In this document: piece after piece, positions 1 to 57,398 of the stretch
How the letters are laid out: each line of letters starts with the position of its first letter
How positions within the stretch are numbered: the first letter of the stretch is position 1
NCBI GenBank assembly: GCA_004322015.1
Contig: SCQT01000268.1
Location: forward strand, 1 to 57,398
Direction: 5' to 3'
DNA from: Chitinophagaceae bacterium
Lineage (GTDB): Bacteria; Bacteroidota; Bacteroidia; Chitinophagales; Chitinophagaceae
DNA: 57,398 nt
The notes under the pieces: model-generated
Database searches by the model: none
Seen by the model: the letters and a program-made list of their open reading frames with translations, nothing else
What the model was told of the DNA's origin: nothing
Position numbers and translations under genes: made by a program

Positions 1-37
1 CATTAACCGCTGAAATCGTTTTTTCTTCTTTTGTCAT
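1..37 (-). CDS. 5' end of an unidentified leftward gene (partial)
   Basis: An ATG on the minus strand at 37 opens a frame that stays open to the window edge, encoding only about twelve residues beginning MTKEEKT. It would be divergent from the LytTR regulator, with 100 bp between the starts. That gap holds two copies of an 11-bp direct repeat. Nothing can be said about the product from so few residues, and the open frame could be chance. Confidence 0.35.
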   Translation of the reverse strand, partial: MTKEEKTISAVN

Positions 38-70
38 GTAAGTCTTTTTAAGACCTACATTACCAATTTA

Positions 71-106
71 GTCCACGATGTATCGCTATTTTACTGTCCA
101 CGATGT
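71..106. repeat. Two direct copies of GTCCACGATGT, possible operator
   Basis: The 11-mer GTCCACGATGT occurs at 71-81 and again at 96-106, a period of 25 bp, in the short space between the divergent starts at 37 and 138. Tandem copies about two and a half helical turns apart upstream of a regulator suggest a protein binding site, for example for a regulator encoded by one of the flanking genes. This is inference; no known operator consensus was matched. Confidence 0.35.
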
Positions 107-137
107 CAAAGAACTTATCACCTAATTTTTAATTTCA

Positions 138-866
138 ATGTTGGATACTATCATTATTGACGATGAAATAGAAAGTATTCGTGCCCTGCAGATTGAACTG
201 AATAAATACTGCCCGCAGGTACAGATCTTACATACATTCACCAGTCCTAAAGAAGCTATTATCCAAATGAAGGATAAAAGGTTTGATCTCCTTTTTCTGG
301 ATATTGAACTGGGTGAAATGACAGGATTTGATCTGCTGGAAAGCCTGGGGAATTGTTCCTTTGACATTATTTTTGAAACTGCTTATGATGACTTTGCTAT
401 CAGGGCTTTTGAGGTAGCAGCATTAGGCTATCTATTAAAGCCGTTTAATAAGCAACAGTTAATAGCGGCGGTCAACAGGGTTGAAAAAAAACGCTTTTCT
501 CCCCAGCCCGCTTATCAGGTGTTGTTGGAAAACCTGCGCAATACCAATAATGAAAAGTTGATTGTTCCTACCGAAGATGCCTTGGAGGTTATTTCTATAC
601 GCGACATTGTCTATCTGCAATCTGAAAATAATTATACCCGGATATTTCTTCAGGACGGCAGTGGATTTCTATCTTCAAAGACATTAAAAAAATTTGAGAC
701 ACTTCTCATTTCTGCAGGGTTTTTTCGTTGCCATAATTCCTACCTTATCAACCTGAAACAAATAAAGCGTTTTATGAAAGGGGTCAATGAACGGCTTATA
801 ATGACCAACAATCATGAGGTGTACGTTTCCCGAAGCAAACGGAATGAGCTTTTGGGAATTCTTTAA
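138..866 (+). CDS. LytTR-family response regulator
   Basis: A 242-residue two-component regulator. The N-terminal receiver domain (about 3-118) has the acidic pair D8/D9, the phospho-acceptor D55 in LFLDIE and a conserved Lys in LLKPF near residue 101. The C-terminal LytTR DNA-binding domain (about 140-240) has the family core around LQSENNYTRIFL and FRCHNSYLINL. LytTR proteins bind direct repeats as dimers. No histidine kinase lies next to it here; the usual Bacteroidota 5TM-type or LytS-like kinase partner would have to be to the left. Its position ahead of two SusCD cassettes makes it a candidate regulator of them, which is only inference from location. Confidence 0.9.
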   Translation: MLDTIIIDDEIESIRALQIELNKYCPQVQILHTFTSPKEAIIQMKDKRFDLLFLDIELGEMTGFDLLESLGNCSFDIIFETAYDDFAIRAFEVAALGYLLKPFNKQQLIAAVNRVEKKRFSPQPAYQVLLENLRNTNNEKLIVPTEDALEVISIRDIVYLQSENNYTRIFLQDGSGFLSSKTLKKFETLLISAGFFRCHNSYLINLKQIKRFMKGVNERLIMTNNHEVYVSRSKRNELLGIL

Positions 867-1033
867 AAAGGATTTATTTTCTAATTCATTTATCCCTTTC
901 ACCTGATTTTTATATCCAAATTCTAATTGTATAGGGATGGTTACGGTGTGTAAGATAACTTTACCCCCGTATTTATTATTTATTTAACCTGAATAAATTT
1001 AATTCATACTTAGATGTATGAGTTTTGGTTGAT

Positions 1034-1061
1034 AAAAAGGGGATGGGAGCATCCCCTTTTT
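1034..1061 (+). terminator. Rho-independent terminator
   Basis: A perfect 12-bp stem, AAAAAGGGGATG (1034-1045) with CATCCCCTTTTT (1050-1061), a four-base GGAG loop, and a run of T. The preceding bases TTTGGTTGAT resemble those before the terminator at 12726-12754 downstream of the second cassette. Confidence 0.85.
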
Positions 1062-1156
1062 CTTTTACTGAAATGCCTGATTCTAATTCAAATTGACCAT
1101 TTGCCTGGCATTAATGCTGAATGCTAACTGGAATAGATCCCAGGCAGCGAATGGAA

Positions 1157-1164
1157 TAGCTTTG
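1157..1164 (+). promoter_or_regulatory. -7 box for the first SusC cassette
   Basis: TAGCTTTG at 1157-1164 matches the Bacteroidota -7 consensus TAnnTTTG exactly, 21 bp before the SusC start at 1186. No clear TTTG is seen at the expected -33 position, so the promoter may depend on an activator or use an alternative sigma factor. Confidence 0.5.
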
Positions 1165-1185
1165 TGAAACATCAAAACTCGTTTT

Positions 1186-4100
1186 ATGAAAAGAAAGGTA
1201 CTCACACTTACCCTACTGGCAGTGAGTTGTTCTTTGATGTTGCTCATGAACCTTCCCGCAGCAGCACAGGAACACGAAATAAGCGGAAAAGTAACCGGAA
1301 CAGACGGTAGTCCATTGCCCGGAATTACTATTCAGATAAAAGGCACCGATAAGGGGACGACTACAAATGTCGATGGCATATATCAATTGAATGCATCGGC
1401 TGATGCTGCGCTTATTTTTCGGGGAATCGGCTATAATCCGCTGGATGTGGAAGTAGGAGGACGCACTACCGTCAATGTTACACTGAAGACCAACACACAG
1501 CAATTGAATGAATTAGTGGTCACTGCCTTGGGTATTCAGAAAGAAGCCAAAAGCCTGGGCTATGCGGAAACTACCGTTGGGAGCAAATCTTTGGTGGCCG
1601 GGAGGGATGTCAACGTGCAACAGGCCCTGAATGGAAAAGTATCGGGACTGAACATTATGACTGCCAACAGCAGCGTTTTTCAGGATACAAAGATACTGAT
1701 CCGCGGTATCAGATCGCTGACGGGCAATAACCAGCCAATGCTTGTAGTGGACGGTGCACCGGCGCCTTTAGATTTTCTGTCCACCATACCTCCGGAAGAT
1801 ATTGCCGAGGTGACGGTGCTTAAAAGCGCTGCATCCGCTGCCATTTACGGACCTGATGCCGTGAATGGCGTGATTATCATAACCACTAAGAAAGGAGGTG
1901 AAAAACCAACCATTACGTTTAACTCCACGATTACCGCCCAACGGGTAGCCTTTTTCCCGAAGGTGCAGCATGAGTATGGTTATTATGGAGGTGAGATCTC
2001 AGACATGTATGGAAATCCCATCTATATTCCATTCGAAAATGTACTGTATGGTCCTCCCTTTGACGGATCTATGAAAACTGTCGGCATAAAACTGCAAGAC
2101 GGTTCGATACAAATGTATCCTTACGCTGCTGATTATAAAAATGACAAAATAAAATTCTGGAATACAGGATTAACGGTGCAAAATTCTGTATCTTATACGG
2201 ATAAGAATTCTTATTTAAGCGTGGAGAATGCTAATATTAAAGGATTAGTTCCCGATGACAGGAATCAACGTACAAGCCTCCGCTTTAACAGCAGTAAAAA
2301 ATATGGAAAGTTCTCGGTGGACTACGGATTAAATTATGTGATCCAAAACTGGAATATCACCAATCAGAGTAATTATACGGAAGCTGATCCAAACGCTTAT
2401 GTAGGAGGGCTTTTCTTTGCGGTGGAACAAATAGGCGACAATGTGCCTTTCCTGAATTATAAAGATTGGCAGCATAATAAATTTGCTGAATTTTCTAATT
2501 ACTACGGGGAATATTCCTATAATCCTTATTGGTTAATTGGCAATATTCGTCAAAAAGGACAACAAAATACCTTACTGGGAAATGTTACTTTAAATTATCA
2601 AATCCTTCCCTGGATGAAAGCCACAGTAAGGGCGAATTCCGATTTCCAATTTCAGGAATATAAAAACACAAATGCTCCCATTATAGTTTCCTATTGGGCA
2701 ACCCATAATGCAGTGGTTTCCGTTCCTGGAACCAGCTATTCATATAGTCCCAGAAGCCCTACACAATATAGTTCCAGACCGGGAACGGAGGTTGATGATC
2801 AATATTCCAATGCACGGCTGAACATGGACTATTTTCTTAGTGGAACTGTTCCCGCTTCTTCAAACTTCAAGGTGTCTTATGTAGCCGGGGGTATGCTGAG
2901 GCAAACCCGGACCAAAGAAGTGAGTGTAGGCGCTAATGCCTTGGTGGTTCCATATTTATATAATGTAAGCAACCGGAGCGGTGATGCGGATGTTCCTTCA
3001 GGAAATAATTATGATATTTTGTCGAGGATATTTTCTGCTTACGGAAGCGTAGATTTGAATTATAAAGGATGGGTCAACATAGAATTGGCCGGACGTAATG
3101 ACTGGGACAGCCGTTTGTTGCAACAAAACCGTTCCTTCTTCTACCCTGGTGCCAATGTGGCTTTTGTATTGTCGCAGGCCATTCCTGCGCTCAAACAAAA
3201 CAGTGTGATCTCTTACCTGAAAATCAGGGGAGCCATTTCCAAATCAGGTAATGTAAATCTTGCTCCTTATTCATTACAGGCAACTTATTCGCCACCCAGC
3301 GGATTTCCCTATGGAAATACGGTTGGTTTTGCGCCAAATAAGACAATCCCCAGTCCTGATTTAAAACCTGAATTTGTAAATACAAGAGAAGGAGGTGTTG
3401 AAATGGGATTCCTGAATGACAGGATCAATTTGCAGGCTACTTATTTCTTCCAGGAAAACACCAACCAAATCATTCAGATTTCTCAATCTTATACTACAGG
3501 TTATTCTACAGTGCTTGCCAATGCGGCGGACTTCAATAATTACGGTGTGGAAATGGATCTTGGGTTGACGCCTCTGATAAAGATTGGAAGAAGTCAATTT
3601 AACTTCAAAATAAATGCTACTTACAATAATAATCAAGTAACGCATACTTTTAACAATACACCGGTGGTTGTCGGAGGTTCGAATAATTTTATTCAAGTAG
3701 CGGTAGGATATCCAACTGCGAATAATATTGCCGTAGTGGGCAAGCCGGCATTTGCTTTCCAGCTTTCCGATTATTTACGTGATCCCGCGGGACATGTTAT
3801 TGTAGATCCTCAAACAGGAAATCCTTCTCTCAATCCAAACCTTGTGATCATGGGCAGGTCTTTACCCCTATGGGTAATAGGTACCACGCTTTCTTATTCC
3901 ATCGGCAGATTTTCCGCAGAAATGACATGGGATTATAGAGGAGGTTATGATTTCTATTCAGGAATGGGTCCGGATGAAGATTTTGGCGGGATATCTGCCA
4001 GCAGCGCCCGATATGGTCGCCAGCGTTTTGTCTTTCCAAATTCAGTTTATATGCAAAATGGCAAGTACATTCCCAATACGAATGTTCAGGTAGCAGATGG

Positions 4101-4419
4101 AAACCTGCTTTAGTGGACAGGTGGGAATACGAATACGGCTGAAGCCACTAATTACTTTGCCAGCACCGCTGCATGGAGGTTGAGAGAAGTCAATATCTCG
4201 TATGATCTTCCTTTCAAATGGATCGGAGGTGACCATGTAATCAAAGGTGTAACCATCAGCGCAGTAGGTAATAATTTGCTGTTACTCGTGCCGAAATCTA
4301 ATCAATGGGGCGATCCTGAATTTGATTATTCCACCAGCGATAACACTTTCGGATTGGCCAGCGGATTTCAATATCCAGCCTCCCGCCAATTTGGGGGTTC
4401 CCTGACCGTAAAATTTTGA
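1186..4419 (+). pseudogene. SusC/RagA TonB-linked outer membrane protein interrupted by an in-frame amber stop
   Basis: SusC-type proteins are TonB-dependent beta-barrels that import oligosaccharides or peptides with a SusD lid. Seen here: signal peptide (about 1-27, ending AAAQ), a carboxypeptidase-like regulatory domain (about 30-108), the SusC signature LNELVVTALGIQKEA, the plug (about 115-235) and a long barrel. The frame stops at TAG 4111-4113 after 975 codons, then continues open in the same frame to 4419, and that tail (WTGGNTNTAEATNYFAS and on to SLTVKF) aligns with the C-terminus of the intact paralogue at 7187. The full product would be about 1,077 residues. The truncated 975-residue form lacks the last strands and the C-terminal strand used for barrel assembly. 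The lesion is a single base change: either a real nonsense mutation, a sequencing error, or readthrough. Followed after 22 nt by its SusD. Confidence 0.85.
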
Positions 4420-4441
4420 TCAATCAACAAATGAAAATACC

Positions 4442-5974
4442 ATGAAGCCTATTATATATAAAATATTCCCTGTTGTGGCGGCAGTCTGCATAATTACTTT
4501 TACAGGGTGCAATAAATTTCTGGACGTTAATACGGATCCCAATCATGTAACCAGTTCCACAATCACCGCCCCCCTCGTTTTTACCGCAGCGGAAAACTCC
4601 GTAGGCAACAGGAGCGCAGGTAACAGCGCTGCGAATGCGGGTACTTTCGGCCCCCTGCAATGGGCTTATTCGTGGATGGGATATATGGCTCAGAACGGAG
4701 GATTTTCCCAGGTCCAAAACGTTATCACCTATGGCTTGGATAACACTTTTGGGGATCCTTTATGGATCAATTATTATAACACCCTGTTTGATCTTCATCA
4801 GGCAAAGGTATTAGGATTACAAGAGCAGGATACGGTGCTCGCCGGCGCTGCTATGGTTTTATCTGCTAAGCTGTTTCAGCAGTTAGTAGATCTTTTCGGT
4901 AATATTCCGTATTCACAGGCCTTTCAAACGGACAAATATCCAAAGCCTGCTTATGATAAAGCACAGGATATTTACGATCATTTGCAGACAAGTCTTGATA
5001 CTGCCATTATGTATTTGAAATATCCGGTAAATGCTGATTTCACCGGTTCTGATATTATAGCCCAAGGCAATGAGCAATTATGGATACAATTTGCCAATAC
5101 CATTAAGCTGCGCCTTTTGATCCGCCAGTCGGAAGTTTCGGGATTTGACCCCTCTTCTGAAATTACCAAGATCATGAATAATGGGGGCGTGCTGGGCGCT
5201 GGCCAGTCTATCAGCGTCAACCCGGGATATTCCAACCAGCCGAATAAGCAATCTCCTTTTTACGCTAATTTTGGTTACACACCCACGGGGACACTGGGAT
5301 CATCTTCAGAAAATGCCAATACTTATATTCTTAACATTCTTCAAAGCACAAACGATCCAAGGCTGGCTTATTTCTTTGCACCCTTGCAAGGCACTAATAC
5401 TTTTGTAGGCTGTACTTTCGGAGCGCCACAAGCCAGTCTTCCGGGCATCAGCTCCGCCGCTTCCTATTTTGGTCCCGGAATTATAGCCAACCCCACTCAG
5501 CCACAATGGATACTGCCGTCGTTTGAAAGTATGTTCTTATATGCCGAAGCCGTAGCCAGAGGTTGGTTCCCTAATGATCATAACGTGCAGGTGGCCTATC
5601 AGGCAGCAGTACTCGAATCATTCGCCTGGTTAGGTGATCTGAATTCAACTGCCGATGCGACCACCTATATGGCAAATAATTCTATTGCCGACTGGGCCAC
5701 AGTTGCCGGCACTTCCCCTGAGCAGCAGGCCAGGTTTATTGCGATGCAGAAATATATTGCCAACACCTGTATTGATCCATTGGAATCCTATGCCGATGAG
5801 CGTAGGTTGAATTTCCTTCCGGCTGGATATATATCTGCTGATCCGGCGCGTGTTTCCAATGCCCTTCCGGTGCGTTTGCCTTATGCCGAAAGCGAATTTA
5901 CTACCAATAATGCGAGTGTGGAGGCTCAGGGGACCATCAATGTGTTCACTTCCAGACTATTCTGGGAACAGTAG
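4442..5974 (+). CDS. SusD/RagB-family outer membrane lipoprotein
   Basis: A 510-residue SusD-like lipoprotein of the SusD_2 type, the surface lid that captures the ligand and delivers it to its SusC. The N-terminus is a lipoprotein signal with lipobox FTGC (Cys about 23), followed by NKFLDVNTDPNHV, the usual start of mature SusD proteins. Helical tetratricopeptide-like repeats make up most of the rest; LPVRLPYAESEF and RLFWEQ close the protein as in the family. It starts 22 nt after the real end of the SusC frame, so the two are cotranscribed. It is intact although its SusC partner is interrupted, which argues that the SusC lesion is recent or artefactual. Confidence 0.93.
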   Translation: MKPIIYKIFPVVAAVCIITFTGCNKFLDVNTDPNHVTSSTITAPLVFTAAENSVGNRSAGNSAANAGTFGPLQWAYSWMGYMAQNGGFSQVQNVITYGLDNTFGDPLWINYYNTLFDLHQAKVLGLQEQDTVLAGAAMVLSAKLFQQLVDLFGNIPYSQAFQTDKYPKPAYDKAQDIYDHLQTSLDTAIMYLKYPVNADFTGSDIIAQGNEQLWIQFANTIKLRLLIRQSEVSGFDPSSEITKIMNNGGVLGAGQSISVNPGYSNQPNKQSPFYANFGYTPTGTLGSSSENANTYILNILQSTNDPRLAYFFAPLQGTNTFVGCTFGAPQASLPGISSAASYFGPGIIANPTQPQWILPSFESMFLYAEAVARGWFPNDHNVQVAYQAAVLESFAWLGDLNSTADATTYMANNSIADWATVAGTSPEQQARFIAMQKYIANTCIDPLESYADERRLNFLPAGYISADPARVSNALPVRLPYAESEFTTNNASVEAQGTINVFTSRLFWEQ

Positions 5975-6003
5975 GAATTTTTTAAAAAACTAAAATCTTA
6001 ATT

Positions 6004-6876
6004 ATGAAATCTCGTAATATTATTATATCATTCCTTTTGATGGCAGGTATTACAGTTATTGTATCCGGTTGCCTCAAAGACAAACTATATGATGAAGGAC
6101 GCATACAATCCGAGCATGCCACAGGCCCACAGCCCCAAGTGGTGGAGGTACGATTAACCGCTTCCTCTAATACCAATTTTCTGACACTTTCTATGAACAA
6201 TTCTCCGGCAGACACTATAATGGACCTTGTTCCGATCAACCTGGCCACTCCGGGCCCGGCTACCCGGGATATTCATGTGACCGCGGCGCTGGATTCTACT
6301 TTGGTAGATCAATATGATACGGTAAACAGCACGAATTATGAAACACCGCCCTCCTCCATGTACACCATTGTCAATCCTGTGGTAACCATCTCTAAAGGAT
6401 CTCATGTCGGGTATGTGCAAATCAAATTCAAAATATCTGACTTTCTGGGAGGATCATGGGCATTGGGCTTCAGAATTGTGAGCATTCAGGAACCGGGGTA
6501 CGTGGTGAGTGGCAATTTAAACACAGGTATTGTGTCAATCGGTGTAAAAAACCAATATGATGGCATATATACAAACAGTTGTGCTATTTATAAATCAGGC
6601 GCTCTTTTGACGAACACGAACGGGAATGTCACTTTAGCCACAGTAAATGCCGGCACTGTAGCCACTAACAGTTTAGGTAATTATTTTACACCGTATGATT
6701 GCGAGTTCACTGTCAATCCGGATAATTCCGTCATAGTAAGCAGCAGCAATTTCTCCGTAACGAATGTCGGCCCTAATACGTATGATCCGTCTTCGAAGAC
6801 AATTCATGTAAAGTTTTCCATTCTGTCGGGAAAATATGTATTCGACCAAACCCTGGTATATAGTGGTCCAAGGTAA
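6004..6876 (+). CDS. DUF1735 (BT_3987-like) surface lipoprotein
   Basis: A 290-residue lipoprotein with lipobox VSGC (Cys about 23). The N-terminal half has the beta-rich DUF1735 pattern, with VPINLATPGPATRDIHVTAA, a Tyr/Thr-rich middle and the GSHVGYVQIKFK strand. The C-terminal part (about 180-290) is a second beta domain beginning KNQYDGIY. Such proteins are commonly encoded third in SusC-SusD operons and are thought to act as accessory ligand-binding proteins at the cell surface. It starts 29 nt after susD and ends the first trio. The exact ligand cannot be inferred because no glycosidase or peptidase is in the cluster. Confidence 0.8.
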   Translation: MKSRNIIISFLLMAGITVIVSGCLKDKLYDEGRIQSEHATGPQPQVVEVRLTASSNTNFLTLSMNNSPADTIMDLVPINLATPGPATRDIHVTAALDSTLVDQYDTVNSTNYETPPSSMYTIVNPVVTISKGSHVGYVQIKFKISDFLGGSWALGFRIVSIQEPGYVVSGNLNTGIVSIGVKNQYDGIYTNSCAIYKSGALLTNTNGNVTLATVNAGTVATNSLGNYFTPYDCEFTVNPDNSVIVSSSNFSVTNVGPNTYDPSSKTIHVKFSILSGKYVFDQTLVYSGPR

Positions 6877-7186
6877 GTGGGAAGTGAATGACAGTTGGCT
6901 GAATAGTTAAAAAATAATATTACCCTGTTTTCTTCACTTAATTTTAAAAATCTTTCACGTTTTATTTCATAAATGAAAGATATCGGCAATCTTATTATCG
7001 CTTTTAAAAGATGCCTCATGCACTTCTCCGGAAGCAGTAGCTTAACATAATATGTGCTAACAATTATATTACACGCGAATAACACTTAATTAACGATCGC
7101 TTTAGTTTGTTGATAAACAAATCCTTTTTTCATTAGCAATAGAATGAGTGGATTTTTTTACCAACCAAAACTCAAAAGCATCTTTT
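6877..7186 (+). other. Intergenic region between the two SusCD trios
   Basis: This 310-bp AT-rich stretch has no ORF of note and no obvious intrinsic terminator. It contains TTAGTTTG at 7102-7109 (one mismatch to the TAnnTTTG -7 box), overlapping an inverted repeat TTTGTT-gata-AACAAA at 7106-7121. The second trio may therefore have its own promoter with an overlapping operator, and read-through from the first trio is also possible. Confidence 0.5.
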
Positions 7187-10100
7187 ATGAAAAAGCTATT
7201 ACTTCCAATTTACATATTGGTAGCGGGTTGTTTGCTGATGATCTCTTTTGCGAATAGTGTTTCTGCCCAGGCACACAAGATAAGTGGAAAAGTTACCGAC
7301 TCAAATGGAATGGGAATTCCCGGGATTACCATCCAGGTAAAGGGTACAAGTGCCGGAACTGCATCGGATGCGCAGGGATTATATGAATTATCCGCCCCCT
7401 CCGATGCCACTTTGATTTTCAGCGGCATCGGTTATACCTCACAGAACGTAATAAGCAAAGGGAGATCTGTCATTAATGTTACTATGCAGATTTCCCATAC
7501 TCAGTTGAACGAATTAGTGGTGACTGCTTTCGGCATTAAAAGAGAAGCACGGGAATTAGGATATGCTACTGCCACCATTGACAGCAAGTCCCTGAACCAA
7601 TCAAAGGTGTACGATCTGTCCACCGGGTTGACAGGAAAAGTATCCGGATTACAGATCAACCTGCCAAACAACGGGATAGATCCTCAGACAAGAATTGTAT
7701 TAAGGGGAAACCGGTCGTTCCTTGGGAATAACCAGGCGCTGATCGTGATCAATGGTATTCCAATGCCCGATAATTATAATCTGGCTACTTTGGACCCGAA
7801 TGATGTCAAAAGTGTGGATGTTATAAAAGGCGCTGTCGGGTCTGCTTTATATGGATCCCGGGCTTCGAATGGGGTGTTGCTTATAACTACAAACACAGGT
7901 GTTCAGGGCAAACCGGAGATAATAGTCAGCAATACTACCACTTTTCAGAGCGTAGCCTATTTGCCCAAATTTCAGAATGAATTTACTTCTTACGGGGGCG
8001 AATCCATCGGAAGGGATTTATTTGGGGTAACCCACGTTTATATGAATCCCGATGGTACCCCCAGGTATGTCCCGTATGAGAATGAATCCTATGGCCCGCC
8101 ATTCAGTGGAAAGGGGTTGGTGCAGTTGGGAGGTAAGGTACTGGTTACCAATTCCAATGGCAGCACCACATGGGATTCCCTGATGGTACCAGACAGGCCT
8201 TCACCTAACAGTGTCAAAAACTTTTTCCAGACGGGAGTTACCAATCAGTTGAATGTATCCTATTCTGCAGGAGGTGACAATAGCTCCTTTTATATGGGGG
8301 TACAACATGTGACCGGTACAGGTATTGTTCCCACTACCACCAAACGCAGAGACAATGTCACTTTCAATGGGACAAGAAAAGACGGCATATTCAGCGCCCA
8401 ATATAATGTAGGATACACTTATAGTAAAGTGGACGATGTAGGCCCTGGATACTCCCAGCAATTTCCTTTGTATGAACAAATTTTAGATAACCCGCCGATC
8501 CTTAATCTGGCCATGTTTAAGGATTGGAGGAATAACCCGTTCGCCTCTCCGGACGGTTATGTCAATGCGTATAATACGAACCCCTGGCAGGAGGTGGATG
8601 GTTCCAAGATCAATTATTATAATAATAACCTGATTGGCAGCTTTCAATTGTCATTACAGCCCTTATCGTGGTTGAACCTGAGTGACCGGGTGGGAGCGAC
8701 TATTAATAATCAGGTATATAAAGCTACGCAGCAGGCCATCACCTTTGCAGAATGGGCCATTCAGGATCCTACAGGAGGAGGCGCATGGCCTTCCGCCTTG
8801 CAGAAATTCAACGGACAGGATATAGATTACACTTACACAGAAAATATATGGCATAATGATTTTCTGGCGACGTTGAATCATAAGTTCAATGATTTTTCCG
8901 TGAACCTGATTTTAGGAGCAAGCGTCTCACAATCCGTATTGAATAACCAGCAATTGAGCAGCACCACGCTGCTTGTCCCGGGATTTTATAATATCAGCAG
9001 CGGATCGGGCACCCCCGGTTTCTTTCAAAATAAATTTGAGCAACGGCAATACGCCTATTTTGAGGACCTGACTTTAGGATGGAAAGATTTTCTTTTCCTC
9101 CATCTGACCAATCGTGACGAATGGAACAGCGTGCTGGCTCCTGCGCATCAGCATTATGAGTATCCTTCAGCGAATGCTTCTTTTATCTTTACAGATGCAA
9201 TACCTTCTTTACATAACAGTAATATCCTGACTTATGGTAAAATATTCGGCGGCATCACCCGTGTAGCCAATATCAGTTTAAATTCCCAGGGTACGTATGG
9301 CGCTTATCAGGTACAAAATGTATTTAACATCGGATATGCTTCGATTTTTACCACCAACGCTTTTCCCTTTGGTGGGTTAGGAGGTTATTCTCTGAGTAAT
9401 GTATCCTTAAATCCCGACGTTACTCCTGAGAAAACCATTTCACAGGAAGCGGGCTTTAATTTAGGCTTTTGGAATGACCGTATCAATTTTAATGCGGATT
9501 ATTATCACGAAGTTACCAGTCAGCAAACACTCGCGGCGGAGGTTTCGCATGCCACCGGTTATGATCAGAAAATATTGAATACGGGTGAGATGCTGAACGA
9601 AGGAGTAGAACTGGATTTGAACTATAAGGTGATACAAAATGCAAGTTTTACATGGAACGTAGCCATCCATTATGCTTATAACCATAACGAAGTATTGTCC
9701 ATATTGCCCAATAATAATTCTGTCCAGATAGGAAGCTTTGCAAATGATTTCCTTCCCCTGTTAGACGGAGGCATCTTCGCCCAGGTGGGACAGCCTTATC
9801 CGGTTATAAAAGTATCTGACTGGCAAAGGGATCCGCAGGGAAAAGTGATTGTGGATCCCGTGACAGGCATGCCCGCCGTGGATCATAGTTTGAAAATATT
9901 CGGGAATACAAACCCTAAAAATATTTTAGGTATTACCACCGGATTCTCCTATAAAACAGTAAGCCTGAATGTGGTGGCAGATTACAGAGGCGGATATTAT
10001 ATCATGAACAGCCTTGGCAGGGATCTGGATTTCATAGGTTCGGATTATCACAGTGTGACAAATGGCCGGCAGAGAATCATATTTCCTAATTCAGTAATCG

Positions 10101-10465
10101 AAGTCTCACCGGGTAAATTCGTTAACAATACCTCGGTAGCTACCTATGACGGCGGAGATCCTTTCTGGACTAATTATTATGGCACCGGCATAGGATCGCC
10201 TTATGTAACCAGCGCCGCATTCTGGAAATTGAGAGAAGTTTCAATTGCATATCAGCTGCCGCTCAAATGGATGCAAAGAACTCATTTTATTAAAAGCGCA
10301 TCAGTCAGCCTCATAGGAAATGACCTTATCATGCTGAGGCCCAAGACTAACTATTGGACAGATCCTGAATTTGCAGAAAATAACGGCAATGCCACGGGCC
10401 GGACTTCTATTGGTGAAACGCCGCCAGCCCGCAATTATGGCTTTAACATTACCGTTCATTTTTAA
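7187..10465 (+). CDS. SusC/RagA TonB-linked outer membrane protein
   Basis: An intact 1,092-residue SusC paralogue. The ATG at 7187 (MKKLLLPIYILVAG) begins a normal signal peptide ending SAQA, so the upstream GTG at 7148 was rejected. Domains in order: carboxypeptidase-like regulatory domain (about 30-110), SusC signature LNELVVTAFGIKREARELGYA-like at about 110, plug (to about 235), then a 22-strand-type barrel ending in a Phe-terminated strand (FNITVHF). It imports an unknown ligand with TonB energy together with the SusD at 10486. It is closely related in architecture to the interrupted SusC at 1186, and a comparison of the two shows the first is missing only a sense codon at its amber site. 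Confidence 0.94.
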   Translation: MKKLLLPIYILVAGCLLMISFANSVSAQAHKISGKVTDSNGMGIPGITIQVKGTSAGTASDAQGLYELSAPSDATLIFSGIGYTSQNVISKGRSVINVTMQISHTQLNELVVTAFGIKREARELGYATATIDSKSLNQSKVYDLSTGLTGKVSGLQINLPNNGIDPQTRIVLRGNRSFLGNNQALIVINGIPMPDNYNLATLDPNDVKSVDVIKGAVGSALYGSRASNGVLLITTNTGVQGKPEIIVSNTTTFQSVAYLPKFQNEFTSYGGESIGRDLFGVTHVYMNPDGTPRYVPYENESYGPPFSGKGLVQLGGKVLVTNSNGSTTWDSLMVPDRPSPNSVKNFFQTGVTNQLNVSYSAGGDNSSFYMGVQHVTGTGIVPTTTKRRDNVTFNGTRKDGIFSAQYNVGYTYSKVDDVGPGYSQQFPLYEQILDNPPILNLAMFKDWRNNPFASPDGYVNAYNTNPWQEVDGSKINYYNNNLIGSFQLSLQPLSWLNLSDRVGATINNQVYKATQQAITFAEWAIQDPTGGGAWPSALQKFNGQDIDYTYTENIWHNDFLATLNHKFNDFSVNLILGASVSQSVLNNQQLSSTTLLVPGFYNISSGSGTPGFFQNKFEQRQYAYFEDLTLGWKDFLFLHLTNRDEWNSVLAPAHQHYEYPSANASFIFTDAIPSLHNSNILTYGKIFGGITRVANISLNSQGTYGAYQVQNVFNIGYASIFTTNAFPFGGLGGYSLSNVSLNPDVTPEKTISQEAGFNLGFWNDRINFNADYYHEVTSQQTLAAEVSHATGYDQKILNTGEMLNEGVELDLNYKVIQNASFTWNVAIHYAYNHNEVLSILPNNNSVQIGSFANDFLPLLDGGIFAQVGQPYPVIKVSDWQRDPQGKVIVDPVTGMPAVDHSLKIFGNTNPKNILGITTGFSYKTVSLNVVADYRGGYYIMNSLGRDLDFIGSDYHSVTNGRQRIIFPNSVIEVSPGKFVNNTSVATYDGGDPFWTNYYGTGIGSPYVTSAAFWKLREVSIAYQLPLKWMQRTHFIKSASVSLIGNDLIMLRPKTNYWTDPEFAENNGNATGRTSIGETPPARNYGFNITVHF

Positions 10466-10485
10466 TTTCTTTAAAATGCTATAAG

Positions 10486-12024
10486 ATGAAAAAGTTATCA
10501 TATCTACTAATCTCTCTCGCCACCTTGCTGCTTATGGGAAGTTGTGAAAAGGGATTTCTAAATGTAAATACAAACCCTAATTCACCTACTGCTGTCAATG
10601 CTGGAGTAGTGCTGTCTAACGATCTGTACCAAATGGCAAGCGCTTATAGTACCGGCCTTTCCCAATTCCTGGGCTTTTGGATGGGCTATTGGTCGCGCAG
10701 CGGTAATTATATACCTGACAATGCTACCGAAACCTATGAAATATCACCGGGGTATAGTTATAGCGAAACATTCTGGCAAACTATGTATCATATTAACCTG
10801 GACTTGAATTACGTGCAAAAGCAGGCAATAAAGGACAAGGATCCTTTTTTTGAAGGAGTTTCTAAAATACTGATGTCCTGTAATTACGCCCGGTTGGTGG
10901 ATGTATATAATGATATCCCTTATACACAAGCGTTGGATATCAGTAATATTTCACCCAAGTATGACGATGCTGCCACAGTCTATAAAGATTTATTTTCTCA
11001 GGTAGACAGCGGCATAGCACTTATTCAAACCGCTTCGGGATCTAATTATACCAGTACGCTGGCTGCGGATGCCCCTTTTGATATTATGTTTGGGGGAAAT
11101 ACCTCTGAATGGATGCAATTCGCCAATACACTGGAGCTGAAGATGCTGCTGAATCTTTCGCAGGATGCTTCTATGTCGTCATTCATTTCTTCGCAAATTG
11201 CCAAGATAACCGCTGACGGAGCCGGATTCATGATGGCAGGAACCAGCGCCCTGGTCAATCCCGGATATATTAATACCAATGGGAAGCAAAATCCTTTTTA
11301 TGGTTTTTACGGCTTTACTGCCACCGGGACACCTGCAGGGCAAAATGCTTATTTCCGCGCCAATAACTATGCAGTGACATTTTCTACTGTGACGAATGAT
11401 CCCAGATTATCGTTTTTCTTTGCACCCACCTCCTCCGCCTTTTCCAGTAATACGGATACTGTTTCAGGAAATAACCAGGGAGATCCTAATGCGCTTTCAA
11501 ATTCAAACACTTCCGGGTTTGGGCCTGGATTATTGGGAACAGCCACCTCCTCTACTCCTGTTTTACCGGATTTTGAAAGCCTGTTTCTGCAATCAGAAGC
11601 CGCCTTGCGTGGTTGGATACCGGGAGATCCACAACAATTCTACCAACAGGCAATAGCACAGTCATTCGCCTATGAAGGAGTGTCCGGTAACGACAGTGCC
11701 AATGCTGCGACCTATTACTCGCAAAATATGAAAGATGTGGAATGGCCATCGGGCGGAACCTTCAATGATAAATTAGAAACTATCATTAAACAGAAATGGG
11801 TAGCTTTAGACGGAGTGGATATCCTGGAAGCGTGGAATGATTACAGGAGGTTGGATCTTCCGGCAGATGTTCCACTTTCTTCCAATCCGCATTTAACCAT
11901 GAAGCAGATCCCGGTAAGATTGTTATATCCGCAAACAGAAATAGACCGTAATCCAAATAATGTACCCGCAGGAGGAAAAGGCACGAATGCACAATTCACT
12001 GGTAAGATATTCTGGATGCCATAA
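10486..12024 (+). CDS. SusD/RagB-family outer membrane lipoprotein
   Basis: A 512-residue SusD_2-type lipoprotein with lipobox MGSC (Cys about 20) and the mature N-terminus EKGFLNVNTNPNSP. The C-terminal block contains KQIPVRLLYPQTE and ends GKIFWMP, matching the same blocks in the first cassette (LPVRLPYAESEF and RLFWEQ), so the two SusDs are paralogues. It starts 20 nt after its SusC and is expected to form the lid of that transporter on the cell surface. Confidence 0.93.
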   Translation: MKKLSYLLISLATLLLMGSCEKGFLNVNTNPNSPTAVNAGVVLSNDLYQMASAYSTGLSQFLGFWMGYWSRSGNYIPDNATETYEISPGYSYSETFWQTMYHINLDLNYVQKQAIKDKDPFFEGVSKILMSCNYARLVDVYNDIPYTQALDISNISPKYDDAATVYKDLFSQVDSGIALIQTASGSNYTSTLAADAPFDIMFGGNTSEWMQFANTLELKMLLNLSQDASMSSFISSQIAKITADGAGFMMAGTSALVNPGYINTNGKQNPFYGFYGFTATGTPAGQNAYFRANNYAVTFSTVTNDPRLSFFFAPTSSAFSSNTDTVSGNNQGDPNALSNSNTSGFGPGLLGTATSSTPVLPDFESLFLQSEAALRGWIPGDPQQFYQQAIAQSFAYEGVSGNDSANAATYYSQNMKDVEWPSGGTFNDKLETIIKQKWVALDGVDILEAWNDYRRLDLPADVPLSSNPHLTMKQIPVRLLYPQTEIDRNPNNVPAGGKGTNAQFTGKIFWMP

Positions 12025-12051
12025 TTATTAAATTTTAAATCAGCAATATTT

Positions 12052-12675
12052 ATGAAACACATTAAGAACTGTATCAATCAATATAAGATTATTTCAACGG
12101 CAGCTATTACGATAATTTGCTTATTTTTATTATCCTCTTGCCTGAAGGATACAAGAGAAAATTTATCGGTAAGTCCCCCGCTGGTAGGCTTTCTTTTTCC
12201 TAATCCTAATTTTTATCCCGTTCAGGGTGGGTATTTGGTATCTGCCCCTTTGAGTTATTCGGGTTCGCCGCAGACAGTAGTTTATGACAGCACCATGGCT
12301 TATCCCTCGGGTAGCAATTCGCCGTTGGAAATAGAGTTATCTTACACCAGCTTTCCAAAACCCTTCAAAGGACCGGTAACGGTGACAGTGGGAGTGGACT
12401 CTACGGAAATAGCCGCCATTAATGCGGCGGATGGCACTAGTTTCAGGATGTTACCTGCAGGGTCTTATACATTACCTAATAACGGTATGGTAACTATTGA
12501 ACCGGTGGTTCCCGGGAATTATCCGGTAGCAGTAGTCTATCCCCAGGTAACCACTTCGATGCTGGATACCGCCCAACAATATTTACTTCCGTTGAAAATT
12601 ATGTCTGTTCAACAAAGTGGCATTGTAATCGCCTCCAATTTAAATGAAGCAGCCATGCAGATTGTGGTGAAGTAA
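12052..12675 (+). CDS. DUF1735 (BT_3987-like) lipoprotein, short form
   Basis: A 207-residue lipoprotein with a long N-terminal region before the lipobox LSSC (Cys about 30). It contains the DUF1735 beta domain with FKGPVTVTVGVD, an IAAINAADGTSF segment, SYTLPNNGMVTIEP, and a final LPLKIMSVQQSGIVIASNLN strand. It lacks the second C-terminal domain present in the 290-residue homologue of the first trio. It is last in the second operon, 27 nt after susD, and is followed by a terminator. Confidence 0.78.
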   Translation: MKHIKNCINQYKIISTAAITIICLFLLSSCLKDTRENLSVSPPLVGFLFPNPNFYPVQGGYLVSAPLSYSGSPQTVVYDSTMAYPSGSNSPLEIELSYTSFPKPFKGPVTVTVGVDSTEIAAINAADGTSFRMLPAGSYTLPNNGMVTIEPVVPGNYPVAVVYPQVTTSMLDTAQQYLLPLKIMSVQQSGIVIASNLNEAAMQIVVK

Positions 12676-13047
12676 TGACTCATTCAGGAGATTCATTTTT
12701 ACCATACAAGAAAGGGTCTTTGGTTAAAAAGGGGGGAGGAGTCCTCCCTTTTTTAGGTTTCTTGTTCTTACAAAACAGATTGAATCCTGGATTGAGTATG
12801 GCTGTTTAAGCATTTGAATTTGCGACTACACAAGAATTCAGAGCTTCTGATTCACCGCAAAATAAAGAGGAGATATTTTTGAAATACATGGAAACATAGA
12901 ATACACATAAGTCACACGGAAAGACTATTGGAAGCCTGCCTGTACAATGTGATTGGATCGTAAAGAATACCTTGAAAAATATTTGACCATATTATCATTG
13001 TTAATCAATCACTTACAGACGCACTATAAAAATTTCTTATAAAAAAC
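12676..13047 (+). other. Intergenic region after the SusCD block
   Basis: Apart from the terminator at 12726-12754 this stretch of about 370 bp shows no coding potential, tRNA or clear regulatory element. It contains loosely repeated AT-rich text such as GAAATACATGGAAACATAGA, typical of non-coding spacers. The rplM promoter begins at its right edge. Confidence 0.5.
12726..12754 (+). terminator. Rho-independent terminator of the second SusCD trio
   Basis: AAAAAGGGGGGAGG (12726-12739) pairs with CCTCCCTTTTTT (12743-12754) using a few G.U pairs, with an AGT loop and a T-tract, 50 nt after the DUF1735 stop. The upstream bases TTTGGTT match those before the terminator at 1034-1061. Confidence 0.8.
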
Positions 13048-13078
13048 TTTGTCGGAAAGGGACTTCTCCCTACTTTTG
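13048..13078 (+). promoter_or_regulatory. Sigma-A promoter of the rplM-rpsI-rpsB-tsf operon
   Basis: TTTG at 13048-13051, then exactly 19 bp, then TACTTTTG at 13071-13078: a textbook Bacteroidota vegetative promoter. Transcription should begin about 13085, giving a 5' leader of roughly 37 nt before rplM. Confidence 0.85.
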
Positions 13079-13121
13079 CACTCCTTTAAAAATCGTATAA
13101 ACGCTTTTTACTTTTTGAATA

Positions 13122-13574
13122 ATGAACACATTAAGCTTTAAAACGCAATCGGCTAATGCAGCCACCGTAAAGCATGACTGGTATGTGGTAGATGCTACCA
13201 ATAAAACACTTGGCCGGATTAGCGCAGACATAGCCGCTGTGCTGAGGGGTAAAAACAAGCCTTATTTTACGCCTCATGTGGACTGTGGAGATTATGTCGT
13301 TGTGATCAATGCGGATAAAGTAATATTAACCGGTAATAAGCCTCAGAACAAGCAGTACATTACCTTCTCCGGGTATCCGGGAGGGCAGAAAAAAGAAATC
13401 GCCAAAAATTTATTGGCTCGTCGCCCGGAAGCGGTCATTGAACGCGCTGTAAAAGGGATGTTACCTAAAAACCGGTTGGGTCGCCAGTTGTTTAAAAAAT
13501 TATTTGTGTATGCCGGTTCCGAACACCCTCATACCGCACAGAAACCTCTGCCATTCACTTTTAATTCAAAATAA
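13122..13574 (+). CDS. rplM: 50S ribosomal protein L13
   Basis: A 150-residue L13 of the large ribosomal subunit, which binds 23S rRNA early in assembly. The family core is clear: [16 protein letters not shown] near the start, [24 protein letters not shown], then a [10 protein letters not shown] motif and a final [13 protein letters not shown]. Length is normal for Bacteroidota. It is the first gene of an operon driven by the promoter at 13048-13078, and is followed 3 nt later by rpsI, the standard L13-S9 pair. Confidence 0.97.
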
Positions 13575-13577
13575 TAC

Positions 13578-13967
13578 ATGGAAAAACAAAATAATACTAT
13601 CGGTCGCCGTAAAGAAGCAGTAGCCCGTGTATTTATCAGTAAAGGTTCCGGTAAGATCATTGTCAACGGGAAAGATCATAAAACTTATTTTCCGCTGAAT
13701 TACCTGCAGAACCAGGTAGAGCTTCCTTTAAAAACCATTGAAGCCACCGGAAACTTTGACGTGGCGATAACGGTTAAAGGCGGAGGCATTAAGGGACAGG
13801 CTGAAGCTGCCAAGCTGGGCATTGCGCGCGGATTATGCGATATCAATGCGGAATGGCGACCTGCTTTAAAACATGCAGGATTACTGATGCGTGATTCCAG
13901 GGCAGTGGAACGCAAAAAGCCCGGACAGAAAAAAGCTCGTAAAAATTTTCAATTCTCCAAACGTTAA
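13578..13967 (+). CDS. rpsI: 30S ribosomal protein S9
   Basis: A 129-residue S9 of the small subunit; its basic C-terminal tail reaches the P-site tRNA. Seen: IGRRKEAVARVFIS at the start, the GGGIKGQAEAAKLGIARGL helix, LLMRDSRAVERKKPG and the tail KKARKNFQFSKR ending in the universally conserved KR. It starts 3 nt after rplM and is followed 7 nt later by rpsB. Confidence 0.97.
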   Translation: MEKQNNTIGRRKEAVARVFISKGSGKIIVNGKDHKTYFPLNYLQNQVELPLKTIEATGNFDVAITVKGGGIKGQAEAAKLGIARGLCDINAEWRPALKHAGLLMRDSRAVERKKPGQKKARKNFQFSKR

Positions 13968-13974
13968 TTTATAT

Positions 13975-14868
13975 ATGGAAGATACAAAAACTTCTTTGCA
14001 ACAGCAGCTTTTAGAAGCAGGCGTACATTTCGGACATCTGAAAAAGAAATGGAATCCCAAAATGCTGCCTTATATCTTTGCCGAAAAAAAAGGCATTCAT
14101 ATTATTGATCTGAACAAGACCGCAGAATCTCTTGATGAAGCTGCTGCCGCACTGAAATCTATTGCACGCAGCGGGAAAAAGATCATGTTTGTGGCCACTA
14201 AAAAACAAGCTAAGGAAATAGTGGCGGAAGCAGCGCGCAAAGTGAATATGCCATACGTTACCGAACGCTGGCTGGGTGGCATGCTCACTAATTTTGCCAC
14301 TATCCGGAAAAGCGTAAAGAAAATGCAGAGTATTGAAAAAATGCTGAATGACGGAACGCTGGAAAACATCACCAAAAAAGAAAGGTTGACCTTGCAGCGC
14401 GATAAAGATAAGATGGAAAAAGTGTTGGGCGGTATTTCCCAGTTAGCCCGTATCCCGGCCGCTTTGTTCATTGTGGATATTACCAATGAGTATATTGCGT
14501 TGGCGGAAGCACGTAAATTAAATGTGATTACTTTCGGTATGGTGGACACCAATTCGGATCCTACTAAATTGGATTTTCCCATACCGGCCAATGACGACGC
14601 CACCAAGTCCATTGCCATCATTACCAGTTATATTGCAGCGGCTATTGCAGATGGATTGCAGGAACGCGCCCTGGATAAGGAGCAGGAAGTAACAGATGAG
14701 GATGAAGAAAAGGAAAAGAAAATCAGAAGACTGGAAGCAGATGCAGATGAAGAAGGCCACAGAGGCTCTCGCCGGAGAACTAAGGATACAGGTCATAATG
14801 GATTACCGAAACGTCGCACTGCTACACCGGGGCATGGAGGAAGAAGGCCTCAGCAAAAACATCCTTAA
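13975..14868 (+). CDS. rpsB: 30S ribosomal protein S2
   Basis: A 297-residue S2. The start is the ATG at 13975 (MEDTKTSLQQQLLEAGVHFG); an upstream in-frame ATG at 13891 lies inside rpsI and was rejected. The core is typical: GHLKKKWNPKMLPYIF, RWLGGMLTNFATIRKS, and PDALFIVDI-like AALFIVDI. The S2 fold ends near residue 232, and a charged tail of about 65 residues follows (acidic EDEEKEKK, then GHRGSRRRTKD and PGHGGRRPQQ). Acidic or basic S2 tails occur in Bacteroidota, but the abrupt switch from acidic to basic Gly/Arg makes a frameshift in the tail worth excluding. Confidence 0.95.
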   Translation: MEDTKTSLQQQLLEAGVHFGHLKKKWNPKMLPYIFAEKKGIHIIDLNKTAESLDEAAAALKSIARSGKKIMFVATKKQAKEIVAEAARKVNMPYVTERWLGGMLTNFATIRKSVKKMQSIEKMLNDGTLENITKKERLTLQRDKDKMEKVLGGISQLARIPAALFIVDITNEYIALAEARKLNVITFGMVDTNSDPTKLDFPIPANDDATKSIAIITSYIAAAIADGLQERALDKEQEVTDEDEEKEKKIRRLEADADEEGHRGSRRRTKDTGHNGLPKRRTATPGHGGRRPQQKHP

Positions 14869-14913
14869 GAGCTTTAATTAATAAATCAAAATCTTTTAGT
14901 TTATAATATAATC

Positions 14914-15738
14914 ATGGCAACAGTTACAGCAGCGGAAGTAAATGAATTACGCAGTCGTACAGGCGCCGGTATGATGGATTGCCGCAAAGCACTCATTGAA
15001 AGCAATGGCGATTTTGAGAAAGCAATAGATTATCTCCGGAAAAAAGGCCAGAAAGTGGCAGCTAAGCGTTCTGACAGAGAAACTAAGGAAGGCGTGGTGA
15101 TCGCTCAGGTATCTGATGATAAGAAAAGAGGAGTAGTGATATGCCTGAGTTGTGAAACGGATTTTGTGGCGAGGAACGAAGAATTTACAGGCTTTGCACA
15201 ATCCGTGGCAAAGTTAGCTTTAGATCACTCCATTGCTTCTATAGAAGACCTGAACAATGAAAAAGTGAACGGCGAAATTGTTTCAGATAAAATTAATGAT
15301 TTGATTGGAAAGATCGGCGAGAAAATTACTTTAAGCAGATATGAAAAAATAGAGGCTGCATACATTGTATCCTATACTCACGGCAATTACCGGATGGGTG
15401 TATTGGTGGGTTATTCAAAGACGATAGAAGAATCTGCCGCCAGAGATGTGGCTATGCAGATCGCCGCCATGAATCCTATTGCGGTTGATGAAAACAGCGT
15501 CCCCGGGGATGTCATCGCAAGAGAAAAAGAAATCGCCGTGGAGCAGGTGAAAGCAGAAGGTAAGCCTGCTGAAATGGCTGAAAAGATTGCGATGGGCAAA
15601 GTCAATAAATTCTTCAAAGAACAAACCTTATTGGCTCAGCCATTTGTAAAAGATAACAAACTTTCCGTAGCTGCTTACCTGAAGTCCATAGATCCGGATG
15701 TAAAAGTTACCGGGTTCAGACGGGTGGCTTTAGGGTAA
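14914..15738 (+). CDS. tsf: Elongation factor Ts
   Basis: A 274-residue guanine-nucleotide exchange factor for EF-Tu. The N-terminal UBA-like domain has ELRSRTGAGMMDCRKAL, followed by the core with LSCETDFVARNEEF (the TDFV motif that contacts EF-Tu) and the dimerisation region with DVAMQIAAMNP. It follows rpsB by 45 nt as in most bacteria and is closed by a terminator 16 nt after its stop. Confidence 0.97.
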   Translation: MATVTAAEVNELRSRTGAGMMDCRKALIESNGDFEKAIDYLRKKGQKVAAKRSDRETKEGVVIAQVSDDKKRGVVICLSCETDFVARNEEFTGFAQSVAKLALDHSIASIEDLNNEKVNGEIVSDKINDLIGKIGEKITLSRYEKIEAAYIVSYTHGNYRMGVLVGYSKTIEESAARDVAMQIAAMNPIAVDENSVPGDVIAREKEIAVEQVKAEGKPAEMAEKIAMGKVNKFFKEQTLLAQPFVKDNKLSVAAYLKSIDPDVKVTGFRRVALG

Positions 15739-15754
15739 AAAAGAGAATGAATAA

Positions 15755-15781
15755 GAGGAGCGTTGATCGCTCCTTTTTTTT
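15755..15781 (+). terminator. Rho-independent terminator after tsf
   Basis: GGAGCG (15757-15762), loop TTGAT, CGCTCC (15768-15773), then eight T. This ends the rplM-tsf operon. Confidence 0.88.
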
Positions 15782-15824
15782 GAGTTATATTATTGAGGAA
15801 TGTACGATTACCTTATGTTTTGTT

Positions 15825-16013
15825 ATGAAGGAATATGTAAATAATACAATCACCGGGCAGTCACCCGCTTCATCGGAATATCCGGTAAGTAGGATTCCTT
15901 CGAAGCATCCGGGATTGAAGCGATTGTTTCGAAATGTCCTGCGATTTTTATTCAGGATCATCTTTTATCCTTTATGCGGCATCAAATCACCGGATAATAA
16001 AAAGATTGTTTAA
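15825..16013 (+). CDS. Doubtful small ORF upstream of pyrH
   Basis: A possible 62-residue ORF (starting MKEYVNNT) lies between the tsf terminator and pyrH; a longer reading from 15747 would begin inside the terminator and is unlikely. It has a basic, aromatic-rich C-terminal half ([20 protein letters not shown]) that could be a membrane-associated helix. It has no recognisable domain and no clear ribosome binding site. It may equally be non-coding leader DNA of pyrH. Confidence 0.25.
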
Positions 16014-16026
16014 TTTCACCTCTGAT

Positions 16027-16749
16027 ATGTTACCAAAATATACACGCGTTTTGCTGAAGCTCAGCGGAGAATCCCTGATGGGAGAAAAAAACTTTGGTAT
16101 TGATCCCGCTATGATTGCACAATATGCCAGAGATATTAAAGAAATAACGGAGTTGGGTGTGCAGGTGGCTATTGTGATAGGAGGGGGTAACATTTATCGT
16201 GGCATGGATGAAAAAGAAACGGGTATCGAACGCGCTACAGGCGATTATATGGGTATGCTGGCGACAGTAATTAATGGTATGGCTTTACAAAGCGGACTGG
16301 AAAAAGCGGGTTTATTTACCCGTCTGCAATCTGCCATCAAGATGGAGCAAATTGCCGAACCGTATATCCGGCGCCGTGCTATCAGACATTTAGAAAAAGG
16401 CAGGGTAGTTATCTTCGGAGCCGGCACAGGCAACCCTTATTTTACCACCGATACGGCAGCTTCCCTCCGCGCTGTTGAAATTGAAGCAGATGTTATCCTG
16501 AAGGGTACCCGGGTGGATGGCGTTTATACTGCCGATCCCGAAAAAGATAAAAATGCAAAAAAGTATAATATCCTTTCTTTTGATGAAGCTTATCGCAACA
16601 ACCTCAGTGTAATGGATATGACCGCCTTCACGCTTTGCCAGGAGAATAATCTCCCCATCATTGTTTTTGATATGAATATTCCGGGAAATTTATTAAAAGT
16701 GGTAAATGGAGAAAAAGTTGGCACCCTGGTTACCGCTTCAGTAGATTGA
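16027..16749 (+). CDS. pyrH: Uridylate kinase (UMP kinase)
   Basis: A 240-residue hexameric UMP kinase of the amino-acid-kinase fold, converting UMP and ATP to UDP and ADP in pyrimidine synthesis. Motifs: [15 protein letters not shown] at the N-terminus, [10 protein letters not shown] (phosphate binding), [33 protein letters not shown] and [13 protein letters not shown]. The ATG at 16027 gives the family's N-terminus; the longer in-frame opening from 15934 was rejected. It follows the translation operon, the usual rpsB-tsf-pyrH order, but behind a terminator and about 290 bp away. Confidence 0.96.
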
Positions 16750-16768
16750 CCTGCTGTGTTTCTTCTTA

Positions 16769-16797
16769 TTGTTTGAATCTACTAATCGCTATCTTTG
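16769..16797 (+). promoter_or_regulatory. Promoter of pheS
   Basis: TTG at 16769-16771, 18 bp spacer, TATCTTTG at 16790-16797 (exact TAnnTTTG). The pheS ATG lies only 7 nt after the -7 box, so the transcript would be leaderless or nearly so. Confidence 0.65.
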
Positions 16798-16803
16798 TGT
16801 ATT

Positions 16804-17832
16804 ATGGAAGGGACTCTAAAGCAGATACAAGCCTATGCAAAGGAAATTAATGCCTTTCTTCCCAAAGACGAGCAGGAATTGGAAGGATTCCGGATACGTT
16901 TCCTCGGAACCAAAGGAGTTGTAAAATCTTTTTTCGGAGAAATGAAAAACGTGCCGGCAGAGGGGAAAAAATCTTTCGGACAAACGCTGAATGATTTTAA
17001 AAAGCTGGCTGAAGAAAAGTATGAATCTGCCAAAGCGGCTTTGAATGGTACGAAAGAGGAATCTTCACACGCTATAGACCTGACGCTCCCCGCAGAGCCG
17101 CATCGTTTGGGAGCACATCATCCGGTCAGTGTAGTGCGTAAGCAAATTACGGATATTTTTTCCCATCTGGGTTTTGTCATTGCCGAAGGGCCGGAAATAG
17201 AAGATGACTGGCATAATTTTACCGCTTTAAATATGCCTCCGGATCATCCTGCGCGGGACATGCAGGATACTTTTTACATTTCACGCAATCCCGAGTGGGT
17301 GCTTCGTACACATACTTCTTCCGTGCAGGTTCGCGTAATGGAACAAGGGAAATTGCCCATTCGTATAATTTGCCCCGGAAGGGTTTTTCGCAATGAAACG
17401 ATTTCTGCCCGCGCACATTGTTTCTTTCATCAGGTAGAGGGATTGTATATTGATGAAGATGTTTCCTTTGCAGATCTGAAACAGACACTTTATTTTTTTG
17501 TAAAAGAAATGTTTGGCGAAAACACTGGCATCCGCTTCAGACCTTCCTTTTTTCCTTTTACAGAACCCAGCGCTGAAATGGATATCAGTTGTCTCATTTG
17601 TGGCGGCAAAGGCTGTGCAGTCTGCAAGCATACCGGATGGGTAGAGATATTAGGATGTGGGATGGTACATCCGAATGTGTTGGAAAATTGCAGGATTGAC
17701 AGTAAGAAATACACAGGATTTGCTTTCGGCATGGGAATAGAACGTATTGCCATGTTAAAATATCAGATAAAAGACCTGCGTTTGTTTTCAGAAAATGATA
17801 TCCGCTTTCTGGAACAATTTACAGGAGCCTGA
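16804..17832 (+). CDS. pheS: Phenylalanyl-tRNA synthetase alpha subunit
   Basis: A 342-residue class II synthetase catalytic subunit that charges tRNA-Phe, working as an alpha2-beta2 complex with PheT (not in this window). It has an N-terminal coiled coil (about 1-85), then HHPVSVVRKQITDIF, the class II motif 2 region (FRNETISARAHCFFHQVEGLYID), and motif 3 in the C-terminal FAFGMGIERIAML. The Cys-rich segment CLICGGKGCAVCKHTGW (two CxxC-like pairs) is a feature of many Bacteroidota PheS proteins. The ATG at 16804 is preferred to a TTG three codons earlier. Confidence 0.96.
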   Translation: MEGTLKQIQAYAKEINAFLPKDEQELEGFRIRFLGTKGVVKSFFGEMKNVPAEGKKSFGQTLNDFKKLAEEKYESAKAALNGTKEESSHAIDLTLPAEPHRLGAHHPVSVVRKQITDIFSHLGFVIAEGPEIEDDWHNFTALNMPPDHPARDMQDTFYISRNPEWVLRTHTSSVQVRVMEQGKLPIRIICPGRVFRNETISARAHCFFHQVEGLYIDEDVSFADLKQTLYFFVKEMFGENTGIRFRPSFFPFTEPSAEMDISCLICGGKGCAVCKHTGWVEILGCGMVHPNVLENCRIDSKKYTGFAFGMGIERIAMLKYQIKDLRLFSENDIRFLEQFTGA

Positions 17833-18026
17833 GATGGGGAAATTTCAAACTGTAAAACACAAACTACAAACAAATTACAAATCCGAATTCTCAATTTTCC
17901 GAACTTGTTCCAGGCAGATACTTCCTGAGTGCCGTCAGGCAGGCTTGATATTTTTGAATTGATTATTGGCGCTTATTTGTTATTTGGGATTTATTATTTG
18001 AAGGTTTATCTTCCTATCTTTACTTT

Positions 18027-18884
18027 ATGCTTTCCAATGTGATTAAAAGTATTTTAGTTTGTGGCGCCGGTACCATGGGTGCAGGAATTGCTCAATTGGC
18101 CATTGAGTCGGAATTCGATACTTTCTTATTTGATACGGATAAGTATGCCTTAGAGAATGCCCGTATCAGGATTGATAATTCACTTCAAAAGCATATTGAA
18201 AAAGAAAAGTTGAAGAATGATGAAAAAGACCGGATGCTGAGCCATTTAAAGTTAAGTGATAATTTTAAAGGGATACAAGCTGATATGATTATTGAAGCCA
18301 TTGTGGAAAAGATCGAAGACAAGTTATCTTTATTTAAAGATCTGTCACAGCATTTCCCTCCCGAAACTATTCTTGCTACTAATACTTCTTCTTTGCAGGT
18401 TACTGAAATTGCCGCCGCAGTTCCTCAGAAAAGACGAGTGATCGGAATGCATTTTTTTAATCCCCCTGCCGCCATGAAGCTCGTGGAGATCGTTAAAACA
18501 ACATATAGTGATGCCGTCATCCTTGAAGCCGCTGTTGCATTTGTAAAGCGATTAGGCAGGATACCTGTTTTAGTAAAAGATTCTCCGGGTTTTATTGTGA
18601 ATCGCATTGCACGTCAATATTATTTAGAAGCTTTCCGCATAGCGGAAGATCAGATGGCGGATTTCAGAACCATTGATTATTTGTTGGAGAATGCAGGATT
18701 CCGGATGGGCCCGTTTGCATTAACGGATTTGATAGGACAAGATATTAATTATGCCACTACACAATCATTATATCGGGCATTTTTTCAAGAGCCCCGGTTT
18801 CGTCCCTCCGTACTACAGGCCGGTCTCATTAAAGCAGGACATCTTGGAAAAAAGTCGGGAAAAGGCTTTTTTGAATATGAATAA
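18027..18884 (+). CDS. 3-hydroxyacyl-CoA / 3-hydroxybutyryl-CoA dehydrogenase
   Basis: A 285-residue NAD-dependent dehydrogenase that interconverts 3-hydroxyacyl-CoA and 3-ketoacyl-CoA in fatty acid or butanoyl-CoA metabolism. The N-terminal Rossmann domain shows CGAGTMGAGIAQLA (GxGxxG), the family signature VGMHFFNP-type segment IGMHFFNPPAAMKLVEIV with the catalytic His, and PGFIVNRIARQYYLEA; the C-terminal helical domain follows. Substrate length cannot be told. It is 52 nt upstream of the reductase at 18937, probably in one operon. A -7-like TATCTTTA lies at 18015-18022. Confidence 0.92.
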   Translation: MLSNVIKSILVCGAGTMGAGIAQLAIESEFDTFLFDTDKYALENARIRIDNSLQKHIEKEKLKNDEKDRMLSHLKLSDNFKGIQADMIIEAIVEKIEDKLSLFKDLSQHFPPETILATNTSSLQVTEIAAAVPQKRRVIGMHFFNPPAAMKLVEIVKTTYSDAVILEAAVAFVKRLGRIPVLVKDSPGFIVNRIARQYYLEAFRIAEDQMADFRTIDYLLENAGFRMGPFALTDLIGQDINYATTQSLYRAFFQEPRFRPSVLQAGLIKAGHLGKKSGKGFFEYE

Positions 18885-18936
18885 AACAGTATATTCGCTT
18901 CTCCAAACTCAGTCTGTTTAACTTATACCTTTAATT

Positions 18937-19962
18937 ATGATTCTTGTTACAGGAGGAACGGGTTTTTTAGGATCATACCTGTTAGAAGCACTTGTGCGCT
19001 CCGGGAAAGAAGTACGTGCCACACACCGCCGGAGGATTTTAAATTATGTAGATCTGGATATAGCCAAAGATATTGATTGGGTAGAAGGCGATGTATTGGA
19101 TGTAGTCTCTATTGAAAAGGCGATGGAAGGAGTGGACAGAGTATTTCATTGTGCAGGAATGGTCTCTTATGATCCCAGGGATAATGACAGGATGCATGCA
19201 GTGAATGTGAACGGAACCGGCAATATCGTCAATGCCTGCATAGTCAATAAAATTAAGAAATTAGTTTATGTAAGTTCCGTAGCTGCTATCGGCAGGAATG
19301 TTTCAGGTGAGATGAAAGATGAAAACTGTCAATGGGAGGAAGGCAGCCATAATACGGCTTACGGTATTACCAAGCACGAAGCAGAGATGGAAGTATGGCG
19401 AGGTATAGCAGAAGGGCTTGATGCGGTGATTGTGAACCCGTCACTCCTGATCGGACACTCCCGCGGATGGGATGATGAATCAGCGAGGCTGATCAAAAAT
19501 ATTTATGGAGGATTTCCATGGTACACTAAGGGAGAAACCGGTTTCGTCAATGTCAGGGATGTGGCTAAAGCAATGGTACAATTAATGGATAGTGATATCA
19601 GATCGGAACGTTTTATACTCAATGGCGAAAACTGGCCTTACAAGCATTTGTTTGAAACCATTAATCATTATTTTGAAAAAGGAACCAGGCTGAAATATGC
19701 TGCCCCCTGGATGGAATCCATTATTATTTACATAGAGAAAGTACGCAGCAAAAGAAAAGACAGGAAACCTTGGATAACGCGTGATTTAGCCAAGGTAGCT
19801 AACTTCAGGGTTTTTTATGATAATAGCAAAATAAAGCAATTCCTTCCGGGATTTGAATTTACTCCCATCGAAAAGACTATTGAAGAAACCTGCAAAGCTT
19901 ACTTAAAATTTATATCGGCAAAGGGGGAAAAAGACGAAAGCACCTTCGCTGCATCTCATTAA
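18937..19962 (+). CDS. NAD(P)-dependent epimerase/reductase (extended SDR)
   Basis: A 341-residue extended short-chain dehydrogenase of the dihydroflavonol-reductase-like group. The N-terminus has ILVTGGTGFLGSYL (GxxGxxG cofactor site), then VFHCAGMVSYDPRD, the catalytic YGITKHEAE (YxxxK) near residue 150 and SLLIGHSRGW. The C-terminal third is helical and basic (KVRSKRKDRK). The substrate is unknown; related Bacteroidota proteins act on polyketide, sterol-like or sugar-derived substrates. Its 3' end overlaps the convergent lpxD by 4 nt. Confidence 0.85.
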   Translation: MILVTGGTGFLGSYLLEALVRSGKEVRATHRRRILNYVDLDIAKDIDWVEGDVLDVVSIEKAMEGVDRVFHCAGMVSYDPRDNDRMHAVNVNGTGNIVNACIVNKIKKLVYVSSVAAIGRNVSGEMKDENCQWEEGSHNTAYGITKHEAEMEVWRGIAEGLDAVIVNPSLLIGHSRGWDDESARLIKNIYGGFPWYTKGETGFVNVRDVAKAMVQLMDSDIRSERFILNGENWPYKHLFETINHYFEKGTRLKYAAPWMESIIIYIEKVRSKRKDRKPWITRDLAKVANFRVFYDNSKIKQFLPGFEFTPIEKTIEETCKAYLKFISAKGEKDESTFAASH

Positions 19963-20903
19963 TGCTTCATTACCTTTTCCCAAAGATCGGGGATACGTTT
20001 AACCCAAACTAATTCTCTTCTTTTTAGTCCTGCTTCTTCTGCCGGGTATCCAAAATAAGTTTTTCCTCCTTTCAGTGAACTCGGAACACCGCTTTGCGCA
20101 AGCACCATGGCATCTTTCCCGATAACCAGATCTTTAGAAATACCCACCTGTCCCCATAAGGTGACATTGTCTTCAATAATAGCCACACCTGCGATGCCGA
20201 CTTGCGCCGCGAATAAGCAATTCTTTCCTATGACAGCCTCATGCCCTATATGCACCATGTTATCCAACTTGCTTCCTTTACCGATGATCGTATCGCCGCT
20301 CACACCTTTATCAATGGTGCAACTTGCGCCTATTTCCACCCAATCCTCAATGACCACTCTGCCGCAACTTTCTAACTTATCGTATCTTACCTCACGCTCG
20401 ATCCTTTTCTTAAAGTAAAAAGCATCGGCGCCTATCACTGCTCCTGCATGGATGATCACATTGTTCCCGATAACTGTACGATCGTAAATGGTCACATGAG
20501 GATGAATTATACAATTTTCACCGATCGTCACCTCATTCCCGATAAAAACATTGGGTTGTATAATGGTGTTCTTGCCGATCACTGCAGTATCCGATATCAT
20601 TTTATCAGCCGGAGCGAACGGACAAAAATGTTTTACCAGTTTTACGTAGGCGCTGAAAGGATCCGGAGTCACCAGGATTGCCTTGCCTTCAGGAATATTT
20701 ACTTCTTTATCAATAAGGATGATACTTGCTTTGGAATGAAGGCAACGGTCATAATATTTCTCTGCATCTACAAAAGAAATATCACCCGCTTGAACGTTAT
20801 GTATTTCATTGATTCCGGTGGCTGATAACGCATCATTTCCCAAAAGTTTCGCCTGAGTATATTCAGCAACCCATGTGACCGAAACAGGAGAATTAAGTTT
20901 CAT
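19959..20903 (-). CDS. lpxD: UDP-3-O-(3-hydroxyacyl)glucosamine N-acyltransferase-like protein
   Basis: A 314-residue left-handed beta-helix acyltransferase. It has an N-terminal uridine-binding-like domain (about 1-95, with GDISFVDAEKYYD) and about ten hexapeptide repeats (GNEVTIGENCIIHPHVTI and similar). The catalytic-His region of LpxD is represented by the segments VHIGHEAVIGKNC. LpxD adds the N-linked 3-hydroxy fatty acid in lipid A synthesis. Many Bacteroidota carry two lpxD-like genes, the first beside lpxC-fabZ; this solitary copy is of the second kind, so a role in another N-acylation is possible. Confidence 0.8.
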   Translation of the reverse strand: MKLNSPVSVTWVAEYTQAKLLGNDALSATGINEIHNVQAGDISFVDAEKYYDRCLHSKASIILIDKEVNIPEGKAILVTPDPFSAYVKLVKHFCPFAPADKMISDTAVIGKNTIIQPNVFIGNEVTIGENCIIHPHVTIYDRTVIGNNVIIHAGAVIGADAFYFKKRIEREVRYDKLESCGRVVIEDWVEIGASCTIDKGVSGDTIIGKGSKLDNMVHIGHEAVIGKNCLFAAQVGIAGVAIIEDNVTLWGQVGISKDLVIGKDAMVLAQSGVPSSLKGGKTYFGYPAEEAGLKRRELVWVKRIPDLWEKVMKH

Positions 20904-20932
20904 ATAAGAATCATTTTTTTTAAAAATAAAAA

Positions 20933-20940
20933 CAAAAGTA
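20933..20940 (-). promoter_or_regulatory. -7 box of lpxD
   Basis: On the minus strand the sequence TACTTTTG is an exact TAnnTTTG match, 30 bp before the lpxD start. The nearest upstream TTG (20965-20967, minus) overlaps the first DnaA box. Confidence 0.6.
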
Positions 20941-20957
20941 AGGTAAAAACGGCGTGG

Positions 20958-20988
20958 TTATCCACAACGTAAATTAAAATGTGAATAA
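20958..20988. promoter_or_regulatory. Pair of inverted perfect DnaA boxes
   Basis: TTATCCACA reads on the plus strand at 20958-20966 and TTATTCACA on the minus strand at 20980-20988; both match the TTATnCACA DnaA consensus fully. They are 13 bp apart in opposite orientation and are followed by an A/T-rich tract. This could be a small origin-like element, a DnaA titration site, or DnaA control of lpxD, whose promoter they overlap. Confidence 0.6.
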
Positions 20989-21082
20989 AAAAATATTATT
21001 TTTTTTCGTTTGTTTAAAAATTCTTTTTAATATTGTGTGGGGAATTATTTCCTAATTCTTACTAACCCATTAATGTGACAGG

Positions 21083-21114
21083 AAAGCTCGGTAAAACAGT
21101 ACCGGGCTTTTTTT
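21083..21114 (+). terminator. Orphan rho-independent terminator
   Basis: AAAGCTCGGTA (21083-21093) pairs with TACCGGGCTTT (21100-21110; one G.U pair), loop AAACAG, followed by further T. The T-tract is only on the plus side, yet no plus-strand gene ends within the previous 1.1 kb (lpxD is on the minus strand), so it most simply ends a short non-coding RNA starting in the same spacer. Confidence 0.8.
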
Positions 21115-21190
21115 GTGTGATAGATGAAAACCCTTACCTGCTGCTGGTTTCAGAAAGGGGAAGAAGATGTTTATACCTTTAGGGCAATGA

Positions 21191-21224
21191 TTTTGGCAAA
21201 TTCAATTTGAATTTCTTAGGTTTG
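21191..21224 (+). promoter_or_regulatory. Promoter of yicC
   Basis: TTTG at 21192-21195, a 21-bp spacer, and TAGGTTTG at 21217-21224 (exact TAnnTTTG), 23 bp before the yicC start. Confidence 0.65.
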
Positions 21225-21247
21225 TATCATCAATTCAAAGACAACTT

Positions 21248-22123
21248 ATGCTTCGTTCAATGACCGGTTTTGGCAAAGCGGAAATGACTAAAGGAGAAAT
21301 TACTGCTTCCGTGGAAATTAAATCTTTAAATGGAAAACAGTTGGATATTAACCTCAGGATCCCGGCAATGCTGAAACCTTATGAATTTGATATCCGTAAT
21401 CAACTGCAGCAATCTTTAATTCGCGGTTCACTGGATGTGCTGATCAATGTCCGGCAAAACGGTTCTTCAAGGCCTGTGGTCATTAATACGGATCTGGCTA
21501 AAAAGTATTATGAGAGTATTTCATCTCTTGCGAAAGAGTTACATCTTCCTGAAGATGATGTGCTGGGTGCTCTGTTAAAATTGCCTGAAGTTGTGGCGCC
21601 CTCTTCCGAAGAGATATCAAATGAAGAATGGCTTTTTGTCAAGGAGATTTTGAGGCAAAGTATGGAAGACCTGGATAAGCACCGGTTGGATGAAGGAGCT
21701 GTGCTGGAGAAGGATCTGTTATTACGGATCCAACACATTGAGAACTTACAGGAAGAAATAAAGATGGAAGATCCTTTAAGGATGGAAAAGATAAGGCAAA
21801 GGCTGGGGTCTTCCCTGGAAGAATGGATCGGCAAGGAAAACATTGATAAAAACCGCCTGGAGCAGGAATTGGTTTTTTATATAGAGAAATTGGATATTTC
21901 CGAAGAGCAGGTTCGCCTTCAAAACCATTGCCGGTATTTTAAAGAGGTATTAAAAGAGAAGGAGCAGGCTTTGGGAAAGAAATTAAATTTTATCTTGCAG
22001 GAAGTGGGAAGAGAAATTAATACTACAGGAGCCAAGGCTAACGATGCCATTATTCAAAAATGTGTGGTCCGGATGAAGGACGAACTGGAAAAGGCTAAAG
22101 AACAAATCATGAACGTACTGTGA
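21248..22123 (+). CDS. yicC: YicC/YloC-family endoribonuclease-like protein
   Basis: A 291-residue protein of the YicC family, related in E. coli to turnover of small RNAs and in others to stress survival. The family N-terminus MLRSMTGFGKAE and C-terminal block (KLNFILQEVGREINTTGAKANDA, with the conserved REXNTxGSK-like motif) are both present, with a helical middle (about 90-230). It is the first gene of a run with gldH, overlapping or nearly touching it, then a histidine kinase and regulator. Confidence 0.93.
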   Translation: MLRSMTGFGKAEMTKGEITASVEIKSLNGKQLDINLRIPAMLKPYEFDIRNQLQQSLIRGSLDVLINVRQNGSSRPVVINTDLAKKYYESISSLAKELHLPEDDVLGALLKLPEVVAPSSEEISNEEWLFVKEILRQSMEDLDKHRLDEGAVLEKDLLLRIQHIENLQEEIKMEDPLRMEKIRQRLGSSLEEWIGKENIDKNRLEQELVFYIEKLDISEEQVRLQNHCRYFKEVLKEKEQALGKKLNFILQEVGREINTTGAKANDAIIQKCVVRMKDELEKAKEQIMNVL

Positions 22124-22152
22124 ATACTTCGCATTTACATATCCGGAGAAAC

Positions 22153-22641
22153 ATGGAAAGGAGTAGCGTGAAAGTTTATACAACCTTCCTGCTATTGTCT
22201 GCCTTATTTTATGGTTGTTATAAAGCAGACAGGTTGAATGATTTTGAAAAGCATGTGGCTATTCCGGGTTATACCTGGAATTATGCTTTTTATCCTTCTT
22301 TTGAAGTAAATATTACGGATACTTCGGCACGATATAATATTTATGTAACCATCAGGCATACGAATGACTATCCGTTCAGCAACCTTTGGTTACTGATAAC
22401 CTCCAATTATTCGGGAACAAAGCCTAAAACACAAAGAGTGGAATTACCTTTGGCTGACAGGGAAGGGCGTTGGCTCGGCAGTGGCATTGATAATATTTAT
22501 GATCAGCGTATTCCCATCCAGCAAAATGCGCGTTTTGATAAACCGGGGATCTATCATTTTTCTTTCGAACAAAATATGCGTGTGGACAACCTGCCACATG
22601 TCATGAGTGTAGGATTGCGAATTGAAAAAATAACCCCTTAG
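22153..22641 (+). CDS. gldH: Gliding motility lipoprotein GldH
   Basis: A 162-residue lipoprotein of the GldH family, which in Flavobacterium is needed for gliding motility and polymer utilisation. Signal peptide with lipobox LFYGC, mature start YKADRLNDFEKH, then the family's beta-rich body with WNYAFYPSFEVNITD and GIYHFSFEQNMRVDNLPHVMSVGLRIEK. The ATG at 22153 gives a standard signal peptide. A GTG at 22120 overlaps the yicC stop and would add 11 residues, so translational coupling is possible. It is followed after 2 nt by a histidine kinase. Confidence 0.85.
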   Translation: MERSSVKVYTTFLLLSALFYGCYKADRLNDFEKHVAIPGYTWNYAFYPSFEVNITDTSARYNIYVTIRHTNDYPFSNLWLLITSNYSGTKPKTQRVELPLADREGRWLGSGIDNIYDQRIPIQQNARFDKPGIYHFSFEQNMRVDNLPHVMSVGLRIEKITP

Positions 22642-22643
22642 TC

Positions 22644-23654
22644 ATGCTGAAAAGGATCTTATCCGGGCCTGACAATACGAAGATAATCACCTTCTTCTAC
22701 TTCTCACTCGTCATTTATGCGATAGCGGCATTAGTATGGTGGGGTTTATTGCTCTATCAGCAGAATAACCAGATTATGCAATTGCAGCAGCAAATGCTGG
22801 AGCTGAAGCAAAAAAATGCCATGCCATTTTCCACTTATTTGCAGGAAGAAAGCCTCATAGCAAAAGAAAAGAGATTGCATAATTTTCAGTATATTGGAGA
22901 AGGCGGCACTTTCTTAGTGATTATTTTATTAGGGGCTGGTTTTGTTTTCCATGCCATGCGCCGTCAGATACGCTTCGGAAGGCAGCAGCAAAACTTTACC
23001 GCTGCAGTCACGCATGAGTTGAAATCACCTATTGCTATCATACAATTGAACCTTGAGACCCTGCAAAAGCATACCTTGGATGAAGAGCAAAGAAAGAAAT
23101 TATATGAGAATAACCTGAGTGAGATCAGTCGCCTGAATCAGCTTTGTAATAATATACTCCTGGCTTCCCAATTAGACAACCGTCAATATCATCTGGTAAA
23201 GGAAAAAATCAATCTTTCGGAATTGTTGAAAGAAATGGTAAAAGAATCTTCGGCCAGAATGCATCAACATATTATAAAGTCTGATATTCCCGATGAGGTG
23301 ATGGTGACCGGTGATAAATTCATGCTGCAGATAGCCGTGAATAATCTCCTGATGAATGCAGCAAAATATGCGCCCAAGCAAAGTACTATTCATGCAGGAC
23401 TGTTATCGTCGGCTCACGTGGCAAAGATCCGGATTGCAGATGAAGGAGAAGGAATACCGGCTGGTGAAAAGGAGAGAATATTTTCCCGTTTTTACAGGAT
23501 AGGAAATGAAAATACAAGAAAAGCAAAGGGAACCGGATTGGGATTATTCCTGACAAAAAAGATTATTGAACAACACGGGGGGAGCATTGCTGTATTGGAT
23601 AATACCCCGAAAGGAAGTATATTTGAGATAACGTTACCATGCATTCAGGGATAG
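22644..23654 (+). CDS. Membrane sensor histidine kinase
   Basis: A 336-residue kinase with two transmembrane helices (about 12-38 and 85-106) flanking a short periplasmic segment with a coiled-coil pattern (QQQNNQIMQLQQQMLELKQK-like). The HisKA domain carries the phospho-acceptor H124 in VTHELKSP, and the ATP-binding domain has the N box (NNLLMNAAKYAP), G1 box (DEGEGIP) and G2 box (KGTGLGLFL). It is immediately followed by its response regulator. The sensed signal is unknown; the small periplasmic loop suggests a membrane or internal cue. Confidence 0.93.
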   Translation: MLKRILSGPDNTKIITFFYFSLVIYAIAALVWWGLLLYQQNNQIMQLQQQMLELKQKNAMPFSTYLQEESLIAKEKRLHNFQYIGEGGTFLVIILLGAGFVFHAMRRQIRFGRQQQNFTAAVTHELKSPIAIIQLNLETLQKHTLDEEQRKKLYENNLSEISRLNQLCNNILLASQLDNRQYHLVKEKINLSELLKEMVKESSARMHQHIIKSDIPDEVMVTGDKFMLQIAVNNLLMNAAKYAPKQSTIHAGLLSSAHVAKIRIADEGEGIPAGEKERIFSRFYRIGNENTRKAKGTGLGLFLTKKIIEQHGGSIAVLDNTPKGSIFEITLPCIQG

Positions 23655-23678
23655 CTGCAGAAGATTAATATAATTAGA

Positions 23679-24392
23679 ATGAAAAATAACCATTCAAAAC
23701 CATCCATTTTATTAGTAGAAGATGAAGAAAACCTGCAGGAAGCTTTGAAATTGAATTTAGAGTTGGAAGGATACGAAGTGAATGCAGTGGGAAAAGGCCA
23801 GGATGCTTTAAAAGCTATTGCCAAAGAATACTTTGATCTGGTCATTCTGGATATTATGTTGCCGGAAATGGATGGGATTACCGTTTGTGAAAATATCCGC
23901 TTACAAAATAATGAGGTGCCTGTACTTTTCCTGAGTGCCAAGAACAGCAGTGCCGACCGTGTTTTGGGATTGAAAAAAGGGGGTGATGATTACCTGACCA
24001 AGCCTTTTGATCTGGAAGAATTATTATTGCGCGTTGGCAAACTGATTGCGAAAAGCAGGCGTATGCAGCATGCACATAATGATGTATCCGGTGTTTTCAA
24101 ATTCGGAAGATGTAGTATTGACTTTGCAGCACAGGAATGCACCGGGTTTGACGGGCAGATCCATTCTTTGGGTAAAAAAGAAACCATGCTGCTGCGCATG
24201 TTGGTGGAAAACAAAGGTAAAGTGGTCCCCCGCGAAAAGATCCTGCAATCAGTATGGGGTTATAATGTCTATCCTGCTACCCGCACCATTGATAACCTCC
24301 TGCTGAATTTCCGTAAATATTTTGAAGAGGACAGCCGTAACCCGCGTTATTTTCATTCGGTAAGAGGGGTGGGGTATAAGTTTACGGAATGA
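23679..24392 (+). CDS. OmpR/PhoB-family response regulator
   Basis: A 237-residue regulator: receiver domain (about 8-122) with acidic cluster E14/D15, phospho-acceptor D58 in LVILDIM and Lys in YLTKPF; winged-helix DNA-binding domain (about 140-235) with LLRMLVENKGKVVPREKILQ-like start and VRGVGYKF end. It is 24 nt after the kinase gene, forming a clear pair. It converges on DUF445 with an 11-bp gap. Confidence 0.95.
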   Translation: MKNNHSKPSILLVEDEENLQEALKLNLELEGYEVNAVGKGQDALKAIAKEYFDLVILDIMLPEMDGITVCENIRLQNNEVPVLFLSAKNSSADRVLGLKKGGDDYLTKPFDLEELLLRVGKLIAKSRRMQHAHNDVSGVFKFGRCSIDFAAQECTGFDGQIHSLGKKETMLLRMLVENKGKVVPREKILQSVWGYNVYPATRTIDNLLLNFRKYFEEDSRNPRYFHSVRGVGYKFTE

Positions 24393-24403
24393 TTCTGCCT
24401 GAC

Positions 24404-25003
24404 TCATTTAGCCCAATGGGTAATCAACACCTGGATAATCCCTATAATAAATCCCAACACGCCGCCGATTATTTCCACAAAACGAAATTCCTTTTTCATG
24501 ATGGAATTTAATATTTCCTCCAGCTTGTCACTCGAAAAGCCCGAAACTTTATCCGTAACAATTTTTTCCAGGTCTAATTCTTCGCGATGCCCGTCCACAT
24601 ATTGATGAATGATATTGGGTAGCAATACTTCCATTTCATCCATGAATACATTTTTAATTTTATGAATTGTATTGTCACCAATAAACATCGAGAGTACAGG
24701 CATGCTGTCCGGTAATTTTTTCCTTAAAAAACCATCCATTTGATCTGCAATGCCGGGAAGCATTTTTTTTATTTTATCCGGATCGCTCAGCTTGACTGAA
24801 ATATCTTCAAAAGACAGTAACTCTTCGGCTACTAATTTTCCCAGTTTCTCCGCGAACTGCTGCTGCCTTTTTGGAAAAATACCCTGCAGGGTATAAAATC
24901 CCAGATTTACCGGCTTTTTAGGATGAAAAAGCATTTTAATAGCCACTAAGTTAGTAACCCACCCGATAAATGCAGAAATCACAGGGATCAGAAAAATAAG
25001 CAT
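24404..25003 (-). CDS. DUF445-family membrane protein
   Basis: A 199-residue protein of the DUF445 family. The ATG at 25003 (MLIFLIPVISAFIGW) gives the family start; a TTG three codons earlier was rejected. It has an N-terminal membrane helix with GWVTNLVAIKMLFHPKKPV, an amphipathic helical middle, and a C-terminal membrane helix (IIGGVLGFIIGIIQVLI), the standard two-ended topology of these proteins. The molecular role of the family is not established. Confidence 0.85.
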   Translation of the reverse strand: MLIFLIPVISAFIGWVTNLVAIKMLFHPKKPVNLGFYTLQGIFPKRQQQFAEKLGKLVAEELLSFEDISVKLSDPDKIKKMLPGIADQMDGFLRKKLPDSMPVLSMFIGDNTIHKIKNVFMDEMEVLLPNIIHQYVDGHREELDLEKIVTDKVSGFSSDKLEEILNSIMKKEFRFVEIIGGVLGFIIGIIQVLITHWAK

Positions 25004-25060
25004 GAAATACAAGAATTTGATAAATGAACAAAGTGCAAAGAAAAGCTAAATGCACAAAAT

Positions 25061-25093
25061 TTTGGAAAGTGAGGGCAAAATATCCTATTTTTG
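25061..25093 (+). promoter_or_regulatory. Promoter of tRNA-His
   Basis: TTTG at 25061-25064, 21-bp spacer, TATTTTTG at 25086-25093 (exact TAnnTTTG), about 37 bp before the mature tRNA. Confidence 0.7.
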
Positions 25094-25130
25094 CATCCCT
25101 GCTGAAGGTGAGAATTCTTATTTCTTCATG

Positions 25131-25204
25131 GTGGCTGTAGCTCAGTTGGTTAGAGCATCAGATTGTGGTTCTGAGGGTCGTGGGTTCGAGCCCCATTAGC
25201 CACC
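25131..25204 (+). tRNA. tRNA-His (GTG anticodon)
   Basis: A full cloverleaf: acceptor arm GTGGCTG with TAGCCAC, D arm GCTCAGTTGGTTAGAGC, anticodon stem CAGAT/TTCTG with loop TTGTGGT carrying anticodon GTG, and T arm GTGGGTTCGAGCCCCA-like. A G at 25130 can serve as the extra G-1 of tRNA-His, opposite discriminator C73. The CCA end is not encoded. Confidence 0.95.
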
Positions 25205-25412
25205 CTTCTTTTTTAAAGCATGCAGTAATAAGTTACAGTATTCACTCGCTAAAAAATACCATTATTGAACGCTTCCTATTATAATTATAATAAAGATTTA
25301 CCTTGTAAATTAAAGATTTAGGCAATTACCGCCACTGCCTGCTATTTAATACTTACCACTCCCAACCTTCGAAACGAACCTTCAGGCTACCACTGCTACT
25401 GCTTACAATTTA

Positions 25413-27893
25413 CTACTTACCACTCACCGCTCCTAAATCTTTCTGATCACTCCTGCCCACTGTCTGCTCTCCTGCCACCTCCTCTATTCTGCCGATTTTC
25501 CCGTTATTACTGATCCCTTCGATAATGATGCGCATCCGCTTAGTAATGTCTGTATTATAAAAGGAAAAAGTAACCTGGTGGGAAGTGCTGTCAATCTTCA
25601 GATCGGGGTTCCAGTACAAAGTGGCACGTTTATCCGGCAATTCATTCACTTTTTTATTCACTGCATAATCCGGAGAATAAAATTGCCGGACTATGGAATA
25701 TCCCGGGATCCGTATTTTATCAAAGCCTTTGCCGGGCGAATAATCTTCGTCGCCGCCTTTTTTGGTATAAATGGCAATCGCGCCGCTTCCTCCGCCGAAT
25801 CCTCCGTAAAACGGGGGACGATATACTTTCACCAGCGCAATATCATTTACCGGAACATTGGCGATATCTTCGGCGCTTACAGGAACCTCATCCAGGAAAA
25901 ACCCCGGTGTGCCTCCACGCCAGCGTACGGAAGGACTCATGGGACCTCCGGAAATCATTAAACCGGCTACTCTTCCCTGCAAATATTGAAAAATGCTGAT
26001 ATAGGGAAGATTTTGTCGGGTTAAATCAAAAGTATAACCGTCGTCACTTTTAAACATACCGGTAGTATAGCGGTCCTCTAACTTCTTAGTTTCCGGGATT
26101 CTCCTCGCAGTTACATTCACTTCTTTCAGCAAAACAGAACGGCTGTTGATGTATTTCTGAATGTTATTTCTTTCTACAGCCTGAGTAAGGTAGTTATTTA
26201 AAGTGGCATCCCTAACAGGCTGCCAGGGATGAACAGGTGTATGTAATAATTCATAATTCTGGGATGCCGGGGAGGAAAGGAACCTGACAGTTACACTCCT
26301 TCCTTTGTGCAGAGTGTCCTGGCTTTGGTAATACAAGGTAGCAGAATCATGAAAATCCAGATTACCTATTTCAAAGTAGCCGTTGGGCTGTGTGGCTCCC
26401 GAAATAAAATAGGTCAATGTATCGGCCGGGGCCCTGAGCATCATCGTTATTTTTCCATTCTTTAAAGGACCTTTCCGGTCAAAAGCCTGTCCACTCACTT
26501 GTATCCCCTGCATTTCGGGAGGTAACTTTACTTCAGGAAACTGATCATTTAAAATTTTCTGCCAGACAAAACGCCTCCAGCCATTGGTCAGCATGACGAG
26601 ATCCAGGCCATGATTGGTAGCTTCATTATTATTCCTGAAATACCAGGCAGGGTCATACACATATCCTTTAATGTCGGAGGTAAGCAATAAATGAGAAATA
26701 ATATTATCCCGCTCAGGCGTCTGCTGCACCTGGCCGGCGTCTGTTACAGCCACTGAAAAATTACCGGTAAGCGTATCGGGAATATCCAGAGTAAATACAT
26801 TTTTACCTCTTGGCTGCAACGATACCGAATCCTTTTGCAGGGTAAGCGGCAAAAGGGCATCTTTGTTTTTTACAAAAGCTAATCTTTCTGCAAGCGGTAT
26901 TCCTTCCGGTGTAAACAAAGTGATCTGCATGATGCCTGCAGGATCCTTATCCACGGGGATCATTCCACCGGAATATCCCTGGGAAAAATCAATCGGCGCA
27001 TAATAAACCAGATGCCCGCCAATTTGTGCTGCCAGATACAGGTTATTAAACTCAGTTCCTATATTGGAACTTCTCTTCACCTGGAAGAAAAGCCGGTTAT
27101 TACGATCGGGAATAATATGCATAACGACACCGGATGACTTTGCCGCCTGAAGTTCGAAAGTCTTAGTTTTACCCGAGCTATTTGTCATCAAGGCCTGATA
27201 GGTCTGTCCCGGTAATGGAGTTAAATGAAAGCTTCCCATTCCGTCGTGCACAGCATAAATGGAATCTATAAATCTTCCCTGTCCATCTGTTATTTTTCCC
27301 TTTACATCTTCAGGAAATCCATCCTGGTCAATACCTTTAAATGCCACCAGGCTTTGCAGAGAATCTACCAGGTCGCCGCCTTCTGGAAAAAACTGCACCG
27401 CAAAATCCGACGGGATATTTTCCCCATTTGAGGCTGGTGGCGGAGTGCCCGGTTCAAAAATATGAATATCTTTTTTATACAAAAATGCCGGATCAAAATT
27501 TAACATCCACATTGTATAGGCACGGATACGATAATCACCCGGGTGCATATCAGGTGAAAGATCAAAATCCCCCCATGCGCCTCCGTCTTTAATGGGAAGC
27601 TCTAACCTTTGTAATACTTTCCCTTTTGTGTTGAGTAATTCCGCGTATAAAATGGTACTGATAGGGGTGGGTAAATAATCACTGGTAATATAGGCTTTAA
27701 ACCAGACAGTGCCTCCTGCCGCATAATAATCTTTATCCGTCTGCAAATAAATCTTTTCCTGCGGATAATGGTCCAGATAATGTTGTAATGCAGTCTCTAT
27801 TTTTTCCTTTAAAGTGGGACCAGGTAAAAAAGCTACAGCTAGGACAGACAACAATCCTGCGATCCACAAGCTATATTTCAATGATGACTTCAT
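25413..27893 (-). CDS. Large exported MG2 / TonB-plug-domain protein
   Basis: An 826-residue exported protein. A signal peptide (about 1-28) is followed by a macroglobulin-like MG2 domain (about 45-150: IYLQTDKDYYAAGGTVWFKAY, ILYAELLNTKGKVLQRLEL), further Ig-like beta domains (about 180-560), and a stand-alone TonB-receptor plug domain (about 630-720: YLQGRVAGLMI, VRWRGGTPGFFLDEVPVSA, IAIYTKKG). No beta-barrel follows. Such MG2-plug proteins are common in Bacteroidota and their function is unknown; a surface or periplasmic partner of SusC-like receptors is plausible. It ends with a basic/acidic tail (EEVAGEQTVGRSDQKD). Confidence 0.82.
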   Translation of the reverse strand: MKSSLKYSLWIAGLLSVLAVAFLPGPTLKEKIETALQHYLDHYPQEKIYLQTDKDYYAAGGTVWFKAYITSDYLPTPISTILYAELLNTKGKVLQRLELPIKDGGAWGDFDLSPDMHPGDYRIRAYTMWMLNFDPAFLYKKDIHIFEPGTPPPASNGENIPSDFAVQFFPEGGDLVDSLQSLVAFKGIDQDGFPEDVKGKITDGQGRFIDSIYAVHDGMGSFHLTPLPGQTYQALMTNSSGKTKTFELQAAKSSGVVMHIIPDRNNRLFFQVKRSSNIGTEFNNLYLAAQIGGHLVYYAPIDFSQGYSGGMIPVDKDPAGIMQITLFTPEGIPLAERLAFVKNKDALLPLTLQKDSVSLQPRGKNVFTLDIPDTLTGNFSVAVTDAGQVQQTPERDNIISHLLLTSDIKGYVYDPAWYFRNNNEATNHGLDLVMLTNGWRRFVWQKILNDQFPEVKLPPEMQGIQVSGQAFDRKGPLKNGKITMMLRAPADTLTYFISGATQPNGYFEIGNLDFHDSATLYYQSQDTLHKGRSVTVRFLSSPASQNYELLHTPVHPWQPVRDATLNNYLTQAVERNNIQKYINSRSVLLKEVNVTARRIPETKKLEDRYTTGMFKSDDGYTFDLTRQNLPYISIFQYLQGRVAGLMISGGPMSPSVRWRGGTPGFFLDEVPVSAEDIANVPVNDIALVKVYRPPFYGGFGGGSGAIAIYTKKGGDEDYSPGKGFDKIRIPGYSIVRQFYSPDYAVNKKVNELPDKRATLYWNPDLKIDSTSHQVTFSFYNTDITKRMRIIIEGISNNGKIGRIEEVAGEQTVGRSDQKDLGAVSGK

Positions 27894-27961
27894 CTTTTAC
27901 ATTCATTTAACTCATGGGCGTTGCAATAGTTTAAAATAATACGCGTAATGTAAAGTTAAAA

Positions 27962-28594
27962 TTATTTTAATGTCAGATAGTGCCGTCCGGCGGAATAATC
28001 CTTCTCTAATGCGTCGAGTATAACATTAAACTGTGCGGGATCATGTTCAAAATCTGCTGCCGAAGCATCAATGATCAGCGAACGGATAGGATGCTGCTTT
28101 ATATATTCCATGTAAGTGTTTTGCAACCGGAATAAATAATCATCTTCTATCGCCTGCTCGTAGCTCCGGTTTCGCTTCCGGATATTTTCCTGTAATGTTT
28201 TGACCGGCACATGCAGATAAACAAGCAGATCGGGCTGGATCAGTTGAGGATTGATAATTTCAAATAGACGCTGGAAAAGGCGGAATTCTTCATCAGACAG
28301 GGTGATCTTCGCAAAAAGGAGGGACTTGGTAAATATATAATCAGAGATCACATTGTTCTTAAAAATGTCCCCGGCTCCCATCATTTCTTTAAGCTGCTTG
28401 TATCTTTCCGCCATAAAGAACAGCTCCAACGGGAAAGCATATTTGTCAGGCTCTTTATAAAAACTGGGCAAAAAAGGATTGTCGGCAAATTCTTCCAAGA
28501 TCAGCTTACTGTTGTAATGCTTTGCCAGCATGCATGCCAGCGTGGTTTTACCGGCGCCGATATTGCCTTCTATGGTAAGAAAAGAATAAAGCAT
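27962..28594 (-). CDS. Deoxynucleoside kinase
   Basis: A 210-residue kinase of the deoxynucleoside kinase family (dAK/dGK type) that phosphorylates salvaged deoxynucleosides. P-loop GNIGAGKTT near residue 10, the EEFADNPFLPSFY segment with the base-binding Glu, an ERYKQL helix containing the DRS-like region (VISDYIFTKSLLFAK), and the lid RKRNRSYEQAIEDDYL. Base specificity is not deducible. It lies between the MG2-plug gene and the small antitoxin-like gene. Confidence 0.9.
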   Translation of the reverse strand: MLYSFLTIEGNIGAGKTTLACMLAKHYNSKLILEEFADNPFLPSFYKEPDKYAFPLELFFMAERYKQLKEMMGAGDIFKNNVISDYIFTKSLLFAKITLSDEEFRLFQRLFEIINPQLIQPDLLVYLHVPVKTLQENIRKRNRSYEQAIEDDYLFRLQNTYMEYIKQHPIRSLIIDASAADFEHDPAQFNVILDALEKDYSAGRHYLTLK

Positions 28595-28637
28595 GAGAGG
28601 AGAGAAGTCATAATTTTTCAGGAGAAATCAAATTATT

Positions 28638-28871
28638 TTAGGAGGTCGATCTGCTTTCCCATTCGTTTCGGCTTTTCTCTATATGCTTTAATAGAGTATT
28701 AGCAGTTTTTTCAGATAAAAAGCCTTTTAATTGGGAAGGTTTAGGTCTTGCGATCTTACGACTGTTACTTGTAGATAATAACCTAATAAGCCCAATATCC
28801 TCCAACTCTTTTAGAAGGCTAATGGCTTTCTTATTCTTTAATTCAATTGAAATTATTTCCACAAAAAACAT
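28638..28871 (-). CDS. Small antitoxin-like protein without a visible toxin
   Basis: A 77-residue protein with the pattern of the small antitoxin-like family often annotated next to type II toxins: an N-terminal beta strand (VEIISIEL), a short helix (KKAISLLKELEDIGLIRLL), a linker and a final helix ending ANTLLKHIEKSRNEWE, where the terminal RNEWE-type ending is typical. No toxin gene (RelE, MazF or PIN type) is present on either side; the neighbours are a kinase and sucC. It is therefore an orphan antitoxin or an unrelated small regulator. Confidence 0.55.
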   Translation of the reverse strand: MFFVEIISIELKNKKAISLLKELEDIGLIRLLSTSNSRKIARPKPSQLKGFLSEKTANTLLKHIEKSRNEWESRSTS

Positions 28872-28896
28872 ATTTTTTTAACAAATATAACCATTT

Positions 28897-30111
28897 TTAT
28901 GCTCTCACCGCTTTATTCACCAATTCCGCCGCTTCGCTCAATAAAATAGCCGATTCCACTTTCAGTCCTGATTTTTCAATCAGATCTTTGGCTTCAGCAG
29001 CATTAGTCCCCTGCAGACGAACAATAATAGGGATTTTAATTTTGCCAATATTCTTGTATGCGTCTATAACACCTTGTGCTACCCGATCACAGCGGACAAT
29101 ACCGCCAAAAATATTAATTAAAATAGCTTTTACTTTGGGATCCTTCATGATAATACGAAAACCTGCTTCTACGGTCTGTGCATTGGCAGTGCCGCCTACA
29201 TCTAAGAAATTAGCCGGCTCGCCCCCGCTTAATTTGATCATATCCATCGTTGCCATAGCCAGTCCGGCGCCGTTCACCATACAGCCTACATTGCCTTCCA
29301 GTTTCACATAATTGAGATTATAACTACCGGCTTCCACTTCAGTCGGATCTTCTTCGGTGATATCGCGCAAAGCTTCTAAATCCGGGTGACGCATAAGCGC
29401 ATTATCATCTAATTTCATTTTACAATCTACCGCTAATATTTTGTCATCGCTGGTCTTAAAGAGCGGATTGATTTCCAGCATACTGCAATCCAGTCCGGTA
29501 TATGCATTGTAAAGATTGGTAACAAAGTTCACCATATTTTTAAAGGCCTGGCCGGAAAGCCCTAAATTGAACGCTATTTTTCTTGCCTGAAAAGGCTGCA
29601 AAAGCGAACCGGGATATACCCATTCTTTGAATATTTTATCGGGAGTCTTTTCCGCCACGTCCTCTATGTCCATACCACCTTCCGTAGAATACATGATGAC
29701 ATTGCAGGCTTTAGCCCTGTCCAGCAATATAGATAAATAATATTCTTTCGTCGGGTTAGGGCCCTCATAATATACATCTTGTGCAATCAATACCTTATTG
29801 ACTTTTTTCCCTTCTGGCCCTGTCTGCTTAGTCACCAAAATACCGCTCAATATATTTCCGGCAATCTTTTTGATATCTTCCGCACTTTTACCTACTGCCA
29901 CCCCGTGTTGCTGCGTACCTTTGATAAGACCTTTTCCGCGTCCACCCGCATGGATCTGCGCTTTTACTACGGCATAAGCATTTCCAAACTGTACTTTTAA
30001 ATGTTTGTACGCTTCGGCCGCTGCTTCGGGTGTATCTACCGGAATGCCTTCCTGAACAGGTACATTATATTTCCTGAGAAGTTCTTTGGCTTGATATTCG
30101 TGTAAGTTCAT
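28897..30111 (-). CDS. sucC: Succinyl-CoA synthetase beta subunit (ADP-forming)
   Basis: A 404-residue beta subunit of the citric-acid-cycle enzyme that couples succinyl-CoA cleavage to ATP synthesis, acting with SucD. Motifs: MNLHEYQAKELLRKYNVPV, the ATP-grasp nucleotide site KAQIHAGGRGKG, LEINPLFKT, NGAGLAMATMDMIKLSGGEPANFLDVGG, and the C-terminal NIFGGIVRCDRVA. The sucD gene is not adjacent, as is often so in Bacteroidota. Length is normal. It is divergent from the purine nucleoside phosphorylase with about 105 bp between starts. Confidence 0.96.
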   Translation of the reverse strand: MNLHEYQAKELLRKYNVPVQEGIPVDTPEAAAEAYKHLKVQFGNAYAVVKAQIHAGGRGKGLIKGTQQHGVAVGKSAEDIKKIAGNILSGILVTKQTGPEGKKVNKVLIAQDVYYEGPNPTKEYYLSILLDRAKACNVIMYSTEGGMDIEDVAEKTPDKIFKEWVYPGSLLQPFQARKIAFNLGLSGQAFKNMVNFVTNLYNAYTGLDCSMLEINPLFKTSDDKILAVDCKMKLDDNALMRHPDLEALRDITEEDPTEVEAGSYNLNYVKLEGNVGCMVNGAGLAMATMDMIKLSGGEPANFLDVGGTANAQTVEAGFRIIMKDPKVKAILINIFGGIVRCDRVAQGVIDAYKNIGKIKIPIIVRLQGTNAAEAKDLIEKSGLKVESAILLSEAAELVNKAVRA

Positions 30112-30182
30112 TGTCGAAATATTTTGGCGAAATTAATTGATTTTCAGCGAATGAGAAAATGGTCTGCATAATGATTTTAGCC

Positions 30183-30190
30183 TAAATTTG
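30183..30190 (+). promoter_or_regulatory. -7 box of the purine nucleoside phosphorylase gene
   Basis: TAAATTTG at 30183-30190 is an exact TAnnTTTG match 27 bp before the start; the -33 region is not clear. Confidence 0.5.
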
Positions 30191-30216
30191 CTGCTTTTAA
30201 AGGAAATCCGCATCTT

Positions 30217-31038
30217 ATGGAGGAGTTATTTGACAAGATTCAATCAGCCGCATCTTTTATCCGGCAATCTGTTTCTGCCAAACCTGAAGTGGGTATTGTA
30301 TTAGGCACAGGACTTGGCGGATTAGCTGATACCATTGCCATTGAGCACCGCTTGCCTTACCGTGATATTCCCTATTTTCCGCAATCAACTGTGATGGGGC
30401 ATTCGGGAGAATTGCTTTCGGGAGAAATAGGAGGTAAAAAGGTACTGGCCATGTCCGGACGCTTTCATTTCTATGAAGGGTATTCCATGCAGGAAGTGAC
30501 TTTCCCCATAAGGGTAATGAAAGCTTTGGGCATTAACACATTAATGGTGTCTAATGCAGCCGGCGGAATGAATGCGGCTTTTAAGGTCGGTGACATCATG
30601 ATCATTCGCGATCACATCAACCTGATGCCCGAACATCCCCTGAGGGGAAAAAATGATGAACGTCTCGGAGTAAGATTTCCCGATATGAGCGAGCCGTACA
30701 GCAGGCAGTTAATCGCTATAGCGGAAAAAATTGCCCGGGAGGAAAATCTCGATATACGCACAGGTGTTTATGCGGGTGTTCAGGGCCCCACTTTTGAAAC
30801 GAAAGCTGAATATGAATATCTACATCGTATAGGCGCAGATGCAGTGGGAATGAGCACGGTTCCCGAGGTAATTGTAGCTGTGCATGCAGGGCTTAAAGTG
30901 TTTGCATTAAGCATTATTACGGATTTGGGCATCCGGGAGGATGATAATCCGGTTACGCATGAAGAAGTGCTGGCAGCAGCCTCTGCAGCCACTCCCAAAA
31001 TGACAAAATTATTTCAGGGAATGATCGGCAGCATGTAA
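30217..31038 (+). CDS. Purine nucleoside phosphorylase (trimeric, PNP-I type)
   Basis: A 273-residue phosphorylase that splits purine nucleosides with phosphate to free base and ribose 1-phosphate. It shows GIVLGTGLGGLAD (phosphate loop), YRDIPYFPQSTVMGHSGELLSG, GRFHFYEGYSMQEVTFPIRVMK, MSNAAGGMNAAF-type segment VSNAAGGMN, AGVQGPTFETKAEYEYL and MSTVPEVIVA, with IITDLGIREDDNPVTHEEV near the end. These match the trimeric low-molecular-mass PNP (PunA/XapA) family rather than DeoD. It is the only gene between sucC and the porin. Confidence 0.93.
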   Translation: MEELFDKIQSAASFIRQSVSAKPEVGIVLGTGLGGLADTIAIEHRLPYRDIPYFPQSTVMGHSGELLSGEIGGKKVLAMSGRFHFYEGYSMQEVTFPIRVMKALGINTLMVSNAAGGMNAAFKVGDIMIIRDHINLMPEHPLRGKNDERLGVRFPDMSEPYSRQLIAIAEKIAREENLDIRTGVYAGVQGPTFETKAEYEYLHRIGADAVGMSTVPEVIVAVHAGLKVFALSIITDLGIREDDNPVTHEEVLAAASAATPKMTKLFQGMIGSM

Positions 31039-31052
31039 AAAGAAATAAATAT

Positions 31053-31085
31053 AAGGAATATCAAATATTAAACAAGGAATATCAA
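31053..31085 (+). repeat. Short direct repeat AAGGAATATCAA
   Basis: The 12-mer AAGGAATATCAA lies at 31053-31064 and 31074-31085 in the PNP-porin spacer. Related text with GAATATC, AATATCC and CAATATTC lies at 35543-35600 between the L,D-transpeptidase and pncB. It looks like a degenerate dispersed intergenic motif. Confidence 0.45.
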
Positions 31086-31139
31086 CCGGAATACCTGATG
31101 CCCTGAATATCCGGACTATCTATCTGATCCTGACTAAGA

Positions 31140-33134
31140 ATGAATAAACCACTGCTAATATTTTGTTGTATATGCTTTTTTGCGCTGAATGCAAATGCAC
31201 AAGGTATCCGGGGACTGCAAAACAGATTGGGAAATGCGGGTCCGGAACAGCAACCATCGCAAAGCAATAGTGATTCGCTCATCATACCTAAAAAACGACC
31301 TGTCATTCATATTGACATTCATTATCGCCGTCTGGGAGGTGTGGTGGATCGTACATTGGATTCATCTATCAATGATTTTACAAAATACATTCCCCTGCCT
31401 GCAGATTATATTTATCTTGGAAATTTAGGAACAGCAGCCAAATCCCTGGTGTATGTACCTATAATGGATCCCGGCTTTGATGCAGGATTTCATGCTTTTG
31501 ATGTATATCGTTTCAATGTGGACAGCACTAAATTTTATAATACGACCAGGCCTTATTCTCTGCTGCGTTATATGATCGGCAGTAAACAGGAACAATTGAT
31601 TGAAGTATTGTTTACACAAAACCCCCGGCCTAATTTTAATTTTGGTTTTCATTTAAGGAAAATAAATTCACCCGGATTTTTTCAAAATGAAAATACGGAT
31701 GATAACAGTTATAATGTATTTGCGCATTATAATACAAAAAACAAGCGTTATCAGGCGTATATCAGCTTTGTGGGAAATAAAGACAATGCCGGAGAAAATG
31801 GCGGAATAACCAGGATCAGTTCTCTCACCGATCCGCTTTATACCGACCGGCGTACCATTCCCGTGAACCTGGGGGGGGCAAGCCCTTTCTCTATTGGCTT
31901 TTTTACCTCTCCCATAGCTACGAAATCCGATTTTATTGAAAGTTCCTGGATCTTCAATCAGCATTATGACTGGGGCCACGGAGATACGGTCAAAGTCAAT
32001 GATACCACTTTTAATTATGAATTTCATCCTTCTTTCAGGATTGAGCACACCTTAAAATTATCCAACGAGGAAGCCGGCTATACGGATACAATTCCCTCCT
32101 CAGCTTCACTGTATTATTATAAAAATTATGGTATTGACAGCTTATGGAAAACAAGGTTAACAGCCCTCAGTGACTGGAAAACTTTCTCCAATGATCTTTC
32201 CCTGGTAAAATTTCCCAGCCTGAAGAATGAAGCACATTTTATAAAAGCAGGAGCCACCTTTGAATACCTGCGTGGAAATTTTGTGCAAAACAGCATCAGC
32301 TTTTACAATCTGAAAGGCCATTTTGAATATCATAATCTCACGAAAAATGAAAAGTGGGACTTAGATGCAAAGGGTATTTTTTATTTCCTGGGAAATAATT
32401 TTGGAGATTATTCGGCCACAGCCTCATTAAGCAGGTACCTGAATGAGAAATTGGGAGATATTACTTTATCTTTCAGCAATGTAAATAAAGATCCGGATTT
32501 TATTTACCGGTTCTTTCCAGCCAACTATTTCATTAGTACCAATAACGACCTGAAAAAGACCAATATCACACAATTACAGTTCAAAGCGGATAACGATCAT
32601 TTGAAATATAAGCTCCGGGTGAACTATTTCATCCTGACGAATTATACCTATTTTAAAAACTTTTATGAATCTGCACAATATAATTCCGTGTTCAATCTTT
32701 GGCAGGTTATATTTAACAAGGAATTTACATCGGGGCATTTTAACTGGTATCTGGATCTGGCATTGCAGGAAACCATTGGCAATTCCCCGTTGCATGTCCC
32801 TCATGTCTGGACGAGAGATAGATTTACTTATGAAAATACGCTATTCAAGAACCTGATTCTTTGCACAGGCATAGAAGGGGTCTATAACACCCCCTATTAC
32901 CAGGATAATTATTCTCCTGTTTTACAGCAATTCGTGAACCAGGAAGATACAAAGATCAACAATACCCTTCCAAATACGGCTGCTTTCGTCAATTTCAGGA
33001 TCAAAGCTTTCGTCGCTTACATACGTGCTGAAAATTTGAATACTTTTGTACAGCCTAACAGGATGCAGGTAGAAAATTATCCTTATCCCGGCTTTACCAT
33101 CAGAGTAGGATTTCAGTGGAGTTTTGTGAATTAA
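31140..33134 (+). CDS. Putative outer membrane porin (Porin_10 type)
   Basis: A 664-residue outer membrane beta-barrel candidate with a signal peptide ending NANAQ (about residue 21). It belongs by pattern to the Bacteroidota Porin_10 putative porin family: YLGNLGTAAKSLVYVP near residue 90, FHAFDVYRFNVDSTKFYNTTRPYS-like, the FTQNPRPNFNFGFHLRKINSPG motif and NVFAHYNTKNKRYQAYISF. The remainder has alternating amphipathic strands. Substrate unknown. It follows PNP by about 100 bp, across short AATATC-type repeats. Confidence 0.85.
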   Translation: MNKPLLIFCCICFFALNANAQGIRGLQNRLGNAGPEQQPSQSNSDSLIIPKKRPVIHIDIHYRRLGGVVDRTLDSSINDFTKYIPLPADYIYLGNLGTAAKSLVYVPIMDPGFDAGFHAFDVYRFNVDSTKFYNTTRPYSLLRYMIGSKQEQLIEVLFTQNPRPNFNFGFHLRKINSPGFFQNENTDDNSYNVFAHYNTKNKRYQAYISFVGNKDNAGENGGITRISSLTDPLYTDRRTIPVNLGGASPFSIGFFTSPIATKSDFIESSWIFNQHYDWGHGDTVKVNDTTFNYEFHPSFRIEHTLKLSNEEAGYTDTIPSSASLYYYKNYGIDSLWKTRLTALSDWKTFSNDLSLVKFPSLKNEAHFIKAGATFEYLRGNFVQNSISFYNLKGHFEYHNLTKNEKWDLDAKGIFYFLGNNFGDYSATASLSRYLNEKLGDITLSFSNVNKDPDFIYRFFPANYFISTNNDLKKTNITQLQFKADNDHLKYKLRVNYFILTNYTYFKNFYESAQYNSVFNLWQVIFNKEFTSGHFNWYLDLALQETIGNSPLHVPHVWTRDRFTYENTLFKNLILCTGIEGVYNTPYYQDNYSPVLQQFVNQEDTKINNTLPNTAAFVNFRIKAFVAYIRAENLNTFVQPNRMQVENYPYPGFTIRVGFQWSFVN

Positions 33135-33294
33135 ATAGATTGATGGCCGGATGGTCCCGAAAATTCGGGATGCTTTAATGAACTTGTGAATTGGAAAAAT
33201 ACATTATGAAAAGTCAATCACCCGCATTTAATTATGAGTTCACGATCTCCCGGCTCAGTCACTTTGTAATATTATGAAGCTTAACGCATAATTA

Positions 33295-33864
33295 ATGGAC
33301 CAGATCCTTCATATCAAAAATATGGTTTGCGACAGGTGCATAAAGGCAGTGAAAGCTGTGTTGTCGGGTCAGGATATTGAAATTGAAAACATACAACTCG
33401 GCGAGGTAAAATTAAGGAAACCTGTTGCGGAAAGTCAGATCCCTGCCCTGGAAACGGCTCTACGGGCTGAAGGATTTGAACTGATTGATGACAAACGATC
33501 AAGAATAGTATCACAGATAAAAAGCATGCTCATTGAATTGATCCACTATGGAGATCTGGAAGCGCTTCATCAAAATATTTCCGGCTATATTACTCAGAAG
33601 CTGCATAAGGATTATCATTATCTGAGTAATCTTTTCTCTGAATCGGAAAATATGACCATTGAGCAATTTGTCATTTTCCAAAAAATAGAAAAAGTAAAAG
33701 AATTATTGGTGTATGACGAATTATCGCTCAGCGAAATATCTTTTAAAATGGGGTACAGCAGCGTGGCGCATCTTTCCGCACAGTTTAAGAAAATAACCGG
33801 ATTTACCCCTTCCCGTTTTAAAAAGCTAAAGGATCATAAAAGAAGACCGCTGGATAAACTATAA
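33295..33864 (+). CDS. HMA-like domain plus AraC-type transcriptional regulator
   Basis: A 189-residue regulator with an unusual two-part layout. The N-terminus resembles a heavy-metal-associated (HMA) domain with CxxC (C12 and C15 in NMVCDRCIKAV) and a beta-alpha-beta-beta-alpha pattern to about 65. The C-terminus (about 110-180) is an AraC helix-turn-helix pair (EKVKELLVYDELSLSEISFKMG, SSVAHLSAQFKKITGFTPSRFKK). Proteins of this kind occur in Bacteroidota, sometimes beside metal-efflux genes. Here it is 4 nt upstream of an L,D-transpeptidase, so the two are translationally close. Confidence 0.8.
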   Translation: MDQILHIKNMVCDRCIKAVKAVLSGQDIEIENIQLGEVKLRKPVAESQIPALETALRAEGFELIDDKRSRIVSQIKSMLIELIHYGDLEALHQNISGYITQKLHKDYHYLSNLFSESENMTIEQFVIFQKIEKVKELLVYDELSLSEISFKMGYSSVAHLSAQFKKITGFTPSRFKKLKDHKRRPLDKL

Positions 33865-33868
33865 ACGA

Positions 33869-35542
33869 ATGAGAAGATCATGGCTGATATTATTTATGAC
33901 TATAATCACAGGCTTTCTGAGCTTTCTCATATCCTGCCATTCTGCTCCCCCTAAGACAGATGTGACGGCAAACGTACAGAGCCTGAATGATCATATCGTA
34001 AAAGATATTAATCTGCTGACTGCATTTTTTTCTTCCAATCATCACAAAATACTTTTAAACGGTAAGGATTCCGTGACAATATATCAGGCTGCTGCCGTGA
34101 ATAAATTTTACGAAGAAAGAAATTATAAGGCGTTGTGGTCTGATACCGGTATATTGTTTCCGCAGGCCGACACGATGCTGCAAATCATCCATCAGGCGGC
34201 TGATGAGGGGCTGCTCTCCGAATGGTATCATGGCCCCGAACTTCTTCGTTTGTGCCAGCAATTACAGGCGGACAGCGATGCGCGCTTAGATGCCATGAAA
34301 TGGTCCAATGCAGACATTCTGCTAACTGATGCTTTTATGCGCCTTAGTAATAATCTCTATTTTGGCGTCTTACCCCCTGACAGTATTTCACTCAAAAAGG
34401 AAACTGCGTTTCCTGATCATGTGCTGATAAATATGTTGTCTGATGCCTTTATGCAACGTCGTTTGAAGAGCACCATGGACTCGTTGGAGCCCGGAAATGT
34501 GCAGTATCATTACCTGAGTATGGCGCTTGCATCCTACCGAAAGGAAAATTCATATCATCATTGGGATGCCTTACCGCTGCGATATACAGATAGCGCTCAG
34601 TTTGACATGCAATTAACCCAAAGGCTGGTAAATGGCGGAGAGTTAGACTCTTCCTCTTCTCATTCTCCGCAGGAAATAAAAGAAGCATTAAAGGAATTCC
34701 AGCGCGATCATGCTTTATTTCCTGACGGTATAGCAGGCGCTCAAACGATTGCCGCTCTGAACCTGTCCAAAAAGTACCGCATGAAGCAGATAGCTGTTAA
34801 TCTGGAACGATGGAGGCATCTGAGCCACAATATGCCCGAAGAATATATTTGGGTTAATATCCCTTCTTATAGCTTAACACTTTGGAACGATGATACAGCC
34901 ATTATCCGTTCCAGGGTGATTACAGGGAAACCGGGTCACCAGACTCCCCTGCTTAATTCTTCCATCATAAATTTTCAACTATACCCCTACTGGCGTGTTC
35001 CTGTCAGCATTGTGATAAAGGAAATAAAACCTAAAGTACTGAAAGATACCGGTTATTTAAGAAAAAACAATTTTGAAATAGTGGATCGTCACAATAATAT
35101 AGTAGATCCTAAAAAATTAAAATGGAAGGAATACAATATCTATTATTTTCCTTATGTAATCAGGCAAATGACCGGGCTGGATAATTCCTTAGGCATTATT
35201 AAATTCAATTTTAGGAATAAATACAGTGTGTATCTGCACGACACTAATCAAAGGGATTTATTCAGTCTTACCAATCGTGATTTAAGTCACGGATGTGTGC
35301 GCGTACAGGAATGGAAGCCCCTTGTGACGTATTTAATAAGAAATGATACTTTACGCCACCTGCCGGATAGTGTGCAGGTATGGCTGGCCGGGCAGAAACA
35401 AAAATACGTGGCGCTCAATAAAGGGATTCCGTTATATATACGCTATTTCACCTGTCAGGCCGATTCTTCAGGAAAAATCAGATTTTATCCTGATATTTAC
35501 GGATATGATACCGTGATGATGAAAAATATGTTTCATGAGTAA
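33869..35542 (+). CDS. L,D-transpeptidase of the YcbB family
   Basis: A 557-residue exported peptidoglycan cross-linking enzyme. It has an N-terminal membrane or lipoprotein signal (LSFLISC, Cys about 23), an LDT scaffold domain with ALWSDTGILFP, a peptidoglycan-binding-like helix pair (EIKEALKEFQRDHALFPDGIAG), and a catalytic YkuD domain (about 325-490). The active site is H474/C476 in LSHGCVRV, with HDTNQRDLF shortly before. YcbB-type enzymes form 3-3 cross-links in the periplasm. It is coupled to the HMA-AraC regulator at 33295. Confidence 0.9.
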   Translation: MRRSWLILFMTIITGFLSFLISCHSAPPKTDVTANVQSLNDHIVKDINLLTAFFSSNHHKILLNGKDSVTIYQAAAVNKFYEERNYKALWSDTGILFPQADTMLQIIHQAADEGLLSEWYHGPELLRLCQQLQADSDARLDAMKWSNADILLTDAFMRLSNNLYFGVLPPDSISLKKETAFPDHVLINMLSDAFMQRRLKSTMDSLEPGNVQYHYLSMALASYRKENSYHHWDALPLRYTDSAQFDMQLTQRLVNGGELDSSSSHSPQEIKEALKEFQRDHALFPDGIAGAQTIAALNLSKKYRMKQIAVNLERWRHLSHNMPEEYIWVNIPSYSLTLWNDDTAIIRSRVITGKPGHQTPLLNSSIINFQLYPYWRVPVSIVIKEIKPKVLKDTGYLRKNNFEIVDRHNNIVDPKKLKWKEYNIYYFPYVIRQMTGLDNSLGIIKFNFRNKYSVYLHDTNQRDLFSLTNRDLSHGCVRVQEWKPLVTYLIRNDTLRHLPDSVQVWLAGQKQKYVALNKGIPLYIRYFTCQADSSGKIRFYPDIYGYDTVMMKNMFHE

Positions 35543-35631
35543 AAATATCCAAAGCTGAATATCGAATAATGTGCAATATTCAATATCCAGTATTTAACCA
35601 TGAGACTTAAGCTTCAAACAAATTAAATAAG

Positions 35632-36819
35632 ATGGATGCCGCCTCAAATTCTATAATCTGCTCTATCCTTGATAATGATTTTTATAAGTTTACGATGCAG
35701 CATGCTGTGATCCAGCTTTTCCCCAATGCACATGCAAAATATCATTTTATAAACAGGGGAGGGCATCCGTTTCCCGCAGGCTTTGACAAGGCATTACGCA
35801 GCGTTATTGACCTGATGGCGACCCTGAAGCTCAGCAAGGCAGAGAAAGAATTTCTACAAAAAAATTGTCCCTACCTGGCCCCTACCTACCTTGATTTCTT
35901 AAGCGGTTTCCGGTTTGACCCGGCAGAAGTAAAGATCAGCCAGAAGGGCGCTGCATTGGATGTACAAATCGAAGGATACTGGTATCGCACTATTCTGTGG
36001 GAAGTTCCCATAATGGCCGCCATCTGTGAATTATATTATAAAATATCTGGCAGCCGCAGATGGGATGATGAAAGAGTGAGTGAGGTGGTGAAAGATAAGA
36101 TTCTTCATTATAAAAACATGGGAGTTAAAATCGCCGAATTCGGGACCAGGAGAAGGCATTCTTTCCATGTGCATGAATTGGTAGTGGAGGCTCTTAAACG
36201 ATACGGTGACGGCAGCTTCACCGGTACGAGCAATGTCAAATTGGCCATGCAGTTTGGGGTAAAGCCTATCGGCACTCATGCCCATGAATGGTTTATGTTC
36301 CATGCAGCGCGGTATGGTTTTAAGATGTCTAATTCTTTAGCGCTGGAAAACTGGGTAAATGTCTATCGCGGAGATCTGGGCATTGCCTTATCAGACACTT
36401 ATACAACGAAAGTTTTCTTTGAAAGCTTTGATAAGAAATTTTCCAAGCTGTTCGACGGAGTTCGTCATGACAGCGGGGACCCGGTAACTTTCGCCAAAGA
36501 AACTATCAAACACTATCATACCTTCAACATTGATCCTTTAAGTAAAACCATCATTTTCTCCGACGGTTTAAATCCTGACAAGGTTGATAAGATTGCCACC
36601 TTCTGCCGTAACAAGATTGGCATGTCGTTTGGCATCGGCACCGATTTCACGAATGATGTGGGATTGGAACCTATGAATATCGTGATAAAAATGTCCGAAG
36701 CAAAACCCGAAGGAGCACAGTGGGAGCGCGTGGTAAAGCTTTCTGATGAACCGGGGAAATACACAGGGGATCCTGATATGATCGCCCTGGCAAAAACTGT
36801 TTTGGGAATAAAAAGTTAG
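35632..36819 (+). CDS. pncB: Nicotinate phosphoribosyltransferase
   Basis: A 395-residue enzyme that makes nicotinate mononucleotide from nicotinate, PRPP and ATP in NAD salvage. Motifs: LDNDFYKFTMQHAV (N-terminal family signature), EFGTRRRHSF with the catalytic-phosphorylated His in the middle, GTSNVKLAMQFGVKPIGTHAHEW, and FDGVRHDSGDP followed by FSDGLNPDK and FGIGTDFTNDVG. The ATG at 35632 gives a normal N-terminus. It converges on dprA with a 39-bp gap. Confidence 0.95.
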   Translation: MDAASNSIICSILDNDFYKFTMQHAVIQLFPNAHAKYHFINRGGHPFPAGFDKALRSVIDLMATLKLSKAEKEFLQKNCPYLAPTYLDFLSGFRFDPAEVKISQKGAALDVQIEGYWYRTILWEVPIMAAICELYYKISGSRRWDDERVSEVVKDKILHYKNMGVKIAEFGTRRRHSFHVHELVVEALKRYGDGSFTGTSNVKLAMQFGVKPIGTHAHEWFMFHAARYGFKMSNSLALENWVNVYRGDLGIALSDTYTTKVFFESFDKKFSKLFDGVRHDSGDPVTFAKETIKHYHTFNIDPLSKTIIFSDGLNPDKVDKIATFCRNKIGMSFGIGTDFTNDVGLEPMNIVIKMSEAKPEGAQWERVVKLSDEPGKYTGDPDMIALAKTVLGIKS

Positions 36820-36858
36820 CCGGAATTTTTGTCCTTTTGAAATACTGCCGGCATCCTG

Positions 36859-37965
36859 TTACACTAACTTATACATTTTTCCGGGCATTGATTTGATGAA
36901 TCCCTGCAATTCCAGGCTCAGGATGGTGGCTGCCGTTTCTGAACTGCTCAGTTTACTTTGCAGATGAATTTCATCCACATGCAGCATTTTAACTCCCGTC
37001 AGGAGGTCAACAATATCTTTTTCCTTTTCATTTAATTCAACAAACAATTCTTTCTGAATGGGCTTATTGTCCTTCAGATGTTCTTCCCATCCCATCATCT
37101 CCATAATATCTCCGGCTGAAGTAACTAAGGCCGCCTTGTTTTTCCTGATAAGATAGTTGCAACCTTCCGACTTTTTATCGCCCGCCTTCCCGGGAACGGC
37201 AAAGACATCCCGATTATATCCATTTGCTAATTCCGCCGTGATCAGGGAACCGCCCCTGATACCGGTTTCTATGACCAGTGTAGCATCCGCTATACCTGCC
37301 ACTATACGATTACGCATCGGGAAATTCTGTTTGTCGGGCAATGTGTTGCTTACATATTCCGTCAGTAATCCGCCTTGTTTCACCATTTGCCTGGCAATGC
37401 CGGCATGTAAGGGTGGATAAATACGATCCAGTCCATGCGCCACTACTCCAACCGTTTTTAAACCTTCTTTTAAAGCTTTTTTATGGGCAATTATATCAAT
37501 GCCGTAGGCCAGTCCGCTTATAATTAATACGTTCTCTTTACTTAAACCTTCCATAATATTTTCACAGATATCTTTCCCGTATTCCGTATAGTGCCTCGTA
37601 CCCACCACGCTGAGTATCCTGGAAGTGTTCAGATCGGCATTACCGGCATAATATAAGATCATGGGGCTGTCGTAACAATTTTTTAATCTTTTGGGATACT
37701 CTTTTCCCTGGTAAAATAAGACTTTGATCTTATGGTTTTCTATAAATTTTAATTCTTCTTCCACCCGCTCAAACTTACTGAATTGCTTGATTTCCCTGGC
37801 TCGTACCACACCAATGCCGGGGATGGCAGACAAGGCTTTCTGTGGAATATGAAAAATATTTTCAGCCGTTTCGAAATGAGCTAACAATTCCCTGGCGAGC
37901 ACATTTCCGATCTGCGGAACAAGGGTAAGTGCTATAGCATAGTATAATTCATTGGGTTTTTCCAT
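36859..37965 (-). CDS. dprA: DNA-processing protein DprA
   Basis: A 368-residue DprA, which loads RecA on incoming single strands during natural transformation. An N-terminal HhH/SAM-like region (LVPQIGNVLARELLAHF, IPGIGVVRAREIKQF) leads to the Rossmann core with VGTRHYTEYGK, IISGLAYGIDIIAHKKAL, GGLLTEY, FPMRNRIVAGI and ETGIRGGSLITAELA, then a winged-helix tail. Bacteroidota often carry dprA without an obvious complete competence set. It lies 25 nt downstream of galE. Confidence 0.95.
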   Translation of the reverse strand: MEKPNELYYAIALTLVPQIGNVLARELLAHFETAENIFHIPQKALSAIPGIGVVRAREIKQFSKFERVEEELKFIENHKIKVLFYQGKEYPKRLKNCYDSPMILYYAGNADLNTSRILSVVGTRHYTEYGKDICENIMEGLSKENVLIISGLAYGIDIIAHKKALKEGLKTVGVVAHGLDRIYPPLHAGIARQMVKQGGLLTEYVSNTLPDKQNFPMRNRIVAGIADATLVIETGIRGGSLITAELANGYNRDVFAVPGKAGDKKSEGCNYLIRKNKAALVTSAGDIMEMMGWEEHLKDNKPIQKELFVELNEKEKDIVDLLTGVKMLHVDEIHLQSKLSSSETAATILSLELQGFIKSMPGKMYKLV

Positions 37966-37990
37966 ATTTTTTAATTGGCCGGCCTGAGAG

Positions 37991-39013
37991 TCAATCCTTC
38001 CCTAACTTCAGTTGCCATTTCCAGGCAGTGCTCATCATAGCTTCGATATCATATTTGATTTCCCATCCCAACTTTTCTTTCGCATAAGAATTATTGGCAT
38101 AAATAGCGATCACATCTCCCGGACGACGCGGCCCTAATTCGTAATTTAGTTTCACTCCGCTTACTTTCTCAAACGCCTTTATAACTTCCAATACAGTCAC
38201 ACCGTTTCCTGTTCCTAAATTAAATACTTCGAGCCTGGATTTATTCTTACCTGTCATTACATATTGCAATGCTTTGGTATGGGCATTTGCGATGTCCATT
38301 ACATGGATATAATCGCGGATACATGATCCGTCCCGCGTAGGATAATCTGATCCATAAACTATCATTTTAGGAAGCTTGCCCACGGCAGTCTGGGTGATGA
38401 CAGGGACTAAATTATCCGGCCGTCCTAAGGGCAACTCTCCGATCTCAATAGAAGGATGAGCGCCTACGGGATTAAAATAACGCAATAAGATATTATTGGT
38501 CGCGTTTACTTTCGAATAATCGTCAATAATTTGTTCACCTATTTGCTTAGTTCTCGCATACGGGCTTTGTGCTTCGCCTAACGGGGTTGTTTCTATTACA
38601 GGAAGCTCTTTTACATTCCCATATACGGAACAGGAGGAAGAAAAGACAAAATGCTGAATATTGAATTCTTTTACGCAACGCAGCACATTGACCAGCGAAT
38701 TCAGGTTATTGTGAAAATACAACAATGGTTTTTCTACAGATTCCGGGACAGTTTTATAGGCGGCAAAATGTATCACCCCTTCAATATCCCTGTTCTCTGA
38801 AAATACGGCATAGGTATCTTCATAATTGCACAGATCAACTTTGTAATTCTTAATATCTTTCCCCGTAATTTTTTTTACCCCTTCTAACAGTTGGGTGGTG
38901 GATCTGGAATTATTGTCAATAGAGATCACTTCAAATCCATGATTGATCAGATCCACAATCGTATGTGATCCGATATATCCGCACCCGCCTGTAACAAGAA
39001 CCTTATTGTTCAT
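37991..39013 (-). CDS. galE: UDP-glucose 4-epimerase
   Basis: A 340-residue extended SDR that interconverts UDP-glucose and UDP-galactose. NAD-binding VTGGCGYIGSHT at the N-terminus, HFAAYKTVPESVEKPLLYFHNN, catalytic SPYARTKQIGEQI (YxxxK) near 150, LRYFNPVGAHPSIEIGELP and the C-terminal DYIHVMDIANAH, all strongly GalE-like. It follows rmlA by 12 nt, so the two probably form a nucleotide-sugar operon. Confidence 0.95.
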   Translation of the reverse strand: MNNKVLVTGGCGYIGSHTIVDLINHGFEVISIDNNSRSTTQLLEGVKKITGKDIKNYKVDLCNYEDTYAVFSENRDIEGVIHFAAYKTVPESVEKPLLYFHNNLNSLVNVLRCVKEFNIQHFVFSSSCSVYGNVKELPVIETTPLGEAQSPYARTKQIGEQIIDDYSKVNATNNILLRYFNPVGAHPSIEIGELPLGRPDNLVPVITQTAVGKLPKMIVYGSDYPTRDGSCIRDYIHVMDIANAHTKALQYVMTGKNKSRLEVFNLGTGNGVTVLEVIKAFEKVSGVKLNYELGPRRPGDVIAIYANNSYAKEKLGWEIKYDIEAMMSTAWKWQLKLGKD

Positions 39014-39025
39014 GAATGATATGTT

Positions 39026-39895
39026 TTATTTTTCATTTTCGACCAATTCCATTAAATATTGTCCATAACCACTTTTCAACAGTGGTTTTGCAATACTTAT
39101 TAAATGTTCTTTATCAATAAATCCTTTTTTATAGGCGATTTCTTCGATACAGGCTATTTTTATGCCCTGGCGTTTTTCAATTACCTGCACAAAATTGCTT
39201 GCCTGCATCAGCGAATCAAAGGTACCGGTGTCTAACCATGCCGTTCCGCGGTCCAAAATGGATACTTTCAGCTTACCCCTGTTTAAATATTCTCTGTTCA
39301 CATCGGTAATTTCGTACTCACCTCTTGCACTGGGTTCCAGATTTTTAGCGATAGACACCACTTCATTATCATAAAAATATAATCCCGGGACCGCATAATT
39401 TGATTTTGGATTGGCAGGTTTTTCCTCTATGGAAATGGCTTGCATGTTTTTATCGAATTCTACTACCCCATAACGCTCAGGATCAGATACATGATAGGCA
39501 TACACAATACCTCCATCGGGATTCACGTTTCCCATTAATTGTTCTTCCAGCCCCGTTCCGTAAAAAATATTATCACCTAACACAAGGGCTACCTTTTCCT
39601 TTCCTATAAAAGATTCTCCAATGACAAAAGCCTGAGCAAGCCCATTCGGTACTTTCTGTTCCGCATATTCTATGTTCAGTCCGTATTGGTGACCGTTATC
39701 TAATAGTCTTTTAAATAACGGGAGATCGTAAGGAGTGGAAATAATTAAAATTTCTTTAATACCTGCCAACATTAAGATAGATAGCGGATAATAGATCATG
39801 GGTTTATCATATACAGGCATGATCTGTTTACTGATACCGTAAGTGATCGGGTGTAAACGGGTGCCTGAACCTCCTGCCAGAATAATTCCTTTCAT
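39026..39895 (-). CDS. rmlA: Glucose-1-phosphate thymidylyltransferase
   Basis: A 289-residue nucleotidyltransferase making dTDP-glucose from glucose 1-phosphate and dTTP, the first step to dTDP-rhamnose and other deoxysugars. Signature [16 protein letters not shown], then [44 protein letters not shown] and [14 protein letters not shown]. The rmlB, rmlC and rmlD genes are not adjacent. It is upstream of galE in the same direction. Confidence 0.95.
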
Positions 39896-39967
39896 TTGTG
39901 ATGAATTGTAAAATAAAAGTTCACAAAAATAAGGCAGAAAAACGGATAAAGGAAGTTCATTTCGTGT

Positions 39968-41020
39968 CTATCTCCGGAAGAGCAGGGATATCCAGTAAAA
40001 TAAAGCAGCTAATGAAGCGCTGACAGGGATGGTGAGTATCCAGGCCCATAACAAATTGATGGAAACCCCCCATCGCACGGCGGATAAACGTTTGATTGCT
40101 CCCACTCCCATGATAGAGCCTGAAATCGTGTGTGTGGTACTCACGGGGATGCCCAGCGATTCGGTAATAAATAAGGTAATGGCCCCCGCTGTTTCAGCGC
40201 CTACCCCCTCGAATGGAGTTAATTTGGTAATGCGGGTTCCCATCGTCTTCACAATCCGCCATCCGCCAATCATAGTGCCAAAACCCATGGCGGTATAACA
40301 GGCAAAAGGGATCCACTCGGGAAGATGCTGAATTTGTATTTTCCCATGATGCAGTACATAACCTATATGTAACCAGTGCGGCACTGTCTCCATGCCTCCG
40401 GGTATATTCAATACGTACACTACCACAGCCGCTGCAATAATCCCCATTGTTTTTTGAGAATCATTTCCCCCGTGCGTCAGACTTAAAGCTGCAGAAGATA
40501 ATAATTGCAATCGCCGGAACCATTTATCGGCCTTATAGGAATTCATTCTTTTGCAGATGTGAATGATGGTCACCGAAATCAGCATAGCAATGATCATCCC
40601 TATAATGGGAGCCAGGAAAATAAACAGGATTATTTTGACAACGATCGGTATATTCACTACGCTGAAGCCTGCATGGGCAACGGCAGCGCCTGCAAAACCA
40701 CCGATCAGTGCATGGGAAGAGCTGGATGGAATGCCCAGCCACCAGGTCAGCAAGTCCCAAATGACAGCAGCCAGCAAACCGCATAAAATAACCACCAGAT
40801 TGATCTGCAGGGTATTGGCCACTTTTGCCACTGAATCGGCCACATTTAATTTAAATATCCAATATGCCAGGAAATTAAAGAAAGCAGCCCATAAAACAGC
40901 CTGAAACGGAGTGAGAACTTTGGTGGAAACTACCGTAGCAATGGAATTGGCAGCATCATGAAAACCGTTGATCAAATCGAAAATAATAGCAATTCCAATA
41001 ATAACGAAAAGCAGAGTCAT
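39968..41020 (-). CDS. Inorganic phosphate transporter (PiT family)
   Basis: A 350-residue membrane protein of the PiT low-affinity phosphate:cation symporter family. The duplicated PiT signature is present as FDLINGFHDAANSIATVVSTKVLTP-like at the N-terminus and as ITLFITESLGIPVSTTHTISGSIMGVG in the C-terminal half, with around nine hydrophobic helices. It is 37 nt downstream of a DUF47 gene, the usual PiT accessory, so it works in phosphate uptake. Confidence 0.94.
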   Translation of the reverse strand: MTLLFVIIGIAIIFDLINGFHDAANSIATVVSTKVLTPFQAVLWAAFFNFLAYWIFKLNVADSVAKVANTLQINLVVILCGLLAAVIWDLLTWWLGIPSSSSHALIGGFAGAAVAHAGFSVVNIPIVVKIILFIFLAPIIGMIIAMLISVTIIHICKRMNSYKADKWFRRLQLLSSAALSLTHGGNDSQKTMGIIAAAVVVYVLNIPGGMETVPHWLHIGYVLHHGKIQIQHLPEWIPFACYTAMGFGTMIGGWRIVKTMGTRITKLTPFEGVGAETAGAITLFITESLGIPVSTTHTISGSIMGVGAIKRLSAVRWGVSINLLWAWILTIPVSASLAALFYWISLLFRR

Positions 41021-41057
41021 AGCCTGTCAGATGAAAAGTGAGCATATAAAGATAGAC

Positions 41058-41705
41058 TCACGCATATTTAATAATAATGGATTCAAGGACGTTAGCCGCA
41101 TCTTCGCATTTATCCGTAGCTGTTTCTAAAGACTGTAAGGTTTCTTTGATCTTAATCACGTTCACCGCATCTTTTTCATCATCAAACAGCCGGGCTACCA
41201 TCGTATCGTACAGATCATCGGCCTGGTTTTCCAGACTGTTGATCCTGACACAGGCTTCTGTGATCACACGGAGATTCCGCATATATCTTAATTCATGAAC
41301 CGCTTTTTTCAATTCAATCGTGGCTTTATAAATGACCTCGCAGAGTTTCGAAATACCATCATCAGGCAGGTCTATTTTATACATCGTCATTCGCTTGGAG
41401 GAACCATGAATAAAATCGGCAATATCGTCCAGGGTGGAAGCCAGAAAATGAATGTCCTCCCTGTCGAAAGGCGTGATAAAATTCTGTCCTAACTCAACAA
41501 AAATTTTGTGGGTGGTATCATCATTCGTATGCTCCAGATCACCGATTTGCCTGAAGATTTCCCTTCTCTTCTCAGGCTGGCTCTGATTAACACCTTCTTT
41601 TAGCAATACGGACATCTCCTCCAAAGTAGTGGTCACCTGTTCAAAGAGAATGTAAAACACCTTGTCATGCGGTAAAAAGATCTTTAAAACCGAATTGAAG
41701 CTCAT
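41058..41705 (-). CDS. DUF47-family phosphate-transport accessory protein
   Basis: A 215-residue PhoU-like helical protein of the DUF47 family, which is encoded next to PiT transporters and modulates them. Typical features are FFLPHDKVFYILFEQ-like start (KIFLPHDKVFYILF), TPFDREDIHFLASTLDDIADF and a helical bundle with RINSLENQADDLYD. It is the first gene of the operon with PiT; an exact TAnnTTTG box lies upstream at 41731-41738 (minus). Confidence 0.92.
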   Translation of the reverse strand: MSFNSVLKIFLPHDKVFYILFEQVTTTLEEMSVLLKEGVNQSQPEKRREIFRQIGDLEHTNDDTTHKIFVELGQNFITPFDREDIHFLASTLDDIADFIHGSSKRMTMYKIDLPDDGISKLCEVIYKATIELKKAVHELRYMRNLRVITEACVRINSLENQADDLYDTMVARLFDDEKDAVNVIKIKETLQSLETATDKCEDAANVLESIIIKYA

Positions 41706-41730
41706 ACGCGGAGAAATTAGTATAATGACG

Positions 41731-41738
41731 CAAAAGTA
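41731..41738 (-). promoter_or_regulatory. -7 box of the DUF47-PiT operon
   Basis: TACTTTTG on the minus strand is an exact TAnnTTTG match 26 bp before the DUF47 start. A TTTG at 41762-41765 (minus) is a possible -33 with a 23-bp spacer. Confidence 0.6.
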
Positions 41739-41852
41739 TATCTCATAACGGGAATTTCTATCAAAACAGAAAAAAAGTTAATAATTAATTAATATTGGAT
41801 AACAGGAAAGACCCACGGCCGTGCGTCTGTACAGGAAAATCCATGTCACGGT

Positions 41853-42905
41853 TCAATCCCCCTTGGCTGCTGCTAAGGTAAAACCAAAAGTAGAGCCTAC
41901 CTCAGGTTTGCTTCGCACATTGATGGTTTGTCCGTGTGCCTCTACAATATGCTTCACAATTGCCAACCCGAGCCCGGTGCCTCCTTCCGAACGGCTTCGC
42001 GCCTTATCGGTCCGGTAAAAACGTTCAAAAATCCTGGATAAATGATCTTCAGCAATTCCAATGCCATCATCTGATAATTCGACAAGCACCTTTTTACCCT
42101 CCATTTTATATACACTGGCAATGATATGCCCGTTTTGTTTGCCATATTTAATGGAATTATCAAACAAATTGAGCAGCACCTGACGGATTTTTTCTTTATC
42201 CGCCACGACGGATATCGGTGCCTCACACCCTCTTTTAATAGAAAAGGAAATATTTTTCAGGTCTGCTTTCATTGAAAGCGCATCAAAAGCATCCCGGATC
42301 AGATCCTGGATAACGAAAATATTAGTTACCACAGGCATCTCGCCGCTTTCCAATCGTGATATTTCATCCAGATCGTCTATCAGGCGGCAAAGACGATCTA
42401 CATTTTTTGAAGTTTTACTTAAAAACAGACCGCGAAGTTCTTTATCCTCCATAGCTCCGTCCAGCAACGTATGCACATATCCCTGGATGACAAAAACAGG
42501 AGTCTTCAGCTCATGGGATAAATTCAGAAGAAATTCTTTCCGGAATTCCTCATTCCTTTTCATGTTTTCTAGTTCATCTCTTTTCTCAATAGCCCATTGC
42601 TGTACATCCTCTTCCACTTCCTCGAGGCTTTTCTGCGGTAAAATCCGGCGATTGAAAAAATCTTCTTTCCTGGTGGCTTTGGTTTGAGAAATAAATTTAT
42701 AAATCAATTTGATCTTACGGTTGATAAATTGCTTTACCACACTATGAATGACAAAATAAGCAAGTACAAATACCACTATGAAAGTGACAATAAAACTGAT
42801 CCAGTTATCTTTCAGCAACAGGCTTCCGACACTGACTATAAAGGCCAGTATAACAGCGGTAAATGCCGCTAATGCCGGTGGAGAAGTATTTTTATTTCCA
42901 AACAT
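41853..42905 (-). CDS. PhoR-like membrane histidine kinase
   Basis: A 350-residue kinase. The ATG at 42905 (MFGNKNTSPP) is preferred: it is followed at once by two membrane helices, whereas the longer reading from 42989 adds an unlike 28-residue leader. The transmembrane region (about 15-70) is followed by a HAMP-like linker, the HisKA site H131 in LSHELKTPVF, N box NLFDNSIKYGK, and G boxes DDGIGIAE and GGTGLGLAI. It has no adjacent response regulator; the orphan PhoB-like regulator at 51243 is a candidate partner. It lies just upstream of the phosphate-transport pair. Confidence 0.88.
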   Translation of the reverse strand: MFGNKNTSPPALAAFTAVILAFIVSVGSLLLKDNWISFIVTFIVVFVLAYFVIHSVVKQFINRKIKLIYKFISQTKATRKEDFFNRRILPQKSLEEVEEDVQQWAIEKRDELENMKRNEEFRKEFLLNLSHELKTPVFVIQGYVHTLLDGAMEDKELRGLFLSKTSKNVDRLCRLIDDLDEISRLESGEMPVVTNIFVIQDLIRDAFDALSMKADLKNISFSIKRGCEAPISVVADKEKIRQVLLNLFDNSIKYGKQNGHIIASVYKMEGKKVLVELSDDGIGIAEDHLSRIFERFYRTDKARSRSEGGTGLGLAIVKHIVEAHGQTINVRSKPEVGSTFGFTLAAAKGD

Positions 42906-43009
42906 TTCAACAGTATGTGTAAGGTCTAAAATGAAACTTCTTTGACCTGATTGATGTACATATTTAATATCTCCGGCAAATACCCTCAACCAGGGTGGTG
43001 CAATTGTAT

Positions 43010-43882
43010 TCAGAGCGCTTCTACGCTATAGTCAGGACTTCCACCCTGCTTTTGTGCGATCAGGGCGCCCATCTTATTAGCCCTTTCCAGTGATTGCTCC
43101 AAAGATGAGCCTTTGATACACTCCGACAAAAAACCGGCTAAAAAAGCATCTCCGCTACCCACAGTATCCGCTATATTTACTTTATGAGCTTCCCTGAAAA
43201 TATAATTTCCCCCACTGAAGACAAATCCGCCCTTTGCACCCGCCGTTATAATGATTGCCTTCAGATGAAACCTGTCATATAATATTTCCGCTTTAGACCT
43301 TTGACTCCCGTGTACATCAAACCATCCCGCAAGGATGTCCAGTTCACCTTCATTCATTTTTACTATATCGGATCTTTCCAATAATTCCTGTATTAGCTGC
43401 TTTGAGTAAAACGGTTTCCTCAGGTTAACGTCAAAAACCTTAACCGGCACCGTATTCAACAGATGGAGAAGGGTGTCGCGGGAAGTATGATGGCGGGTAA
43501 TAAGCGAGCCGAAAACGATATACTTCGTTTGCGGAATAATCTTATTTAATTCATCATTCAATGCTATATAATCCCAGGCTGCATTATTATATATATCATA
43601 GCTCACTTCCTGATCAGGATGAAGAAATACTCCCACTTTACCGGTAGGATGAATAAAATCCGTTTGCAAGACGGAATGATCCAGTCCTTTTGCATTTAAA
43701 AAACTCCTGATTTCCTGACCGTATTCATCGTTTCCAACCCTGCTGACTAAAACAGAATGAATACCCAGTTTTTTCAGATGATAAGCTACATTCAGAGGGG
43801 CGCCTCCTATCTTTTTTCCCTGGGGCAACATATCCCAAAGCACTTCCCCGAAGCAGATCACTTTTTCTGTTCCCTCACTCAT
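43010..43882 (-). CDS. PfkB-family carbohydrate kinase
   Basis: A 290-residue ribokinase-type sugar kinase, probably a fructokinase. N-terminal CFGEVLWDMLPQGKKIGGAPLNVAYHLKKLG (GGAPxN motif), and the C-terminal catalytic PfkB signature DTVGSGDAFLAGF with the Asp base. The exact sugar is not certain. Its start overlaps the end of the upstream permease gene by 8 nt, so the two are translated from one message although their functions are not clearly linked. Confidence 0.88.
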   Translation of the reverse strand: MSEGTEKVICFGEVLWDMLPQGKKIGGAPLNVAYHLKKLGIHSVLVSRVGNDEYGQEIRSFLNAKGLDHSVLQTDFIHPTGKVGVFLHPDQEVSYDIYNNAAWDYIALNDELNKIIPQTKYIVFGSLITRHHTSRDTLLHLLNTVPVKVFDVNLRKPFYSKQLIQELLERSDIVKMNEGELDILAGWFDVHGSQRSKAEILYDRFHLKAIIITAGAKGGFVFSGGNYIFREAHKVNIADTVGSGDAFLAGFLSECIKGSSLEQSLERANKMGALIAQKQGGSPDYSVEAL

Positions 43883-45155
43883 ACCTCAGGGCATTGATGG
43901 GATTCAACTTAGAGGCTTTAATAGCAGGATAGATACCGGAAACAATACCCACTACGGTACAAATGATCACCCCAACCAGGATCATATTCCAGGGGATGAC
44001 GAAGTGAGTGCTCATCAGAAATGACACGATATTTCCCAGGATGATGCCCAGGGCAATTCCCAATATTCCTCCCCACAGGCTGATGATCAGCGCTTCATAC
44101 AGAAACTGGCGCCGGATGACAATGGATTTCGCACCTAAGGCTTTGGAAACTCCGATTTCTCTTGTTCTTTCAGCTACTGCCACTAACATGATATTCATCA
44201 GTCCGATAGCGGAGCCAAACAAAGTGATAAATCCGATAAAAATAGCGGCTATTTTAACTTTGCTCAGGCTTCCCATCAGCATTTCAGCAATGTTATCACT
44301 TTTACTGATATAAAAATTATTAGCTTCATCCACGTTTAACTTCCGGACAACGCGGAAAAGTCCGGTGGCTTCGCCTATAGCTTCATCCAATTGTTGTACC
44401 TGGTTAACCATGACGCCAATCTGATAAGAGGGGTCAGTATTATTGAAAACACGGCGGACATTATTGACCGTAGTCAAAACAATATTATCAGCGCTAAAAA
44501 GATTACTGCTCCCTTTGGATTTTAATACGCCGATGACACGATAACGAACGGTGCCCAGACGGACCGTGTTATTCTCCACATGTTTTAAATTATCTCCAAA
44601 CAGTTTTTTAGCTACATCCATCCCCAGAATAGCCACATTACGCCCGGATTCCAGATCCAATTGATTGAAATTTCTGCCTACATCCAGATTATAGCCGTTC
44701 AGTGCTAAATAATTATCATCGCTTCCCACAATACGCACATTGGGGTCTGTCTTTTTATCCTGGTGAAAAATGGTGGACATCCATCCGCCGTTAACGGATA
44801 TGCTTACTTTTGCCGGGAAACCATACCGGCTCCTGAAGGCCATTGCCTCCATATAAGTGATGGGTGCATTCCGCTGCGAAGTCTTTACCTTCTTTTTATC
44901 TTCGTTTTTATTCCCTTTTTCTGCCTTATTTCCCCCTCCTATGTGAATGTTCATCTGCCAGTTACGAATGGTGAAACCGTTGGCGCCCATGCTGGCGAAG
45001 TTATTGTATATATTGCTTCGGATGCTGGCAACGGCAGTAAAAATGCCCACTAATGCCATAATGCCGATCGCAATGATCGCAATGGTCAGCCTCGTGCGCA
45101 ATTTATTCCCGCGCACAGATCGAAAGGAAAGAAATAAAATGTCTTTTAAAACCAT
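43875..45155 (-). CDS. MacB/FtsX-type ABC transporter permease
   Basis: A 426-residue permease of the MacB type. The ATG at 45155 (MVLKDILFLSFRSVRGNKLRTRLTI) gives the normal N-terminus. It has one membrane helix, a periplasmic MacB_PCD domain (about 45-270) and three C-terminal helices with the FtsX core (ERTREIGVSKALGAKSIVIRRQFLYEALIIS and GIYPAIKASKLNPINALRYE). A lysine-rich insert (NKAEKGNKNEDKKKVK) sits in the periplasmic domain. The ATP-binding partner is not beside it; LolD at 48104 is a possibility but lies elsewhere. Confidence 0.9.
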   Translation of the reverse strand: MVLKDILFLSFRSVRGNKLRTRLTIAIIAIGIMALVGIFTAVASIRSNIYNNFASMGANGFTIRNWQMNIHIGGGNKAEKGNKNEDKKKVKTSQRNAPITYMEAMAFRSRYGFPAKVSISVNGGWMSTIFHQDKKTDPNVRIVGSDDNYLALNGYNLDVGRNFNQLDLESGRNVAILGMDVAKKLFGDNLKHVENNTVRLGTVRYRVIGVLKSKGSSNLFSADNIVLTTVNNVRRVFNNTDPSYQIGVMVNQVQQLDEAIGEATGLFRVVRKLNVDEANNFYISKSDNIAEMLMGSLSKVKIAAIFIGFITLFGSAIGLMNIMLVAVAERTREIGVSKALGAKSIVIRRQFLYEALIISLWGGILGIALGIILGNIVSFLMSTHFVIPWNMILVGVIICTVVGIVSGIYPAIKASKLNPINALRYE

Positions 45156-45231
45156 AAACGGGAATAAAGTTACGATTAAATAACAATAATCCATCAATCA
45201 CAGATTTCTTAACTTCTGCCGGCAGGATCCC

Positions 45232-45684
45232 TTATTCTTTGTTTTTGGTATCTATAAAAATAGTTACCGGGCCGTCATTCACCAGCGATACTTTCATATC
45301 AGCCCCAAACTCCCCTGTTTGTATTGGTTTACCCAAATCTATGTTTAGTTGATGAATCATTTTCTTATAAGTTATAATGGCAATTTCGGGTTTACTGGCG
45401 CGTATATAAGAAGGACGATTTCCTTTTTTAGTGAGCGCGTGGAGGGTAAACTGACTGATCAACAAAATTTCTCCACCGACCTCTTTTACCGAAAGGTTCA
45501 TGATGCCCTGGTTATCATCGAAAATCCGTAGTTGAGTAATCTTTTTGCCGAGCCAGGCAATATCCTGGTCATTATCGGAATCCTCAATTCCGAGCAACAC
45601 AAGCAATCCGGAATTTATCGCCGATTTAATCTGTCCGTTTATCATAACGGATGCCTGGCTCACACGTTGAACAACTGTACGCAT
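45232..45684 (-). CDS. dtd: D-aminoacyl-tRNA deacylase
   Basis: A 150-residue Dtd, which removes D-amino acids mischarged on tRNA. The ATG at 45684 (MRTVVQRVSQASVMI) matches the family start; the 17-residue longer reading was rejected. Active-site motifs are SQFTLHALTKKGNRPSY and the C-terminal NDGPVTIFIDT (NxGPxT type). It is followed (upstream in transcription by the sigma gene) with a few bases between. Confidence 0.95.
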   Translation of the reverse strand: MRTVVQRVSQASVMINGQIKSAINSGLLVLLGIEDSDNDQDIAWLGKKITQLRIFDDNQGIMNLSVKEVGGEILLISQFTLHALTKKGNRPSYIRASKPEIAIITYKKMIHQLNIDLGKPIQTGEFGADMKVSLVNDGPVTIFIDTKNKE

Positions 45685-45739
45685 AAAGAAGTGTGTATGT
45701 TTTTGATGCTGAATAAACTGAGCGAATGTTTTCAATAGG

Positions 45740-46297
45740 CTACGTGAGATGTTCTTTCAACCTGTCCCTGATAGTTTTCAATGCTTGGGTCAGGTGGTTT
45801 TGGACCGTGGATAAAGCGATATTCATTTGCCTGGCTATTTCTTCCTGCTTTAGATTCTGCTCCCTGCTGAACTGATACACGGTTTTTTGCTGAAGCGGGA
45901 GATCATTAACTATCTGTTGCAATCGCTGTTGCATTATTTTATATCTGAACTCTTCATCCGGAGGTGGAGATTCAAAACCTTCCTGCCGCTGTTTTTGCAT
46001 CATGACCAGCGTTGTTTTTGAAGACCTTTTTAATTGATTGATAGCGTGATTTTGTGCCATTCTGAATAAATAAGCGTTAAAATTCTCAATGGAGAAAAGT
46101 CTCCCCCTTTGTTCCCATATTTTCAGGAAAACATCCTGCACAATATCTGAGGACAATTCTTTGGATCCGGTAATGCGGAATATGAAAGAGTATAGTTTAT
46201 CCCTGTAGGCATAAAAAAGCTGTGCAAAGGCTCCCTCATTATCTTCACTGATCTGCTCCAAAAGCAGCTTTTCATCTTCAGGTAAAAGTGGCGACAA
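45740..46297 (-). CDS. ECF RNA polymerase sigma factor
   Basis: A 185-residue extracytoplasmic-function sigma factor. Region 2 (about 22-90: LFYAYRDKLYSFIFRITGSKELSSDIVQDVFLKIWEQR) and region 4 (about 125-180: LPLQQKTVYQFSREQNLKQEEIARQMNIALSTVQNHLTQALKTIR). The start is a TTG at 46297, because an in-frame TGA precedes it and no ATG lies before residue 80. In Bacteroidota such factors usually sit before a FecR anti-sigma and a SusCD pair; neither is adjacent here, so the regulated genes are unknown. Confidence 0.9.
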   Translation of the reverse strand: MSPLLPEDEKLLLEQISEDNEGAFAQLFYAYRDKLYSFIFRITGSKELSSDIVQDVFLKIWEQRGRLFSIENFNAYLFRMAQNHAINQLKRSSKTTLVMMQKQRQEGFESPPPDEEFRYKIMQQRLQQIVNDLPLQQKTVYQFSREQNLKQEEIARQMNIALSTVQNHLTQALKTIRDRLKEHLT

Positions 46298-46424
46298 GTG
46301 TCAATGTAGTTTCTGAAAGGCTAAAGTAGTAAAAAAAATCCCTGTTCAGGCGGCAACAAAATGTCTTTTCCCCTTTAGAAATATATTCAACGGTTGAAAA
46401 ATAGCCTATGCTCATAAAATTCCC

Positions 46425-46432
46425 TACTTTTA
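46425..46432 (+). promoter_or_regulatory. -7-like box upstream of the DUF4293 gene
   Basis: TACTTTTA at 46425-46432 matches the TAnnTTTG box with one mismatch, 21 bp before the start at 46453; no clear -33 element. Confidence 0.35.
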
Positions 46433-46452
46433 CGGCTCAATATTAACTGCGT

Positions 46453-46896
46453 ATGATTCAGCGAAAACAAACTATTTATCTGTTATTAGCTGCTATATTG
46501 GGATCTGTCATCAGTTTCTATAATCCTAATCTTTGGCGTGCCAGGCTCACTAACAATACCTATCAGTATTTTACAGGGCAAAGCAGCTATTTATATTTTA
46601 TTCTTTTAATGATCATTATTGCCTTGTCTGTCGTTTGTATTTTTTTATTTAAAAAAAGACCGCTGCAATTTAAATTAACTGTAATTAACCTGTTAATTTC
46701 CATTGGGATCATCATTTTACAATATTTTAAGATAAAAAGTGAAGCGGTGCAATGGCAGGAATCCAATATGCTGGCGTCATCGAGTTATCTCCCCGCTGCA
46801 TTTTTACCGGTTATTATAGTGGTATTACTGTTTCTGGCAGCAAGGGGAATTTATAAAGACGAGCGGTTGGTAAAATCATTGAACAGGCTGAGGTAA
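46453..46896 (+). CDS. DUF4293-family membrane protein
   Basis: A 147-residue small membrane protein of the Bacteroidota-specific DUF4293 family. The start MIQRKQTIYLLLAAILGSVISFY is the family signature; four hydrophobic helices follow (about 8-24, 50-70, 78-95, 115-133) with a C-terminal DERLVKSLNRLR tail. Function unknown. It sits alone, between the sigma factor (divergent) and fabI. Confidence 0.88.
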   Translation: MIQRKQTIYLLLAAILGSVISFYNPNLWRARLTNNTYQYFTGQSSYLYFILLMIIIALSVVCIFLFKKRPLQFKLTVINLLISIGIIILQYFKIKSEAVQWQESNMLASSSYLPAAFLPVIIVVLLFLAARGIYKDERLVKSLNRLR

Positions 46897-46929
46897 GGAT
46901 GTTCCAATGTTTCAAGGTTCCATAGTTCC

Positions 46930-46944
46930 GGGTTTTGTAAACCC
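46930..46944. repeat. Inverted repeat upstream of fabI
   Basis: GGGTTT-TGT-AAACCC, a perfect 6-bp palindrome with a 3-base centre, lies 34 bp before the fabI start. There is no T-tract, so it is not an intrinsic terminator; it could be a regulator site. Too little evidence to name one. Confidence 0.35.
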
Positions 46945-46977
46945 AAAACTCAAAACAACAAACTCAAAATATAAAAT

Positions 46978-47793
46978 ATGTCACACCATTTGTTACAAGG
47001 GAAGAAGGGAATTATTTTCGGAGCGTTAGATGAACGTTCTATGGCCTGGAAAGCTGCACAGAGAGTGGTGGAAGAAGGTGCTTCCATTACACTGACAAAT
47101 GCGCCCATTGCCTTGAGGATGGGTAAAATTAATGAACTGGCAAAGGAATGTAATGCGGAAGTCATTCCTGCCGATGCCACTTCTTTAAGCGATTTGGAAG
47201 ATCTTTTTTCAAAATCCATGGAAAAGTTAGGCGGTAAGCTGGATTTCATCCTTCATTCTATCGGTATGTCACCAAATCTGCGCAAGAATGTGCCTTATAC
47301 AGCTACGAATTATGATAACTTTCAAAAGACTTTGGATATTTCGGCTTTGTCCTTTCATAAAGTGCTGCAAACAGCCATGAAATTAGATGCGTTAAATGAA
47401 TGGGCTTCCGTAATCGGATTAAGCTATATTGCTGCCCAGCGTACTTTTCCGGGATATAATGATATGGCAGAAGCTAAAGCATTACTGGAAAGCATTGCGC
47501 GGAGTTTTGGATATCATTATGGCAATAAGAGAAAAGTGCGTGTAAATACGGTTTCGCAGTCCCCAACCGTTACTACTGCCGGAAGCGGCGTCTCAGGATT
47601 TGATGCGTTTTTCCATTATGCAGATAAGATGAGTCCGTTAGGAAATGCCAATGCCGATGACTGTGCCAATTTTTGTGTAGTTCTTTTCTCTGACCTCACC
47701 CGCATGGTGACTATGCAGAATCTCTACCATGACGGAGGCTTTTCGAGTATGGGTGTGAGCCAGGCCATTGTAGAAGACATGTCAGGTCGTTAG
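46978..47793 (+). CDS. fabI: Enoyl-[acyl-carrier-protein] reductase [NADH]
   Basis: A 271-residue FabI, the last step of each fatty acid elongation cycle. N-terminal GKKGIIFGALDERSMAWKAAQRVVEEG (FabI-type cofactor motif), ILHSIGMSPN, and the catalytic YNDMAEAK (Tyr-x6-Lys) after SYIAAQRTFPG. These fit FabI, the triclosan-sensitive class. Its 3' end overlaps the convergent DUF2795 gene by 4 nt. Confidence 0.95.
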   Translation: MSHHLLQGKKGIIFGALDERSMAWKAAQRVVEEGASITLTNAPIALRMGKINELAKECNAEVIPADATSLSDLEDLFSKSMEKLGGKLDFILHSIGMSPNLRKNVPYTATNYDNFQKTLDISALSFHKVLQTAMKLDALNEWASVIGLSYIAAQRTFPGYNDMAEAKALLESIARSFGYHYGNKRKVRVNTVSQSPTVTTAGSGVSGFDAFFHYADKMSPLGNANADDCANFCVVLFSDLTRMVTMQNLYHDGGFSSMGVSQAIVEDMSGR

Positions 47794-48011
47794 TATTCGT
47801 CTTCATTGAAGAAAAAATCTTCTCTGGATGGATAATCGGGCCATATATCTTCAATTCCTTCGAATAATTCGCCTTCGTCTTCTAATTCCTGGAGGTTTTC
47901 CACTACTTCTATCGGGGCTCCCGACCGGATGGCGTAGTCAATCAGCTCGTCCTTTGCGGCAGGCCAAGGCGCGTCTTCCAGATAGGATGCCAGTTCTAAT
48001 GTCCAGAACAT
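47790..48011 (-). CDS. DUF2795 small acidic protein
   Basis: A 73-residue, strongly acidic protein of the DUF2795 family, widely conserved in Bacteroidota. The core is FWTLELASYLEDAPWPAAKDELIDYAIRSGAPIEVVENLQ followed by an acidic C-terminus (DEGELFEGIEDIWPDYPSREDFFFNEDEY). Function unknown. It is unlikely to be chance given its family match, although it is short. Confidence 0.85.
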   Translation of the reverse strand: MFWTLELASYLEDAPWPAAKDELIDYAIRSGAPIEVVENLQELEDEGELFEGIEDIWPDYPSREDFFFNEDEY

Positions 48012-48103
48012 AATAAAAGGGGTTTAAAATTTCCGCAAAAGTAAAATTTAATTTGAATAAAACAACCTCTGTGTGATTAATGGAAATGATGTTTCTTTAT
48101 GCC

Positions 48104-48760
48104 ATGTTAAAAGCTGAAAATATCATAAAAAGCTACGATAGTTTAGCAGTGCTGAAGGGAGTGGATTTGGAGGTAAAAAAAGGCGAAATAGTGACTATTG
48201 TGGGTTCTTCAGGGGCAGGAAAAAGCACCTTGCTCCATATTCTGGGGACTTTGGACACACCGGATGAGGGAGAAGTATGGATTAACGGCAAAGCGATTTT
48301 GGGATTAAAAGGCAGGCAATTATCAGATTTCCGGAACAGCCATATCGGATTTGTTTTCCAATTCCACCATCTGTTACCCGAATTTACAGCTATGGAGAAT
48401 GTGTGTATTCCCGGCTTTATAGCGACTAAGGGTTCTAAAAAAGAGATCCGTAAAAGGGCGGAGGAGCTGCTGGACCTGCTGAATCTGTCTGAGCGGAAAG
48501 AACATAAGCCGGGTGAATTATCAGGAGGTGAACAACAGAGAGTGGCCGTAGCCCGCGCCCTGATCAACAGACCGGATATTGTATTTGCTGATGAACCTAC
48601 CGGTAACCTGGACTCCGCTAATGCCCGGGAATTGCATCAGTTATTTTATAAGCTGAGGGCCGAGTTTGCTCAAACGTTCGTTATTGTTACTCACAATGAA
48701 GATCTGGCAAAGCTGAGTGATCGCCGGTTATTGATGAAGGATGGCAAGATGGTTAGCTAA
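48104..48760 (+). CDS. lolD: Lipoprotein-releasing / MacB-type ABC transporter ATP-binding protein
   Basis: A 218-residue ATPase of the LolD/MacB class. Walker [19 protein letters not shown]-loop [19 protein letters not shown] signature [15 protein letters not shown] and Walker [12 protein letters not shown], with the H-loop [11 protein letters not shown]. The LolD-type [12 protein letters not shown]-like beginning favours the ATG at 48104; one at 48080 would add eight residues. It partners LolC/E-type permeases, which are not adjacent; the MacB-type permease at 43875 is another possible partner. Confidence 0.9.
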
Positions 48761-48840
48761 AGTTTTATGTTTCGGGTTCGGTGTTTCCCAGCACTACATT
48801 ACTACCATTTACCGCTTAACAAAACCTGCCCGTTGCCGAC

Positions 48841-51093
48841 TCACTCGTCTTCCGTTTCAATTTTAGCTCCTTTCATCAGCTTTTTATAAGCCTTGATAAA
48901 AATAGCGCCCATGTTTTTTTGCGGCGGAATATAATCCTGAAAATAATCGTAGAATTCGGGAGAGTTTTTAAAATAATTATTGAGCTGATTCCATATCTTC
49001 TCCCATTTAAGATCATTTCCTATCCTGATCTGGTCCTCTATTGTCCTGATAATCGGATCATTGACCAACATGGAACCGGTCTGCTTGGAGGAAATGATTT
49101 GGGCGTTAGGGGAGATATTCAACACCTGGGCCAGTGTATTGTACCCCCCGCAAGAGCCTAAAAACACTAATTCGGCAGAAGGTTGAAGTTCTTTAAGAGT
49201 TGCATCAACATGATAGCTGTGCCCGCGATGGATGAACACAGTTGGATGGATGCTATTTTTTGTGAGATATTCCTGCAAAACAGTCATTGCTTTTTCATCC
49301 TCATCGGGGTCTGAAATAGGCTTTTTTACAAATAAGGTAACCGGCCTCCCTTTGGTTGAAGTAATGGTTAAAAAATATTTATTGATATCGTTTACCCGCC
49401 AGTCCCCGTTTTGAAAGGTGGGCATAAAATGGGCGTATGAATCAAAACCGTCTTTGTCACCGTAAAAAAATACTTCTTCATAAACCCGTCCTGCGCTGTC
49501 ATTGATTAAGTTTTTAAAAGGCAGATAATCTATGGGCGGAAGATCAAATTTCTGTGACATGGTTTTTGCCCATACTTCGTCCTGGTCAGAGCTTTCGCGG
49601 GTATTGAAGAGAGTTGAAAGCAGGCCGTAAAGCACTTTCCCCCTTTCATCGTTCTGGGCTACCATTTCCTCAAAATTCCGGTTTACTTCAGCCTGAAGCT
49701 TTTTGAGTAATGCCGAATCTTTGATACTGCCAAAGGCATCCGCCACATCTACCGATGCAGCAAGCCCCTTGGTATATTGTAATCCGTCCACAAATTTATT
49801 CATCAGCACGTTAGCGTTTTGTTGGCTCATGGAACCGAGAAACGGATCCAGTGTATTATAAGCGGAAGAAAGCGTGATGAATTTACGGAAACGGTCAAAT
49901 ATGACAGACATTAGGAGTTTATCCCCGCGGGGCGGATCCATACGCTGCATAAAACGTTTAAAAAGACCCACAAAGCTGGAAGTGTAAATCTCCTGTTGTC
50001 CATTGACCAGGATGTAATAAATTTCCTGCGGAGTCAGCTTGTTGGCACAGGCGAACCTGACCGGATCAGGGCTCTCGTGCAGTTCATTGACCTGCCTTAT
50101 ATATTCCAGGGCGCTTCTTTTCACACTTGCTTCCATAGCAGGTTGTCCCACAAAATCTTCTCCGTCTATGATGCCTCTGTTCATGTCAATCAGCGTATTG
50201 ACAGCTAATAAATAATAGGCATCATCATCCTGAGCGATCTTCTGCAATTGCGGAACGGTGTATTTTCCACTGACAATATAATCAATAAAAGGAAAAACAC
50301 GAATGGCCTTATCCGGTGTGGCGCCTACTTTCACAATCGCCTGCACCAGGGGATCGGAATTACGGCGAACCACCCTGCCCACCATAGTATAGGATGTGGC
50401 ATAGTTATAGACCAATTCCGGATAAGCATGTGCTATCCTGGCGACGACAGTGTCTACGAATGGCTCATTAGCCAGATCAGGGTAGGACTGGTTTAATACT
50501 GTCAGAAAAGATTTAGGATACTGCGCTGCATATTTCCTTAATAAGGCAATACGTGCTTCCTGGTACCCGTAATTTTGACTGAACACGTTGATATTGATAG
50601 CGCCTATTTCATAAGGAACCTTTTTGACGAAAGGGGCTATACTTCCTCCCTGTCTGTCGGCATTCAGCATTTCATGAAAATTCGTCACCAACTCAGGGAT
50701 AAGCGCCGGGCTCAGGTCGCCATTGCCCCACTCACGATTCATGATCTTCAGCATTACATAAATGCTGTTCAGGTATAGAACCTTATGACGGTGATCAAGA
50801 TCAGAAGCTTCAATGGCTAAGCGGTAATTATCTATATCTCTCTTTAAAACATCTTTAATTTGCACGTACCCGGCAGGGGGATCATCAGAACCCTGATTAT
50901 GCCGATTCAGTTTCTCCGCCATGCCCAATGCCTTGGATTGTTCTTGTGATATCAGATCGTGCCAGTATTGCAAATAAATAGGAATAATTACCCCGCTGGT
51001 ATCCTGCTGTGCAGCAGCATAGGAGGAAGAAGCAGTGATCAACAGGGAGCAACTTATGGCTGCAAGAAAACAAATAAAACGGGCTTTTTTCAT
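48841..51093 (-). CDS. Large exported protein with a caspase-like (clan CD) dyad candidate
   Basis: About 750 residues, with the start at ATG 51093 (MKKARFICFLAA) or 51105 four codons earlier; both give a signal peptide ending SYAAAQ. The first 550 residues are helical and repeat-like with no domain I recognise. The C-terminal quarter (numbered from 51105) has the hallmarks of the caspase/gingipain/CHAT fold: TVFIHRGHSY with H626/H629 at the end of one hydrophobic strand, then AELVFLGSCGGYN with C652 after the next, 23-26 residues later. This matches the His-Cys order and spacing of clan CD cysteine peptidases. A periplasmic or surface protease is inferred, not proven. The end is basic (AYKKLMKGAK) with an acidic ETEDE tip. 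Confidence 0.7.
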   Translation of the reverse strand: MKKARFICFLAAISCSLLITASSSYAAAQQDTSGVIIPIYLQYWHDLISQEQSKALGMAEKLNRHNQGSDDPPAGYVQIKDVLKRDIDNYRLAIEASDLDHRHKVLYLNSIYVMLKIMNREWGNGDLSPALIPELVTNFHEMLNADRQGGSIAPFVKKVPYEIGAININVFSQNYGYQEARIALLRKYAAQYPKSFLTVLNQSYPDLANEPFVDTVVARIAHAYPELVYNYATSYTMVGRVVRRNSDPLVQAIVKVGATPDKAIRVFPFIDYIVSGKYTVPQLQKIAQDDDAYYLLAVNTLIDMNRGIIDGEDFVGQPAMEASVKRSALEYIRQVNELHESPDPVRFACANKLTPQEIYYILVNGQQEIYTSSFVGLFKRFMQRMDPPRGDKLLMSVIFDRFRKFITLSSAYNTLDPFLGSMSQQNANVLMNKFVDGLQYTKGLAASVDVADAFGSIKDSALLKKLQAEVNRNFEEMVAQNDERGKVLYGLLSTLFNTRESSDQDEVWAKTMSQKFDLPPIDYLPFKNLINDSAGRVYEEVFFYGDKDGFDSYAHFMPTFQNGDWRVNDINKYFLTITSTKGRPVTLFVKKPISDPDEDEKAMTVLQEYLTKNSIHPTVFIHRGHSYHVDATLKELQPSAELVFLGSCGGYNTLAQVLNISPNAQIISSKQTGSMLVNDPIIRTIEDQIRIGNDLKWEKIWNQLNNYFKNSPEFYDYFQDYIPPQKNMGAIFIKAYKKLMKGAKIETEDE

Positions 51094-51214
51094 GGATGCT
51101 GACATTTTTTACTCTGATGCAAATTTATGACCAAATTTTAAACCTTGGCTTTACAAAGGTGCCCAAATTGACAATTTAATCATGTTAACCTATGGTTAGG
51201 ATTAATTAACTTGC

Positions 51215-51222
51215 TATTTTTG
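51215..51222 (+). promoter_or_regulatory. -7 box of the PhoB-like regulator
   Basis: TATTTTTG at 51215-51222 is an exact TAnnTTTG match, 20 bp before the ATG at 51243; the -33 element is not clear. Confidence 0.5.
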
Positions 51223-51242
51223 CGAAATCACAGCCTTTGCCG

Positions 51243-51920
51243 ATGATGAATGAAAAAAAATATAAGATATTGATCGTGGATGATGAGGAGGATATTGTGG
51301 AGATCATCCGTTATAATTTGCAGCAGGCGGGCTATGAAACAGAGGCTGCCGGTAACGGAGAAGAAGCTTTACTGAAAGCTAAATCATTTCATCCCGATCT
51401 GATCATACTTGATATCATGATGCCGGTAAAAGACGGGGCCGAAACATTAGCGTCCCTGCGTAAGGATGAGGCATTTAAAAATACCTTAATCCTGTTTCTT
51501 ACCGCATTAGGTACGGAAAGCGCGGAGATCAACGGGCTCAATCTGGGGGCAGACGATTATGTGGTAAAACCGGTTAAACCCCAGATCCTTTTAAGCAGGA
51601 TCAAAGCATTATTACGCAGGGTCAATAAAGAGGAAGAAAAGACAGTTACATTGGGAGATCTTACCATAAACAGAGAAAGGTTCATCGTCCATTACAAAGG
51701 GCGTGAAGTGATATTGGCGAAAAAAGAATTTGAGTTGCTGGCATTACTTGCTTCGAAACCCGGACGCGTTTTCCTGAGAAATGAGATATTAAGTGAAGTC
51801 TGGGGTACCGATATTATTGTGGGCGACCGGACCATTGATGTCCATATACGCAAAATAAGGCAGAAAACCGGCGATATTATTGCCACGGTAAAAGGAGTGG
51901 GATACAGGTTAGATGTTTGA
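51243..51920 (+). CDS. PhoB-like OmpR-family response regulator, orphan
   Basis: A 225-residue regulator. The start is ATG 51243 (or 51246); a TTG at 51237 was rejected. Receiver with D13/D14, phospho-acceptor D57 in LIILDIMMPVKDG and a Lys in DYVVKPVKP; winged-helix domain with RIKALLRRV linker, EFELLALLASKPGRVFLRNEIL and VKGVGYRLDV. No kinase is adjacent. The PhoR-like kinase at 41853 is the nearest unpaired kinase, so this may be its partner, split by about 8 kb; that is inference. Confidence 0.92.
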   Translation: MMNEKKYKILIVDDEEDIVEIIRYNLQQAGYETEAAGNGEEALLKAKSFHPDLIILDIMMPVKDGAETLASLRKDEAFKNTLILFLTALGTESAEINGLNLGADDYVVKPVKPQILLSRIKALLRRVNKEEEKTVTLGDLTINRERFIVHYKGREVILAKKEFELLALLASKPGRVFLRNEILSEVWGTDIIVGDRTIDVHIRKIRQKTGDIIATVKGVGYRLDV

Positions 51921-51953
51921 AATTTTTGTTGAACGTATCTTTTAATAGTACCA

Positions 51954-54062
51954 TTATTCCGTTTTTATCATCTGCAAAAACTCTTCTTCGTTCAATATTT
52001 TCACGGTATTTATCCTTTTTGCTTTCTCTAATTTAGAACCCGCTTCTTCTCCCGCTATTAAGTAATTTAATTTGCTGCTCACGCTGCCTGCTATTTTACC
52101 TCCTTTGGATTCTACCAATGTTTCCGCCTCACTCCGTTTCAGGGAAGGCAGGGTTCCGGTAAACAGGAAAGTAAGCCCGCTTAATGTTCCGGATGCTGTT
52201 TCTTTATTCCCGGCGTTTTTCATATTAATGCCTAATGATCGCAATTTCTCCAACATCCTGATATTATCTTCATTACTGAAAAACTGCAGGATCGCCCCGG
52301 CCACTTTAGGCCCGATATCTTCTAAGCTCAACAACTTTTCTTCGGTTATATTTTTCAGTTCCATCAAATCATGAAATGCTTTAGCTAATGTTTTGGCTGT
52401 TGTCTCCCCTACGAAACGGATCCCAAGTGCAAATATCAACCGGTGCAGGGGCTGTTGTTTGGAATTTTCAATGGCCGTTCTCAAATTATCTACGGATTTT
52501 TTTCCAAAGCCTTCCAATTGGCTTATTTTTTCAAAATCCAATTGATAAATGCCAGGAATATCTCTCAGCAATTTTAATTCATAAAATCGTTTCACATTGG
52601 CTTCACCCAGGTTGCGGATATCCATGGCATCTTTGCTGCCAAAATGGACCAGGCGTTCCACTACCTGCGCTTCACAATTGATATTCACACAACGCCAGGC
52701 GCTTTCTCCGGGCTCTTTCACTAATTTGTCTCCACATACGGGACAATGTTTGGGAAAAACGATCTCTTTCTCACTTCCATTACGCAGATCGGTTAATGGC
52801 TTTACGATGTAAGGGATGACATCGCCTGCACGTTCTACAAGGATGGTATCACCTACACGAATATCTTTTTCGCGGATGACATCTTCATTAAACATGGAAA
52901 TGGAAGAAACCGTTACACCGCTTAGTGGTACAGGATCTATTTTTGCCACGGGAGTGATCGTACCCGTACGCCCCACCTGAAATTCCACTTTCCTTAGTTT
53001 GCTGGAAGCCTGCCGGGGTTTGAATTTATATGCCATTGCCCACCGCGGATGATGCGTTGTCATCCCCATTTTATCCTGTAAAGCATATTCATTCACCTTC
53101 ACGACTAATCCGTCAATCTCATAAGGCAGTTCATCCCGCTTATTTTCAAATGTTTTGCAATAATCAATCACCTTATCAATTCCTTTTACGACCTTCATAA
53201 TATCCACCGGTGTGCGAAATCCCAATTGGGATAATGCATTTAAAGTCCCGTAATGTGTTTCAAATGCTTCCGGCTCCCTTTTCCCTTCCTGAAAGTCCAA
53301 ATAACTCATGTGATATAAGAATGCTTCCAATCCGCGCTTACCTACTTCTTTAGGATCAATCATTCGTAAAGATCCCGAAGCAGCATTCCGCGGATTGGCC
53401 AGGGGGGGCAAATTTTCCGCTAACCGTTGGTCATTGAATTGCTTGAATTTATTTTTGTTGATCAGTACTTCACCACGAATTTCTATCTGGTGTACGCTTA
53501 ATGAGGAAAACTTTGCTGACAAAGGAATTGACCTGATCTGCTTCAGGTTCATGGTAATATCTTCCCCCTGCACACCGTCTCCTCTGGTGGCTCCACGCGT
53601 CAGCAGGTCGTTTTCATAGATCAGGGAAATGCCTGCGCCGTCAAATTTAGGTTCGATGCAGTATTCAATATCCCGGTCCCCGACAAATTCTCTGCAACGC
53701 CGGTCCCACTCGCTCAGGTCTTCGGCATTATATGAATTATCCAGGCTCAACATGGGCACCAGATGATCCACTGTGGGAAATTCTTTGGTAAGTCCTTTGG
53801 CAACACGTTGAGTAGGTGAATCCGGCGTAACTGATTCCGGATGCTGCTCTTCCAGTTTTTTTAACCATTCGAACAAACGATCATATTCCTGGTCTGCCAG
53901 CGCGGGGTCGTCTTTTACATAATAACGCCAGTCAGAATAATTGATCACCTCCCTGAGATCATTGATCGTTTTAGCCGCATTGGAAGTAATTCCGGTGGCG
54001 ATCTCTTTTAATAAAGCCCTGCTTTTTTCATTCAGTTTAATGCCGGATTCCTTATTGTACAT
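51954..54062 (-). CDS. ligA: NAD-dependent DNA ligase
   Basis: A 702-residue ligase that seals nicks during replication and repair. The adenylated lysine is K139 in EPKFDGAG, followed by TRGATRGDGVQGEDIT, the OB-fold region, a four-Cys zinc motif (CPVCGDKLVKEPGESAWRC and NINCEAQ), helix-hairpin-helix repeats (about 500-600) and a C-terminal BRCT domain (TLSGLTFLFTGTLPSLKRSEAE). A TATCTTTG -7 box lies upstream at 54081-54088 (minus). It is divergent from uvrC. Confidence 0.96.
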   Translation of the reverse strand: MYNKESGIKLNEKSRALLKEIATGITSNAAKTINDLREVINYSDWRYYVKDDPALADQEYDRLFEWLKKLEEQHPESVTPDSPTQRVAKGLTKEFPTVDHLVPMLSLDNSYNAEDLSEWDRRCREFVGDRDIEYCIEPKFDGAGISLIYENDLLTRGATRGDGVQGEDITMNLKQIRSIPLSAKFSSLSVHQIEIRGEVLINKNKFKQFNDQRLAENLPPLANPRNAASGSLRMIDPKEVGKRGLEAFLYHMSYLDFQEGKREPEAFETHYGTLNALSQLGFRTPVDIMKVVKGIDKVIDYCKTFENKRDELPYEIDGLVVKVNEYALQDKMGMTTHHPRWAMAYKFKPRQASSKLRKVEFQVGRTGTITPVAKIDPVPLSGVTVSSISMFNEDVIREKDIRVGDTILVERAGDVIPYIVKPLTDLRNGSEKEIVFPKHCPVCGDKLVKEPGESAWRCVNINCEAQVVERLVHFGSKDAMDIRNLGEANVKRFYELKLLRDIPGIYQLDFEKISQLEGFGKKSVDNLRTAIENSKQQPLHRLIFALGIRFVGETTAKTLAKAFHDLMELKNITEEKLLSLEDIGPKVAGAILQFFSNEDNIRMLEKLRSLGINMKNAGNKETASGTLSGLTFLFTGTLPSLKRSEAETLVESKGGKIAGSVSSKLNYLIAGEEAGSKLEKAKRINTVKILNEEEFLQMIKTE

Positions 54063-54080
54063 GGTTTATTTTTGTATAAA

Positions 54081-54088
54081 CAAAGATA
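54081..54088 (-). promoter_or_regulatory. -7 box of ligA
   Basis: On the minus strand TATCTTTG matches TAnnTTTG exactly, 19 bp before the ligA start; no matching -33 element. Confidence 0.5.
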
Positions 54089-54155
54089 AGGTTATTGCAG
54101 GTTCTTGTTCCTGATTCAGCCATTATTTTACAAATATTCCTGAACTTTGCCCGGT

Positions 54156-55970
54156 ATGACAAATGAAGAATTTCAACGGGTGGCGACGACTATTCCACAT
54201 GAGCCGGGGGTATATAAATATTTTGACGGAGGCAGTAAATTGATTTACGTTGGTAAGGCAAAAGACTTAAGGAAGAGAGTCAGCTCTTATTTTGTAAAGA
54301 CGCAGGATAATTATAAGACCCGCAAGCTGGTTCAAAATATACATCACCTTGAATTTACAATCGTTGATACAGAACAGGATGCGTTTCTATTAGAAAATTC
54401 GCTGATAAAACAATTTCAACCCCGTTATAATATTAACCTGAAGGATGATAAGAGTTATCCTTATGTGGTGATAAAAAACGAACCCTTCCCGAGAGTATTT
54501 TTAACACGCCGTATTATAAAAGACGGATCCGAATACATAGGACCTTTTACCAGTGTGGGGAAGGTGAGGGAGCTGCTTGAATTCATCCGAACTTATATTC
54601 CATTGCGAACCTGTGGACTGAGCCTCACCGCCAGGCTTATTAAATCCGGGAAATATAAAGTGTGCCTGGAATATCATTTGGGGAATTGCAAAGGTCCTTG
54701 CGAAGGATTACAAACGGAAGAAGATTACCAGAAAGGGCTGCAACAAGTGCGTAATATCCTGAAGGGAAATTTAACGCCTGTCATCAGTCGTCTGAAGGAA
54801 GAAATGCAGGAACATGCGGCTAAACTGGAATTTGAAAAAGCGGAGGTAATTAAAAAGAAAATAGAATCTTTGCAGGATTATAATGCTAAAAGCGCTGTAG
54901 TCAGTTCTCATGTAGGTGATGTGGATGTATTCTCCATTCAGACAGATGGTTATCAGGCTTATGTTAATTATCTGCAGGTAAGAAACGGCACCATCATTCA
55001 AACAAAAACCATTACTTTAGAAAGAAGAATAGAAGAAAGCGATGAGGACAGCTTAGTTTTTGCCATCGCACATCTGAGAGAAAAAATGAACAGTTTTGTG
55101 AATGAGATCATTCTGCCATTCCCGATAGAATATCCCGATAAGACAATCACTATCACAGTTCCCAGGGCCGGCGATAAAAAGAAATTACTTGATCTTTCCA
55201 TGAAAAATGTGAATTACTTCATGGAGGAGATGAAGAAGAAAAAGATATTGAAGCTGGAAACAAGAACCGGTGAAGAAAATATGAAGATCCTGTCGCAGCT
55301 TCAGGAAGATCTTCAACTCACCCGTTTGCCGGTTCATATCGAATGTTTTGATAACTCCAACTTTCAGGGGAGCTTCCCGGTGGCCGCCTGTGTGGTTTTT
55401 AAAGACGGGGTGCCCAGCAACAAAGATTACAGGCATTTTAATATTAAAACAGTGCAGGGAATTAATGATTTCGCATCTATGAGCGAAGTGGTTTATAGAA
55501 GATATAAAAGGTTGTTAGATGAAAAACAATCTTTACCGCAATTGGTGATCATTGATGGAGGCAAAGGGCAACTTGGCGCCGCCATGGAAAGTATTCAAAA
55601 GCTGGGACTTACGGGTAGCATGACGGTTGTCGGATTAGCAAAAAATGAGGAGGAAATATTTTTTCCCGGTGACAGAGAAAGCCTTAAACTTCCCTATAAT
55701 GGAGAGAGCTTAAAGCTGATCCGCCGGGTGCGCGACGAAGTACATCGTTTTGGAATTACTTTTCATCGTCAGAAAAGGAGCAAAGGATCTTTCGTCAACG
55801 AACTGGAACAGATCAAAGGGATCGGGAAGCAAACGGCCGATCAGTTATTAAATAAATTCCGGTCGGTGAATAAAATAAAACGACTGACAGAAAGAGAGCT
55901 GGGAGCCGAGGTAGGAAGGACAAAAGCAAGGTTAATTCTGGAACATTTTAAGGATGATCAGGCACCGTGA
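54156..55970 (+). CDS. uvrC: UvrABC excinuclease subunit C
   Basis: A 604-residue nucleotide-excision-repair nuclease. GIY-YIG domain (PGVYKYFDGGSKLIYVGKAKDLRKRVSSYF-like) makes the 3' incision; the UvrB-binding UVR motif (about 200-230: EHAAKLEFEKAEVIKKKIESL) follows; the RNase H-like domain carries the 5' incision (HIECFDNSNFQGS, VIDGGKGQL); and a C-terminal helix-hairpin-helix pair (LEQIKGIGKQTADQLL). The ATG at 54156 is preferred to a TTG at 54147. Confidence 0.96.
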   Translation: MTNEEFQRVATTIPHEPGVYKYFDGGSKLIYVGKAKDLRKRVSSYFVKTQDNYKTRKLVQNIHHLEFTIVDTEQDAFLLENSLIKQFQPRYNINLKDDKSYPYVVIKNEPFPRVFLTRRIIKDGSEYIGPFTSVGKVRELLEFIRTYIPLRTCGLSLTARLIKSGKYKVCLEYHLGNCKGPCEGLQTEEDYQKGLQQVRNILKGNLTPVISRLKEEMQEHAAKLEFEKAEVIKKKIESLQDYNAKSAVVSSHVGDVDVFSIQTDGYQAYVNYLQVRNGTIIQTKTITLERRIEESDEDSLVFAIAHLREKMNSFVNEIILPFPIEYPDKTITITVPRAGDKKKLLDLSMKNVNYFMEEMKKKKILKLETRTGEENMKILSQLQEDLQLTRLPVHIECFDNSNFQGSFPVAACVVFKDGVPSNKDYRHFNIKTVQGINDFASMSEVVYRRYKRLLDEKQSLPQLVIIDGGKGQLGAAMESIQKLGLTGSMTVVGLAKNEEEIFFPGDRESLKLPYNGESLKLIRRVRDEVHRFGITFHRQKRSKGSFVNELEQIKGIGKQTADQLLNKFRSVNKIKRLTERELGAEVGRTKARLILEHFKDDQAP

Positions 55971-56017
55971 AACTTGATTGACGACCCCTTTCCCCTCATA
56001 GAATTAAAAATAATATT

Positions 56018-56025
56018 TAGCTTTG
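56018..56025 (+). promoter_or_regulatory. -7 box of the second ECF sigma gene
   Basis: TAGCTTTG at 56018-56025 is an exact TAnnTTTG match, 52 bp before the start; no clear -33 TTTG. Confidence 0.5.
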
Positions 56026-56077
56026 CGACAGCGTATGTCAAAAACGGTTTTCAGTAGTTAGCTGATAAAAGTTAAAG

Positions 56078-56641
56078 ATGACAAAAGATTATACCACGTT
56101 TACTGCTGAGTCATTATTCTGTCTGATACAAAAGGACGATCCGGGAGCATTTGAAGAAATATACAACCGCTATTGGTTTCAGCTTTTTATTTCAGCGCAT
56201 AAACGTCTTCAATGCAGAGAGGATGCGGAAGAAGCCGTACAGAATCTATTTGAAAGCCTTTGGAAAAACCGTTATAAGATACATATCCGTACCTCGCTGG
56301 AAAATTATCTTTTTGCCTCTATCCGCTACATTGTATTAAGGATGGTATATAAAAAAATATCCCTAGCGTCATCATCTGATGTGGATGTGGATGGATACGG
56401 TAAAGCGGATCATTCTACTGAGGAAACGATTTTGATCAATGATCTCAGCAGTCATATCAATCAGTTGGTGGAAAGGCTTCCTGAAAAGTGCAGAAAGGTT
56501 TTCGAATTAAGCCGCTATGAAATGAAAACACACAAGGAGATTGCCACACTTCTGGGCATTTCTGAAAAAACGGTCGAAAATCATATCACTAAAGCGCTTC
56601 ATCTCCTCAAAAATAATCTGAATTATTTCTTCTTTTTGTAA
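56078..56641 (+). CDS. ECF RNA polymerase sigma factor
   Basis: A 187-residue ECF sigma factor. Region 2 includes EIYNRYWFQLFISAHKRLQCREDAEEAVQNLFESLWKNR; region 4 includes LPEKCRKVFELSRYEMKTHKEIATLLGISEKTVENHITKALHLLK. This is the kind usually followed by a FecR-type anti-sigma gene and SusCD, but the next gene is a leftward RAYT transposase, so any such partners are missing or elsewhere. Possibly the cluster was cut by the repeat/transposase insertion; that is speculation. Confidence 0.9.
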   Translation: MTKDYTTFTAESLFCLIQKDDPGAFEEIYNRYWFQLFISAHKRLQCREDAEEAVQNLFESLWKNRYKIHIRTSLENYLFASIRYIVLRMVYKKISLASSSDVDVDGYGKADHSTEETILINDLSSHINQLVERLPEKCRKVFELSRYEMKTHKEIATLLGISEKTVENHITKALHLLKNNLNYFFFL

Positions 56642-56652
56642 GGAGGTTTGAA

Positions 56653-57114
56653 TCAAATCAGATCCTGAAAAATATATTCATCTTTATAAGCAATTTCAAA
56701 AGCTTTTAAGAATTGAACATATTCTTGCAGAAAAGTTTTCTTTTTATGATGTTCTTCCTGATTTTGAATATAGCGAATAACCCGCGGCACATGGCTTTTT
56801 GAATAAGAAAAAGCGCCATATCCTTCTTGCCAGGTAAAGAAAGGGCAGCCGAAATCTTGCCTTTTAATCCATTTGCTGCTTTCTGTTTTAACGTTTTGTA
56901 TAAGGGCTGAAATAGCCTGATGCGGGCGAAGTCCTACAAGAATATGTATGTGATCGGGCATACTATTGATTTGGAGCATCTTGTGACCATTATGTTGGAA
57001 AATACCTGTAATGTATTGATGTAATCTGTCTTTCCATACGGAATGGATCATCGCTTTTCTGTATTTTACAGCAAAAACAAATTGAATATGTAGTTGCGTA
57101 TAACTATCTGCCAT
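56653..57114 (-). CDS. REP-associated tyrosine transposase (RAYT, Y1/HUH)
   Basis: A 153-residue member of the Y1_Tnp (IS200/IS605-related) HUH endonucleases, in the REP-associated tyrosine transposase group. The ATG at 57114 (MADSYTQLHIQFVFAVKYRK) is preferred to a TTG at 57135. It has the HUH motif in MPDHIHILVG, and a candidate nucleophilic Tyr in VIRYIQNQEEHHKKK. Such enzymes bind and cleave palindromic REP sequences as single strands. Its 5' end faces the palindrome array at 57184-57398. Confidence 0.88.
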   Translation of the reverse strand: MADSYTQLHIQFVFAVKYRKAMIHSVWKDRLHQYITGIFQHNGHKMLQINSMPDHIHILVGLRPHQAISALIQNVKTESSKWIKRQDFGCPFFTWQEGYGAFSYSKSHVPRVIRYIQNQEEHHKKKTFLQEYVQFLKAFEIAYKDEYIFQDLI

Positions 57115-57183
57115 GTCGCCTGTTTTTTTAAGCAAGATAAAAGATTTTTGTGAGAAAACCAGTTAACAGGGGTAAATCACCAA

Positions 57184-57398
57184 ATGTCCCTCTGGGACAT
57201 GATGATCTGCATATGTTTTCTTACCTATCAATCGTCCCTTTGGGACGAAGAATGTTCCGAAGGAACATATTGTAGGTAGTAGCAGCAATGGCGATAGATT
57301 ATTCGCGTGAGCAAAAATGTTCCGGAGGGACATATCATTGGCAGCAGCAATGGCGATAGATTATTCGCGTGAGCAAAAATGTCCCGGAGGGACATATC
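57184..57398. repeat. REP-like palindromes and 56-bp direct repeat beside the RAYT gene
   Basis: Five short hairpins of the ATGTCCC/GGGACAT type: ATGTCCC-TCT-GGGACAT (57184-57200), CGTCCC-TTT-GGGACG (57233-57247), ATGTTCC-GAA-GGAACAT (57252-57268), ATGTTCC-GGA-GGGACAT (57317-57333, one G.U) and ATGTCCC-GGA-GGGACAT (57379-57395). The last two are each within a 56-bp direct repeat, 57281-57336 and 57343-57398 (62-bp period), which begin AGCAGCAATGGCGATAGA and differ at one base. The second copy ends at the window edge, so the array may continue. Confidence 0.85.

Follow-up and report, generated by a model that had tools for sequence, protein, structure and literature searches.

An exported protein family of Bacteroidota with a near-invariant His/Cys pair and a candidate caspase-type peptidase domain

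The window, the whole stretch of 57,398 bp of Chitinophagaceae DNA analysed here (GenBank contig SCQT01000268.1), includes a leftwards-transcribed gene whose product had been singled out in a first-pass annotation for its HRGHS (H626, H629) and GSCGG (C652) segments. The reading frame and both segments are confirmed, with 26 and 23 residues between C652 and H626 and H629, respectively (Table 1). The protein had also been described as exported, and by eye its N-terminus does look like a Sec signal peptide; a crude test finds a hydrophobic N-terminal stretch in 130 of 160 family members, and a lipobox-like motif is present in four of the 160. Conservation is strongest toward the C-terminus, where mean column identity is 54% (residues 525–754, alignment A2) as against 38% for the whole protein (alignment A1). 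The gene and the divergently transcribed PhoB-like regulator are separated by a short interval (window 51106–51236) that would be a natural place for a regulator site, and many relatives keep this arrangement. Promoter and terminator scans of the locus gave no more than was seen in shuffled sequences, and an Rfam search found nothing there.

Table 1. Features of the gene, its product and its regulatory neighbours, in window coordinates.
Feature	Coordinates	Strand	Basis
Gene of the 754-aa exported protein	48841..51105	(-)	ORF and translation from ATG; stop codon included
Predicted Sec signal peptide, residues about 1–31	51013..51105	(-)	Read from the sequence by eye
N-terminal region, residues 32–535, probably helical	49501..51012	(-)	Weak PDB profile matches to designed helical proteins
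C-terminal domain, residues 536–754, presumed caspase-like	48844..49500	(-)	Best conserved part; element order in two low-confidence models
D550-K-D552, end of predicted strand 1	49450..49458	(-)	Both Asp 192/192
H626-R-G-H629-S630, end of predicted strand 3; H629 is the presumed catalytic His	49216..49230	(-)	Near-invariance in 192 C-terminal domains
G650-S-C652-G-G654, end of predicted strand 4; C652 is the presumed nucleophile	49144..49158	(-)	G650, C652 and G653 192/192
PhoB-like response regulator, divergent, conserved neighbour	51237..51920	(+)	Pfam Response_reg and Trans_reg_C
Kinase orthologous to the PhoR-like one found beside the gene in relatives; separated from it here by about 6 kb	41853..42989	(-)	HisKA and HATPase_c

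The first-pass annotation recognised no family for this protein, and an accepted match is likewise absent from Pfam, NCBIfam, PADLOC, PHROGs and the PDB. Pfam gives no match to the window protein at E ≤ 10, and across 45 members at E ≤ 0.01 there are only three stray matches, each to a single member. Nothing in NCBIfam is above cut-off (CmeU, at E 0.03, scores 14.8 bits where 80 would be needed), PADLOC does not match the window protein, and PHROGs offers just one unnamed family (E 0.33). The PDB yields a single match by sequence (E 0.62) and no chain at E ≤ 10 with the C-terminal profile; the whole-protein profile matches designed helical proteins weakly (best E 0.0019) and in the N-terminal part only. 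A search of viral contigs gave nothing usable, and among phages there is one short match (E 0.9). In the open-licence PMC literature we found no paper on the family under the topics of CHAT or caspase, Chitinophagaceae or Chitinophagales, secreted Bacteroidetes, signature proteins, or periplasmic clan CD. By these comparisons the exported proteins, with their near-invariant His/Cys pair, make up a family that is real and hitherto undescribed.

Within the window's own GTDB family, 283 of 294 genomes have a match (242 of the 249 good assemblies), as do 99 of the 101 genera; we take the family to be Chitinophagaceae because the nearest relative (L001), of the same genus as the window, is labelled as such. 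In a sample of the whole phylum 14 of 395 genomes match, all 14 of them in the window's own family, and the C-terminal profile finds 15 in the same sample, the fifteenth of which we take to be a chance match. This out-of-family match (L062 in genome G396; E 0.0012) was rejected, and the stretch around it has no fitting open frame. Sampling at the level of the order gives 79 matching genomes of 198, of which 34 belong to the window's own family and the other 45 are spread over seven sister families (f58, f62, f64, f71, f72, f73 and f75). The first-pass annotation had suggested a Bacteroidota family, and as sampled the protein is restricted to one order within that phylum. The only matches found beyond Bacteroidota are four Azospirillum plasmid records, the other phyla being covered just by a scan for close relatives; this genome-contig scan needs exact peptide patterns of the query and so reaches close relatives only, and it gave one. 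Two Azospirillum copies (L032 and L033) are 631 and 738 residues long with 19–20% identity. Their plasmids are predicted to be non-mobilizable and one copy adjoins ISAs1 transposases, and these occurrences are sporadic and far from Bacteroidota.

Conservation of the motif residues was scored in two sets. The first contains 160 distinct members, including the window protein and a few partial sequences; the second contains 192 aligned C-terminal domains, these being the first set less one truncated row together with 33 copies from sister families. In the first set H629, C652, R627, G628, S630, G650, G653, D550, D552 and W569 are present in all 160 sequences and H626 in 159. In the second, C652, D550, D552, R627, G628, S630, G650 and G653 are invariant, H626 is present in 191 and H629 in 189, and the H629–C652 spacing is 23 in every one of the 192 domains. 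Homologues lacking conservation of H629 and C652 had been named at the outset as what would speak against the proposal; C652 is kept throughout, and H629 is missing only from three long paralogues, each in tandem with a short copy that is intact. Of the positions that reach at least 98.5% conservation in the 160-sequence set, C652 is the sole Cys, the only His are H343, H626 and H629, and none lies C-terminal to C652, a pattern that fits a His-then-Cys dyad. One could suppose that an ordinary structural protein has come by the motif fortuitously, given that no family library searched recognises it, and this is contradicted by the conservation and constant spacing in 192 sequences; the motif is more than chance, and we regard coincidence as extremely improbable.

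Two AlphaFold models, from runs confined to the window protein and one truncated relative and with mean pLDDT of 50.1 and 49.0, share an element order of strand, helix, strand, strand, strand, helix, strand (ending at H626–H629), helix, strand (ending at C652), helix and strand. Both place H629 at the end of strand 3 and C652 at the end of strand 4, and the early description of a dyad with the His first and the two residues on consecutive strands is upheld to the extent that these low-confidence models predict them. The CHF core of clan CD, as the excerpted text of PMC4357240 gives it, has parallel strands in the order 2-1-3-4 and helices 1–3, and the predicted order is compatible with this caspase/haemoglobinase core plus an extra hairpin strand. 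Models of such low confidence do not prove a fold. When they were used as Foldseek queries, the 50 matches listed were for the most part small GTPases and further alpha/beta proteins, none at E ≤ 0.001. We give this result no weight, and the absence of caspases among those 50 matches proves nothing.

Profile comparison used clan CD profiles built from Bacteroidota genomes, with 30 sequences for CHAT, 30 for C25, 25 for C14 and 8 for C11. With hhalign and a 159-row family profile set against 60 column shuffles, z is 3.8 for C11, 3.2 for CHAT, 2.3 for C14 and 0.7 for C25, and −0.4 to 1.6 for nine unrelated families, and the best local alignments with C11, CHAT and C14 each put C652 on the catalytic Cys. 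The clan CD scores (24.0, 21.8 and 20.8) overlap those of controls, two unrelated families giving 23.9 and 23.1 with the reversed query, and for one unrelated family (ctl8), as for C14, only one of the 60 shuffles did as well or better. A 44-row profile gives clan CD scores (22.8, 19.9, 19.3 and 16.9) that are not above controls of up to 21.4, and a 192-row profile gives 22.9 for C11, 21.8 for CHAT, 20.2 for C14 and 18.2 for C25 against at most 20.0 in nine unrelated families. Known clan CD families often miss each other in this test, and the comparison is suggestive of a clan CD relation.

Coevolution was examined by mean-field analysis of 159 and of 192 sequences and by pseudolikelihood with the 192, using random segment pairs as the null and thirty pairings per run. 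Parallel pairing of strands 1 and 3 appears in all three runs (p 0.021, 0.015 and 0.034), as does the antiparallel hairpin of strand 2 (p 0.046, 0.028 and 0.014); strands 3 and 4 reach p 0.079 at best, in one run only. Two further signals are not predicted by a caspase order, namely an antiparallel pairing of strands 4 and 5 (p 0.004) and a pairing of strand 3 with the latter half of the strand 2 hairpin (p 0.003, one run). An initial set of ladder statistics was overstated through taking the best of several registers, and a fairer null leaves only the parallel pair of strands 1 and 3 and the antiparallel strand 2 hairpin in both mean-field runs. With thirty pairings per run we count coevolution as supporting evidence only. 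The C-terminal domain is thus likely to be a cysteine peptidase of caspase type, a reading favoured by the order of the residues together with profile and coevolution signals that are both weak.

The same residues could be put together differently. The conserved DxD, HxxH and Cys at neighbouring strand ends might be a metal site, or the site of some other hydrolase, in a Rossmann-like alpha/beta fold that is not a caspase fold, with C652 as a ligand or a non-peptide nucleophile. H626 and H629 stand in an i,i+3 relationship, and H626, D550, D552 and C652 survive where H629 is lost, both of which agree with this arrangement, as do the generic alpha/beta proteins matched by the weak models and the failure of the clan CD profiles to rise above all controls. 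The alignment of C652 with the catalytic Cys of C11, CHAT and C14 tells against it, and the invariance of R627, G628 and S630 around the His is that expected of a catalytic loop. In alpha/beta-hydrolases, GATases and papain-type enzymes the catalytic His comes after the Cys in sequence order. Readings of GSCGG as an alpha/beta-hydrolase, a class I GATase or a papain-type enzyme were set aside, there being no conserved His after C652. A metal or alternative hydrolase site seems to us unlikely.

The gene had been described as standing alone with no partner gene, and this is correct for the present genome only; it fails in the window's own family, where PhoB/PhoR-like genes are common neighbours, and in the sister families, where a second, tandem copy is usual. 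Among 45 loci, which are the best-scoring in the own-family and phylum searches and not a random draw, 33 have a PhoB-like regulator, always from a single orthologous group, within about 1.5 kb and 28 have a PhoR-like kinase, the two Azospirillum loci (L032 and L033) being among those without the pair. Both genes are present in 15 of 20 stretches with about 6 kb of flank (from genomes that overlap the 45 loci), and in 12 of the 20 the regulator is adjacent and divergent, as it is in the window, once with one small ORF between. The window kinase scores 621.8 bits with the kinase profile, but it was one of that profile's rows. On the other flank an ABC exporter is kept in 13 of the 20 family stretches and an ATP synthase a-subunit gene in 12 (named by Pfam in L066), and with this shared flank some of the linkage to the regulator may reflect no more than synteny. 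In L065–L071, L075, L079–L081 and L083 the gene is followed by those for the ABC exporter and ATP synthase, an order that is absent from the window.

A second gene order is found in the sister families. In two loci (L312 and L323) the regulator, the kinase, a long copy of the gene and a short copy lie in that order on one strand, with one extra gene after the kinase in L312. The L323 genes form an apparent four-gene operon (L323:4034-11152) with gaps of 66 and 86 bases, and, with the earliest candidate start codon, the long and short copies overlap by 11. Two other loci (L325 and L326) have the kinase without the regulator. With the kinase profile the sister kinases score 335–375 bits and another of the window's kinases 113. 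The regulators of the sister loci reach 324–328 bits, compared with 138. The two-component link is present in only four of the 20 sister stretches. It is the recurrence of the PhoB/PhoR-like pair in this second order that argues for a functional link.

Tandem copies are the rule in the sister families, with two or more matches in 41 of the 45 matching genomes. From 18 of these 45 we collected 33 members in 20 stretches, 18 of them short (672–774 aa) and 15 long (931–1155 aa), and a long copy is followed directly by a short copy in 13 of the 20. The N-terminal profile matches each long copy twice or more, the first match having E < 1e-6 in eight of the 15 and < 1e-3 in 10 and being not significant in five, and from these repeated matches at least most of the long copies appear to carry a duplicated N-terminal region. 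The three copies lacking H629 are long paralogues from two families (L312, L318 and L321), with Tyr in its place once and Leu twice; each retains H626, C652, D550 and D552 and is directly beside an intact short copy, and these are possible pseudoenzyme/enzyme pairs. Such pairs, together with the linkage to PhoB/PhoR-like genes and the pseudo-orthocaspases known from the excerpt of PMC6426788, lend something to the idea that the whole family is a non-catalytic envelope scaffold or sensor, which would have a caspase-fold enzyme as its ancestor and would use binding to signal to the two-component system. The retention of both H629 and C652 in all 160 members of the first set, including the two divergent Azospirillum copies, is hard to explain without chemistry, and we consider this scaffold role quite improbable.

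Taking the sequences and the low-confidence models together, an exported caspase-type cysteine peptidase of CHAT/separase-like kind is the best reading, and one that we hold to be probable. The protein would be an exported, probably periplasmic, cysteine hydrolase, and the most likely fold of its C-terminal domain is an alpha/beta one of the caspase/haemoglobinase type, close to those of CHAT and separase. In this enzyme H629 at the end of strand 3 would activate C652 at the end of strand 4 for cutting of a peptide bond, and the long, probably helical N-terminal part may recruit substrates or keep the enzyme inactive. D550 and D552 at the end of strand 1 might receive P1 residues that are basic, or coordinate a metal ion, for example Ca2+. 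Two families with cleavage after Arg hold P1 by means of an Asp on helix 1 (RgpB Asp163 and MALT1 Asp365, in the excerpted part of PMC4357240), and the basic P1 site is a guess from the position of D550/D552 near this place in the predicted order; the sequence DxDG is the source of the alternative guess of a Ca2+ site. From the gene linkage we propose a PhoB/PhoR-like two-component system as partner and, with it, a role for the peptidase in regulated proteolysis in the cell envelope. A broader proposal, which is speculative and on balance doubtful, is that of an envelope 'separase-like' peptidase family, a core protein of Chitinophagaceae serving as effector or input of the PhoB/PhoR-like system, and in which the two copies of the sister families act as a tandem pair, the long one, with its duplicated N-terminal region and in places without the catalytic His, regulating the short one.

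Clan CD peptidases have roles in cell death, chromosome separation, toxin activation and CRISPR-triggered proteolysis. If the peptidase reading is right, an exported and near-universal family linked to two-component genes would make caspase-type proteolysis in envelope signalling tractable in bacteria, and would suggest a function for a near-core gene left nameless by every library model searched.

Clan CD is defined by a His/Cys dyad with the His first (as excerpted from PMC4357240), and the first-pass annotation had claimed both the order and the spacing of this clan for the window protein. The order stands; the spacing does not, 23 residues being shorter than in any of the Bacteroidota sets of C25 (34–38), CHAT (40–52) and C14 (42–63) that we measured. 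A Gly beside the catalytic His is present as G628 before H629 in all 192 domains, but the residue after it is S630, and the excerpt of PMC4357240 does not fix the side. The gingipain/PorU family (C25, PF01364) is a clan CD family common in Bacteroidota (31 of 41 genomes sampled), and it differs from the present proteins in giving no profile signal, in having a GHG and a TC segment (each in 30 of 30) that are absent here, and in having no family-model match to the window protein or the 45 members. The window's own genome (G000) has no C25, CHAT, C14 or C11 match at E ≤ 0.001. Caspases and orthocaspases (C14, PF00656) resemble the family in the profile signal and the alignment of C652 with the catalytic Cys, and differ from it in having HG in 25 of 25 sequences rather than HS, in the longer spacing, and in the lack of a family-model match to the window protein or the 45 members. 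Clostripain (C11, PF03415) gives the strongest profile signal, from a profile of only eight sequences, and strand 4, the following helix and strand 5 align with C652 on the catalytic Cys, whereas its family model matches neither the window protein nor any of the 45 members.

Separase (C50) has a His–Cys spacing of about 26; it is eukaryotic and cytosolic, whereas the family here is bacterial and exported. Its largely helical N-terminus followed by a C-terminal caspase-like domain, as described in the excerpted text of PMC4626109, resembles the layout presumed here. CHAT proteins (PF12770; e.g. TPR-CHAT/Csx29 and HetF) differ from the present family in their longer spacing, in the export seen here, in the absence of a PF12770 match to the window protein, to any protein of its genome or to the 45 members (E ≤ 0.01), and in that no TPR match was found in those members at E ≤ 0.01. 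CHAT also has similarities to the family. It too is the C-terminal domain of a larger protein (about 850–1400 aa for most of the frames compared), and it has two His in the strand-3 loop (HFATH compared with HRGH); in 29 of 30 CHAT sequences the catalytic His is preceded by the other at a distance of no more than four residues, and here the other is at −3. The residue after the catalytic His is always Gly in C25 and C14 and is variable in CHAT (G 13, A 6, S 5, V 4 and T 2 of 30), that before the Cys is A in 19, S in seven and G in four of the 30 CHAT sequences, and the CHAT consensus LV.LSAC can be set beside IV.LGSC here. At the level of sequence, HRGHS...GSC is closer to what CHAT domains show than to the pattern of either C14 or C25.
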